Source: Caldilineaceae bacterium (GTDB lineage: Bacteria > Chloroflexota > Anaerolineae > Caldilineales > Caldilineaceae). From it: DNA of 47,410 nucleotides. The stretch spans positions 1 to 47,410 of the forward strand of contig JADLFO010000015.1 of assembly GCA_020845455.1 (NCBI GenBank), read 5' to 3'. The position numbers were made by a program, and so were the translations under genes. Every line of letters begins with the position of its first letter. Positions within the stretch are counted from its first letter, which is position 1. The notes below the pieces were generated by a model that saw nothing but the letters and a program-made list of their open reading frames with translations, had not been told where the DNA came from and made no database searches. This document shows positions 1-47,410 of this stretch, piece after piece.

Positions 1-58
1 ACTTCGATTACGCTGTTAATCACTCCGCCCAAGCTCTATCGCCCAGGCACAAGAGGCA

Positions 59-87
59 AGTCTATACCATCCAGCCGGCCCTGTCAA
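59..87 (-). promoter_or_regulatory. sigma70-type promoter, copy 1, pointing out of the window
   Basis: On the minus strand a perfect -35 TTGACA (82-87) is followed after 17 bases by the -10 TAGACT (59-64). No gene lies to its left inside the window, so it should drive a minus-strand gene beyond position 1. The flanking bases match those of the second copy at 178-206. Confidence 0.6.
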
Positions 88-177
88 ATCCGCAAACTCG
101 TTTTTGACATTCACATTGGTTGCCGACAGCCGACATTTTCCGCAACGACGCCCGCCGTTCCGCGGGCACGAAGATCA

Positions 178-206
178 AGTCTATCACCCCGTCGGCGCCC
201 TGTCAA
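178..206 (-). promoter_or_regulatory. sigma70-type promoter, copy 2, pointing out of the window
   Basis: Minus-strand TTGACA (201-206), 17-base spacer, TAGACT (178-183). Both hexamers are the same as in copy 1 and the bases on either side are also alike, as if a promoter of about 50 bp had been duplicated 119 bp apart. It lies just downstream of the deacetylase stop codon and reads leftward. Confidence 0.6.
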
Positions 207-245
207 ATTCGACAAGGCTTGTTTGAAAACCACTTCCGCACCTGG

Positions 246-1010
246 CTAGCGGGCGGTCGCCAACTCCCTTTGCACCTCTGCTGCATGTGCTGCGAGCGTG
301 GCCACCGGCGCAGACCAGATGCGCGCACGGTTGGCCGCTAGATGCGCGCACAACTCCGACAGATCGCCCTCGGCCACCGCTAAATGTCCCTCATGGATGC
401 CATGAAAGGTGAGAATCGCCCAGCGCCCCTCATGCGCCGCCTGCTCCGCCAGCCCGATCAAATGCGCGCCTGTCAGCCGTTCACAAGGCCATGACCAGAG
501 ATAACCGAGATCACAATAGCGCGGATCATTGGCGCGCTCCCCGCGCCCGCGGCCCGCCACGCAATGCTCCAGCACCAGCGGCACATAGCTCACCCGCGCC
601 GCGCCCTTGCCCAAGAAGGGCTGATAGCATGGATACGCGAACGAGATCGCCTGCGGGTTGTCCTGCACCGCCGCCAGCCGCCGATTGGTTTCGGCTAACT
701 CCCACGCCATCTCATCCCAGCTCATTTCCTCCAGCGCACGCCGGCCCGTGTCCGCAATAAACGCAAAGTTCTTGGAACAGGGATGGTTGACCGTGTGATT
801 GCCGATCTCATGCCCGTGCGCCGCCGCCTCCGACCAGCGCGCCAAGCTCTCCGAGTCATGCTCACGCGGGTTCACATAGAATGTCGCTTGGATTCCATGC
901 CGATCCAGCAGCGGCACGCCCACATCGAACTGCGAACGCATCCCATCGTCGAATGTAAGCGATACCGCGCCCTGATACCCTGCCGGCCAGACTGAATGCA
1001 GCTCAGCCAC
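246..1010 (-). CDS. polysaccharide deacetylase family protein (NodB-like, CE4)
   Basis: This 254-aa protein carries the metal-binding signature of the NodB/CE4 fold. TFDDG is at residues 19-23, with the catalytic and metal Asp pair D21-D22. HEIGNHTVNHP contains H72 and H76, the two metal His, and a C-terminal TFHGIHEG segment fits the family's last motif. Members remove N- or O-acetyl groups from polysaccharides. There is no signal peptide, so it may act in the cytoplasm or on an imported sugar. The start is a GTG with AGGGG just upstream, 7 bases after the stop of the 71-aa gene, so the two form an operon. The true substrate cannot be told from sequence. Confidence 0.85.
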   Translation of the reverse strand: MAELHSVWPAGYQGAVSLTFDDGMRSQFDVGVPLLDRHGIQATFYVNPREHDSESLARWSEAAAHGHEIGNHTVNHPCSKNFAFIADTGRRALEEMSWDEMAWELAETNRRLAAVQDNPQAISFAYPCYQPFLGKGAARVSYVPLVLEHCVAGRGRGERANDPRYCDLGYLWSWPCERLTGAHLIGLAEQAAHEGRWAILTFHGIHEGHLAVAEGDLSELCAHLAANRARIWSAPVATLAAHAAEVQRELATAR

Positions 1011-1017
1011 GTCGCCC

Positions 1018-1233
1018 CTAGCCCTCGATTTGGGCCAAATCGGCCAGAAGGAGTTGCAGCTTTTGCTGACTCAAGCCCGACTCCGGGTAGCTCGCCACCT
1101 CGCCCAAGGTCATATACATCGCCTCATAGATCTGCGGATGATTGGCGGCCCCCGGCAAGTGCCGCTCCACCACGGCGCGCGCCGTGGGGTTTGCCAAAAT
1201 GTCTTTCACCAACGAGGCACGTGTAAACGCCAT
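1018..1233 (-). CDS. 71-aa protein resembling a small module appended to carbohydrate-active enzymes
   Basis: The protein reads as a compact helical module. It contains VVERHLPG, a Pro/His NHPQ turn, and a C-terminal LSQQKLQLLLADL helix. From memory, similar stretches (AxAVLExHLPG followed by a helix starting with a Pro/Glu-rich turn) occur at the end of some bacterial glycosidases and hydrolases, here as a free-standing gene. That likeness is an impression, not a search result. The start is ATG at 1233 with AAGGGAG 7 bases upstream. It is the first gene of a two-gene operon with the deacetylase and has its own promoter at 1335-1363. No enzymatic motif is visible; a binding or partner role is a guess. 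Confidence 0.7.
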   Translation of the reverse strand: MAFTRASLVKDILANPTARAVVERHLPGAANHPQIYEAMYMTLGEVASYPESGLSQQKLQLLLADLAQIEG

Positions 1234-1334
1234 GACCGCTCCCTTTCCATGTCTTCAAGACGCATAGCCAGATGCGTAACAATGTTAGTGGCGTCCAGGC
1301 GCAACCGACACCCGGACGCCTGCGCTTGTGACCT

Positions 1335-1363
1335 ATTATACCGGCGCAGCAGCCCCGCGCCAA
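1335..1363 (-). promoter_or_regulatory. promoter of the 71-aa protein/deacetylase operon
   Basis: Minus-strand TTGGCG (1358-1363), 17-base spacer, perfect TATAAT (1335-1340). Transcription would start near 1328, giving a leader of about 95 bases. That leader holds two small inverted repeats: GGCGTCC with GGACGCC, and ACGCAT with ATGCGT. It is divergent from the dehydratase promoter, with 15 bp between the two -35 boxes. Confidence 0.6.
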
Positions 1364-1378
1364 GCCGCCTCATCCCGT

Positions 1379-1407
1379 TTGACAGCCCCTTGCAGTTACA
1401 GTATCGT
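1379..1407 (+). promoter_or_regulatory. promoter of the sugar-acid dehydratase gene
   Basis: TTGACA (1379-1384), 17-base spacer, TATCGT (1402-1407). The predicted start of transcription near 1414 leaves a leader of about 50 bases before the ATG at 1465. Confidence 0.55.
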
Positions 1408-1464
1408 GAAGATCCAAAGCCCAACCTCGACCGCACATCCAACCTCAACCTAGAGAGAATCTAC

Positions 1465-3189
1465 ATGTCCGAGCAAACCACCCTCCGCAGCCGCGCTTGG
1501 TTTGGCCGCCCCGACCAACTCGGCTTTATCCATCGCAGTTGGATCAAAAACCAGGGCCATCCGGATCAAATGTTTGACGGGCGGCCCGTGATCGGCATCT
1601 GCAACACCTGGTCCGATCTGACTCCCTGCAACGCCCACTTCCGCATCCTGGCCGAAATGGTCAAGCGCGGCGTCTATGAGGCAGGCGGCTTCCCGCTCGA
1701 GTTCCCCATCATGTCGCTGGGCGAGCCGATCATGCGCCCCACGACGATGCTCTATCGCAACTTGGCCGCCATGGATGCCGAGGAATCGATCCGCGCCAAC
1801 CCGCTCGACGGCGTTGTCCTCCTCGCCGGCTGCGACAAAACTACCCCCTCGACCCTCATGGGCGCAGCCAGCGTCGACCTGCCGACCCTCGTCGTCTCCG
1901 GCGGCCCTATGCTCAACGGCAAATTCCAGGGCCGCGATATCGGTTCCGGCACCGACACCTGGAAATTTACCGACGATCTGCGCGCCGGGCGGATCACCGA
2001 ACACGAATATGCCGAGGCGGAGTCTTGCATGTCGCGCAGCGATGGCCACTGTATGACCATGGGTACAGCCTCGACCATGGCCTGCATGGTTGAATCGCTG
2101 GGACTCACGCTCCCCAGCGGCGCAGCCATCCCCGCGCCCGACTCACGCCGCCGCCGCCTGGCTCATCTCGCCGGCAATCGCATCGTGGAAATGGTGCATG
2201 AGGACCTCACCCTCTCCAAGGTCCTCACCCGGCAGGCCTTCGAGAACGCCATCCGCATCAACGCCGCCGTCGGCGGCTCCAGCAACTTCCTGCTGCACCT
2301 GCTGGCGATCGCAGGCCGGGTCGGCGTCGACCTCAGCCTAGAGGACTTCGACAGGCTGGGCAGCCACATGCCGCTGCTGGTCAACCTGATGCCTTCAGGC
2401 AAATACTTGATGGAAGACTTCTACTATGCCGGTGGCCTGCCTGTCGTCATCCAAGAGATGAAAGACTATCTATATATGGATGCGCTGACCGTCACCGGCA
2501 GGACCGTGGCCGAAAACACGGCGGGCGTCACCTGCTATAACCGTGATGTCATCGCCTGCATCGATCACCCAATTCAGACCGAGGCCGGGATCGTAGTGCT
2601 GCGCGGCAACCTGTGCGAACGCGGCGCCATCGTCAAACCGTCGGCGGCTTCGCCCGAACTCCTGCACCACCGCGGCCGTGCCGTCGTCTTCGACACCATC
2701 GAAGACTACCACGCCCGCATCGATGACCCGGACCTCGATGTAGACGCGACCTCCGTGCTGGTGCTCAAGAACGTCGGCCCCAGGGGTTATCCAGGCATGC
2801 CCGAAGTGGGCAACATGGGCGTGCCCAAAAAGCTGCTGCTGCAAGGCGTCAAGGATATGGTGCGTATCTCCGATGGACGCATGAGCGGCACGGCTTTTGG
2901 CACGGTAGTGTTGCACGTCGCGCCCGAGTCCGCCATCGGCGGCACGCTGGCCCTGGTGCAAAACGGCGACATGATCGAACTGGATGTTCCCAACCGTCGC
3001 TTACATCTCGACATGCCGGAGGACGAACTGGCACGCCGCCGCGCCGCCTGGGTCCCGCCGACCACACCCCACGCAGAGCGCGGCTACCCCCGGCTCTACG
3101 TCGAGCATGTGCAACAGGCCGACCAAGGCGTGGACTTCGACTTCCTCCAGGGCAAGTCAGGAGCCTATATCCCGCGCGACTCACACTAA
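1465..3189 (+). CDS. IlvD/Edd family sugar-acid dehydratase (L-arabinonate dehydratase-like)
   Basis: This 574-aa member of the IlvD/Edd dehydratases converts a sugar acid to its 2-keto-3-deoxy form using a [2Fe-2S] cluster and Mg. The three expected cluster cysteines are present: C55 in TPCN, C123 in GCDKTTPS, and C196 in SRSDGHC. From memory the whole protein tracks the pentonate and hexonate dehydratases typified by Rhizobium L-arabinonate dehydratase, including the RSWIKNQG and FDGRPVIG segments and the C-terminal KDSH-like end (RDSH here). ATG at 1465 is preceded by AGAGAG and lies after the promoter at 1379-1407. A longer open frame upstream overlaps the divergent gene and is not credible. 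L-arabinonate is likely but D-xylonate, fuconate or gluconate cannot be excluded. Confidence 0.9.
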   Translation: MSEQTTLRSRAWFGRPDQLGFIHRSWIKNQGHPDQMFDGRPVIGICNTWSDLTPCNAHFRILAEMVKRGVYEAGGFPLEFPIMSLGEPIMRPTTMLYRNLAAMDAEESIRANPLDGVVLLAGCDKTTPSTLMGAASVDLPTLVVSGGPMLNGKFQGRDIGSGTDTWKFTDDLRAGRITEHEYAEAESCMSRSDGHCMTMGTASTMACMVESLGLTLPSGAAIPAPDSRRRRLAHLAGNRIVEMVHEDLTLSKVLTRQAFENAIRINAAVGGSSNFLLHLLAIAGRVGVDLSLEDFDRLGSHMPLLVNLMPSGKYLMEDFYYAGGLPVVIQEMKDYLYMDALTVTGRTVAENTAGVTCYNRDVIACIDHPIQTEAGIVVLRGNLCERGAIVKPSAASPELLHHRGRAVVFDTIEDYHARIDDPDLDVDATSVLVLKNVGPRGYPGMPEVGNMGVPKKLLLQGVKDMVRISDGRMSGTAFGTVVLHVAPESAIGGTLALVQNGDMIELDVPNRRLHLDMPEDELARRRAAWVPPTTPHAERGYPRLYVEHVQQADQGVDFDFLQGKSGAYIPRDSH

Positions 3190-3197
3190 CCCGGCTC

Positions 3198-3230
3198 AAG
3201 TGACCGGCGCTTGCGAAGCGCCGGTCACTT
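3198..3230. terminator. bidirectional terminator between dehydratase and glmS
   Basis: A perfect 15-bp stem (3198-3212 with 3216-3230) closes a 3-base loop and is flanked by T runs on the plus strand and A/T on the other. It sits between two convergent genes and can serve both. Confidence 0.85.
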
Positions 3231-3247
3231 TTCGGATATCACCCTAT

Positions 3248-5107
3248 CTACTCTACGGTCACGCTTTTTGCCAGGTTGCGCGGTTGATCCACATCCGCGC
3301 CGCGGCGCACCGCCATCTCATACGCAAACACCTGCAGCGGGATTACAGACAGGATCGGCTGCAACAGCTCATGGCTGCGCGGCACAGGCAAAATGCGATC
3401 CACTTTGTCGCGAATGTAGGCATCGTCGGCATGGGCCACCGCCAACACGGTGCCATGCCGCGCTTTCACCTGCTCCACCTGGCTGATCATCTTGTCATAG
3501 ACCCCATCGCGCGGGGCCAGCACCACCGTGGGCATCTTGGCATCGATCAGCGCGATTGGACCGTGTTTCATCTCCCCTGCCGGGTAGCCCTCGGCATGGA
3601 TATAGCTGATCTCCTTCAGCTTCAGCGCCCCTTCACGCGCCACCGGGTAGTGCATCCCGCGCCCCAGATAAAGAAAATTGTGATAGGTATGAAACTCCTC
3701 GGCCAGTTGAGCATAGAGATCGCCGTGCCAAGCGTCCTCCAGCAATTGCCCGGCCAGCCCCGGCAGCGTCGACAGCGCATGGATGATCTCGCCGCGCTGC
3801 CCTACATCCAATGTGCCGCGCACCTGGCCGAGATAGAGCGCCACCAGCAGCAGATCGGTGACCGACGCCGTAAAGGCCTTGGTGCTCGCCACCCCGATCT
3901 CCGGCCCGGCCTGCATATAGACTACACCGTCGCAGACACGCGCCGCCTGGCTGCCTACGGCGTTGACAATCGCCGCGGTCAACGCGCCCTGTTCACGTCC
4001 CTCGTCCAACGCCGCCAGCGTGTCGACCGTCTCGCCGCTTTGCGTAATCGCCAGGATCAACTGGTTGGGGCCGATCACCGGCTGTCGATAGCGGTATTCG
4101 CTGGCGTAATCGACCTCCACCGGCAGCCGCGCCAGCCGTTCAATGTAGTACTTGCCGATCAACCCCGAATAGTAGCTCGTCCCACAGGCGACGATCGTCA
4201 CCTTCGCCAACTGCTGCGCCTGGGCGTCGCCCAGATTCAGTGTATCCAGCAGTACCCGGTTCCCGGCAAAGTCAAGCCGGTTGCGCAAGGTGTCGGTCAG
4301 GCTACGGCCCTGCTCGAAGATCTCCTTCTGCATAAAGTGGCGATACTCGCCCTTTTCCGCCGCCATCGGGTTCCAGTCGATCGTCGTCACCGGCTTAGTC
4401 AGGGGCTTGCCCGCCAGATCCGAATAGCTTGCGCCTGCCCGCGTCACCACCGCCATCTGGCCGTTATCCAAAAAGACCATTCGCCGCGTGTGCGCCAGGA
4501 TCGCCGGGACATCGCTGGCAATAAAGGTTTCCCCGTCGCCCAGCCCCACGGCGACCCCGCCCGCGTTGCCCAGCCGCGCCGCCACCATCATCTCCGGGAA
4601 ATCCTGGCACAACACCACAATCGCGCTCGGCCCCTGCAGCTCCTTGAGCGCGCCGCGCACGGCCGCGGCCAGGTCTCCATGGCAGCCGTCGTGATAGAGA
4701 CGATGGATCAGATGGACAATGATCTCAGTATCGGTGTCGCTCTGGAAGCAATAGCCCTCTTGCCGCAGTTGCTCGCGCAGTTGTACAAAGTTCTCGACGA
4801 TCCCGTTCTGCACCACCACAAATTTGCCGTCGGGGCTGCTGTGCGGGTGCGCGTTGCGCTCGCTGGGCGCGCCGTGGGTTGCCCAGCGCGTATGCCCCAC
4901 CCCGACCGACCCCGTCACCGGCGACTCCTCCAACACCTCCGCCAGATTCGCCAGCTTGCCCACAGCGCGGCGCACCTGCACCGCGCCCGCGCCGTCGATC
5001 ACAGCCAAGCCTGCCGAATCGTAGCCGCGATACTCCAACCGGCGCAGCCCCTGGATCACAAACGGGGCTGCCGCGCGTTCGCCGATATAGCCGACAATGC
5101 CACACAT
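3248..5107 (-). CDS. glmS: glutamine--fructose-6-phosphate aminotransferase (isomerizing)
   Basis: This 619-aa cytoplasmic enzyme makes glucosamine-6-phosphate from fructose-6-phosphate and glutamine, the first step to UDP-GlcNAc. It starts with MCGIVGYIG, so Cys2 is the N-terminal nucleophile of the glutaminase domain after Met removal. GHTRWATHG and the HNG-like QNGIVEN follow. Two SIS sugar-isomerase domains come next, with CGTSYYSG, SQSGETVDT and ASTKAFT, and the protein ends in the classic NLAKSVTVE. ATG at 5107 has AAAGGA upstream. An in-frame extension to 5419 would run into the leader RNA and is rejected. Expression is probably controlled by the glmS ribozyme about 220 bases upstream. 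Confidence 0.97.
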   Translation of the reverse strand: MCGIVGYIGERAAAPFVIQGLRRLEYRGYDSAGLAVIDGAGAVQVRRAVGKLANLAEVLEESPVTGSVGVGHTRWATHGAPSERNAHPHSSPDGKFVVVQNGIVENFVQLREQLRQEGYCFQSDTDTEIIVHLIHRLYHDGCHGDLAAAVRGALKELQGPSAIVVLCQDFPEMMVAARLGNAGGVAVGLGDGETFIASDVPAILAHTRRMVFLDNGQMAVVTRAGASYSDLAGKPLTKPVTTIDWNPMAAEKGEYRHFMQKEIFEQGRSLTDTLRNRLDFAGNRVLLDTLNLGDAQAQQLAKVTIVACGTSYYSGLIGKYYIERLARLPVEVDYASEYRYRQPVIGPNQLILAITQSGETVDTLAALDEGREQGALTAAIVNAVGSQAARVCDGVVYMQAGPEIGVASTKAFTASVTDLLLVALYLGQVRGTLDVGQRGEIIHALSTLPGLAGQLLEDAWHGDLYAQLAEEFHTYHNFLYLGRGMHYPVAREGALKLKEISYIHAEGYPAGEMKHGPIALIDAKMPTVVLAPRDGVYDKMISQVEQVKARHGTVLAVAHADDAYIRDKVDRILPVPRSHELLQPILSVIPLQVFAYEMAVRRGADVDQPRNLAKSVTVE

Positions 5108-5327
5108 GATGCTGCATCCTTTCCCCAAAGAAGCAGGATGGCCGCGCCGCAACCGGAGACCGCCGCATGACACGCTCGCGCGCTTGCGACAACCAATCCA
5201 GCCTACGCCGGCCAAAGGGATTTGACAAAGTGAACTGCGATGATGGGTTTCCACTGCCTGGCATGTCTGTCCCGCACGTTGCCGCGCGGCTTTCAACACC
5301 GGCTTATCCAAGATGGATTGGGGAAAG

Positions 5328-5492
5328 ATGTACCAGAACCGGGCGGCTCTGGCGTGGGCCGGTGGAAACGGCCCAGGGGCATCCGCTGATCCTTCGATTT
5401 TCCCGGTGGGGTACCCCACCGGTTAGCCCGGCATCGCTGCCGGGAACCCCTTCCTCGTCACCCATCGGCTGCTGGCCGATGGGTCATGCGCT
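5328..5492 (-). ncRNA. glmS ribozyme (self-cleaving riboswitch), variant with insertion
   Basis: Read on the minus strand, the glmS leader shows the catalytic glmS ribozyme core in order. The cleavage site is A|GCGC (between 5492 and 5491). A P1 hairpin follows, with ACCCATCGGC pairing GCCGATGGGT. Next is the conserved TGACGAGG, then AGGGG (P2 left) and ATCGA. The core GCGGATG joins CCCCT (P2 right). P3 is TGGGCC with GGCCCA (5355-5360 and 5370-5375), and P4 is CCAGA with TCTGG (5333-5352). The ribozyme is known to cleave its own mRNA when glucosamine-6-phosphate binds, lowering glmS expression. The position directly upstream of glmS supports the call. Two extra hairpins interrupt the segment between the P2 left strand and ATCGA. 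The usual fifth substrate base C is A here. Confidence 0.85.
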
Positions 5493-5577
5493 CTCTTTCC
5501 CAGAGTTCAGATCTCTCGCTAATGCCCCCTTTACGCGCTCGCCTAACCGGATCGTCCGGCTCCGCCCTACAGACGGC

Positions 5578-5606
5578 ACTATAGCAGCTTTTGCCCGCCG
5601 ATGCAA
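5578..5606 (-). promoter_or_regulatory. probable glmS promoter
   Basis: Minus-strand TTGCAT (5601-5606), 17-base spacer, TATAGT (5578-5583). It lies about 85 bases upstream of the ribozyme cleavage site, so the ribozyme would be inside the transcript. The -35 is weak. Confidence 0.45.
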
Positions 5607-5626
5607 CCCCCCGCGTTTTGCCGGCA

Positions 5627-5656
5627 TTGACCAGCCAGGCCCTTTTTACCTATAAT
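5627..5656 (+). promoter_or_regulatory. sixA promoter
   Basis: TTGACC (5627-5632), 18-base spacer, perfect TATAAT (5651-5656). Transcription would begin near 5663, about 80 bases before the sixA start. Together with the glmS promoter, leader and ribozyme this accounts for the gene-free stretch 5108-5743. Confidence 0.6.
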
Positions 5657-5743
5657 CGGCGCAAGATAAAGATAGATTGACAGACAACCAGCAGACAGCC
5701 GCCTCGATTCCACCCATGCCCTGACGGCGCAGGAGACCGCATC

Positions 5744-6250
5744 ATGAAATATCTCAGTCTACTCCGCCACGGCAAAGCCGAGCGACCCGACGGCTATGCC
5801 GGTGACAGGGCGCGACCCCTCACGTCGCGCGGTCACAAAGACGCCGGCCTGGTCGCTGGCCTGCTGTCACACGCCGACCCCGCACCCGACTGGGTGATCA
5901 GTTCGCCCGCGCAGCGCACACAGGAAACCGCCGAACGAGTCGCCGCCGCCTTGGGGCTAAAGCATGCCATCGTTTGGGAAGAGCGCGTCTATGACGCCGC
6001 CGCCGAAACCCTGCTCCAGGTCTTGAGCGAGATCCCGCCCGAAATCGAACATGCCGTGCTTGTCGGCCATAACCCCGGCCTCCAAGAACTGGTCTCCGGC
6101 CTCTGTGCCGGCGCACCCGACCGCCTCAACATCAGCATGGCGACCGGGGCGCTGGCCTATCTCGAGCTCGAAATCTTCTGGTGGAACCAAATCCGCTGGG
6201 GCTGCGGCGCGCTGCAAACGCTCGTCAAACCCAAGCTGCTGCGCGAGTAG
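5744..6250 (+). CDS. sixA: SixA-type histidine phosphatase
   Basis: This 168-aa protein of the histidine phosphatase (phosphoglycerate mutase-like) superfamily has the catalytic RHG at residues 8-10 (LLRHGKAE), SSPAQRTQET with the second Arg, and a second His in LVGHNPGL. The short length and the HGKAE/GHNPG pattern are those of SixA, which in E. coli removes phosphate from His of phosphotransfer proteins. Substrates in Chloroflexota are not established. ATG at 5744 follows an AGGAG. It converges on ltaE with only 24 bases between stops, where GCGCGA (6241-6246) and TCGCGC (6252-6257) form a small hairpin. Confidence 0.85.
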   Translation: MKYLSLLRHGKAERPDGYAGDRARPLTSRGHKDAGLVAGLLSHADPAPDWVISSPAQRTQETAERVAAALGLKHAIVWEERVYDAAAETLLQVLSEIPPEIEHAVLVGHNPGLQELVSGLCAGAPDRLNISMATGALAYLELEIFWWNQIRWGCGALQTLVKPKLLRE

Positions 6251-6274
6251 ATCGCGCAAGCAAGCCCGGTTCGA

Positions 6275-7369
6275 TCAGCCGTAGTTAACCACGGCTCCAG
6301 CCGCGCTGCGTGCGCCCGCGGCCATCACCGCCGACACCGCTTCCACCACGCGCTCCACGTCCTCGCGCGTCACCTGATAGTGGAGCACGGCGCGCATCCG
6401 CCGCGAGCCTGAGGCGTTGATCAAAATCCCGCGCTCGCGCAGCCCGGCGGCCAGACCGGCGGGCGTGATCGCTTCATCGGCCAGCCGGAAAAAGACCAAG
6501 TTGCTTTCCACAGTCGCCGGATCGATCTCGACCCCCGGCGTCTGCGCCAACCCCTCGGCCAGCCGCTTGGCGTTGGCATGGTCGTCGGCCAACCGCTCGA
6601 CCATCTCCGTGATCGCCACAATCCCCGCCGCCGCGATCACGCCCGCCTGGCGCATCGAGCCGCCCACGACCTTGCGGTTGCGCCGCGCCCGGCGCACAAA
6701 CTCCGCGTCACCGGCTACTACCGACCCGACCGGCGCGGCCAACCCCTTACTCAAACAGACGCTGACGCTGTCCGCCGTCTGCACCAGCCGCGCAGGCGAC
6801 ACATTCAACGCCACAGCGGCATTCCACAGCCGCGCGCCGTCCACATGCAGTTTCAGCCCGCGCCGGTGCGCCAGATCGCCCGCCGCGTCCATATAGGCCA
6901 CGGGCAGCACCCGCCCGCCGCAGAAGTTCTGCGTGTTCTCCAGACAGACCAGCCGTGTGATCGGCTGATGCTCGTCGTCCACGCGGATCGCCGCCTCCAC
7001 CTGCGCCAAGTCGAGCGTGCCGTCCGGCTCGTTGGCGAGCGTAAACGGGTGGATGCCGCCCAGCGCCGCCGCGCCTCCCTGCTCCGACCGGAAGATATGC
7101 GCCGCGCTGCCCAGAATCATCTCGTCCCCGCGCCCGCAGTGGCTCAACACCGAGACGAGATTTCCCATCGTGCCGCTGGCGACAAAGACCGCGGCCTCCT
7201 TGCCCAGCATCTCGGCGACCATCGCCTCCAGCCGGTTGACGGTCGGGTCCTCGCCATAGACATCATCGCCCACCTCCGCAGCAGCCATGGCGCGGCGCAT
7301 GGCCTCGGTCGGCTCGGTCACCGTGTCGCTGCGCAGATCAATCGTATACCCGTTTTTGTCCATCCCCAT
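6275..7369 (-). CDS. ltaE: low-specificity L-threonine aldolase
   Basis: This 364-aa PLP enzyme of fold type I cleaves L-threonine or L-allo-threonine to glycine and acetaldehyde. It begins with the family's IDLRSDTVTEPT and MRRAMAAAEVGDDVYGEDP. D177 (LHVDGARLWNAA) should bind the PLP pyridine nitrogen and K208 in CLSKGLAAPVGS is the PLP lysine. The ATG at 7369 is preceded by AGGAG at a 7-base distance; a second in-frame Met two codons later is possible. It is second in an operon with the aminotransferase, 36 bases downstream of it. Both act on small amino acids, which hints at glycine, serine and glyoxylate interconversion. Confidence 0.92.
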   Translation of the reverse strand: MGMDKNGYTIDLRSDTVTEPTEAMRRAMAAAEVGDDVYGEDPTVNRLEAMVAEMLGKEAAVFVASGTMGNLVSVLSHCGRGDEMILGSAAHIFRSEQGGAAALGGIHPFTLANEPDGTLDLAQVEAAIRVDDEHQPITRLVCLENTQNFCGGRVLPVAYMDAAGDLAHRRGLKLHVDGARLWNAAVALNVSPARLVQTADSVSVCLSKGLAAPVGSVVAGDAEFVRRARRNRKVVGGSMRQAGVIAAAGIVAITEMVERLADDHANAKRLAEGLAQTPGVEIDPATVESNLVFFRLADEAITPAGLAAGLRERGILINASGSRRMRAVLHYQVTREDVERVVEAVSAVMAAGARSAAGAVVNYG

Positions 7370-7405
7370 CTCGGCGCTCCTGTCCGTTTCTGTCCCTCAA
7401 TCGTC

Positions 7406-8533
7406 TTATCCCGCCTGGTGCAAATAGCGTTCCATGGCCGCAAACAGACGCTGCATATCCGCCTCGGTCACTTCACCCATATGCGCCAGACGGAATGTCT
7501 TGCCTTTGTAAATGCCGTACCCGTTTGAGATCTCCATCTCGTCGGCGGCCAAATGGCGGTTCATGTCGTCGATGTCCACGCCGCGCGTGTTGACCACATT
7601 GGTCACAGTCGGCGAGCGGTAGCCCTCTTCTGCAGCCAGCTCAAAGCCCTGGCTCACGGCCCAGTTCTGCGTCATCTCGGCCAGCCGTGTGTGACGGGCA
7701 TAGCGCGCCTCCAACCCTTCGGCAAAGATGTGGTCGAACTGCACGCCGGCGGCGCGCATCAAGCTGATCGCCGGGGTCGAAGGCGTGGTGTTTTTGAGCA
7801 GCGACTTCTCCAAGTTCAGAAAATCAAAATACCAGCCGCGCCCCTTCACCGACTTCGCCCGCTCCAGCACTCGGTCATGTACGGCACAAAAGGCCAAACC
7901 CGGCGGCAGCGCCAGCGCCTTCTGCGATGAAGTTAGCATCAAGTCCAAGCCCCATTCGTCAAACGGCAGCCGCGTGCCCGCAAACGAAGAGACGGCATCG
8001 ACCATCACCAAAGTCTCTGGGCTGATCTGGCGCGCCACCGCCGCGATCTCGCCCACGGGGCTGGCGGCGCCGGTGCTGGTCTCGTTGTGTACCACCGTGA
8101 TGGCGTCGACCGGCCCTTCGCCCAGCGCTTCCTCCAGCGCCTTCGCCACCACATCGGGCTTTACCGCCGTATTCCATTCGACATCCACGCGCAGCGCCGC
8201 TTTGTCACAGCCCTTGGCCGCCTCATGCCAGCGCTGGCTGAACGCGCCGTTGACAAAGTTGAGCACACGCCCGCCCACCGCGTTGCGGATCGAAGCCTCG
8301 TGCAGCGCCGAGCCGGAGGCCGCCACGATATAGACTCGATAGCGTGTCTCAAACAGCGCCTGCAGTTGCGCCTCCAGCTTGGCAAACAACGCCTCAAACT
8401 CATCGCTGCGATGCCCGATCATCGGCGCAGCCTGCGCCGCCAACACATCGGGCAGCACATCGGTCGGGCCAGGGATAAAGAGCCGTTGCGCCGGCTTGGT
8501 GCGGCTTTGGGGGGGGTAAGTCGTGGTCGCCAT
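7406..8533 (-). CDS. class V aminotransferase (serine/alanine--glyoxylate type)
   Basis: This 375-aa PLP aminotransferase belongs to the alanine--glyoxylate/serine--pyruvate group. It shows FIPGPTDVLPDV near the N-terminus, MIGHRSDEFEAL, HNETSTGAASPV, and D179 in VMVDAVSSFAGT. K205 in TSSQKALALPPGL is the Schiff-base lysine. Members usually transfer the amino group of serine or alanine to glyoxylate to give glycine, or supply phosphoserine in related clades. ATG at 8533 is preceded by AGGAAGGA. It is the first gene of the pair with ltaE. The roughly 200 bases upstream (8534-8740) show no convincing promoter or gene. Confidence 0.88.
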   Translation of the reverse strand: MATTTYPPQSRTKPAQRLFIPGPTDVLPDVLAAQAAPMIGHRSDEFEALFAKLEAQLQALFETRYRVYIVAASGSALHEASIRNAVGGRVLNFVNGAFSQRWHEAAKGCDKAALRVDVEWNTAVKPDVVAKALEEALGEGPVDAITVVHNETSTGAASPVGEIAAVARQISPETLVMVDAVSSFAGTRLPFDEWGLDLMLTSSQKALALPPGLAFCAVHDRVLERAKSVKGRGWYFDFLNLEKSLLKNTTPSTPAISLMRAAGVQFDHIFAEGLEARYARHTRLAEMTQNWAVSQGFELAAEEGYRSPTVTNVVNTRGVDIDDMNRHLAADEMEISNGYGIYKGKTFRLAHMGEVTEADMQRLFAAMERYLHQAG

Positions 8534-8740
8534 CCGTCAGCTTCCTTCCTGTGAATCAACGGACCCTGCTCAAGCCGCTACGCAATGGCTCCGAGTCCAG
8601 GCCGCAAGTTCTCCGTCTGTGAACGTCCGTATTCTGCCATCGAGCCAAACGCCGCGCAACACCAGCAGCGATTGGCGGACGCTTCACGCGCCCGTATGGA
8701 TTTTGCGACCTACGCCGTCTAGGGCAAGGCCCCCCATGCG

Positions 8741-10048
8741 TCAAGGCAAACGGCGCACCGACGGCGTCTTGACGATGATCGCCGCCGCGCCGATCAGACA
8801 AATTGCCGCGCTCAACATGATCGCTCGGCTCAGCCCGATCCATTCCGACATCGTGCCGATAAACAGGTTGCCAAAAGGTGTAAAGCCAAAAAAGGTCAAG
8901 GTATAGAGGCTCAACACGCGCCCGCGCATTTCGTCGACTAGCTGTGTCTGCAGCAGCGTATTGATCAGCGTAAAGGTCAACATAAAACCGATGCCCAGCG
9001 CGGCGGCCAGGATCAGCGCCAGCGGGTAGATCGGGGTGAGCACAAACACCGTCAAAATCAACGGAAAGATGAGGATAGCGCGCGTCATCCAGCGCCCGCG
9101 CCGCCCGTGGTCGCCGGAGCGTGCGATCATAAATGCGCCCGCGACCGCGCCTACGCCCGTTGCGGCGTTGATCGCCCCAAACGCGCCGGGACCTTGGTGC
9201 AGAACCTTATCCACAAACGCCGGCAGCACCGTGCTGTAGGAGGTCCCAAACATGCTGAAGACCAGCGCCAACAGGAGCAGCGCGGCCAAATCCGGCGAGT
9301 TACGCACATAGCGCAGCCCGCTGGTCAATTGCTTCCAGGGCGAATGGCTGTCGCCGCTCTTCACATGGGGCGGCAGCCGCATCGCCAGCAGCCCCGCGAT
9401 CACCGCCACAAAAGTCAGCCCGTTCAGCAAAAAACACCAGGCCGCGCCAACCGCGGCCAGCACCAGCCCGCCCAATGCCGGGCCGATGATCCGGCCACTG
9501 TTGAAGGTCATCGAATTGAGCGCGATGGCATTGGAGAGATGCTCCCGGCCCACCATTTCGACCACAAAAGCTTGGCGAGTCGGCCCGTCAAAGGCGTTGA
9601 CCGCGCCCAGACAGGCCGCCAACACGACGACATGCCACACCTGCACCACCCCGGCAAACGTCAACACTGCCAACACCAGCGCCAAGATCATCGCAGATGT
9701 CTGTGTTGCCACCAACAGCGACCGCTTGGGAACCCGGTCGGCGACCACGCCCGCCCAGGGCGAGATGATCAGCGCAGGGATGGCAGAGGCAAAGCCGACA
9801 ACCCCCAGCGCGATCTCCGACCCGCTGATCTGATAGACCAGCCACCCCTGCGCCACAATCTGCATCCAGGTGCCCGCCAATGACACCAACTGCCCCATGA
9901 GGAACAGCCGGTAGTTGCGATGTTGCAGCGCGGCAAAGGTGCGCGGGACCCGCATCGGGCGGGCGCGCTGCGGCACAACCTCCGGCGGCAGGCTGGGGGC
10001 GCGCGGCGGATCGGCGGGCGGTCTACGCGAGGGGTCGGCAGCAGTCAT
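8741..10048 (-). CDS. MFS transporter (EntS-like, MFS_3 family)
   Basis: This 435-aa 12-TM membrane protein has an N-terminal cytoplasmic tail rich in Pro and Arg (about 35 residues) before [16 protein letters not shown], the entry into TM1 typical of EntS/MFS_3 exporters. [25 protein letters not shown] (the TM2-3 loop) and [12 protein letters not shown] are further family marks. These proteins export siderophores, drugs or other small molecules. ATG at 10048 has GAGG upstream. It follows the MarR gene by 29 bases, so it is probably controlled by it, with the inducer likely to be an export substrate. Confidence 0.88.
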
Positions 10049-10077
10049 CGCGTCCTCTTTATACCTAGGGCAGGTTC

Positions 10078-10545
10078 TCAGGATAAATCGGAGGGGGCCG
10101 CAAAAAGGCGCCGCAGCAACCCCAAGGCCTCCATCAACAGCCCGCGCTCATCCGCGCCCAAGCCGGAGAGCATCTGTGTGATGCTCGTTTCGGTCCCGCG
10201 CAGCGCCGCTTCCATCACGGCGCGGCCCTGCTCGGTCAACGTCAACGTGACATAGCGCCGATCTTGCGCCGAGACAGAACGGTGAATCAAGCCCCTGCCC
10301 ACCAGCCCGGATACTTGGCTTGACATCGACGGCAGGGTCAGGCCAACATGATCGGCGACGGCGGAGAGCGGCGACCCCGGATGCCGGTTCAAAAAAGCCA
10401 AGACACGGATTTGCAGCACCGACAGGTCAGGCTCCCGACAGCGCCGCACCTCGGCGCGCAGGGTCTGCATCACCATCGGGATCACTTCGATCAATTCGTG
10501 AGCAACACGGTCGCTGCTGTGCAGGTCGTCCATTTTGTTTGCCAT
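10078..10545 (-). CDS. MarR-family transcriptional regulator
   Basis: This 155-aa winged-helix regulator has [47 protein letters not shown] as its helix-turn-helix. The [13 protein letters not shown] wing follows, with dimer helices on both sides. MarR proteins repress nearby transporters and are released by small aromatic or toxic ligands. The gene leads an operon with the MFS exporter. ATG at 10545 lacks a Shine-Dalgarno and lies only about 13 bases from the predicted transcription start. An in-frame ATG at 10533 is an alternative. Confidence 0.9.
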
Positions 10546-10565
10546 TCAAAGTATTTGGATATTTA

Positions 10566-10594
10566 ACTTTAGTCGCTCGCCCCGGCGCTGTCAA
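10566..10594 (-). promoter_or_regulatory. promoter of the marR-MFS operon
   Basis: Minus-strand TTGACA (10589-10594), 17-base spacer, TAAAGT (10566-10571). The bases just downstream (10546-10570) are strongly AT-rich, unlike the surroundings, with AAGT and ACTT at the ends of a 21-base stretch. This is a likely place for MarR self-binding. Confidence 0.6.
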
Positions 10595-10726
10595 CTTAGC
10601 CCGTCCATCATCACCTGCCGCTTCGCGCCGTTCGGCAACCTCTTTCAACCCACAGGCCCGCAAAGCCAAATCAATGGCGCAAAACTGGAGGAACATTCGC
10701 CGCCCGTCTTCCGTTGATTGAACAGT

Positions 10727-13372
10727 ATGAACAGCGCAAAGTCCAAGTTCTCATCGACCAAGTTTTCACCCTGCATGCGCCCCGCGCTCATCGGCCTGCT
10801 GCTATTCGCCGCGCTCACCGCCGGCGTGCTCTACTTCTGGCTGCTGGCCGACCTGCCGCCGATCAGTTCGGTCGAACAGCGCCTGATCCGGCCCACTACC
10901 CAGATCGTCGACCGGCACGGGCGGCTGCTCTATGAGGTGCTTGACCCCAACGCCGGCAAACAGATCGACCTGAGCCTCGACGATGTGCCGCCCGCCTGTA
11001 TTCAGGCTACCTTGGCCACCGAGGACAGCCGCTTCTATCTCCACCCCGGCGTTGACCCGGTCGCCATCGCCCGTGCTGCCTGGCAGAACTATCGTGCCGG
11101 AGGCGCCGTCGTCAGCGGCGGCAGCACCTTGACCCAGCAGCTTGCGCGCAACCTGCTGATGACGCCCGCCGAACGTTACGAGCAATCGCTGCGCCGCAAA
11201 CTGCGCGAAGCCTATCTGGCCTGGCGCCTGGAGATGCGTTATTCCAAAGACGAAATCCTGGCGCTCTATCTCAACCAAACCTACTACGGGCATTTCGCCT
11301 TTGGCCTTGAAGCCGCGGCGCAGGTCTTTTTCGCTAAACCCGCCGCCCAGCTCAGCAAAGCGGAATGCGCGCTGCTCGTCGGCTTGATCCAATACCCGAC
11401 CGGCTATGACCCCCTGACCGACCCAGAGACCGCCAAACTGCGCCAGGCCACGGTGCTGCGGCTTATGCGCGAGGCCGGCTTCCTAACGTCGGGTGAGGCC
11501 GGCTTGATCGCCGCCGAGCCGCTGCGTTTCCGCTCCCGGCTCTTCAACATCCGCGCCCCCCACTTTGTGATGTACATCCAAGACCAGGTCGCGCAGCGCA
11601 TCGGCGCAGACCGGCTGCGCGACGGCGGGCTGCGCATCGTGACCACGCTTGACCTCGACCTGCAGCAGCGCGCCGAGGAAGCCGTCCGCTACCGGCTGGA
11701 CCTGCTCAACTGCCGCACCCCCGGGCTGTGCGACGGCTCCACCGACCCCAACCGCCGCGTCGACAATGCCGCCGCCGTGATCCTCGACGCCACCGGCGGC
11801 GATATCCTGACCATGGTTGGCAACCCCGACTATTTTGACACACGCATCCAGGGCAATGTCAACGCCGCCTTGGCCCTGCGCCAGCCCGGCAGCGCCGTCA
11901 AGCCGCTCACCTATGCCGCCGCGCTTGACCCCACCTGGAGCGCCGACCTGGGTCTGGAACCGCTGACGCCCGCAACCATCCTCGCCGACCTGCCCGCCAC
12001 TTTCTATGTGCGCGACGAAGCGGGCGGCAATGCGCCCTATACGCCGGTCAACTACGACCGGCTCTACCACGGGCCGGTCGCCGTCCGCACTGCCCTGGCT
12101 AACAGCTACAATATCCCCGCCGTCAAAGTCTTGGACCGCATCGGCGTTGAGACCCTGCGCCGCATCGCCACCCAGGCCGGGATCACCACCTTTAACCGAG
12201 AATACGGTCTAGCCTTGACACTGGGCGGCGGCGAGGTCAAGCTCCTAGACTTGACCACCGCCTACGGCATCTTTCAGAACGGCCGCCGGCTCGACACCCG
12301 CGCCCTGCTTGATATCCAAGCACAGGGGCAGAATGGCGATTGGGTCTCGCTGCTTCACGCCGCCGCGCCTGCCGCCCGCGACCCCTATGGCGCGCAGGTG
12401 ATCGAACCGGCCACCGCCTATCTCATAACCGACATTCTCTCCGACCCGCTGGCGCGCATGCCGGCCTTTGGCGAAGGCTCGATCCTGGAACTGCCCTTCC
12501 CCGCCGCGGTCAAGACCGGCACGACCACCGACTGGCGCGACAACTGGACCATCGGCTATTCGACCCGGCGCATCGTGGGTGTCTGGGTGGGTAACGCCGA
12601 CAACACCCCCATGCTCGACGTAAGCGGCATCGACGGCGCGGGGCCAATCTGGCACGATCTGATGGTCGCCGCGCACCCTAGCGCGCCGCCCGCCTTCCGC
12701 ACGCCGGCCGATGTGATCACGGTCACCATCTGCGGGCCGAGCGGGCTGCTGCCTTCGCCTGCCTGCACGCGCACCCGCCAAGAGAAGTTCATCCACGGCG
12801 CCGAGCCGCAGCGCACAGATGACCAGTTCCAACGCGTGGCTGTCGACCGCGCCACAGGGCTGCTCGCCGGACCCGACACCCCCGAAGCGCGGCGCAGCGA
12901 GCGCACCTATTGGGTGCTGCCCGCCGAATACCATGACTGGATGGTCAGCCAAGGCATCCCCGTTCTGCCGCCCGGCGCGGCAGCAAGTAGCGCGGCAGAC
13001 AGCACGGCGGCTGCGGCAGCCTGGCCCGCCGCACAACAGACGGCCCCCCTAGTCTTGACCGCGCCGACCTCCAACACAGCCTATCGGCTGCATCCTGGCG
13101 TGCCGCTCAACCGCCAGCGTATCGAGGTCGCGGGCTATGTGGCGGACGGGCGTACCTGGGCCGAACTGCGCCTCGTCCAAGACGACACCGTCCTGGCGAC
13201 CGCGGCCAATGCCGCGCAGTTGCGCGTCTGGTGGACATTGACCCCCGGCGCACATAATTTCTGGCTCGAAGGCCGGCCCGCACCCGATGCGAACTGGGTG
13301 CGCACCGCACCGGCCTATGTGCGGGTCGACGGCGCCACACCCGCTGCAACCACCATCACCGCGCGCGACTGA
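10727..13372 (+). CDS. pbpC: penicillin-binding protein 1C (bifunctional transglycosylase/transpeptidase)
   Basis: This membrane-anchored peptidoglycan synthase of about 881 aa has one N-terminal TM (about residues 20-42). The GT51 glycosyltransferase domain has the catalytic Glu E99 in [12 protein letters not shown] and [14 protein letters not shown]. The transpeptidase domain has S389-A-V-K392, S460-Y-N and K596-T-G. The C-terminus after about residue 770 ([15 protein letters not shown]) fits the BiPBP_C domain that defines class 1C. The start is uncertain. ATG at 10727 has no clear ribosome site; TTG at 10718 and ATG at 10775 are in frame. Its stop lies in a 13-bp tandem duplication. The alpha-2-macroglobulin gene follows, a known pairing. 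Confidence 0.93.
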
Positions 13373-13386
13373 GGCGCGCGACTGAG
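13361..13386 (+). repeat. 13-bp tandem duplication over the pbpC stop codon
   Basis: GCGCGCGACTGAG occurs twice in a row (13361-13373 and 13374-13386). The first copy holds the pbpC TGA. It is a simple slippage duplication at the end of the gene. Confidence 0.8.
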
Positions 13387-13460
13387 GCACGCCATTGAAG
13401 CGCAACATGGCGGGATTGCCGCGCTGCTAACCTGGCTTCCATCCGGTTGCGGTGCAGCCC

Positions 13461-13469
13461 TGCTATACT
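13461..13469 (+). promoter_or_regulatory. possible extended -10 promoter of the alpha-2-macroglobulin gene
   Basis: TGC directly before TATACT (13464-13469) gives an extended -10 element. No good -35 is seen at 16-18 bases. The start codon is about 88 bases downstream, so the gene could be transcribed on its own as well as with pbpC. Confidence 0.35.
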
Positions 13470-13556
13470 ACATACAACATACAACCTACCAAAACAGAGC
13501 AAGACACAGCGTACCACACCGCAACACTATTGCGGCGCAAACTGAGGGAAATTCCT

Positions 13557-16500
13557 ATGCGTCATCCAACTTTTCTGCGAGTCGCCCTGATCACGCTGCT
13601 CATGGCCGCGCTGCTTGGCCTGAGCCTGGGGCCAGGCCAAGGGCTAGTGCGCCAGATCAGCGGACCCGGCAGCGTCGAGCCTGCCGTCCTGGCCCAAAGC
13701 ACTACCCCGACCCCCGCCGCCGAAGCGTCGAGCTTGCCGCCCACGCTGCTCAGTTCTTCTCCGGCGAATAACGCCCTCTGGAACGGCGGCCCGGTGCTCC
13801 TCACATTCGATCAACCGCTCGACCCGGCGCTGGCAGCCGACGCCCTGAGCGTTGAACCCGCGCTGTCCGGCAGCATAAGCATCGAGGGCAATCAACTGAC
13901 CTTCACCCCCGACGCCGCGCCCGAACCAGGCATGCGCTACACCCTGCGCATCGTGCCGTCGCCCACGCCCGCCGAAGGCATGGAGGCCTCCACGCCTGTA
14001 GAGGTGACACTCCAGACCGCCGTCCCGCTGCAGGTCACCTCGATCCAGCCGCAGGATGGCGCGGCCGAGGTAGACACCGCCAGCCAGGTCATTGTCACCT
14101 TCAACCGACCCGTCGTGCCGCTCACCGGCATCGACGAGCAGGCCGGCCTGCCCAACCCGCTCACGATGGAGCCGGCGGTCGAAGGCGAGGGGCGCTGGCT
14201 CAACACCTCGGTCTATGTTTTCCAGCCCGCCGCCGCCTTCGCCGGGTCGACCGAGTACACGCTCACCGTTGGCGGCATCACCGGACTGTCGGGCGAAACC
14301 CTGGCCGAACCGGTCACGGTGCATTTTACGACCGCGGCCCCCATCGTGGTCGACGTCTCGCCCGCGGGTGGACAAGTCCCGCCGGATGCCGCCGTTCGCG
14401 TCGAGTTTAGCCAACCGATGGACCCGGACAGCACCGCCGCGGCCTTCAGCCTGCGTCTGTCCGACGACCTCCAGGCTCCGCCCGTGGCGGGTGAACTCGG
14501 CTGGCTCAACGCCGACCGCACCCTGGTTTTCACCCCCACTGCGCGCCTGGACTTCGGAAGCGTCTATATGATCACTGTGGCCGCCAGCGCTCAGCCGGCC
14601 GGCAAGCAAGGCACGCTCCGTGCCGACTTCACGCGCATCTTTGTCGTAGTCCCGCTGCCCGCGGTCGATACCGCATCGCCTGTCAACGGCGCGACCGAAG
14701 TCTCGCCCGACACCTCGGTCGTGATCCGTTTTAACGCGCCGGTCAGCCCCACCTTGGTGCTCAACAATATCCAGGTGACGCCGCTGCTCACGACCACCCA
14801 GGTCTTCAGCTACTACTCCGAATATATGAACGAACTCCAGTTGAGTTGGTTCAAGGAGCCACGCACGACCTATACGGTGACCATCGGCGCAGAGATCGCC
14901 GACGTCTATGGCAACACCCTCGGCGAAGACTATGTGCTGACCTTCACCACCGGCGACTACGCGCCCTTTGCGCGGCTAGAAGCCGAGCGCTTCACCCATT
15001 TCAGCGCCTTTTCGGATACCCGCGCCAGCGTACTGTACCGCAACGTCAATACGGTCGACGTTGCGCTCTACCGCCTGCCCGAAGATGAACTGTGGAAATT
15101 GACCGGCAGCAACCAGTGGCAGGTCTGGGAAAACTACCAGATCCCCAACGCCGCCGCCAACCAAATCTGGTCGCGCACCTACGATGCCGACGGCGAAACC
15201 AATGTCACCATTCGCCAGGTCGTCACCCTCACCAACGAAGTGGGCGACCCGCTCGCGCCGGGCATCTACTTCTTGCAGGTCCAGCAGCCCGAAGGCACAC
15301 CCTCCGAAACGGGCATGCTCAACCGCAGCCAGTCGGTGGTGGTGATCAGCAAGAACAATCTCACCTTTAAATGGAGCCAGCAGGCCACCAGCGCCGCCTG
15401 GTTGACCGACCTACAGACGGGCCAGCCGGTGGCAGAGCAGCCGCTGCGCTTTTTCAGCGAAGGTGTTCTGGCAGGCGAAGCCCGCACCGATGCCGGTGGC
15501 ATCGCCACCGCCCAGCTTTCGGTGGACCCCGAAAAGCGCTGGGCGCCCGCCGTCGCCATGGCAGGCGAGCCGGGCGACCCAGAGTTTGCCGTGGTCGCCA
15601 CCGATTGGTCCAGCGGCATCGCCGTGTGGGACTTCGGCATCAACGGCGGCTGGACGCTCGACCCGCTGCAAAGCTACTTCTACACCGACCGTCCTATCTA
15701 CCGGCCCGGCCAGACGGTCTATTGGAAGGGCATTGTCCGCATGTTGCAGGACGAAGAATATGTGCTGCCGCCGGCCAACCTGCCGCTGCACATCCTGCTG
15801 CGCGACCCGATGGGCAATGTCATCCTGGAAGAAGACCGCACGCTCGGCCCCAACGGCACTCTCGACGGCCAAATCGAGTTGGCGACAGAGGCGCTGACCG
15901 GCAGCTATTTTATGGAAATCCAGATGGCGCTGAACCCCAACCAGCCCACCTACAGCGGGCTTGGCTTCCCGGTGGCGGCCTATCGCAAACCCGAGTTCGA
16001 GATCACCGCTACGCCGTCGCAGCCGGAATATCAACAAGGCGAGACCGTGACCATCGCGGTCGACGCCAGCTACTTCAGCGGCGGACCGCTGTCCAACGCA
16101 CCCGTCACTTGGCGGCTCATCTCCGACCCCTACTACTTTGCCTGGCCCGACGCGCCGCAGGGCCGCTATTACAGCTTCACCCCCTTCGACCCCGACCAGG
16201 CCGAGTATGACCCCTACCGCGGCAGTTTCAACCTAGGGTTGATCCGCGAAGGCAGCGACCAGACCGCAGCCGACGGCAGCTTCACTATCGAACTGCCCGC
16301 CGACCTGGCAGGCGCAGCCCAGAGCCAGAATTGGTCGTTTGATATCACCGTGCAGAGCACGACCAATCAGTTCGTCAGCGCACGCGTCACCGTGCCCATC
16401 CACAAAGCGGCTTACTATGTGGGCCTCAGCCCGCGCACCTATGTGACCACGGTCGAGGAGGAAGCCACGGTTGACTTGGTGGCCGTCACCCCGGATGGGG

Positions 16501-19500
16501 AGGGCGTGCCCAACGCAGACCTGCAAGTCACCGCCTACGAATTCCAATGGAACAGCGTCTACGCTCAAGGGGCCGACGGCGTCTATCGCTGGGAGACGAG
16601 CGTCAACCGCACGCCGATCTATTCCACCACAGCCACGACCGGCGGGGACGGCCAAGCCGTCTTTACCTGGACGCCCACGGTCGCAGGCCAATACCAGATC
16701 GTCGCCCAAGGCGAGGACGAGCACGGCAACACGACCAGCAGCAGCGTCTTTGCCTGGGTCAGCGCCGCCGACCCCAGCGCCTTCGTGGCTTGGCCGCGCG
16801 AAAACAATGACCGCATCGAACTGGTCGCAGACAAGGCGCTCTACGAACCCGGCGACACGGCGCACATCCTCATCCCCAGCCCGTTCAGCGGGCCGGTCAA
16901 GGCGCTGTTGACCGTCGAGCGCAGCGGAGTCGTCTCCGCCGAGGTGATCACCCTCGCCGGCAACAGCGAAACCATCGACATCCCTATCAGCGAAGCGCAC
17001 ATCCCCAACATCTTCGTGGGCATTGTGATCGCCAAAGGGATCGACGAAACCAATCCCGTCCCCGCCATGCGTGTGGGCTATGTGCAGTTGAACGTGGACA
17101 CCAGCGCCAAGGAGTTGGCGCTCGACGTGACCAGTTCCGCCCAGACGGTGGAGCCAGGCGCATCGGTGGCCTACACAATCACCGTGACCGACCTGGCGGG
17201 CGACCCCGTCCCCGATACCGAAGTCAGCGTGGCCGTCGTCGACCGCGCCGTGCTCGCCCTGGCCTACGCGCCCGATTCCGCCCTGGTCGACCTCTTCTAC
17301 TATCAGCGGCCCCTGGGCGTTTCGACATCGGCGCTGCTGACGATCAACCAAGACCGCATAAGCCAGCAGCTTTCCGAGGGAGCCAAAGGCGGCGGCGGCG
17401 GCGACGGCGGCATGGGCATCGACCTGCGCAGTGAGTTCCCCGATATCGCCTTCTGGCGCGCCGACCTGATCTCGGATGCTGAGGGGGTCATCACCTTCAC
17501 GGTAGACCTGCCCGACAACCTGACCACCTGGCGGCTGACGGCCAAGGCCGTGACCAAAGACACGCGCGTGGGCAACGCCACCTATGACGTCGTCGCCACC
17601 AAGGATCTTCAGATCCGCCCGCTGGCGCCGCGCTTCTTCACCGCCGGCGACCAAGCGCAGATCGGCGCAGCCGTGATCAACACGCGCGGCATCAGCTTGA
17701 CCAACGGCCTGCTCACCCTGGACATCGCCGGCGCAACCGTCGCCACGGGCGAACACTCCACGACCTTCGACCTGGCCGCCTCCGGCCAGACGCGCCAGAC
17801 CTGGCCGATCACGGTGGATGCCGCGGCCGCGCAGGTGGTCATCACGCTCACGGCGACCGCCGAAACCAGCGGAACCGCCGGTGACGCTGAATCTATCGCC
17901 GACGCCATCCGCCTGACCATCCCCGTGGTGCGCTATGAATCGCCGGAAACGGTGGCCACCGCTGGGATCGTGCCGCCCGAAGGTGCGCTCGAAGTGATCC
18001 GTCTGCCTGAAACGGCCACCGAGACCGGCACGCTCGACATCGGCGTCGAACCGAGCTTGGCCGCCGGTCTGGTCGACGGCCTGACCTATCTGGAGCAGTA
18101 TCCCTACGAATGCACCGAGCAAGTGGTGAGCCGTTTCCTGCCCAATCTCTTCACGGCGCGCGCCGTGCAGACGCTGGGTATTGAAAACGCCGACTTGGCC
18201 GCAGATGTGGACGAACAGGTCAACCTGGGCGTGCAGCGGCTGGTCACACGCCAGAATCAGGATGGCGGTTGGGGCTACTGGCCCAGTGAGCGCAGTTCTG
18301 TCTTCATCACGGCCTATGTGCTGTGGGGTCTGTCCACTGCCAAGGAAATGGGATACACCGTGCCCGAACGCACGATCAACCTGGCGGTGGACTACCTGGA
18401 GCGCAGCTTCCTTGCGCCCAAAGATGTCCTCTACAGTTGGCAGCTCAACGAGATGGCCTTTATGCACTTCGTACTGGCCGAAATGGGCAGCGGCGACCCA
18501 GGCCGCGCCAGCACGCTCTACGATGTGCGCGAACGGCTGGGTCACTATGGCAGGGCCTATCTTGCGATGGCCCTGGCGGAGATGAGCGAATCCGGTGCAG
18601 AGGATGAGCGCGTCGTCACGCTGTTGAACGATCTCGCCGGTGCGGCCAAACTCAGCGCCACCGGCGCATGGTGGCAGGAGGCGGAGGTCGACTTCCGCAC
18701 GCTCAACACCGATATCCGCACCACCAGTATCGTGCTGGATGCCTTTACCCGGCTGGACCCGCAGCACACGCTGCTGCCCCAGGTCGTGCGCTGGCTGATG
18801 GTCGCGCGTGAGGGCGGTCACTGGTCAACCACCCAGGAAAACGCCTGGGCCATCATCGCTCTCACCGACTGGCTGAACACCACCGGCGAGCTGCAGGCCG
18901 CCTACGACTGGACGGTCACACTCAACGACGCCGAGTTGGCATCGGGCAACGTGACCCCGGCGACCGCGACGGACAAGGTCGATCTACAGGTGGCTGTGGC
19001 CGACCTGCTGCGCGACGAGGCCAACACCCTCCGCTTCAGCCGGTCGAGCGGGCAAGGCAGCCTATCTTACACCGCGCGTTTACGCTACTATCTCGACGCC
19101 GCCACAGTCGAGCCGCGCGACCGCGGCATCGTCGTTGACCGCCGCTTCTTCTTGGCCGATGGCGACGGCATGACCCGCGTCGACTCGGCCCAGGTGGGCG
19201 ACGTGATCAGCGTGACGGTGACCATCGTCGCCCCAACCGACCTGCATCAGCTCCTGGTCGAAGCGCCGATCCCTGCGGGAACCGAACCGCTCGACCCATC
19301 GCTGCTCACTACCAGCGAGCAGTTCATGGAGCCGGCGATGACCATGGAGACCGGCGAGGCCGAGCAGCCGCTCTGGTGGCGCTATTGGGTGCCGACCTAT
19401 ACCAACCGGCGCGACGACAAGGTCGCCATCTTCGCGACCTTCCTCTCGGCGGGCACCTACGAGTACACCTTCAACGTGCAGGCCACCCTGCCCGGTGACT

Positions 19501-19589
19501 TCAACGTGCTGCCCGCCTATGCCGAGCAGATGTACTTCAACGAGGTTTGGGGGCGCAGCGCCGGTCAGACCTTCAGCGTGACCGAGTAG
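13557..19589 (+). CDS. bacterial alpha-2-macroglobulin with Ig-like N-terminal domains
   Basis: This exported protein of 2010 aa has a signal peptide (residues 1-25) without a lipobox Cys. About four Big_5/SbsA-like Ig domains follow (near 60-155, 160-260, 265-365 and 368-470), each opening with a SPxxGA-type strand. The macroglobulin body includes YFYTDRPIYRPGQTVYWKG (about 708). A Gly-rich bait-like loop lies near 1279, then DLPDNLTTWRLTAKA. The thioester motif is YECTEQ with C1519, followed by an alpha/alpha toroid domain and C-terminal beta domains. Bacterial A2Ms are thought to trap and covalently bind attacking proteases, protecting the cell when peptidoglycan is repaired by the partner PbpC encoded upstream. 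ATG at 13557 has GAGGGA. A long antisense open frame here is a shadow. Confidence 0.92.
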   Translation: MRHPTFLRVALITLLMAALLGLSLGPGQGLVRQISGPGSVEPAVLAQSTTPTPAAEASSLPPTLLSSSPANNALWNGGPVLLTFDQPLDPALAADALSVEPALSGSISIEGNQLTFTPDAAPEPGMRYTLRIVPSPTPAEGMEASTPVEVTLQTAVPLQVTSIQPQDGAAEVDTASQVIVTFNRPVVPLTGIDEQAGLPNPLTMEPAVEGEGRWLNTSVYVFQPAAAFAGSTEYTLTVGGITGLSGETLAEPVTVHFTTAAPIVVDVSPAGGQVPPDAAVRVEFSQPMDPDSTAAAFSLRLSDDLQAPPVAGELGWLNADRTLVFTPTARLDFGSVYMITVAASAQPAGKQGTLRADFTRIFVVVPLPAVDTASPVNGATEVSPDTSVVIRFNAPVSPTLVLNNIQVTPLLTTTQVFSYYSEYMNELQLSWFKEPRTTYTVTIGAEIADVYGNTLGEDYVLTFTTGDYAPFARLEAERFTHFSAFSDTRASVLYRNVNTVDVALYRLPEDELWKLTGSNQWQVWENYQIPNAAANQIWSRTYDADGETNVTIRQVVTLTNEVGDPLAPGIYFLQVQQPEGTPSETGMLNRSQSVVVISKNNLTFKWSQQATSAAWLTDLQTGQPVAEQPLRFFSEGVLAGEARTDAGGIATAQLSVDPEKRWAPAVAMAGEPGDPEFAVVATDWSSGIAVWDFGINGGWTLDPLQSYFYTDRPIYRPGQTVYWKGIVRMLQDEEYVLPPANLPLHILLRDPMGNVILEEDRTLGPNGTLDGQIELATEALTGSYFMEIQMALNPNQPTYSGLGFPVAAYRKPEFEITATPSQPEYQQGETVTIAVDASYFSGGPLSNAPVTWRLISDPYYFAWPDAPQGRYYSFTPFDPDQAEYDPYRGSFNLGLIREGSDQTAADGSFTIELPADLAGAAQSQNWSFDITVQSTTNQFVSARVTVPIHKAAYYVGLSPRTYVTTVEEEATVDLVAVTPDGEGVPNADLQVTAYEFQWNSVYAQGADGVYRWETSVNRTPIYSTTATTGGDGQAVFTWTPTVAGQYQIVAQGEDEHGNTTSSSVFAWVSAADPSAFVAWPRENNDRIELVADKALYEPGDTAHILIPSPFSGPVKALLTVERSGVVSAEVITLAGNSETIDIPISEAHIPNIFVGIVIAKGIDETNPVPAMRVGYVQLNVDTSAKELALDVTSSAQTVEPGASVAYTITVTDLAGDPVPDTEVSVAVVDRAVLALAYAPDSALVDLFYYQRPLGVSTSALLTINQDRISQQLSEGAKGGGGGDGGMGIDLRSEFPDIAFWRADLISDAEGVITFTVDLPDNLTTWRLTAKAVTKDTRVGNATYDVVATKDLQIRPLAPRFFTAGDQAQIGAAVINTRGISLTNGLLTLDIAGATVATGEHSTTFDLAASGQTRQTWPITVDAAAAQVVITLTATAETSGTAGDAESIADAIRLTIPVVRYESPETVATAGIVPPEGALEVIRLPETATETGTLDIGVEPSLAAGLVDGLTYLEQYPYECTEQVVSRFLPNLFTARAVQTLGIENADLAADVDEQVNLGVQRLVTRQNQDGGWGYWPSERSSVFITAYVLWGLSTAKEMGYTVPERTINLAVDYLERSFLAPKDVLYSWQLNEMAFMHFVLAEMGSGDPGRASTLYDVRERLGHYGRAYLAMALAEMSESGAEDERVVTLLNDLAGAAKLSATGAWWQEAEVDFRTLNTDIRTTSIVLDAFTRLDPQHTLLPQVVRWLMVAREGGHWSTTQENAWAIIALTDWLNTTGELQAAYDWTVTLNDAELASGNVTPATATDKVDLQVAVADLLRDEANTLRFSRSSGQGSLSYTARLRYYLDAATVEPRDRGIVVDRRFFLADGDGMTRVDSAQVGDVISVTVTIVAPTDLHQLLVEAPIPAGTEPLDPSLLTTSEQFMEPAMTMETGEAEQPLWWRYWVPTYTNRRDDKVAIFATFLSAGTYEYTFNVQATLPGDFNVLPAYAEQMYFNEVWGRSAGQTFSVTE

Positions 19590-19611
19590 CCGCGCCGGCC
19601 CGCCCATAGAA

Positions 19612-19655
19612 AAAAACCGGCTGCCCCGGATGGATTTCCGGGGCAGCCGGTTTTT
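19612..19655. terminator. bidirectional terminator after the alpha-2-macroglobulin gene
   Basis: A perfect 19-bp stem (19612-19630 with 19637-19655) has a 6-base loop, A5 on one side and T5 on the other. It lies between the alpha-2-macroglobulin gene and the convergent GyrI-like gene and can stop both. Confidence 0.93.
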
Positions 19656-19697
19656 CTTTCAGAAGGCATCTACACGTCCAAGCCGGCCCCCGCCGCG

Positions 19698-20174
19698 CTA
19701 TTCGGCAACGGGCAAATACAGGTCGAGCGTCCAGGACGGGGACGCTCCGCCTTCCTGTTCGATATGCTCTTCAAGCCACTGCTGTCGGCCCATGCGATAG
19801 CGGCTCTCCTCGAACCAGCGGTAGAGCGCCTTCCACGCCGCGGGGATGTCCGTCTCCGGGTCGTCGATCGCCGGAATGCGGCTGACCGCATACAGCCCGC
19901 CCTCAAACTCCTTGATCGCCACGCCGTCTTCAGGCCCCGCTTCAGGGCCGACCGCCATCCAGAACTCATAGCCGTAGTTCGGGCTGCTGGGCGACGGGTT
20001 CGGGTTGTTGAACCCAAAGACACGGTGATGGGCCAGGTCGTCGAGGTAGCCCTTGGGCCGTGCCCATGCCTCCAGCTTGGCCCACGCTGCACCTTCCGGA
20101 TGCTCGCCCAAGGCATAGGCGCTTGCCACGCGCAGCGGCTCCAGCTTAACAATGCGTACATCCAACGTAGCCAT
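19698..20174 (-). CDS. GyrI-like/AraC effector-binding domain protein
   Basis: This 158-aa single-domain protein matches the GyrI-like (AraC_E_bind) small-molecule-binding fold. It has DVRIVKLEPLRVASAYALGEHPE at the start, FGFNNPNPSPSSPNYGYEFWMAV in the centre, and a C-terminal LDLYLPVAE with the usual final beta strand carrying Pro. The conserved Glu in the YEFW segment is typical for ligand binding. Such proteins bind or hydrolyse hydrophobic cations, or act as sensors. ATG at 20174 follows AAAGGA. It is divergent from a WYL regulator across a 224-bp region with a palindromic operator, so it is the likely target of that regulator. Confidence 0.85.
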   Translation of the reverse strand: MATLDVRIVKLEPLRVASAYALGEHPEGAAWAKLEAWARPKGYLDDLAHHRVFGFNNPNPSPSSPNYGYEFWMAVGPEAGPEDGVAIKEFEGGLYAVSRIPAIDDPETDIPAAWKALYRWFEESRYRMGRQQWLEEHIEQEGGASPSWTLDLYLPVAE

Positions 20175-20281
20175 CGTAGTTCATTCCTTTGCACTTGAAC
20201 ATCGGGACTCTTGCACAGAGACCTTTCAGGTCTGCCGCTTCACACCTTCACTCGGCGGCCCCCTCCATTGTCGCGCAGCTT

Positions 20282-20302
20282 CCCTGACATCTGTTGTCAG
20301 GG
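20282..20302. promoter_or_regulatory. palindromic operator CCCTGACA-N5-TGTCAGGG, with overlapping promoter
   Basis: A perfect 8-bp inverted repeat (20282-20289 and 20295-20302) separated by 5 bases lies between the divergent GyrI-like and WYL genes. Its right arm supplies a plus-strand -35, TTGTCA, followed after 16 bases by TAAGAT (about 20316-20321). A regulator bound there would block transcription of the WYL gene. The symmetry fits a dimeric HTH regulator binding its own control region. It could also form an RNA hairpin followed by T5. Confidence 0.65.
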
Positions 20303-20398
20303 TTTTTGGTGTAAGTAAGATCGAGCTAGAATTCCTGAGTAGGCTGCCGATCTCTGAACACGGCGTGATCGCGAACGGAATGGCGAACGGAGGACCCC

Positions 20399-21403
20399 AT
20401 GCGCGCCGACAGGCTGATCGCCCTCCTGATGTTGTTGCAGAGCCGGGGCAAGATGACGGCCCAAGCCTTAGCCGAAGAGTTGGAAGTCTCCGAACGCACC
20501 GTCTACCGCGACGTGGATGCGCTCTCGTCCGCCGGCATCCCGATCTACGGCGACCCAGGCCCCGACGGCGGCTATGCGCTGCTGGACAGCTACCGCACGA
20601 CGCTCACCGGCCTCTCCGAAAATGAGGTGCGTGCGCTCTTCATGCTGAGCGTCCCGCCGCCTCTGGTCGACCTCGGCGTCAGCGACGAACTGAAAGCCGC
20701 GCTGCGCAAGGTGGCAGCCGCGTTGCCCGCTACCTTCAGCGCAGGCGAAGCACAGATCCGCCGCCGCTTCTATCTCGACCCCGTCTGGTGGGACCAGTCC
20801 GAAACCCCCGTGCCCCATCTCAGGACGCTGCACCGCGCCGTCACAGCCGACCAGCGTCTGGTCATCACCTATCGCACTTGGGCCGGCCCGGCCCTGACGC
20901 GCCGCGTGGATCCGCTTGCCCTGGTCGCCAAAGCCGGGGCCTGGTATCTAGTCTATGCCCACAGCGGCCCTGCACGCGTCCAACAAGCAAGCAATTTGCT
21001 GGACGTTGAACTGCTGGACGAGCACTTTGCGCGGCCTGCCGATTTCGACCTGGTGCGCTTTTGGCAGGCGTGGTGCGCCGGACGCGAGGAACGCCTCTAT
21101 CGCGTCACCCTGCGCGTCGCTCCCCATTTCATATCGGCGCTGCCCCACTTCATCGGCGACCGCGCCTGCATCGCCTCACCCCAAGCCGGCCCGACGGACG
21201 CAGCCGGACGCATCACGCTTGACGTTGCCTTTCGTTCTCTGGAAGAAGCGCGTGAGCGCCTCCTGGCCTGTGGCAGCGGCGTTGAAGTCCTTGCGCCGCT
21301 CGCCCTGCGCTGCACCCTGCTGGACCACGCCGAGCAGATCGTCAAGCTCTACGGCCAAGCGGACGTCGAACGCGCCCTCGCGCCGAATAGGTTCTTGCCC
21401 TAG
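20399..21403 (+). CDS. HTH/WYL-domain transcriptional regulator (YafY type)
   Basis: This 334-aa regulator has an N-terminal winged HTH (residues 1-60) with MRADRLIALLMLLQSRG and the recognition segment LEVSERTVYRDVDALSSAGIPI, then GPDGGYAL. The WYL sensing domain (about 140-220) has WAGPALTRRVDPLALVAKAGAWYLVYAHS, where WYLV is the name motif. The WCX C-terminal extension follows. These proteins bind a palindrome as dimers and sense nucleic acid or small ligands. ATG at 20399 has a good GGAGG. The palindrome at 20282-20302 is the likely site of self-control and of control of the divergent GyrI-like gene. Confidence 0.92.
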   Translation: MRADRLIALLMLLQSRGKMTAQALAEELEVSERTVYRDVDALSSAGIPIYGDPGPDGGYALLDSYRTTLTGLSENEVRALFMLSVPPPLVDLGVSDELKAALRKVAAALPATFSAGEAQIRRRFYLDPVWWDQSETPVPHLRTLHRAVTADQRLVITYRTWAGPALTRRVDPLALVAKAGAWYLVYAHSGPARVQQASNLLDVELLDEHFARPADFDLVRFWQAWCAGREERLYRVTLRVAPHFISALPHFIGDRACIASPQAGPTDAAGRITLDVAFRSLEEARERLLACGSGVEVLAPLALRCTLLDHAEQIVKLYGQADVERALAPNRFLP

Positions 21404-21434
21404 GCCGCGGCTCACCGGGCGTCCAAAACCGGCG

Positions 21435-21463
21435 TTGACAACATTTTCCAATCGTATTACTAT
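21435..21463 (+). promoter_or_regulatory. promoter of the enolase-superfamily gene
   Basis: TTGACA (21435-21440), 17-base spacer, TACTAT (21458-21463), about 30 bases after the WYL stop. The leader to the GTG at 21641 would be about 170 bases and shows no gene or known riboswitch that I recognise. Confidence 0.55.
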
Positions 21464-21640
21464 GAGAATACTGGCCAAGCTGGTAACCAAACACCGTCCA
21501 CGTTTGCCGCCATCTTCCTACTGCGTAGGTTGGTGGACCAGCCGGTCGTCTTTGCTTACCCAATATCCATTTCCACAGCACCTCTTGCGTTCCTATACAC
21601 CGCATGGCATTCGCTACCAACGCGCCTAAAGGACCGTCTA

Positions 21641-22690
21641 GTGAAGATCACCAGCGTCACTATCCATCCAGTTCTGGTCCCCATGCGCCCCGGCACGGTC
21701 AACAGCCCGCGCTGGGGCAACCCCGAGTTCGACGAAGTCCCCAAGTTCATCGTTCAACTTCAGACCGACACCGGTCTGACCGGCATCGGCGAAACCTATC
21801 GCGGGGTCACGCGTGCCGAAGTAGAAGCCGCCGCCGCCGCGCTGCACGGGACAGACCCGCTGCGGTTGCCCCTGCACCATCTACCCATTCCCGCCAACGC
21901 GGCCTATGATGCCTTCGAGATCGCCATCTTTGACCTGGTCGGCAAAGCGGTCGGCTGGCCGGTGCATCAGTTGCTGGGCGGCGCATACCGTGACCGTGTC
22001 GAGGTCGACTATTGGTGCGGGCGCAAGACGCCCGAAGACATCGCCCAAACGGCCCAAGAGGGCTGGGCCAAGGGCTTCAAGGGTCTCAAAATGAAGTGCG
22101 CGCTCGAAGACCCAATGGTCGAGCGCGTGCAGGCCATCGCCGCCGTCGCGCCCGAAATGAAGATCACCATCGACCCCAACCTGCGTTTCTATCGTCCCGG
22201 CGCGGCGTTGGAACTGGCGCATCAACTGGACGGCTACAACGTCGCGGTCTTCGAAGACCCTACCCCTCACGACGACCTGGCCTGGTACGTCTTCATGCGC
22301 CGCGAACTCAAATTTCCGCTGGCGCTCCATCTGGGCAGCCCACAAGATATCATCGCCGCCATCCGCGCCGACTGCGTCGACTGCTTCAACCTGGGCGGCA
22401 GCATGGTTCGATTTGTCAGCATGGCTGCCATGGCTCACGCCGCGGGCAAACCGGTCTGGCATGGCTCCGGCGTAGACCTGGGCATCCTCGATATGGCCTA
22501 TGTGCATGCCTGCGCCGCGGCCCAGGGCTGCACCCTGGCCAGCGACATCATCGGCAACTTCCTGCGCGAAGACGACCTGATCGTCGACCCGATCCAGTAT
22601 AAAGATGGCTGCGCCCTCGTTCCCCAGAAGCCGGGCCTGGGCGTGGAGTTGGACGAAGCCGCTCTGACCCACTACACCGTGAAGGGCTAA
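21641..22690 (+). CDS. mandelate racemase/muconate lactonizing enzyme family protein (enolase superfamily)
   Basis: This 349-aa protein has an N-terminal capping domain and a TIM barrel. K150-M-K152 is the K-x-K base. D178 (TIDPN) and E205 (FEDPTP) are metal ligands, and H274 (PVWHGSG) stands where the C-terminal acid/base His is expected. The usual third carboxylate ligand after E205 is not obvious; LALHLGS carries H230 in that area, which is odd. Members racemise or dehydrate sugar acids and hydroxy acids. GTG at 21641 with AAAGGA is chosen because the upstream in-frame extension lacks family sequence. The ABC importer follows at once, so this enzyme probably processes what the importer brings in. 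Confidence 0.87.
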   Translation: MKITSVTIHPVLVPMRPGTVNSPRWGNPEFDEVPKFIVQLQTDTGLTGIGETYRGVTRAEVEAAAAALHGTDPLRLPLHHLPIPANAAYDAFEIAIFDLVGKAVGWPVHQLLGGAYRDRVEVDYWCGRKTPEDIAQTAQEGWAKGFKGLKMKCALEDPMVERVQAIAAVAPEMKITIDPNLRFYRPGAALELAHQLDGYNVAVFEDPTPHDDLAWYVFMRRELKFPLALHLGSPQDIIAAIRADCVDCFNLGGSMVRFVSMAAMAHAAGKPVWHGSGVDLGILDMAYVHACAAAQGCTLASDIIGNFLREDDLIVDPIQYKDGCALVPQKPGLGVELDEAALTHYTVKG

Positions 22691-22766
22691 ACCTGGCTAG
22701 CGCGCAAACCGCGCCTCGGCGAAGCGTTTTACCGATGCGCCTCAATCTATCGTTGCTTCGTTGCGT

Positions 22767-22795
22767 TTGATTCAGTCTATACCAACATCTATACC
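22767..22795 (+). promoter_or_regulatory. possible promoter of the ABC importer operon
   Basis: TTGATT (22767-22772), 17-base spacer, TATACC (22790-22795). The -10 lies inside three copies of CTATACCA (22777-22784, 22789-22796, 22797-22804), which may be a repeated operator. Transcription would start a few bases before the Shine-Dalgarno. Confidence 0.4.
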
Positions 22796-22817
22796 ACTAT
22801 ACCATAGGAGAGATCAC

Positions 22818-24158
22818 ATGTTGCCGCACACCCTTTCGCGACGTCAGTTTCTGAAAGCCTCAGCCATGACCGTCGCCGGCGCTGCACTGGCCGCATGCGT
22901 ACCGGCGGCTGCCCCTTCGGGCGGCGCAGCGCCGGCGAGCGACACCGGCGGAAAGAAGCAAGTCCGTGTCATGCTCTCGTCATGGGCGGTGGCCGAAGTG
23001 CCGTTCGACCAGATGGCCCAGGCCTTCAACGGCAAGCGCGACGACGTGGAGGTCATCATCGACTCGACCGATGACACCACCAAGCTGGTGGCCCAAGTGG
23101 CATCCGGCAAGGTAGACTGGAGCGGCTTTGGCATCATTACGCCATTCCTCGACATGGTCTCCAACGTCTCTTCCGGTCTGATCCAGCCCATGGATGACAT
23201 GCTCAGCGTCTCGCAGGAGGAAGGCGCAACGACGCTCAAAGAGGACATGATCAGCACCGTGCTCGAGGACGCCAGCTACGAAGACAAGCTGTATATGATC
23301 CCCTACAGCTTTGAGAACATCACCTTCAACTGGCGCAACGACTACTTCTCTGAGGCCGGCATCCAAGGTCGCCCGGAGACCTGGGACGCCTGGCATGAGG
23401 CCGCCACCACGGTAAAAGAATGGGGCGCAGACCAGGAGATCATCCCGACCTCGTTTGCCGGTGCGCTTTGGACAGACGTCGGCGCGATGGTCACCTCGGC
23501 CATGGCCAAGCCCTACACAGACGAAGGGCTGGTCGACTGGATGGCCCCGGAGACGATCGGCGCGCTTGACCTCTATCGCAAGATGGTTTTGGAAGAGCTG
23601 ACCCCGCCCCACGGCTTTGACGGCTGGCTTGAGTCCTTCCAGCGCGGCAAGGTGGCCTCGGTCCAAGCGCAAAGCTCGCGCGGCGTCTGGGGCCAGAACT
23701 TGCACGGCGCAGACAAATGGACCACATCGCCGATCCCGACCTTCGAAGCCGGCGGCGGTTCCGGCACGGTCTATTGGGGCAACGGCCTCGGCGTTGTCAA
23801 CAAAGCGCCCCATCCCCAAGAAGTGGTCGACTTCTATGTCTTTGCCTTTGGACCCGCCAATACCGACTTCCAGAAGGCCGTCATCCAATCGGGCAAGACC
23901 CCCGTCTTCAATTCGTCCTACGACGAGATCATTAACGTCGAATCGGACTTCGAGCAGTACAAATGGATGATCGGGATGCGCGACGACGTGGCGCGCTCGC
24001 TGCCGGTACCGCGCAACACCTTCTATCTGATCCAACATACTGCCTACACCAAGAACATCGTCGAATTCATCGACGACCCCAGCATCACACCAGAACAGAT
24101 CGCGCAGCGGATCCTCGACGATTCCAAGGCCGAGATCGAGAAGCAGCAGGTACAATAG
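22818..24158 (+). CDS. ABC sugar-type importer, substrate-binding lipoprotein (Tat signal)
   Basis: This 446-aa extracytoplasmic binding protein of the sugar-type (family 1) class has a twin-arginine signal, S-R8-R9-Q-F-L-K, and a lipobox LAAC with C27, followed by a Pro/Ala/Gly linker. It should be folded in the cytoplasm, exported by Tat and anchored as a lipoprotein. The mature part has the SBP pattern, with a run that reads like a hinge near YMIPYSFENITFNWRNDYF and a WTTSPIPTFEAGGGSGTVYWG segment. ATG at 22818 follows AGGAG. Two permease genes follow after a 138-base gap that holds a hairpin. Sugar identity cannot be predicted. Confidence 0.9.
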   Translation: MLPHTLSRRQFLKASAMTVAGAALAACVPAAAPSGGAAPASDTGGKKQVRVMLSSWAVAEVPFDQMAQAFNGKRDDVEVIIDSTDDTTKLVAQVASGKVDWSGFGIITPFLDMVSNVSSGLIQPMDDMLSVSQEEGATTLKEDMISTVLEDASYEDKLYMIPYSFENITFNWRNDYFSEAGIQGRPETWDAWHEAATTVKEWGADQEIIPTSFAGALWTDVGAMVTSAMAKPYTDEGLVDWMAPETIGALDLYRKMVLEELTPPHGFDGWLESFQRGKVASVQAQSSRGVWGQNLHGADKWTTSPIPTFEAGGGSGTVYWGNGLGVVNKAPHPQEVVDFYVFAFGPANTDFQKAVIQSGKTPVFNSSYDEIINVESDFEQYKWMIGMRDDVARSLPVPRNTFYLIQHTAYTKNIVEFIDDPSITPEQIAQRILDDSKAEIEKQQVQ

Positions 24159-24176
24159 CGTTTGAACGACAGGGCC

Positions 24177-24212
24177 GGGTGACGACAGCCGATGGAGTGG
24201 CTGCCGTCACCC
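24177..24212 (+). terminator. intra-operon hairpin after the binding-protein gene
   Basis: GGGTGACGACAGCC (24177-24190) pairs with GGCTGCCGTCACCC (24199-24212) with one mismatch and an 8-base loop. No T run follows, so it is not a full terminator. It sits where importer operons often protect or partly terminate the mRNA after the binding-protein gene, giving more of it than of the permeases. Confidence 0.6.
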
Positions 24213-24296
24213 GCCGCAGCACGCAGACGCGCCTTGGCGTATAGAGCCCCTTTGGATGTAGATCACTTTTGGACGAGGCATGATGAGGTATGCAGC

Positions 24297-25289
24297 ATGA
24301 CGAGTATCCCTGATGTCGAACGAGCGCCCGCGCAGAAGCCGGACCGCTCAACTTCGGCGGAGTTCTGGTATCAAGTGCGCACGCTGCGCTCGCAAAAATG
24401 GGGGAACCTGTGGGGCTATGTCTTTGTCGCGCCGACCCTGATCCTCTATTTCTTGTTCCAAGCCTGGCCGATCTTGCGCGGCTTCTACATGGCGTTCTCT
24501 GACTACCGTTGGATCGTCCCTTCCACCCATGGTTGGTCCAGTTTCAACGGCTTTAGCAACTTCGTAGAGATGGCGCAGGATGAGACCTTTTGGAAAAGCC
24601 TAGGCATCGCCTTCAGGTTCACGATCTTCTATATCCCGGCGACCATCGCCTTGGCGCTCTTCGTCGCCGTCATGATCTCCAAGGTGCGCAACCCGACACT
24701 GGCCGGGGCCTACCGGGTGATCAGCTATCTCCCCGTGATCCTGCCGATCTCAGTCTCGATGGTCGTCTGGCGCAGCATCTATCACAACGAGTTCGGCTAT
24801 CTAAACCACTTCCTTGAGACCATAGTGGGGGTAGAGAAGCCGCCCAACTGGTTGGGGTCGGCCCAGTGGGCGCTCTGGGCGGTGCTGATCGCCACGATCT
24901 GGGCCAGCTTCGGGCATCAGGCCCTGCTCTTTTTGATCGGCATCTACAACATCAACAACGAACAATACGAGGCCGCCGCTATCGACGGCGCGGGCGGCTG
25001 GGCGCAGTTTCTCTATATTACCCTGCCCGGGCTGCGCCCTATCTTTGTGATCGTGCTGGTGCTGTCGGCGGGCGTCTTGGGCACCACGGTCGAGATGATG
25101 GTGCTCTTCGACACATCCGGCGGCCCAGCCGAATCTGTCCTGACCACCGGGTTATATATCTATCGCACAGCCTTTGAAGTGGGCGATATGCGCATGGGCT
25201 ATGCGGCGGCGATGTCGCTGGTCTTGGGTGTGATCAGCATGTTGCTGTCGGGCATCATCTTCAAACTGCTGCGCAGCGACAGAGCGTAG
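24297..25289 (+). CDS. ABC sugar-type importer, permease 1
   Basis: This 330-aa integral membrane protein has about six TM segments (first at WGYVFVAPTLILYFLFQAWPIL). The EAA loop EAAAIDGAGGWAQFLYITLPGLRP contacts the ATPase. This is the MalF/UgpA-like permease of a sugar ABC importer. The cytoplasmic N-terminal tail is about 40 residues long. ATG at 24297 has GAGG about 7 bases upstream. It pairs with the next gene as a heterodimer. Confidence 0.92.
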   Translation: MTSIPDVERAPAQKPDRSTSAEFWYQVRTLRSQKWGNLWGYVFVAPTLILYFLFQAWPILRGFYMAFSDYRWIVPSTHGWSSFNGFSNFVEMAQDETFWKSLGIAFRFTIFYIPATIALALFVAVMISKVRNPTLAGAYRVISYLPVILPISVSMVVWRSIYHNEFGYLNHFLETIVGVEKPPNWLGSAQWALWAVLIATIWASFGHQALLFLIGIYNINNEQYEAAAIDGAGGWAQFLYITLPGLRPIFVIVLVLSAGVLGTTVEMMVLFDTSGGPAESVLTTGLYIYRTAFEVGDMRMGYAAAMSLVLGVISMLLSGIIFKLLRSDRA

Positions 25290-25323
25290 TACGTCATCAT
25301 GCAGAAGTAAGCGGGAGTAAGCG

Positions 25324-26196
25324 ATGGTGAGACAATATCGAAAATACCTTCAGTCGCGCACGGTGTTGGCCAACTTCTCGTTGATCATCATCGTGATCAT
25401 TTGTCTTCTGCCCTTTGTCTGGACAGTCTCATCCTCGCTCAAGGGCCGCGATGAGTTGTTCCAGACCCTGCCCTCGCTTTTCCCCAGGCAGCCGACACTG
25501 GGCAACTACTATTGGATCTTCACACGGCGCGACATGAGCATGATCCCGCTCAATATGCTTAACAGCTTCAAGGTCACGCTCGGCTCGGTGGTGATCCAAA
25601 CGGCGCTCGCCACCATGGCCGGGTATGCCTTTGCCCGCTTGGAGTTCAAAGGCCGCGACCTGATGTTCTACAGTCTGATCATGCTGCTCTTCATCCCGCG
25701 CGCCGGCGGCCTGATGGCGATCTACGAACTAATGGATTTTCTGGGCCTGCGCAACAGCCACCTCGGCCTGATGCTGCTCTTCCCCAGCGCCATCAGCACC
25801 GCGGTCTTTATCATGCGCCAGACCTTTCTCAGCGTGCCGCGTGAACTGGAGGAGTCGGCCATCCTCGACGGGGCGAATACCTGGCAGGTCTTTCTCAACG
25901 TGGGCGTGCCCCTGGCCAAAGGCGGCATGGTCGTTGTGGCGCTCTTTGAATTTCTCTATGTCTGGGGCGAATATCTGATCACACGCACGCTGATCGACTT
26001 CCCCGAACTGCAAACGCTCTCCGTGGCCGTCTCCAAGATCAGCGGCTGGGCCGCGCTCTTTACCTCCAGCGCCTTTTCAACCTACGGCGCCGAGGCCGCC
26101 GCGCACGTGGTAGCTATGGTCCCCGTGATCCTGGTCTTCATCCTGATGCAGAAGTGGTTTATCCGCGGCTTGACCGAAGGCATCTTGAAAATGTAA
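25324..26196 (+). CDS. ABC sugar-type importer, permease 2
   Basis: This 290-aa MalG-like permease has TM1 at FSLIIIVIICLLPFVWTVSSSL, about six TM segments in all, and the EAA loop EESAILDGANTWQVFLNVGVPLAKG. It ends with the usual MQKWFIRGLTEGILKM. ATG at 25324 follows GGGAG. It completes the importer together with the binding protein and permease 1. No ATP-binding subunit gene is near, so a shared MsmK/UgpC-like ATPase encoded elsewhere is likely. Confidence 0.93.
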   Translation: MVRQYRKYLQSRTVLANFSLIIIVIICLLPFVWTVSSSLKGRDELFQTLPSLFPRQPTLGNYYWIFTRRDMSMIPLNMLNSFKVTLGSVVIQTALATMAGYAFARLEFKGRDLMFYSLIMLLFIPRAGGLMAIYELMDFLGLRNSHLGLMLLFPSAISTAVFIMRQTFLSVPRELEESAILDGANTWQVFLNVGVPLAKGGMVVVALFEFLYVWGEYLITRTLIDFPELQTLSVAVSKISGWAALFTSSAFSTYGAEAAAHVVAMVPVILVFILMQKWFIRGLTEGILKM

Positions 26197-26258
26197 GGTC
26201 GATGATGCATGTTTGATGAATCGCCCTGCGCACACCGCACAGGCGCATTCCCAAACGG

Positions 26259-26300
26259 AATACGCCCGGAGCATCCAGTGTTTGATGCTCCGGGCGTATT
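26259..26300. terminator. terminator after the ABC importer operon
   Basis: A perfect 17-bp stem (26259-26275 with 26284-26300) with an 8-base loop lies 60 bases after the permease stop. The T tract is short. It also lies downstream of the convergent 85-aa gene and may serve both. Confidence 0.75.
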
Positions 26301-26345
26301 GATTTCATGACAGGCAGGATATGCGCCGTACTGGCGCATCCTCAA

Positions 26346-26603
26346 TTAGCGGCGAAAGGTCGGCCCCGTTTGTACTGGGACGGCAAGCGGGCTATGGCCT
26401 GCGCAACCCGTCTGGACAGCCGCCAAGCGGCGCCCCCAACCGGCCAACCGCTCCCCCGCAGCCTGCATCCCGTGGCCCAGACGCACGCGCCAAGGCTGGC
26501 GCGACGGGCGCAGGCTCGCCAAAAGATGCATCTGCTGTGCCTCGCGCACGAGATCGCGCTGACGCTCGGCGGCCAACTCCTCGAGAATATTGGGCTGAAA
26601 CAT
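26346..26603 (-). CDS. 85-aa basic protein of unknown function
   Basis: The protein starts MFQPNILEELAAERQRDLVREAQQMHLLASLRPSRQPWRV, an acidic then basic amphipathic helix followed by an Arg/Gly/Trp-rich half. I do not recognise a named family, although short proteins with this kind of N-terminal helix are common in Chloroflexota and actinobacteria. It is called real because ATG at 26603 has AGGAG at a good distance and the strong promoter at 26698-26726 points at it. It is divergent from the CGNR regulator, which may control it. No TM segment or signal peptide is seen. Confidence 0.72.
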   Translation of the reverse strand: MFQPNILEELAAERQRDLVREAQQMHLLASLRPSRQPWRVRLGHGMQAAGERLAGWGRRLAAVQTGCAGHSPLAVPVQTGPTFRR

Positions 26604-26697
26604 GGCTTTCTCTCCTGTGTTTACGCTGCTAATATCGCGGGGGTTGGTCCGTTACAACACTCAGAATACCACCTGCATCGCACCAATTGGCTCCCCA

Positions 26698-26726
26698 AAT
26701 ATAGCACAAATTTTCCGTTTTGTCAA
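26698..26726 (-). promoter_or_regulatory. strong promoter of the 85-aa gene
   Basis: Minus-strand TTGACA (26721-26726), 17-base spacer, TATATT (26698-26703). The surrounding 26690-26820 is strikingly AT-rich compared with the rest of the window. The leader to the ATG is about 88 bases. Confidence 0.7.
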
Positions 26727-26764
26727 CCATCAATTTGATTTATAATGGTTAAATATCGCCGAAT

Positions 26765-26793
26765 TTGACGAAATTGGCCCGATCTGCTATACA
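26765..26793 (+). promoter_or_regulatory. promoter of the CGNR regulator gene
   Basis: TTGACG (26765-26770), 17-base spacer, TATACA (26788-26793) with TGC before it. Transcription would start near 26800, so the ATG at 26833 with AAGGA upstream is preferred over the in-frame ATG at 26800. Confidence 0.55.
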
Positions 26794-26817
26794 TAATGTA
26801 TGGATATGTATGCATAC
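26789..26817. promoter_or_regulatory. pair of palindromes overlapping the CGNR promoter
   Basis: ATACAT-A-ATGTAT (26789-26801) and GTATGCATAC (26808-26817) are two inverted repeats with the same half-site core, GTAT/ATAC, covering the -10 and the transcription start. This is a typical place for a repressor that acts on its own gene. Confidence 0.5.
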
Positions 26818-26832
26818 AAGGACATCCTATCT

Positions 26833-27468
26833 ATGACCGACATCGCCGCCGAACTCGACCGCGACAATGCGCTGCCTTCGGGCAAGCTCTGTCTAGAATT
26901 TGCCAATACCGCCGACTGGCACGCTGCCCCGCAGCCCGAAGAACACCTCACCGGCTATGCCGACCTCGTCGGCTGGGCGCGCCAGATTGACCTGCTTACC
27001 GCCGATGAGGCGGAGGCGTTGCTCGCCCAGGCCGCGACGCACCCCGCGCTCGCCGCCGAATTCCACGCCTGGGCCATCGAACTGCGCGAGGCGCTCTACC
27101 GCATCTTCGCCGCTGTCGCCCACGGCGCCACACCTGTACCCGCCGACGTCACTCTGCTGAACGAAGCGCTGCCCCAGGCCTTCAACGGGCCGGCCTTAGT
27201 CGCAAACAACGGCGGCTTCACCTGGCGCTACCATACGGGCGCCGGCCTCGACCGCATGTTGTGGCCCGTGCTGCGCTCGGCCGCCATGCTCCTGGCCTCG
27301 TCCGACCTAGATCGCGTCGGTCAGTGCGCCGATGACCGCGGCTGCGGCTATCTGTTCTTCGACAGCTCGCGCAACCGCAGCCGCCGCTGGTGCGACATGG
27401 GTTCCTGTGGCAACCGCGCCAAGGCGCGCCGCCATCAAACGCGCCACCGCGCAGCGCTGCCGGCCTAA
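26833..27468 (+). CDS. CGNR zinc-finger transcriptional regulator (ABATE domain)
   Basis: This 211-aa protein has an N-terminal ABATE domain (LPSGKLCLEFANTADW is its start) and a C-terminal CGNR zinc finger. C165, C171, C187 and C192 form the Zn site in a C-x5-C-x15-C-x4-C arrangement ending SCGNRAKARRH. CGNR proteins are presumed regulators of stress or antibiotic genes, mainly in actinobacteria and Chloroflexota. Choosing ATG at 26833 leaves the two palindromes in the untranslated leader. The divergent neighbour is the 85-aa gene. Autoregulation and control of the neighbour are inferred. Confidence 0.9.
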   Translation: MTDIAAELDRDNALPSGKLCLEFANTADWHAAPQPEEHLTGYADLVGWARQIDLLTADEAEALLAQAATHPALAAEFHAWAIELREALYRIFAAVAHGATPVPADVTLLNEALPQAFNGPALVANNGGFTWRYHTGAGLDRMLWPVLRSAAMLLASSDLDRVGQCADDRGCGYLFFDSSRNRSRRWCDMGSCGNRAKARRHQTRHRAALPA

Positions 27469-27545
27469 ACCTGTGCCGAGACCACGCCGGTCTAGACCAT
27501 GCTGCCCGTTCACCGTCCCAAACCTCGCCGGCTTGCCGCCAGGTT

Positions 27546-27574
27546 TTGACGGATGATGGGGCGTCGTTTACGAT
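27546..27574 (+). promoter_or_regulatory. promoter of sufE
   Basis: TTGACG (27546-27551), 17-base spacer, TACGAT (27569-27574), 51 bases before the sufE ATG. Confidence 0.55.
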
Positions 27575-27624
27575 AGGCGCAGCCGCCACGCCACGTGGCC
27601 CTTTGAGCACAGAAAGAGCGAAGC

Positions 27625-28080
27625 ATGTCAGTCGATGCCGACCTGATCGCCAAACTCGAACGGCTGCCCGCCCCGCTGCGCGCCGTCGTCGACGAGTTTC
27701 GCAGTTCAACCCCGCGCGAGCGGCTGGAACTGCTGTTGGAATATTCCCAAGACCTCCCTGACCTGCCCCCAGGGTTAGCCGCCAAGCGCGACGAGATGGA
27801 GCAAGTCCACGAATGCCAAACGCCGGTCTTCCTTTCCACAGAAGTGGAGGACGGCAAAGTACACTTCCATCTGGACATCCCGGAGGAGTCGCCCACCGTA
27901 CGCGGCTATGCCGCCGTAGTAGCCGAAGGGTTAGAAGGCGCCACGCCGCAGGCCGTGTTCGACACGCCCGAAGACGTCTATATGCTGCTGGGGCTGCATG
28001 AGGCCATCACCCCGCAGCGTCTGCGCGGTCTACATGCGCTGTTGGTCTATATGAAACGCCAGGTCAAGAAGCAGCTTTAG
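27625..28080 (+). CDS. sufE: SufE-like sulfur acceptor protein
   Basis: This 151-aa SufE-family protein accepts persulfide sulfur from a cysteine desulfurase (SufS) for Fe-S cluster building. The active Cys is C64 in [12 protein letters not shown], matching the family's conserved GC/ECQS-like loop, and [18 protein letters not shown] follows as expected. The length is close to that of E. coli SufE. ATG at 27625 has GAAAGAG upstream. It stands apart from any sufBCDS gene in this window and is 4 bases upstream of the EamA gene, so the two are cotranscribed. Confidence 0.9.
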
Positions 28081-28084
28081 GCGC

Positions 28085-28969
28085 ATGCGAACCACCCCGG
28101 CCCCCGTAAGCTCCCGCTTCACCGGGGGCGAGGTCGCGCTCTTTGGCCTGCTGCTCATCGTGGACAGCCTCCACTTTGTCTTTGCGCGTGCGCTGGTTCC
28201 TCACTTCGATTCGCTGGTCGCCGCCGCATTGGTGATGGGGATCGCCACCGTCGAGATCGCCGTCTATGGGCTGCTGACGCGCGGCATCCGCTGGCGCGCC
28301 CTGGCGCGCGGCCTCTGGTTCTATGCGGCGATCGGCTTTCTGGTGGGCGCAAGTACGGCCTTGGGCTACACCGCCGTCACCTATATCGACGTCGGCACAG
28401 CGTCGATGTTGGGCAAGATGTCCACCCTCTTCAGCCTCTTGATCGGGCTGTGGTGGCTGCACGAACGGCTCAACCGCGCCCAGTTGTTGGGCGGCTTTCT
28501 GGCGCTGGGCGGCGTGTTGATCATCACCTTCCAACCCAGCGACGTGCTGCGCGTCGGCTCGCTGCTCGTCGTCATCTCCACAGTCATGTACGCCCTACAT
28601 ACGGCGCTGGTCAAACGCTACGGCCAAGAGATCGATTTCACCACCTTCTTCCTTGGCCGCCTGCTCTGCACCACGCTCACGCTGATCTTCTTTGCGCTGG
28701 GCCGGCCGCTTGCCGCGCCGCCTGCCCCGATCTGGCTGCTCTTGCTGGTCGCCGGCACGGTGGATGTCGTCATCAGCCGTACCCTCTACTATCTGGCGCT
28801 GCGCCGCCTGCCGATGACCCTTCACGCCATCATCCTAACCCTGAGTCCGGTGGCGACCATCGGCTGGGCGCTGTTGCTATTTGACACCTTTCCACAGCCC
28901 CAACAGCTACTCGGCGGACTCATCGTCCTGGGCGGCGTCTTGCTCGCTACCCTCTACCGCGACCGCTGA
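28085..28969 (+). CDS. EamA/DMT-family transporter
   Basis: This 294-aa protein has about ten TM segments in two repeated EamA halves (the first ending near WWLHERLNRAQLLGGFLALGGVLII, the second near QLLGGLIVLGGVLLATLY). These proteins move amino acids, nucleosides or other metabolites, often outward. It starts 4 bases after the sufE stop without a visible Shine-Dalgarno of its own, consistent with coupling. The substrate is not predictable. Confidence 0.9.
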   Translation: MRTTPAPVSSRFTGGEVALFGLLLIVDSLHFVFARALVPHFDSLVAAALVMGIATVEIAVYGLLTRGIRWRALARGLWFYAAIGFLVGASTALGYTAVTYIDVGTASMLGKMSTLFSLLIGLWWLHERLNRAQLLGGFLALGGVLIITFQPSDVLRVGSLLVVISTVMYALHTALVKRYGQEIDFTTFFLGRLLCTTLTLIFFALGRPLAAPPAPIWLLLLVAGTVDVVISRTLYYLALRRLPMTLHAIILTLSPVATIGWALLLFDTFPQPQQLLGGLIVLGGVLLATLYRDR

Positions 28970-29034
28970 CACCCAGCGCCCGCGCGCTACCTGGCCCAGC
29001 CCGTCTCTTGTATCATACCGCCGGCAGGTTTAGC

Positions 29035-29057
29035 TTCGGTTTCAACTCTGCTATAAT
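29035..29057 (+). promoter_or_regulatory. promoter of the tRNA nucleotidyltransferase gene
   Basis: An extended -10, TGC plus perfect TATAAT (29052-29057), with a poor -35 near 29030. It lies 75 bases before the gene and probably starts the co-directional block to about 36704. Confidence 0.5.
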
Positions 29058-29131
29058 TCGAACGAACATCATGCGGACGAACTCTGCAACCGGCAGCATC
29101 TGACAGCAGCATTTGATACCCAACTGCGTCC

Positions 29132-30667
29132 ATGGACTGGAAATTCCGCCCGCCTGCACTCGACGAGCTTATCTCCGCTTTCCGCCAAGAACAAGACCGT
29201 GTCTATGTGGTTGGCGGGGCTGTGCGCGACCTGCTGCTGGGCCGCTCTGCCGACCACTATGACCTTGACTTGGTCGTGGAACAAGATGCCCTCGGCTCGG
29301 CGCGCCTCGTGGCGGATCGGCTGGGCTGGGCCTATTATCCCCTTGATGCGATGCGAGACGTGGCCCGGCTGGTCTTTGTAACCGACACGGCCCCACCCCT
29401 GGTCTGCGACGTGGCCGGGATGCGCGGCGGCTCAATCGAGGCCGACTTGCTGGCGCGCGACTTCACCGTCAACGCCATGGCGCTCGCCTATACCCGCGGC
29501 GGGCTGCCCACGCTGGTCGACGTGACCGGCGGCGAAGCCGACTTGCGCCAGAAACGTGTGCGCCAGGTCACGCCGCTGGCGCTGGCCGAAGACTCGCTTC
29601 GTATCCTGCGCGCCGTCCGGCTCGCCGTCCAGTTGGGTTTTCAGATCGACAGCCACACACAAGACCAGATGGAACGGCTGGCGGGCAGCCTGCGCTTTGC
29701 AGGCGCAGAGCGGGTGCGCGATGAACTGTGGAAGATCCTGGCGACCGGCGACCCGGCCCAGGGGATCGATATGCTCCACTACCACGGCATCTTGGTCTAT
29801 GTGCTGCCCGAAGTGACAACCACCACGGGCGTCACCCAGAGCTATCCCCATTACCAGGATGTCTATCGCCACACCCTGGCCACCGTGCGCCACGCGTTCG
29901 CCTTGCGCCAGTGGATTTTGGGCCAGGCATCGGCCCAATCCCCCGCGCTCGCCGCCATAGAGACCGCGCTGGGGCCTTGGCGCTTCCGGCTGCGCCATCA
30001 CCTTGCTACCAGCCTTGCCGTCGGGCGCACCCATGGCGACTGGCTGATCTGGAATGCCTTGCTCCACGACATCGGCAAACCCTATACGCGCAGCCAAGAG
30101 GCCGACGACGAGCGCCCAGGCGAGACGCGCGTGCGCTTTTTGGGACACGAAGAACGCGGCGCGGCGCTCGCCAACGACCGCCTGCTGGCGCTGCGTTTTA
30201 GCCGCCATGAGATTGAACTGGCGACAGCCGTCATCCAGGGGCATATGCGGCCCCACCTGCTGCACGCCAGCTTTATCGACCAGCCCATCAGCCGCCGCGC
30301 CGCCTACCGCTTCTTTCGCGATATCGGCGGCAAACCCTTTGGAAACCGCGCCGGCATTGACACCGTGCTGCTGGCCCTAGCCGACTATCAGGCGATCTAC
30401 CCGGCGTCGCCGCCGCCCGGCTGGACCGCCTATCTCGACCATGCCGGCGAGCTGCTGGCCTTTGCATTCGACCCGCAGCGTGCGCCGGCGGCGCTCAAAC
30501 CCTTGCTTGACGGCCACGCGCTGATACATTACTTTGACCTGCAGCCAGGTCCGCGGCTCGGCGACCTGCTTGAATACCTGCGCGAGGCGCAGGCTGCCGG
30601 CGACATCGCCACGACCGGCGAGGCGCTGGACCTGGCGACCGGCTGGCTCGCCGATGCCCAGCACTGA
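29132..30667 (+). CDS. cca: CCA tRNA nucleotidyltransferase/poly(A) polymerase family protein with HD domain
   Basis: This 511-aa class II nucleotidyltransferase adds CCA to tRNA 3' ends or A tails to RNA. The head domain has GGAVRDLLLG (residues 28-37) with the catalytic Asp pair D44-L-D46, then RDFTVNAMA. The RNA/dNTP-binding neck has EDSLRILRAVRLAVQLGF. An HD phosphohydrolase motif, H312-D313 in LLHDIGKP, lies in the C-terminal half. CCA enzyme and poly(A) polymerase cannot be told apart from this alone. ATG at 29132 has a weak ribosome site. The next gene starts 10 bases after its stop. Confidence 0.88.
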   Translation: MDWKFRPPALDELISAFRQEQDRVYVVGGAVRDLLLGRSADHYDLDLVVEQDALGSARLVADRLGWAYYPLDAMRDVARLVFVTDTAPPLVCDVAGMRGGSIEADLLARDFTVNAMALAYTRGGLPTLVDVTGGEADLRQKRVRQVTPLALAEDSLRILRAVRLAVQLGFQIDSHTQDQMERLAGSLRFAGAERVRDELWKILATGDPAQGIDMLHYHGILVYVLPEVTTTTGVTQSYPHYQDVYRHTLATVRHAFALRQWILGQASAQSPALAAIETALGPWRFRLRHHLATSLAVGRTHGDWLIWNALLHDIGKPYTRSQEADDERPGETRVRFLGHEERGAALANDRLLALRFSRHEIELATAVIQGHMRPHLLHASFIDQPISRRAAYRFFRDIGGKPFGNRAGIDTVLLALADYQAIYPASPPPGWTAYLDHAGELLAFAFDPQRAPAALKPLLDGHALIHYFDLQPGPRLGDLLEYLREAQAAGDIATTGEALDLATGWLADAQH

Positions 30668-30677
30668 TCGATCATTT

Positions 30678-32237
30678 ATGGCCAATCACGCGCTGCCCGT
30701 CCCGCCACAGCCCGCCCGCCCAACGTGTCCCTATCTGGGGACCGAGGCCGAGGCGCGCGCTGCCGGGCCGGCGGTAGATTACCCTAGCTTCGAAAACCGC
30801 TGTTGGGCCGGCGAGCGCCCTATGCCCCTGCTGCTCACCGACCAGGCAACGCTCTGCCTGTGCAGCGGCTTTCGCCAATGCCCACGCTTTGTCGCCGCGC
30901 GCGCCGCCCGCCACCCCAGCCATCCCGCTGCCGGCATCCCGTTCGAGGCCGACGCGCCGCTCAGCAACGAAGACCCGATCTCGCACGCCCTGCACGAACT
31001 GGAGTCAGAGATCAAGGCGTCGAGCGCGGCGCGCGCCCGCAGCCGCCAGCGCTGGGGCTGGATCGGCGCGGGCCTTATCTTTATGTCCAGCCTGCTCTGC
31101 GGCGGCGTCTTTGCGGGCTACATCGGCTGGCAGCTTGTCAACCGCGACCTGCTCGTCGCCGAACCCGGCTCCGTCGCGACTCTCAACCAGGGCCAGCCCT
31201 CCGTCCAGCCGCAGCTCTATCTGTTCGTCACCGCCACCAGCGAATCGCCCGCCCCCGACCAGGCGCAAGCTCCGCCAGCGCAGCCGCAGGCGTTTCCCCA
31301 GGCCGTCACCCCGACTCCCATCCTTGTCAACCCCAACCCAGCCCCGGAGAGTCAAGGCAACCTGTTGCCTCTGCCGGGGGTCGAAGCGGCGCAAGCAGCG
31401 TCGCCGGCCGCCGCCGCACCGCCCAACATTCAACTCGAGATCCCCACCCGCCGGCCCACACCGGTGCTCAACATCCCGACGAGCACGCCCGCGCCCACCG
31501 AACCCGCCGGCCCCACCGCCACGCCCACCCCCATTCCGATCTTCGGCCCGCCGATTGTCCTCTTCAGCGCGCGCGACACGGCGCTTGCGAAAGGCGACTG
31601 CACCTTGGTAACCTGGAATGTCGAAAACGTGCGTGCCGTCTATTATGAAAACATCGGCGTCGACGGTCAGGGCGAGCGCGAAGAGTGTATGGACGACCGC
31701 ATGGAAGACTATGTCTTAACCGTCATGCTCGCCGACGGCAGCATGCGCAATTTCACGGCCACGGTCGACTATATCCCGCCCACCCCCACGCCGGAGCCGC
31801 AGCCCACCGCCACCGAGTATATCGCGCCGACGCCGACCTGGACACCGCCGCTCCCGACCGCCACGCCCACGCCCGCAGTCCGCTATGGCGTGCGCCTGGA
31901 GCTCACCGGCAGCGACGAACGCAGTTGCAGCCGCGGCGCCGAGTGCGAGATCGAACTCCGGCTGACCAACACCGGCGATGCGCTGGACGACATCACGATC
32001 TACTTCACCGAGGCCGCGGCCTGGCCGCGCACGCTGTGCCGCGTCGACGGGGTGTGCAGCGAAGACCGCCTTGCCGTGGCGGGAATAGGCCCCGGCAACT
32101 CGGCGCTGATCGTCCTGCGCGTGGCCGTACCGGTCGACGCCGAGGCCGGCCCCATGACCTATCGGCTGCGCGGCCAAAGCCAAGGCAACGGCGACGTGCA
32201 ATCGGGGCAGGTCTCCGTCCAGATTCATGCCGAGTGA
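30678..32237 (+). CDS. membrane-anchored protein with Cys-rich N-terminus and Thr/Pro linkers
   Basis: This 519-aa protein has a cytoplasmic N-terminus with five Cys: C17, C42, C60, C62 and C68 (CPYLG ... RCWAGE ... LCLCSGF ... QCPRF). One TM (about 126-152, WIGAGLIFMSSLLCGGVFAG) leads to an outside part. That part is made of a long Pro/Ala/Thr linker, an Ig-like domain (about 292-365), a second PT linker, and a CARDB-like beta domain (about 410-519). The Cys pattern looks like a metal or Fe-S site. I recall similar modules as common in Chloroflexota, usually unannotated. ATG at 30678 gives an N-terminus that fits this motif. Function unknown; a surface sensor or envelope protein is possible. 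Confidence 0.8.
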   Translation: MANHALPVPPQPARPTCPYLGTEAEARAAGPAVDYPSFENRCWAGERPMPLLLTDQATLCLCSGFRQCPRFVAARAARHPSHPAAGIPFEADAPLSNEDPISHALHELESEIKASSAARARSRQRWGWIGAGLIFMSSLLCGGVFAGYIGWQLVNRDLLVAEPGSVATLNQGQPSVQPQLYLFVTATSESPAPDQAQAPPAQPQAFPQAVTPTPILVNPNPAPESQGNLLPLPGVEAAQAASPAAAAPPNIQLEIPTRRPTPVLNIPTSTPAPTEPAGPTATPTPIPIFGPPIVLFSARDTALAKGDCTLVTWNVENVRAVYYENIGVDGQGEREECMDDRMEDYVLTVMLADGSMRNFTATVDYIPPTPTPEPQPTATEYIAPTPTWTPPLPTATPTPAVRYGVRLELTGSDERSCSRGAECEIELRLTNTGDALDDITIYFTEAAAWPRTLCRVDGVCSEDRLAVAGIGPGNSALIVLRVAVPVDAEAGPMTYRLRGQSQGNGDVQSGQVSVQIHAE

Positions 32238-32259
32238 AAATCACGCCGAATAGGAGTAC

Positions 32260-33624
32260 ATGGTCACTTCCATCCTGATCGTCGTCGCCGTCGTCATCCT
32301 GCTGATCCTGATCAACGCCCTCTATGTCGCCGGCGAATTTGCAGCCGTCAGCGCGCGGCGTCCACGGCTGGCCCAGCTGGCAGACGAAGGCAACCGCACC
32401 GCCCAATATATGCTCAACCTGATCGAGACGCCCCACCACCTCGATACCTATATCGCGGCCTGCCAGTTGGGCATCACGCTTTCCAGCCTCATCCTGGGCT
32501 TTTATGGCCAGTCGCAGATCATAGCGCTCTTTGCCCCGCGCCTCGGCGCCCTGGACGCGGCCACCCAAACCGCCATCGGTTCTATTCTTTCAACCGTTAT
32601 CCTGTTGACGCTGACCATCCTCCAAGTCATTCTGGGCGAATTGATGCCCAAGAACGTCGCACTGCAATACCCTGAACGCCTGGCCCTGCTCACCGCACCT
32701 ATCATGCGCTGGTCCGTCGCGCTCTTCCGTCCGCTGATCTGGCTCTTCAACGGCTCCGGTCAAATCTTGCTGCGCCTCATGGGCCGCGACGTAGTCTCCG
32801 AACAAGCGCACCTTCACTCGCCGGAAGAGATCCTGATCCTGGTGGAAGAAAGCGGCGCAGGGGGGGTGCTCGACGCCGAAGAGCGGCGCTTGCTTGTCAA
32901 CACGCTGCAACTGCGCAATCTCACAGCGCGCCGTGTCATGATCCCACGCAACCATATGCTGGCCGCGCCCGTGGACAAACCATGTGACGAGTTATTCCAC
33001 ATCCTGGCGGCATCGCCCTATACGCGACTGCCGCTCTTCGACACCACCATCGACACCATTGTCGGCGTCGTCCACCTCAAAGACCTGATGCAGAGCTACT
33101 GGCGTCAACACCATTCCGCCGGTGCAGCGCCGTGCAACGTCGGGGAGATCACGCGCGGCGTGCTGCATGTGCCCGACTCGGCGCTGGTCGAAGAGGTGAT
33201 GGAAACGATGCAGCGCCAACGCTATAACATGGCCGTGGTTGTGGACGAATATGGCGGCACGGCGGGCATGATCACCTTTGAAGATTTGGTGGAAGAGATC
33301 ATCGGCGAGTTTCAAGACGAGTTCGACGTCGAGAATCCCCCGCTCGAATTGCGCCCCAACAACCGGCTGCGCGTGCGCGGCGACGTCCTGCTCGACGACC
33401 TCAACAAAGTCTTGACCTTCCCGCTGCCCGCCGACGACATCAACACCATCGGCGGGCTGGTGCTGGCGACGCTGGGGCGCATCCCCCGCGCCGGCGACAT
33501 CGCCCAGGTCGGCGACCTCCCGATCCGCGTCGACCGGGTCGTCAACAACAGCATCGTTGCCGTCAGCTTCCCCGTCCAAGCCGAGCAAGCCGCACGGCTG
33601 CGCGAGATCGCCAAAGAGCTTTAG
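32260..33624 (+). CDS. CNNM/hemolysin C-like membrane protein with CBS pair and CorC_HlyC domain
   Basis: This 454-aa protein has an N-terminal CNNM (DUF21) domain of about four TM segments (MVTSILIVVAVVILLILINA, then NALYVAGEFAAVSARRPRL). Two CBS domains follow (RRVMIPRNHMLAAP and GVVHLKDLM; VVVDEYGGTAGMITFEDLVEEIIG), then a C-terminal CorC_HlyC domain (INTIGGLVLATLGRIPRAGD). The family moves or senses Mg2+ and other divalent ions. ATG at 32260 follows AGGAG. A paralogue starts 3 bases after its stop, so they are a tandem pair that may work as a heterodimer. Confidence 0.93.
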   Translation: MVTSILIVVAVVILLILINALYVAGEFAAVSARRPRLAQLADEGNRTAQYMLNLIETPHHLDTYIAACQLGITLSSLILGFYGQSQIIALFAPRLGALDAATQTAIGSILSTVILLTLTILQVILGELMPKNVALQYPERLALLTAPIMRWSVALFRPLIWLFNGSGQILLRLMGRDVVSEQAHLHSPEEILILVEESGAGGVLDAEERRLLVNTLQLRNLTARRVMIPRNHMLAAPVDKPCDELFHILAASPYTRLPLFDTTIDTIVGVVHLKDLMQSYWRQHHSAGAAPCNVGEITRGVLHVPDSALVEEVMETMQRQRYNMAVVVDEYGGTAGMITFEDLVEEIIGEFQDEFDVENPPLELRPNNRLRVRGDVLLDDLNKVLTFPLPADDINTIGGLVLATLGRIPRAGDIAQVGDLPIRVDRVVNNSIVAVSFPVQAEQAARLREIAKEL

Positions 33625-33627
33625 CCC

Positions 33628-35040
33628 ATGTTTGCCGAGTACGGACTCCCCATCCTTATCGTCCTGGTCTTGATCGCCGTCAACGGCTTTTTCGTGGCCG
33701 CCGAGTTCGCAGTCGCCGCCGCCTCGCGGCCGCGCGTGGCCCAGTTGGCGGAATCCGGCTCGGCGTCAGCGCAGCGCATCCTGCATATCCTGAGCGACCC
33801 GGCGCTGATCAACCGCTATCTGTCGACAGCCCAGGTGGGTATCACCCTGGCCAGCCTCGGCCTGGGCATGTACGGCGAACATGCCTTCGCCGGCTGGCTG
33901 ATCGGCCCGATCGAACATCTGGGATGGGTCGGCATCGCCGGCGCACATACGATCGCCACGGTGATCTCTGTCGCCTTTCTCACCTACCTGCATGTCGTCT
34001 TGGGCGAGATGGTGCCCAAGTCGATTGCCCTCCAGTCTGCCGCCTCCATGGCCCTGGCGCTCTCCAGCAGCATGGCCTTTGCCGAATTGATCTTCCGCCC
34101 GCTGACACTGGTGCTCAACCGCATCGGCAATGCGCTGCTGCGGTTGCTGGGCATCCACATTGCCGACGCCGAATCGCGCCTGGTCTCCACCTCCGAATTG
34201 GCCTATATCGTCGAAGAAAGCTCCGAAGGGGGTCTATTGGACCCCACCGAGCAGATCTATCTCGAAAATGTGATCGACTTTCAGCAGCGCACCGTGGGCC
34301 AAGTGATGACCCCGCGCACCCGCATGGGCGCGATCCCCGTGGACGCCACCCAAACCGAAGTCTTCAACCAGCTCTTTGAAGATCGTCACTCGCGCTACCC
34401 TGTCTTCCAGGATGACCGCGACCACATTGTCGGCATCCTGCACGTCAAGGACCTCGCCCGCCATCTGCTCGACGCCGGCGGCGAGTTCGATCTGCAAGCC
34501 TTGGTGCGGCCTGCCGTCTATGTCCCTGAAACGCTGCTGCTCGACGAAATGCTCGGCCGCTTCCGCAGCGAACACTTTCAGATCGCCGTGGTCTTGGATG
34601 AATACGGCGGCACAGCCGGCATCATCACCATGGAAGACCTGGCCGAAGAGATCATCGGCGAAATCCAGGACGAGACCGACGAAGAGATCGCCCCCTTCCA
34701 AGAAATAGACAGCCATACCCTGCGCGTGCGCGGCGATCTCCTGCTGGATGAGCTGAGCCAACACTTTGATCTGGATGTCGAAGACGAGGATGCAGAGACC
34801 GTCGGCGGGTTGATCATGACCCGGCTCGGCCATGTGGCCCAGCCAGGCGAGGTCGTCGAAGTTCAGGGCTGGCGCTTCGAGGTCGAAACGCTGGACGGGT
34901 TGGCCGTCAACACGGCGCTGGTCGCCCTGCCGCCGACACGCCCGCCAGAGGACAGCGCCGCCGACATATCCCCTGGCGCCGAAACCGACACAGCGTCTAC
35001 CAGTTCCGGCACCGGCACATCCGGCGAGATCACACCATAA
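33628..35040 (+). CDS. second CNNM/CBS/CorC_HlyC membrane protein
   Basis: This 470-aa paralogue has the same layout. The CNNM membrane domain starts PILIVLVLIAVNGFFVAAEFAVAAASRPRVAQL, the CBS pair includes RQVMTPRTRMGAIPVD-like and VVLDEYGGTAGIITMEDLAEEIIG, and CorC_HlyC lies near ETVGGLIMTRLG. An extra tail of about 30 residues is rich in Ser, Thr, Ala and Asp. It starts 3 bases after its neighbour and is 9 bases upstream of the XRE gene, so coupling is likely. Putative divalent-cation transport or tolerance. Confidence 0.93.
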   Translation: MFAEYGLPILIVLVLIAVNGFFVAAEFAVAAASRPRVAQLAESGSASAQRILHILSDPALINRYLSTAQVGITLASLGLGMYGEHAFAGWLIGPIEHLGWVGIAGAHTIATVISVAFLTYLHVVLGEMVPKSIALQSAASMALALSSSMAFAELIFRPLTLVLNRIGNALLRLLGIHIADAESRLVSTSELAYIVEESSEGGLLDPTEQIYLENVIDFQQRTVGQVMTPRTRMGAIPVDATQTEVFNQLFEDRHSRYPVFQDDRDHIVGILHVKDLARHLLDAGGEFDLQALVRPAVYVPETLLLDEMLGRFRSEHFQIAVVLDEYGGTAGIITMEDLAEEIIGEIQDETDEEIAPFQEIDSHTLRVRGDLLLDELSQHFDLDVEDEDAETVGGLIMTRLGHVAQPGEVVEVQGWRFEVETLDGLAVNTALVALPPTRPPEDSAADISPGAETDTASTSSGTGTSGEITP

Positions 35041-35049
35041 GGCTGCGCC

Positions 35050-35391
35050 ATGACCCAAGAGGCGATCCTGCAGCGCATTCGGGAATCGTTAGCCCGTCTG
35101 ACGCGCACCCCCGAACGCACGACCGAACCCTATCACGAGACCGAACAACACGTCCGCGAATCGATCCGGCAGATCTCACGCGCGCGCGTCAGCCAGCTTC
35201 TGCGCCAACTGCGCGCTGCCCACGGCCTTTCCTATGCCCAGGTGCAGGCCAACACCGGCTTGACCCAGCAATTGCTCTTCGACGTGGAATACAAAGACCG
35301 GCGGCTCACGCTCGACCAACTGCGTCGGTTGGCGCACTGCTACCATGTCAGCGTCGACGACCTGCTGGGCATCGACTTGGACGACGAGTAA
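35050..35391 (+). CDS. XRE-family helix-turn-helix regulator
   Basis: This 113-aa protein has an N-terminal Arg/Glu-rich helix (about 1-45) and a C-terminal HTH_3/XRE domain. The domain reads VSQLLRQLRAAHGLSYAQVQANTGLTQQLLFDVEYKDRRLTLDQLRRLAHCYHVSVDDLLGID and is complete. The HTH is at the end instead of the start. It probably binds DNA as a dimer. It follows the CBS pair by 9 bases and may regulate it. No operator could be assigned. Confidence 0.88.
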   Translation: MTQEAILQRIRESLARLTRTPERTTEPYHETEQHVRESIRQISRARVSQLLRQLRAAHGLSYAQVQANTGLTQQLLFDVEYKDRRLTLDQLRRLAHCYHVSVDDLLGIDLDDE

Positions 35392-35484
35392 TCGGCCCGT
35401 CGCGGCCCGTCTGCGCGGCCATTCCTGCATTTGGCGTACGCACAGGGCTGCGCCTACGCCTTCTATCTGCACTTCTGCCTGCAC

Positions 35485-36201
35485 ATGGACAACAGAACCG
35501 AAATTCAAATTGCAGTCGCCAAGATCAACAAGTATGCCACCAGCGAGAGCGGCGACACCGTCGAGATCGTCGAACGGCCCCACGGCGGGTTGAGCGTCGT
35601 CGTCGCCGACGGCCAGAGCAGCGGCAAGAGTGCCAAGGCCATCAGCAACCTTGTCGTCAACAAGGCCATCAGCCTGCTCGCCGAAGGCGTGCGTGACGGC
35701 GCAGCGGCGCGCGCCACCCACGACTATCTACATACCTGGCGCGGCGGCAAAGTCAGCGCCGAGTTGATCATCGTGAGCATCGATATGGTCTCGCGCTCGC
35801 TGGTCATCAGCCGCAACGCCCGCTGCCCCACGCTGCTGCGCACAGCCGGCGGCTTTTGCTGGCTCGACGAACCATCGTCTGCGGTCGGCATCTACCGCTA
35901 TACCAAACCGTCGATCCATGAACGACCGCTGCTGGCCGGTGAAGCCATCATCGCCTTTACCGACGGCGTCTGGAGCGCAGGTGCGGTGCGCGACCAGCGG
36001 CTGGACCTGCCCGCGCTGCTCGCTGCGGTCGATCCCCTGGGCATCGCGCCCGCCGAACCGGTGGCCGACGCAGTCCTCAATGCCGCCCTCGAACTGGACC
36101 ACGGACGCCCGCACGATGATGCGACAGTGCTCGTCGTCAAACTCTTGACTCAGGGCGTGCCCGACCCCGTCCGCCGCCTGCACATGAGCTTTCCAATCTG
36201 A
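35485..36201 (+). CDS. PP2C/SpoIIE-type protein phosphatase
   Basis: This protein of about 238 aa is a stand-alone PPM/SpoIIE catalytic domain with the metal Asp motifs: [13 protein letters not shown] (D42), [10 protein letters not shown], and [11 protein letters not shown] near the end. Such enzymes remove phosphate from Ser/Thr, often on anti-sigma-factor antagonists. No sensor, HAMP or PAS domain is attached. ATG at 35485 is chosen because the upstream 18 codons look unlike the family, but neither it nor TTG at 35431 has a good ribosome site. The P-loop gene follows. Confidence 0.82.
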
Positions 36202-36260
36202 AGCCGGCCACGCAAACGGCCGGCGCGCCGCTTTAATTGGGCCGGCGCGAGAGGAGATCC

Positions 36261-36704
36261 TTGACCCAAGCGCGCCTGGAACCCAGCCGTTATCCTCTCG
36301 TCAAAATCGTAGGGATCAGCGGAAGCGGTAAGTCGACGCTAGTTCACAGCTTGCGCCAGGCCGGTTACAACGCGCGCCCGGTCAGCCAAGAGCACAGCGG
36401 CATCCCGGATCTCTGGGCGCAGTTCGACCGCCCTCGTGTCTTGATCTATCTGTATGTGGACCTTGCCGGCCAAACCAGCCGCCGCCCAGATATCGGCTGG
36501 ACCTTTGAAGCGCACGCTGAGGAAGAAACGCGGCTCGCCCATGCACGCCAGCACGCCGATCTACGCATTGATACCTCTCAACTGACGCCGGATGCTGTAT
36601 GTAGGGTAGCGCTGGCCTATCTCCGGCACAGACGGGTTGTCCATGCACCCGGCCCACTGCCGCCAGTGCCGCGCACCGGCGGCTGGGCTGCGCCCGCGCT
36701 ATGA
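36261..36704 (+). CDS. small P-loop kinase-like NTPase
   Basis: This 147-aa protein has a Walker A motif, GISGSGKST (residues 18-26), near the N-terminus. A later ADLRIDTSQLTPDAV segment resembles the end of nucleoside or shikimate-type P-loop kinases. A Walker B is not clear. The C-terminus is Pro/Gly-rich. The start is TTG at 36261, supported by GAGGAG 4-9 bases upstream. The TTG at 36237 would have no such site. The stop overlaps that of the convergent DedA-like gene by 6 bases. Its position directly after a protein phosphatase hints at a linked phosphorylation role, but the substrate is unknown. Confidence 0.78.
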   Translation: MTQARLEPSRYPLVKIVGISGSGKSTLVHSLRQAGYNARPVSQEHSGIPDLWAQFDRPRVLIYLYVDLAGQTSRRPDIGWTFEAHAEEETRLAHARQHADLRIDTSQLTPDAVCRVALAYLRHRRVVHAPGPLPPVPRTGGWAAPAL

Positions 36705-37508
36705 CCGGTCCCCGATCGTTTCGTGTGCCGCTATGTCGATCCGCCTGCCGGGGTGCGCCGCCACAGGCGCATACGGCTCCTCCCCATCCGCGTCAAATAG
36801 CCGCTGCCAGACCGCATCGGCGCCCGCCTCTGCCGGGTTGACGGCGTCCGGGTCGGTGGCATCCGCATAGATCGCAGGCTGCGCCAACGAGTCCATCCCC
36901 AGCTCCTCGCGGTCGATGCGCCGCCGCAGCCACCGGAAGCCCGCGCCAGCCGCCAGGACCAGCCCCAGCGCACCCACCACGCTCAACCCTTCCTCGAACC
37001 GGCGGATCCAGCCCGTGGCGTGAAAACCGACCCAAATCAGCAGCAGCGACCACAACGTCTCCATCACAAAGACCGTCGGGAACCAGCGCCGCCAGGGCAC
37101 GCGGGCCATGCCCGCTGCCACCAGGGTCGGAACGATCAGCCCGTAGGCCAGTTTCGCAAAAATCAGCAGCTTGGCCGCGTGGGCGTGCATTTCGCGTTTC
37201 AGCCGCTCGATATGTCGCCGTTTGCTCCCCAGCCAGGGCGAGCGGTGCAGCAGACTCTCCACTTTGCCGGTATAGCCGACCGTATACCACAGCACATCGC
37301 CGGTGACATTACCGGTGAGCGTCGCCAGAAAGACCAGCCGCACATCCAACATCCCCGCTGCCGCCGCGACCGCGCCCAAGAGCGTGCTCAACGGCCCTTC
37401 GGTCGCCACCAGCACCGCCAAAAGCACATAGCTCCAGACGCCGAGATCGGGCAACTGCCCCGCATGGATGTTGAACCAGACCTTACGCAACCATTCAATC
37501 CAAGCCAT
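36699..37508 (-). CDS. VTT/DedA-like membrane protein
   Basis: This 269-aa protein has about five TM segments and the VTT (SNARE-assoc) core. It includes GVWSYVLLAVLVATEGPLSTLLGAVAA, then GNVTGDVLWYTVGYTGKVESLL (the G-x3-D-x3-Y-x2-G loop), then GLIVPTLVAAGMARVPWRRW. Members are lipid scramblases or proton-dependent transporters in the membrane. The C-terminal cytoplasmic tail of about 80 residues is long and acidic. ATG at 37508 with GGAAGG fits the family N-terminus; the in-frame extension to 37613 looks non-coding. It is convergent with the P-loop gene. Confidence 0.85.
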   Translation of the reverse strand: MAWIEWLRKVWFNIHAGQLPDLGVWSYVLLAVLVATEGPLSTLLGAVAAAAGMLDVRLVFLATLTGNVTGDVLWYTVGYTGKVESLLHRSPWLGSKRRHIERLKREMHAHAAKLLIFAKLAYGLIVPTLVAAGMARVPWRRWFPTVFVMETLWSLLLIWVGFHATGWIRRFEEGLSVVGALGLVLAAGAGFRWLRRRIDREELGMDSLAQPAIYADATDPDAVNPAEAGADAVWQRLFDADGEEPYAPVAAHPGRRIDIAAHETIGDRS

Positions 37509-37847
37509 TTGCCTTCCCAACTGCCCCGGCCCATGTGCGCCGCAAGCCCAGCTCAAAAATGCCGTTCTCCGCTGTCGCCCAGGCCGCCTCCCGCGGCCCA
37601 TGCGCCCTACCAAACGCCGCGGCCATGGCCGTGGTTCTGGCGGAGCCTATTCTACTCCCACATTTGACATTCCGCCAGCCTAGACATACGATCCCGTAGA
37701 GTCCGACCTATAAAGTCCAACACAGCCAGCGCCCGTCACGGCGATGACGCCGCGGCGTCCTCAAACTCGTCGCCGGGCCGGAAAGCTTGCTCCCGGCGGG
37801 CAACACAAGAATGCAGCCTGTCCCATGCCCAACACGGTCGCCCGACT
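37509..37847. other. intergenic region between the VTT/DedA and MFS genes
   Basis: This divergent gene-free stretch of 339 bases holds the plus-strand promoter at 37664-37692. A weak minus-strand one is possible (-10 TAGAAT complement at 37649-37654, -35 TGGCGG at 37672-37677, 17 bases apart) for the VTT/DedA gene. Apart from these I see no gene, RNA or repeat in it. Confidence 0.5.
37664..37692 (+). promoter_or_regulatory. promoter of the sugar cluster (MFS to SDR)
   Basis: TTGACA (37664-37669), 17-base spacer, TACGAT (37687-37692). It lies 155 bases before the MFS start and is the only good promoter before the packed genes that follow. Confidence 0.55.
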
Positions 37848-39044
37848 ATGACCAATTACCGTCTCTTGACCGTGATCGGCAGCCTGGCCTATGTTGCCGT
37901 CGGCGTCAGTTCACCGCTGCTCACCCTGTTTCTCGAATCGCTCGGCGCGTCCTATATCCAGATTTCGCTCGTGCTGACCTCGTTTGTGCTGACGCTCTTG
38001 GGCTGCAACTATCTCTGGGGGCGGCTCTCCGACCGGTTGGGCCGGCGCAAACCCTTTGTCGTGGCCGGTCTACTCGGCCTTGCCCTTGTCTATGCGTGGC
38101 TGGGCCATGTGCCCACGCTGGCCGCCGCCTGGGCTACGCGCCTGCTCGAAGGGGCCGCCCTCGCCGCATACACCACCCTCAGCCTCGCCATGATGGGCGA
38201 AGCCCTAGACCGCAGCGCCAAACAACGCCAAGGCCGCCGGATGGGCCTCTATCGCGGGCTGGGGTCGCTGGCCTTTGCGGCGGGCAGCGTCGCCGGCGGG
38301 CGCGTGGCCGAGGCCTATGGGCTGGCGGACAGCTTTCTGATCTGCGCCGCTGCCTATCTCCTGGCCGCGTTGGTGGCCCTCCAATTGCAGGACCAACCCG
38401 CCGCGCCGCTCGCGCAGCAGCCTGTCCCCTCCTCCGCCCCACGCACACGCGCCAGGCTCCTGCCCGCAGCCTTCCTCACCGGCGTCTTTCTGTGGACTGC
38501 CGCTCACTCGGCTTCGGCGTCGATGTGGCCCAACTATATGGCGCAGTTGGGCTATTCGACCGGCCAGCTCACCAGCCTGTGGGGGCTGGCCGCGCTCGTC
38601 GAGATGCCTGCCATGTTTGCCCTGGGCGCGCTCTCCGACATCGCCGGGCGCACGGCGGTGCTGATGACCGGCGGCTTCGGGATCGCCCTGGTCAACGCGG
38701 GCTATGCAGCCGCGGCCCATCTGCTGCCGGTTCTCATCGGGATTCAGGTGGTGCGCGGCATCGGCTTTGCAGCCTACACCGGCAGCGCCATGACCTTTAC
38801 AACCGAACATGGTGGCAAAGAGCGCGGCGGCGCCAGCGGCCTCTATCATACTACCGGCAGCGCAGGCCAACTGGCCGGTCTCTTGATGGGCGGCACGCTG
38901 GCCCAGACCATGGGCTTCCCGACCATGTTTGCGGCGTGCGCTCTCCTGGCCCTGGCAGCTACGGCCGGCTTTTGGGCGCTCCATCACCGCACGCCGCATC
39001 TGATCCCCGTCGCCACCGCCGCACAGGCAGAGAGGAAACCATGA
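37848..39044 (+). CDS. MFS transporter
   Basis: This 398-aa protein has about 12 TM segments, with the motif-A-like GRLSDRLGRRKPFVVAG between TM2 and TM3 and a second-half GALSDIAGRTAVLMTG. A central Pro/Gln/Ala loop (about 185-205) separates the halves. The family moves sugars, drugs or other small molecules; specificity cannot be told. Its stop overlaps the start of the first Gfo/Idh gene as ATGA, so the two are translationally coupled and the carrier probably serves the pathway that follows. Confidence 0.9.
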   Translation: MTNYRLLTVIGSLAYVAVGVSSPLLTLFLESLGASYIQISLVLTSFVLTLLGCNYLWGRLSDRLGRRKPFVVAGLLGLALVYAWLGHVPTLAAAWATRLLEGAALAAYTTLSLAMMGEALDRSAKQRQGRRMGLYRGLGSLAFAAGSVAGGRVAEAYGLADSFLICAAAYLLAALVALQLQDQPAAPLAQQPVPSSAPRTRARLLPAAFLTGVFLWTAAHSASASMWPNYMAQLGYSTGQLTSLWGLAALVEMPAMFALGALSDIAGRTAVLMTGGFGIALVNAGYAAAAHLLPVLIGIQVVRGIGFAAYTGSAMTFTTEHGGKERGGASGLYHTTGSAGQLAGLLMGGTLAQTMGFPTMFAACALLALAATAGFWALHHRTPHLIPVATAAQAERKP

Positions 39045-40087
39045 CTCGTATCGGTATTATCGGCGCGGGCGCTATCGCCCACCACCATGCCGCCCAATGG
39101 CGCAAACTGCCCGTCACGCTTGCCGCAGTCTATGACATCATCCCCGAACGCATCCAGACCTTCGCCGCCCAGTTCGGCGCTCACCCCTGCGCCTCGCTGG
39201 ACGAGCTGCTGCGCCGCGTCGACGTTGTGGACATCTGCACCCCCACCGACAGCCGCGTAACCAGTATCTTGGCTGCGGCCGCGGCGCGGATCCCCATCGT
39301 CTGCGAAAAACCCTTTGGCCGCCACCTCGACGAATGCGAACGCATGATCGAGGCCTGTGACGCCACAAATACGCCGCTCTTTGTCGCCCATGTCGTGCGC
39401 TTCTTCCCCCAATATGCCCACGCCAAAGAGGTCGTGGACAGCGGTGCGATCGGTCGCCCGGCCATGATCCGCACGATGCGCGCCGGCTCCTTCCCACGGC
39501 CGGGGGCCACCTATGGCAGCAGTTTCTACGGCGACTTTGCGCGCAGCGGCGGCGTGATTATGGATCTGGGCATCCACGACATTGACTATCATCTCTGGGT
39601 CGGCGGGCCCGTCGAACGAGTCTTTGCCCGCGGCCTCGCCTATGCGGGGGTGAGCGGGGCCGACCATGCCTTCCTGACCTTGCGCTACGCCTCGGGGGCC
39701 ATCGGCCATATCGACTGCAATTGGGCGCTGCCCCCCGGCCGGTTCCGCACACACGTCGAGATCGCAGGTGACGGCGGTCTGCTCGAATGGGACTCCTTTG
39801 AGCCGCCGCCGCTCCTGTGGGCGCGCCCCGACCCTGAACGCCCAGGCCAATCCACCCAGGGCAGCGCTTCTCCGCTTGCGCCGCTGGATGATCCCTACTG
39901 CCGCGAGTTTGCCCATTTTCTTGACTGTCTCGACCGCGGCGCGCCCTTCCTGGTCACCCCCGATCAGGCAGCGATGGCCGTCAAGGTCGCCCTGGCCGCA
40001 CTCGAATCGATCCGTACCGGCCTGCCAGTCCACATCGCCGATTTCCAGACCGATTTCCAGACCGATTTCCAGGAGGTGAGCCGATGA
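39041..40087 (+). CDS. Gfo/Idh/MocA family oxidoreductase 1
   Basis: This 348-aa NAD(P)-dependent oxidoreductase has the Rossmann start MTRIGIIGAGAIAHHHA, the catalytic EKPFG (K97 region), and DLGIHDIDYHLW with the His and Asp of the Gfo/Idh active site. These enzymes oxidise or epimerise sugars and inositols. The C-terminus carries DFQTDFQTDFQ, coded by a 12-bp tandem repeat (40040-40073). The start ATG at 39041 is within the ATGA overlap and follows AGAGGAAA. The longer in-frame extension upstream overlaps the MFS gene and is rejected. Confidence 0.92.
   Translation: MTRIGIIGAGAIAHHHAAQWRKLPVTLAAVYDIIPERIQTFAAQFGAHPCASLDELLRRVDVVDICTPTDSRVTSILAAAAARIPIVCEKPFGRHLDECERMIEACDATNTPLFVAHVVRFFPQYAHAKEVVDSGAIGRPAMIRTMRAGSFPRPGATYGSSFYGDFARSGGVIMDLGIHDIDYHLWVGGPVERVFARGLAYAGVSGADHAFLTLRYASGAIGHIDCNWALPPGRFRTHVEIAGDGGLLEWDSFEPPPLLWARPDPERPGQSTQGSASPLAPLDDPYCREFAHFLDCLDRGAPFLVTPDQAAMAVKVALAALESIRTGLPVHIADFQTDFQTDFQEVSR
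40040..40073 (+). repeat. 12-bp tandem repeat at the end of Gfo/Idh 1
   Basis: GATTTCCAGACC occurs at 40040-40051 and 40052-40063, then a partial copy at 40064-40073. It encodes DFQT units and its last copy runs into AGGAGGTGA, the near-perfect Shine-Dalgarno of Gfo/Idh 2. The number of copies could vary without changing the frame. Confidence 0.85.
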
Positions 40088-41103
40088 CCCTGCGACTGCT
40101 CCGCATCGGCATCTTAAGCGTAGCCCACGGCCATGCGCACAGCTACGCCGCCTGTCTGCAGCAGCTTGACCAGGTGGCGTTGGCCGGCGTCTATGACGAC
40201 GACCCAACCCGCGGCCAGGCTGCAGCCGCGCGCTATGGCTGCCCATTCTTCGCCACGCCCGAAAGCCTGCTCGCGCTGCGTCTAGATGGCGTCATCGTCT
40301 GCGCCGAAAACGCACGCCACGCGCCGCTCGTCCAACTGGCCGCAGACCACACCGGCTACATCCTGTGTGAAAAGCCCATCGCCACCACGCTCGACGGCGC
40401 GCAGGCGATGATCGACCGCTGCGCCGCCACCGGGACCAAGCTCCAGATCGCCTTCCCGGTACGCTTTGCCCCGCCCATCGTGCAGTTCAAGACCATGCTC
40501 GACCAAGGCGATCTGGGCACAGTCTACAGCGTCAAATGCACCAACCACGGCTCACAACCCGGCGGCTGGTTCATCGACCCGCAGTTGGCGGGCGGCGGCG
40601 CGGTCATGGACCACACCGTCCATGTGATCGACCTGCTGCGCTGGTTCTGGCGCACTGAAGTGACCGAGGTCTACGCCGAAATCGGCGTCAACCTGCTGCA
40701 CCAAAATCTAGCCGTGGACGACGCCGGGCTGCTCTCCTTCCGGCTCGCCAACGGCGTCTACGGCACGCTCGATACAAGCTGGTCGCGCCCGTCCAGCTAC
40801 CCGACCTGGGGCGATGTCACCATTGAGGTCACCGCACAGCACGGCGTCATCACCGTGGACGCCTTCCGCCAGCATTTGGCCGTCAGCTCCGACGCCTGGG
40901 GCAAGACCCGATGGGTTCCGTGGGGCAGCAACATGGATCTCGGCTTGGTCGCCGACTTTGTCGAGATGATCCGCACCGGCCGCGCCCCCTCCATCAGCGG
41001 CGAAGACGGCTATAAATCCCTTGAAGTCGCCCTGGCGGCCTACGAATCGGCGCGCCAAGGCCGTCCCATCACCCTTTCTCACGCGATTGGCCAGGCAGCA
41101 TGA
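40084..41103 (+). CDS. Gfo/Idh/MocA family oxidoreductase 2
   Basis: This 339-aa member is different from the first. It has LLRIGILSVAHGHAHSYAACL at the Rossmann fold, lacking the plain GxGxxG (VAHGHAHS instead), then CEKPIATT and MDHTVHVIDLLRW. The altered glycine loop suggests weak or changed cofactor binding, though EKP is kept. It begins in the ATGA overlap with the previous gene after an AGGAGGTGA and ends in another ATGA overlap with the kinase gene. It is likely to act in the same pathway as the neighbours. Confidence 0.9.
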   Translation: MTLRLLRIGILSVAHGHAHSYAACLQQLDQVALAGVYDDDPTRGQAAAARYGCPFFATPESLLALRLDGVIVCAENARHAPLVQLAADHTGYILCEKPIATTLDGAQAMIDRCAATGTKLQIAFPVRFAPPIVQFKTMLDQGDLGTVYSVKCTNHGSQPGGWFIDPQLAGGGAVMDHTVHVIDLLRWFWRTEVTEVYAEIGVNLLHQNLAVDDAGLLSFRLANGVYGTLDTSWSRPSSYPTWGDVTIEVTAQHGVITVDAFRQHLAVSSDAWGKTRWVPWGSNMDLGLVADFVEMIRTGRAPSISGEDGYKSLEVALAAYESARQGRPITLSHAIGQAA

Positions 41104-42452
41104 CACAGATTCTCGAATCGACCCTGTTTGACCTCCTTGACCCGATCTACGGGCCTAGCGCGCCCGCCCAAACCGCGCGCTATCAAACGGCGCTGGACGT
41201 CTTCGCCCGGCGCTATGGCCCCGGCCCCGTCCGCCTCTTTCGTGCGCCGGGCCGCGTCAATCTCATCGGCGAGCACACCGACTACAACCATGGCTTCGTG
41301 CTGCCCGCCGCGCTCGACAAAGATATCTTGCTCCTGGCGCGGCCCCGCCCCGACCGCCGCGTCCGCTTGGGCAATATCGAGCCGCCCTTTGAAGACGCCG
41401 AGTTCGAGCTAGGCGAGTCGATCCCGCCCGCGCCGCGCGGCCACTGGAGCAACTACCTGCGCGGCGCGGCTCAGATGGTCACCGCCCAAGCCGCCACCCC
41501 GCCGCCCGGCCTTGATATCCTGGTCGCGGGCGCTGCGCCCGCGGGGGTGCCGCGCGGGGCCGGTCTCAGTTCTTCGTCGGCGCTGGTCGTCGCCATGGCC
41601 GTGGCCCTGGCCGATCTCGCCGGTTGGCAGCCCGAACCGGCCCGGCTGGCCCATCACTGCGCCGACGGCGAATGGTATGTCGGCACACGCGGCGGCATCA
41701 TGGACCACTTCGCAGCCCTGCTCAGTCGCCGCGACCACGCCCTCTTTCTCGACTGCCGCGCCGACGCCCAGGGCAGCTATCACACGCGCCACATCCCCTT
41801 CCCGGCCACACATCGGCTCGTCGTGGTCGATTCCGGCCTCCATCATGACAACGTGCGCGGCGAGTATAACCGCCGTGTGGCTGCCTGTCGCGCCGGCGTG
41901 GGGCTGCTGCGCCGCTCCTTGCCGGACATCACCCATCTGCGCGACGCACAGGAGATCCCCTGGAGCGACCTCGCCCGCGAGCTGCCCGAAGTCACCACTC
42001 CGACGGACCTCGCCCGCCAAGGCATCGACCTGGGCGAGATCCCCGGCCTAGACGCGCAGGAACCGCTGCGCGTCGCCGCCTGCTGCCGTCATGTATGGAC
42101 GGAAAACGCGCGTGTGCTGCAGACGCTCGACGCCCTGGCCGCCAACGACATCGCCCAGGTCGGCAAGCTGCTCCACGACGCCCACGCCAGCGCGCGCGAC
42201 GATTACGCCATCAGCACGCCCGAACTGGATTTCCTGGTGAACACCGCCGAGACCGTCGGCGGCGTGGCCGGGGCGCGCCTCACCGGCGCGGGCTGGGGCG
42301 GCTGCGTCGTTGTGCTGGTCGCACAAGAGGCCGTGGACACGCTGCAAACACGGCTTGCCGCCGCCTATGCCGCGCACACGGGCCGCACGCCGGCCATCTT
42401 CCTGTGCCAGGCCGGACCCGGCGCAGGCCCGGTTGCCGGCCTATCGGTTTGA
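41100..42452 (+). CDS. galK: galactokinase-family GHMP kinase
   Basis: This 450-aa cytoplasmic kinase has the galactokinase signature GRVNLIGEHTDYNHGFVLP, the ATP loop GAGLSSSSALVVA, D202 in GGIMDH as the catalytic base (usually CGIMDQ), the substrate-side DSGLHHDNVRGEYNRR, and GAGWGGC. It is longer than the about 390 aa common for GalK because of an N-terminal addition and a segment near 295-330 (TTPTDLARQGIDLGEIPGLD). Galactose is the first guess, but the MDH change and the lack of galT/galE nearby leave room for another sugar (for example an arabinose- or N-acetylhexosamine-like one). It overlaps Gfo/Idh 2 as ATGA. Confidence 0.87.
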   Translation: MTQILESTLFDLLDPIYGPSAPAQTARYQTALDVFARRYGPGPVRLFRAPGRVNLIGEHTDYNHGFVLPAALDKDILLLARPRPDRRVRLGNIEPPFEDAEFELGESIPPAPRGHWSNYLRGAAQMVTAQAATPPPGLDILVAGAAPAGVPRGAGLSSSSALVVAMAVALADLAGWQPEPARLAHHCADGEWYVGTRGGIMDHFAALLSRRDHALFLDCRADAQGSYHTRHIPFPATHRLVVVDSGLHHDNVRGEYNRRVAACRAGVGLLRRSLPDITHLRDAQEIPWSDLARELPEVTTPTDLARQGIDLGEIPGLDAQEPLRVAACCRHVWTENARVLQTLDALAANDIAQVGKLLHDAHASARDDYAISTPELDFLVNTAETVGGVAGARLTGAGWGGCVVVLVAQEAVDTLQTRLAAAYAAHTGRTPAIFLCQAGPGAGPVAGLSV

Positions 42453-42494
42453 AAAGCGCCTCTTGACAGGCATTTCCTGAAAGGCCTCTCTGCC

Positions 42495-43832
42495 ATGTCC
42501 AAACCGCTCGAACTGATCGTGATCGGCGCCGGTCACCGCGGCGCCGATGCCTATGCCTCCTATGCCTTCACCCACCCGGACGAAGTGCGCTTTGTGGGTG
42601 TGGCTGAGCCGGACCCCATCCGCCGACGCCGCTTCGCCGACGACCACGACCTCGGCGAGAGCCAGTGTTTCACCTCCTGGGAAGAACTGCTGGACAAGGG
42701 GCAGTTGGGCGATGCCGCTATCGTCACCACCCAGGACCAAATGCACGTCGAACCGGCGGTCGCCGCTATGCAGACGGGCTACCACGTCCTGCTCGAAAAA
42801 CCGATGGCGCACACGCTCGAAGGCTGTATCCAACTGGTTCAGACCGCCGAGCGCACCGGGCGCGTGTTGCAGATCTGCCATGTGTTGCGCTATTCGCCCT
42901 TCTGGCGCGCCCTGCATGAAGTGCTGGACGCGGGCCGCCTGGGCGACATCATCACCGTCGAACACCGCGAAAACGTGGCCTACTGGCACATGGCGCACAG
43001 CTTTGTGCGCGGCAACTGGCGCAACCAGGCGCTCTCCAGCCCCATGATCCTGGCAAAATGCTGCCATGACCTCGACATCTTGGTCTGGAATTTGAACACG
43101 CCGGTGCGCCGCCTCAGTTCGGTTGGCTCGCTGCTCCACTACCGCGCCGACCAGGCCGGGCCGGAGATCCCGGCACGCTGCACCGACGGCTGCCCCATCG
43201 AGCGCGAGTGCCCATTTTCCGCCATCGGCATCTATCTCGATCTGCGCCCCTTTGACTATCTGGCCGCGGAAGCCGCTGCACGCGGCATCGACCTTGAGGC
43301 CCCCAAGGTATGGCCCTTCACCGTTCTGAGCCACGACGTCAGCCGCGCCGGGCGGCTGGCCGCGCTCCAGACCGGTCCCTATGGGCGCTGCGTCTACCGC
43401 TGTGACAACGACGTAGTCGACCACCAGGTCGTCACCATGGAACTGGAGACCGGCCCCTCGGTCGTCCTCGTGATGCACGGTCATTCCAACGAGGAGCATC
43501 GCTCAATGCGCTATGACGGCACGCGCGCCACGCTGCGCGCCCGTTTTGGCCGCACCTCCGAGATCACCGTCCATGACCATGCCACCGGCGCGGTCGAGCA
43601 AGTCCCGATCCCGCAGCCGCAGGGAGGCCATGGCGGCGGCGACCATGGCCTCATGTTCGACTTCCTGCGTGTGCTGCGCGGCGAAGCCGAACCGCTGACC
43701 AGCGCCCGCGCCTCGCTCGAAAGCCACCTGCTCGCCTTCGCCGCCGAAGAGGCGCGCTTGGCCGGAACTGTCGTGGATATGACCGCCTTCCGCGCCCGCG
43801 CCGAAGCCCTAACCCGTCAATTCGCCGATTGA
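42495..43832 (+). CDS. Gfo/Idh/MocA family oxidoreductase 3, with Cys cluster
   Basis: This 445-aa member is longer than the usual 330-390. It has LIVIGAGHRGADAYASYA (Rossmann loop), LLEKPMAHT, and CCHDLDILVWNL at the active site. A Cys-rich insertion holds C229, C233 and C239 (CTDGCPIEREC) and later C299 and C303 (CVYRC). This looks like a structural metal site and I recall it from a subset of the family. The gene is 42 bases after the kinase, with GAAAGG before the ATG. It probably oxidises a sugar or cyclitol in the same route. Confidence 0.9.
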   Translation: MSKPLELIVIGAGHRGADAYASYAFTHPDEVRFVGVAEPDPIRRRRFADDHDLGESQCFTSWEELLDKGQLGDAAIVTTQDQMHVEPAVAAMQTGYHVLLEKPMAHTLEGCIQLVQTAERTGRVLQICHVLRYSPFWRALHEVLDAGRLGDIITVEHRENVAYWHMAHSFVRGNWRNQALSSPMILAKCCHDLDILVWNLNTPVRRLSSVGSLLHYRADQAGPEIPARCTDGCPIERECPFSAIGIYLDLRPFDYLAAEAAARGIDLEAPKVWPFTVLSHDVSRAGRLAALQTGPYGRCVYRCDNDVVDHQVVTMELETGPSVVLVMHGHSNEEHRSMRYDGTRATLRARFGRTSEITVHDHATGAVEQVPIPQPQGGHGGGDHGLMFDFLRVLRGEAEPLTSARASLESHLLAFAAEEARLAGTVVDMTAFRARAEALTRQFAD

Positions 43833-43878
43833 TTGCGCCCGGCCCGGCTGAAATCCCGGCTGATTTCCGAGGAGAACG

Positions 43879-44844
43879 ATGCGCCCACTGATCTGGTATG
43901 AATTCCCTGTAGACGACGCCAACCGCCTGCGGCTGGAAGCGGTGGCCGACGTGGTGATCGGCGGCAGCATCATGGATGTGCGGCCCCCTTTCGCCGTGGT
44001 GATCGGGTCGGTGATCCCTGCTAACGGCGAGTTCATGGACCGCCTGGGGCCGCAGTTGCGCGTGATCGCACGCCCCGGCATCGGCGTCGATAATGTCGAC
44101 CTCGACGCGGCCACCCAGCGCGGCATTCCTGTGATCCACACCCCCGACGCGCCCACCGAATCGACCGCCGAGCACGCCGTCGCGCTGCTGATGGCCGTCG
44201 CCAAACGCGTCGTCACCGGCGCGCGCTTTCTGGAAACAAACGCTAGTTTCCCGCGCACCGAAATGTTCGGCGCCGAACTGCGCGACCGCACCCTGGGCGT
44301 AATCGGCATGGGGCGCATCGGGCGGCGCGTGGCCGAGATCTGCGCGCAGGGACTCAAGATGCACGTCTTAGCTTATGACCCCTTCCTGGGTGAACTGGAC
44401 ATCGCCGGCATCGAATTCACCGCCGACCTCGACGACCTGCTGGCGCGCGCCGACATGGTCACGCTGCATGTGCCGCTCACCCCGCATACGCGCGGGCTGA
44501 TCGGCGCGGACCAACTGCGCCGCATGAAGCGCGGCAGCTACCTCGTCAACGCCGCGCGCGGGCCGGTGGTGGACGAACAAGCGCTGCTCCATGCCCTACA
44601 AGAAGGCCATCTGGCGGGCGCAGCGCTTGATGTCTTTGACCCCGAACCGCCCACCCCCGACAACCCGCTGCTGCGCATGAACAACGTCGTCTGTACGCCG
44701 CACATCGCCTCCTACACCGAGCGCGGGGCCTATGCCATGCGCACCGGGATTGTCGACCAGCTTCTACAACTGCTATCAGGCGAGCGCCCGCGCTATATCG
44801 TCAACCCGGACGCTTGGCCGGGGCGCTTTGCACAGGGGGCCTAG
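43879..44844 (+). CDS. D-isomer-specific 2-hydroxyacid dehydrogenase
   Basis: This 321-aa NAD(P)-dependent enzyme has the nucleotide-binding GVIGMGRIGRR (about 137-147) and the triad R227 (NAARGPVVDE), E256 (DPEPPTPDNPLL) and H275 (CTPHIASYT). It reduces or oxidises 2-keto or 2-hydroxy acids (3-phosphoglycerate, glyoxylate/hydroxypyruvate or sugar acids). ATG at 43879 has GAGGAGA. The TPP-enzyme gene starts 3 bases after its stop. In this cluster a keto acid made upstream would be its likely substrate. Confidence 0.92.
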   Translation: MRPLIWYEFPVDDANRLRLEAVADVVIGGSIMDVRPPFAVVIGSVIPANGEFMDRLGPQLRVIARPGIGVDNVDLDAATQRGIPVIHTPDAPTESTAEHAVALLMAVAKRVVTGARFLETNASFPRTEMFGAELRDRTLGVIGMGRIGRRVAEICAQGLKMHVLAYDPFLGELDIAGIEFTADLDDLLARADMVTLHVPLTPHTRGLIGADQLRRMKRGSYLVNAARGPVVDEQALLHALQEGHLAGAALDVFDPEPPTPDNPLLRMNNVVCTPHIASYTERGAYAMRTGIVDQLLQLLSGERPRYIVNPDAWPGRFAQGA

Positions 44845-44847
44845 CCG

Positions 44848-46461
44848 ATGCCCACTGTCGCACAGGCCATTGCCGCCACGCTTCACGCCGCCGGAGTGCG
44901 CTATGTCTTTGGACTGCCCGGCGGCGAGACGGTCGAACTGCTCGACGCCCTGCGCCGCCAAGGGCTGGAGTTTGTGCTGGTCCACAACGAACCCTCGGCG
45001 CTCTTCATGGCCGACGCCTATGCCCGGCTCACCGGCACGGTCGGCGTCTGTCTCACGACCCTAGGGCCTGGCGCTGCCAACGCCGTGGTCGGCGTAGCCC
45101 ATGCCTATTTGGACCGCGCGCCGCTGCTGATCTTCACGGCGCAGAAGCCCGACGCGCTGCTGCCCGACTATACGCATCAGGTACTCGACCTGCACGCCCT
45201 CTTTGCGCCGATCACCAAGGCCGGCCTCAAGCTCAACCCTGCCTGCGCCGCCTCCGGCGTGGCCGAGGCGCTGCAGTTGGCCCAGACAGGACGCCCCGGC
45301 CCCGTCCATCTGCAGATCAGCAACGAGGACGCCGCCCTCCCCACCGCCGACAGCCACGCGCCCCTCTTCATGCCCGAACCGATTGCCATGGACATGGAAG
45401 CGTTGGCGCGCGCCCGCGCTCTCCTGGCCGCGGCGCGACGGCCCCTCATCCTGGCCGGGCTGGGTCTAGAGCCGCAGCACCCCTATTCATCACTACGCGA
45501 ACTCTCGGAGACACTCGCCGCGCCGGTGATCGTCACCCCCAAGGCCAAGGGCGCGCTGCCCGACGACCATCCCCTCGCTGCGGGGACCGTAGGCCTCACC
45601 CGCAGCGACCCGGTCTATGCGCTGCTCGACGAGGCGGACTGCATCGTGGCGCTGGGCTTCGACGTAGTCGAACTGGTCAAACCCTGGCAGGTCGACGCCC
45701 CCACGATCTGGCTGGCCCCATGGCCCAACCAAGACCCGACGATCCCCGCTGCCGTGGAACTGGTGGGCGACCTCAATGCACTGCTGGATCATTTGACCGA
45801 CGTCGCGCCTGCCGGTGACAAGACCTGGGGCGCGGCGCGTGTCGCCGCGTTCAAGCACTCACTCGCCGCACCGCTGCCCATCCCCGCGCCGGGCCGCCTG
45901 CTGCCCCAAACCGTGTTAGAGACGTTGCGCCGCCACCTGCCCACCGGCGCGCCCCTGAGCGTCGACGTTGGCTCGCATAAAATTCTCAGTTCGCTCGACT
46001 GGCCCACCCTGGCCCCCAACCGCTTTCTGCTCTCCAACGGCCTCTCCAGCATGGGCTACGGCCTGCCGGCCGCGCTCGGCGCAGCGCTGGCCCTGCCCGG
46101 CGAAGCCGGCGTTTGTATCACCGGCGACGCCGGTTTCGCCATGGCCATGGGCGAACTGGGAGTTCTGGCCCGCCTGCAACTGCCCGTCCTGATCCTCGTC
46201 TTCAACGACGGCGCGATCGACCTGATCCGCGCCCAACAGGTGCGCGCCGGCAAGCCGGTCTACGGGACCGAGTTCCCGCCGCCCCGCTTCAACCAGATCG
46301 CCGCCGCCTACGGCATCACCGCCCGGCGCATCGCCGACGAAGCCGCCCTCGGTCACGCCATCGCCCAGGCGCTCGACGCCCGGCGGCCCGCGCTGCTTGA
46401 AATCATGCTAGACCCCACCAGCTATCCCACCACGCCGCGCGCCGTCACGGCCCCGGCCTAG
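44848..46461 (+). CDS. thiamine pyrophosphate-dependent enzyme (acetolactate synthase/decarboxylase-like)
   Basis: This 537-aa TPP enzyme has the three-domain PYR-central-PP order. E48 (VLVHNEPSALFMADAYARLTG) is the catalytic Glu of the PYR domain. The PP domain has the Mg/TPP motif GDAGFAM starting just before D427 and ending at FND (N453), with Ala instead of Gly in GDG. No FAD-binding acetolactate synthase loop is obvious, and the small subunit is absent. Members form or break bonds next to a keto group: decarboxylation, carboligation or lyase. It is directly after the hydroxyacid dehydrogenase (3 bases), so a 2-keto acid is the likely shared compound. Confidence 0.9.
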   Translation: MPTVAQAIAATLHAAGVRYVFGLPGGETVELLDALRRQGLEFVLVHNEPSALFMADAYARLTGTVGVCLTTLGPGAANAVVGVAHAYLDRAPLLIFTAQKPDALLPDYTHQVLDLHALFAPITKAGLKLNPACAASGVAEALQLAQTGRPGPVHLQISNEDAALPTADSHAPLFMPEPIAMDMEALARARALLAAARRPLILAGLGLEPQHPYSSLRELSETLAAPVIVTPKAKGALPDDHPLAAGTVGLTRSDPVYALLDEADCIVALGFDVVELVKPWQVDAPTIWLAPWPNQDPTIPAAVELVGDLNALLDHLTDVAPAGDKTWGAARVAAFKHSLAAPLPIPAPGRLLPQTVLETLRRHLPTGAPLSVDVGSHKILSSLDWPTLAPNRFLLSNGLSSMGYGLPAALGAALALPGEAGVCITGDAGFAMAMGELGVLARLQLPVLILVFNDGAIDLIRAQQVRAGKPVYGTEFPPPRFNQIAAAYGITARRIADEAALGHAIAQALDARRPALLEIMLDPTSYPTTPRAVTAPA

Positions 46462-46483
46462 CACACATCAGGAACATCTCATC

Positions 46484-47215
46484 ATGCGACTTAGCGGTAA
46501 AATCGCATTGATCACCGGCGGCGGCACCGGCATCGGCCAGGCCGCCGCCCAAGCCTTGGCCCAAGAGGGCGCGCAGGTCATCGTCACCGGGCGCCGCGCC
46601 GCCAAGCTCGAAGAGACCTGCGCCTCGATCCAAGCCCCGCGCCCCGTTCGCTCCTACGCCGCCGATGTTGCCAATCGCCACGAAGTCAACGACCTTGTGT
46701 CATGGGTGAAGACTGAGTTCGGCCCCATCGACATTGTGGTCAACAACGCCGGCATCAACGTAGCCAACCGCACGCTTGCCGAACTCTCACCCGACGACTG
46801 GGACATGCTCATGCAGGTCAACGCCACCGGCGCCTTCAACGTGATCCACGCCGTGCTGCCGGAGATGCGGGCGCGGCGTGACGGCGTGATCATCAACATC
46901 TCCTCGCTGGCCGGTGTGCGCGCCAGCAACCTGGGCGGCGCAGCCTACAGCGCGTCCAAACACGCCATGTCCGCCCTCACGCGCGTCATCGCCATCGAGG
47001 ACAAGGACAACGGCATCCGCGCCACCAATCTCTGCCCCGGCGAAGTCAATACCCCTATTCTCGACGAACGCCCGGTCAAAGTCTCCGACGCCCACAAAGC
47101 CCAGATCTTGCAGCCCGAAGATGTGGCCGCGGCCGTGCTTTTTATCGCCACGCTGCCGCCGCGCGCCCATGTGCCCGAACTGCTGATCAAGCCCACGACC
47201 CAGCTTTTCGTCTGA
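46484..47215 (+). CDS. short-chain dehydrogenase/reductase (SDR)
   Basis: This 243-aa classical SDR has TGGGTGIG near residues 11-18, NNAGIN, the catalytic Ser in NISSLAG, and Y155-x3-K159 (YSASK). It oxidises or reduces hydroxy groups with NAD(P). ATG at 46484 is 22 bases after the TPP gene. It is the last gene of the sugar cluster. An inverted repeat follows (47223-47233 with 47259-47269). Confidence 0.93.
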   Translation: MRLSGKIALITGGGTGIGQAAAQALAQEGAQVIVTGRRAAKLEETCASIQAPRPVRSYAADVANRHEVNDLVSWVKTEFGPIDIVVNNAGINVANRTLAELSPDDWDMLMQVNATGAFNVIHAVLPEMRARRDGVIINISSLAGVRASNLGGAAYSASKHAMSALTRVIAIEDKDNGIRATNLCPGEVNTPILDERPVKVSDAHKAQILQPEDVAAAVLFIATLPPRAHVPELLIKPTTQLFV

Positions 47216-47222
47216 ACCATTG

Positions 47223-47269
47223 GGGCAATCGCGCCCATCAAAATCTGGTTGGCTGGAACGCGATTGCCC
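47223..47269 (+). terminator. possible end-of-cluster hairpin
   Basis: GGGCAATCGCG (47223-47233) and CGCGATTGCCC (47259-47269) form a perfect 11-bp stem with a 25-base loop, 8 bases after the SDR stop. There is no T run, so termination is uncertain. Confidence 0.45.
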
Positions 47270-47362
47270 TGTTGAAACTCGGCCCCTTGACATCCGGACA
47301 TAAAGAGATGGAGGTAGAATAAGGGCGGATCAGGTTGTGGGTAGGCGCAGGAAGGAGGAACC

Positions 47363-47410
47363 GTGGCAGAGGCAATGGCGTGGGAGAGCTACCTGGGCAG
47401 TTATGAGGGC
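47363..47410 (+). CDS. start of a new gene, cut by the window end
   Basis: A GTG start has AGGAAGGAGGA just upstream, a very strong ribosome site. The first 16 codons read VAEAMAWESYLGSYEG and then the window ends. The opening is like that of Uma2-type (DUF820) nuclease-fold proteins, but too little is visible to decide. No clear promoter was found in 47270-47362, although a TTGACA lies at about 47287. Confidence 0.6.
   Translation, partial: MAEAMAWESYLGSYEG

Follow-up and report, generated by a model that had tools for sequence, protein, structure and literature searches.

Does the leader of glmS in this genome contain a genuine glmS ribozyme, and are the two additional hairpins that interrupt its core a meaningful part of the RNA? 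These questions are raised by a locus in a 47,410-nucleotide stretch of DNA from a Caldilineaceae bacterium (the whole stretch is hereafter called the window). A reading made from the letters alone had proposed that this locus is a glmS ribozyme carrying a two-hairpin insertion, from a probable Chloroflexota genome. No natural ribozyme other than glmS is known to employ a metabolite as its cofactor in catalysis, and this RNA is also a drug target. The prior picture of this RNA is of a uniform element that nearly always resides on glmS and that is read out by RNase J.

The host belongs to the Caldilineaceae, within Chloroflexota, the phylum that had been surmised. A scan with the Rfam glmS model, which had been suggested as a check, yields the single Rfam match in the window: RF00234 at positions 5503-5324 of the minus strand, covering model positions 1-167 with 42.9 bits, above the gathering score of 37. 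The gene directly downstream is recognised by the glmS profile TIGR01135, so that the proposed placement of a glmS ribozyme upstream of glmS is borne out. A profile search finds this gene to be the one full glmS of the genome, and an RF00234 search of the whole genome finds the window element to be its sole glmS ribozyme. The complete ribozyme occupies 5501-5248 of the minus strand and ends 141 nt upstream of the glmS start at 5107. Its identity follows from the match to the whole model, the GlmS protein encoded downstream and the invariance of the strands forming the pocket and active site. On these grounds, the window element is very probably a GlcN6P-dependent, self-cleaving glmS leader of a large Chloroflexota form.

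The order of elements given in the sequence-only reading (A/GCGC, P1, AGGGG, ATCGA, GCGGATG, CCCCT) is recovered on the minus strand with every element where it had been placed, and AGGATCA stands between ATCGA and GCGGATG (Table 1). For the pattern TGACGAGG...ATCGA...GCGGANGCC, 0 matches are expected in shuffles. The strands GACGAGG, AUCGA, GCGG and A/GCG are invariant across 55 aligned relatives, as are A-1, G1, C2-G66, G39/G40 and the entire pocket. The double pseudoknot P2/P2.1/P2.2 is present in the window, with covariation in P2. In P2.1 and at two pairs of P2.2 the bases are complementary but invariant, and for these covariation therefore gives no independent proof. A minimum-energy fold of 5505-5240 (266 nt) contains P0, P1, P2, both inserted hairpins, P3, P3a and P4 (z = -4.8). 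The P3.1 pseudoknot was evaluated by swapping partners among 148 loci, which yields a score of 14.04 for each strand with its own partner versus 12.39 +/- 0.22 with swapped partners.

The boundaries of the element are drawn too narrowly in the sequence-only reading and by Rfam alike. Its end had been set at 5328, and the 3' strand of P0, P4 and the 3' strand of P3.1 all extend beyond that point; the 8 nt upstream of the cut that form the 5' strand of P0 are likewise part of the structure and had been left outside. The hairpin at 5353-5332, which a reader or Rfam would take for P4, is an additional one, P3a, and the true P4 lies further downstream.

Table 1. Features of the glmS leader in the window, all on the minus strand
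Feature	Positions	Remarks
P0 5' strand GGGAAAGA	5494..5501	Ends 1 nt before A-1; pairs with 5328-5321
Predicted cleavage site A-1/G1	5492/5491	Rfam alignment; AGCG invariant in 55 aligned relatives
P1 hairpin	5460..5484	MFE fold; 7/7 counted pairs covary
GACGAGG: P2.1 5' strand (CGA 5457-5455) and active-site strand	5453..5459	Invariant in 55 relatives
P2 5' strand AGGGG	5447..5451	Pairs with 5379-5375; 98.5% paired; 3 pairs with two-sided changes
Insert hairpin 1, CCCGGCA-GCGA-TGCCGGG	5427..5444	7 bp, GCGA tetraloop; 7/7 pairs covary, 96.3% paired
Linker CTAA between hairpins	5423..5426	Consensus YUAA; CTAA 60, TTAA 46, CCAA 14 of 128
Insert hairpin 2, CCGGTGGGG-TA-CCCCACCGG	5403..5422	Variable length, CCG...CGG base; 4/4 outer pairs covary, 93.8% paired
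GAAA tail (5402-5399) and P2.1 3' strand UCG (5397-5395)	5395..5402	GAAA 111/128; UCG invariant
ATCGA	5398-5394	Sequence reading
P2.2 3' strand C62 A63 G64 C65 G66, and G67	5383..5388	Opposite C2 G3 C4 A5 U6 G7 (5490-5485)
GCGGATG	5386-5380	Sequence reading
P2 3' strand CCCCU	5375..5379	Covariation with P2 5' strand
P3 hairpin	5356..5374	MFE fold; loop UUUCCAC (5368-5362) is P3.1 5' strand
P3a, extra hairpin	5332..5353	Fold, Rfam alignment; seen in Caldilineaceae; taken as P4 by Rfam
P0 3' strand UCUUUCCC, after P3 (5328-5321), within anti-SD strand UCUUUCCCCAA (5328-5318)	5318..5328	
P4	5256..5303	MFE fold; A-rich internal loop (UGAAA/ACAGA), GCAA tetraloop
P3.1 3' strand GUGGAAA	5248..5254	Partner-swap test; pairs with P3 loop
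Shine-Dalgarno region UUGGGGAAAGG	5118..5128	Complementary to UCUUUCCCCAA at 5328-5318; 11 contiguous pairs, one G-U
glmS, glutamine--fructose-6-phosphate transaminase, 619 aa	3248..5107	TIGR01135, 769.3 bits

In the Rfam alignment of the window, the hairpin region appears as a 52-nt unmodelled insert. The two extra hairpins that had been noticed between the 5' strand of P2 and ATCGA are indeed present, and they are conserved and covary in relatives. The insert statistics refer to 128 insertions parsed automatically, with 36 others unfit for the simple parser. Among those parsed, 104 have a hairpin 1 stem of 7 bp and 69 cap it with an exact GNRA tetraloop, mainly GCGA or GCAA. For the entire structure, the 55-sequence alignment gives a covariation score of 0.655; shuffling lowers it to 0.200 +/- 0.010, and sliding to no more than 0.162. 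Chance hairpins, an assembly artefact or a mobile insertion could in principle produce such an interruption, and we found nothing that supports any of these origins. More than 150 loci from many genera share the insert position, linker and tail, and this reading is refuted because the insert pairs covary, as every one of those counted does. The two-hairpin insert is a real, conserved and covarying module, in which hairpin 1, usually GNRA-capped, probably docks as a brace.

Compared with the RF00234 ribozymes of Bacillus and Thermoanaerobacter, for which crystal structures exist, the Chloroflexota RNA shares the A/GCG cut site, P1, P2, P2.1, P2.2, AUCGA and GCGGAUG, together with the P3/P3.1 pseudoknot, a P4 that has a GNRA loop and an internal loop rich in A, and the position upstream of glmS. 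It differs in a J2/2.1 that holds two hairpins in 46-125 nt instead of ~9 nt, in a 5' flank paired in P0, in the A5/A63 combination and in an overlapping anti-Shine-Dalgarno (anti-SD) segment; P3a is a further addition in Caldilineaceae. As predicted here, the Chloroflexota form keeps the double-pseudoknot core with its P3/P3.1/P4 support and places two further hairpins in the loop that leads from the 5' strand of P2 to the 3' strand of P2.1. McCown, Roth and Breaker reportedly described, in RNA in 2011, glmS variants from Deinococcus-Thermus whose catalytic core contains additional stems. These variants would share the feature of extra core stems, in a different phylum, and the core stems of Chloroflexia or Deinococcota may be the same module.

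RF00234 matches occur in 125 of 400 Chloroflexota genomes, and in 21 of 46 genomes of the order to which the window belongs when a loose threshold is used. These Chloroflexota ribozymes are of two kinds, canonical with ~9 nt and two-hairpin with 45-125 nt from GACGAGG to AUCGA. When 84,980 species were scanned for the pattern of the two-hairpin form, at least 118 stretches were returned, of which ~115 are genuine; among the matches listed, nearly all are from Chloroflexota, and the taxa include Anaerolineae, Caldilineales, Thermoflexales, Roseiflexus and Chloroflexaceae. Pattern matches in Kribbella, Burkholderiales and Oscillibacter (L164, L193, L214) look like chance occurrences, and the Kribbella and Oscillibacter genomes have no match to R1, a covariance model built on the two-hairpin core architecture. 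Two-hairpin ribozymes are also found in metagenome-assembled genomes titled Spirochaetaceae, Paludibacter, Gracilibacteria and Bryobacterales (L136, L158, L192, L202), which are probably misbinned Chloroflexota contigs or else cases of transfer.

R1 recognises the window with 108.3 bits (E 1e-20) and gives a strong match in 231 of 396 genomes of the class. Of 20 listed genomes of this class that are negative with Rfam, 11 are positive with R1. The earlier suggestion that such a variant may be missing from the standard alignment is thus correct in that Rfam does not model the hairpins and misses these genomes, but the window itself is still matched. In Bacillota, R1 matched 217 of 398 genomes, and none of the matches listed scores above 66 bits; nearly all of these span 65-100 nt, which identifies them as canonical forms without the insert. 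Within the family of the window, the genomes of genus g227 (G404-G420) gave no two-hairpin glmS ribozyme in the class search, which suggests loss within Caldilineaceae. In two loci of family f36 (L098, L109), AACGAGG and AGCGA, next to the ligand pocket, replace GACGAGG and AUCGA.

The fifth base after the cut had been read as an A with an A as its partner, and A5 (5487) does face A63 (5387), so the fourth P2.2 pair (5-53 in Tte, 5-63 in Bsu) is absent in the window. Positions 5/63 in the 55-sequence alignment (A1) are AA in 38 cases, CG in 11 and CA in 6, and across ~140 sequences they co-vary, with A5 accompanying A63 or C5 accompanying G63 with few exceptions. U6 is found in 79 of 104 two-hairpin A5 sequences and is common alongside A63, where it would perhaps allow a P2.2 with a shifted bulge (C4-G64, bulged A5, U6-A63, G7-C62). 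A third class, with G or A at position 4 followed by C5 and U6 and with A63, reads as a candidate bulge at position 4. A6 and C6 are also found with A63, so that a plain A5/A63 mismatch is conceivable too. The view that P2.2 is simply shortened is right only in part, since A5/A63 is a conserved, coupled combination that perhaps reflects a migrated bulge.

The fourth P2.2 pair is common but not required in glmS ribozymes. Published work describes it as poorly conserved, reports that 5-53 mismatches cost ~1000-fold in the Tte core, and proposes bulge shifting from double mutants in vitro (PMC7125110). Our sequences resemble those Tte-core mutants in that pairing shifts past a bulge at nucleotide 5 or 4, but there the evidence comes from double mutants in vitro, whereas here nucleotide 5 or 4 is unpaired in natural sequences. 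These natural P2.2 variants offer a direct test case for the bulge-shift idea. The A/A state is conserved in more than 100 relatives, and so the ribozyme is presumably functional despite the missing fourth pair.

The helix P0 spans the cut site. Among 154 two-hairpin loci, the P0 strands score 16.56 with their own partners, 13.62 +/- 0.21 with swapped partners and 11.83 with shuffled leaders. The 125 loci with at least 6 pairs contain 89 distinct helices, and most positions are occupied by every type of Watson-Crick pair; examples are CCAUGACG/CGUCAUGG in L221 and UGUUUAGG/CCUAAACA in L145. Canonical Chloroflexota glmS leaders give no P0 signal (own 11.31 versus swapped 11.55), and no P0 was seen in the Chloroflexia-type two-hairpin ribozymes (L027, L031, L054, L062). 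According to this comparative analysis, P0 in Anaerolineae links the bases immediately upstream of the cut with the strand that follows P3. We know of no published glmS ribozyme with a paired 5' flank.

In the window and in most relatives, the 3' strand of P0 is also complementary to the Shine-Dalgarno (SD) sequence, which suggests that cleavage frees this strand to block translation. Such a translation switch would have P0 hold the anti-SD in the uncut RNA, from which glmS would be translated, while cutting would detach the leader strand and let the SD displace it, with sequestration of the SD without mRNA decay; we consider this co-transcriptional switch a hypothesis and a real possibility, although one that falls somewhat short of an even chance. 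In its favour, SD complementarity of the P0 strand scores 14.78 for own partners versus 13.18 +/- 0.23 for swapped ones (maximum of 200 = 13.71; 118 loci), and the bases on either side of CCUCC/GGAGG covary (permutation p 1e-4 and 0.0017), but both of these permutation results ignore relatedness. Within the entire leader, the segment most complementary to the SD falls within or adjoins the 3' strand of P0 in 60 of 93 loci, against an expectation of ~17%. In these 60 loci it overlaps that strand nearly always, by 2-8 nt, although in many relatives the overlap is just 2-3 nt, and several members of the Caldilineaceae (L032, L035, L043) have a weak anti-SD. The SD:anti-SD duplex of the window is energetically favoured once the leader is loose (-16.2 kcal/mol versus -10.7 for P0). 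Pseudoknot-free folding with a 30-nt leader forms P0 with 8 bp and raises the SD:anti-SD probability from 0.01 in the uncut RNA to 0.48 in the cut RNA. However, SD accessibility in pseudoknot-free folding barely moves, from 0.24 to 0.27 on leader removal in the window and from 0.378 uncut to 0.354 cut as the mean of 105 loci. Moreover, with a 40-nt leader the minimum-energy fold sequesters the SD already in the uncut RNA, and a switch would then have to be kinetic.

The same helix and anti-SD could instead be structural or coincidental, with RNA decay as the only read-out, RNase J degrading the 5'-OH product as it does in Bacillus. Feedback on glmS in which RNase J1 degrades the 3' product is a known mechanism (PMC7125110), and the genome encodes RNase J (TIGR00649, 578.8 bits). 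Decay on its own leaves unexplained why a covarying helix joins a discarded 5' fragment to the mRNA and why P0 overlaps the anti-SD, and we would put this account somewhat under an even chance. A read-out by transcription termination is unsupported, since a terminator search of the window leader gave weak sites only. It is also conceivable that the RNA with its A5/A63 mismatch does not cleave fast and acts as a GlcN6P-binding riboswitch through the pairing of P0 and anti-SD, an apparent expression platform. The invariance of A-1, G1, C2-G66, G39/G40 and the whole pocket argues against this proposal, as does the predominance of U6 with A63, which permits the shifted-bulge P2.2, a rearrangement that rescues mutants in vitro. 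We regard it as improbable.

Reportedly, all but two of the 463 glmS ribozymes in the 2011 survey are on glmS. Downstream of ~200 two-hairpin loci we find GlmS in 153, glutamine synthetase in 18, an Ada-type protein in 11 and a glutamate-synthase-domain protein in 3. The glutamine synthetase loci come from two phyla, 15 from Anaerolineaceae and 3 from AT-rich Actinomycetota, the proteins of the latter being recognised by motif only. The Anaerolineaceae loci precede type I glnA (L074, L076, L091, L101, L102, L114, L118, L143, L186, L188, L206, L207, L217, L222, L287), and their ribozymes have G or A at position 4 (GCGGCUG/GCGACUG). The protein downstream in L217 matches GlnA with 554.8 bits. 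In the cases checked, these genomes have a further copy of the ribozyme before glmS, and in one (G311) both reside in a single cluster, glnA then glmS. The glnA leaders of L188 and L217 carry UGGAAGGG, complementary to CUCCCUUCCA, followed by GGGCAUGCCCGGGCAUGCCC and a U-rich tail, which is a terminator-like arrangement. In L186, an Rfam 6S RNA match (49.1 bits; 5339-5160, minus strand) lies just 5' of the glnA ribozyme.

The three AT-rich genomes (L316, L317, L318; ~1.0-1.4 Mb, in the phylum of Kribbella) carry a two-hairpin ribozyme with P0 before a glutamine synthetase-like ORF, and L178 apparently belongs to the same lineage. A glutamate synthase domain protein follows the ribozyme in L128, L285 and L286 (Pfam Glu_synthase for L128 and L286, similarity for L285). 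In Anaerolineae family f2 (L281, L290-L294, L296-L300, L302, L303), ribozymes with the altered core CACGAGG or UACGAGG and AUCGGAUNGAUCA precede an Ada-type HTH/O6-methylguanine-DNA methyltransferase, and an EamA/YedA exporter frequently comes next; this class may have a different ligand. Single loci have the ribozyme in front of a fusion of YvcK/CofD-like and phosphoglucosamine-mutase-like parts (L278) and of a GlcD-like FAD oxidase (L258). In the literature searched, no relevant publication deals with Chloroflexota glmS ribozymes or with a glmS ribozyme upstream of glutamine synthetase.

We propose that GlcN6P, the product of GlmS, would bind a preformed pocket; self-cleavage of the RNA between 5492 and 5491 would follow, and expression of glmS would drop, constituting negative feedback. 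The most likely read-out of repression would be the established one, in which the 5'-OH product decays and for which the genome encodes RNase J; in the window the freed P0 strand may additionally cover the SD. The glmS ribozyme itself is known already; what is new here, to our knowledge, is the conserved enlarged variant and its P0 helix with the anti-SD. More tentatively, and with the expectation that part or all of it may well fail, we suggest that the ribozyme branch found in Chloroflexota, and in certain Actinomycetota with small genomes, uses an expression platform of its own, in which GlcN6P-induced cleavage frees the anti-SD from the strand beside the cut and shuts off translation, and has been recruited to glutamine synthetase, glutamate-synthase-like and other genes, with GlcN6P reporting glutamine supply. 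A widespread form of the ribozyme with two conserved core helices, a helix that bridges the point of cleavage and a plausible read-out through translation could make nuclease-free gene control possible. The associations with glnA and glutamate synthase, if true, would point to a GlcN6P regulon in nitrogen assimilation.
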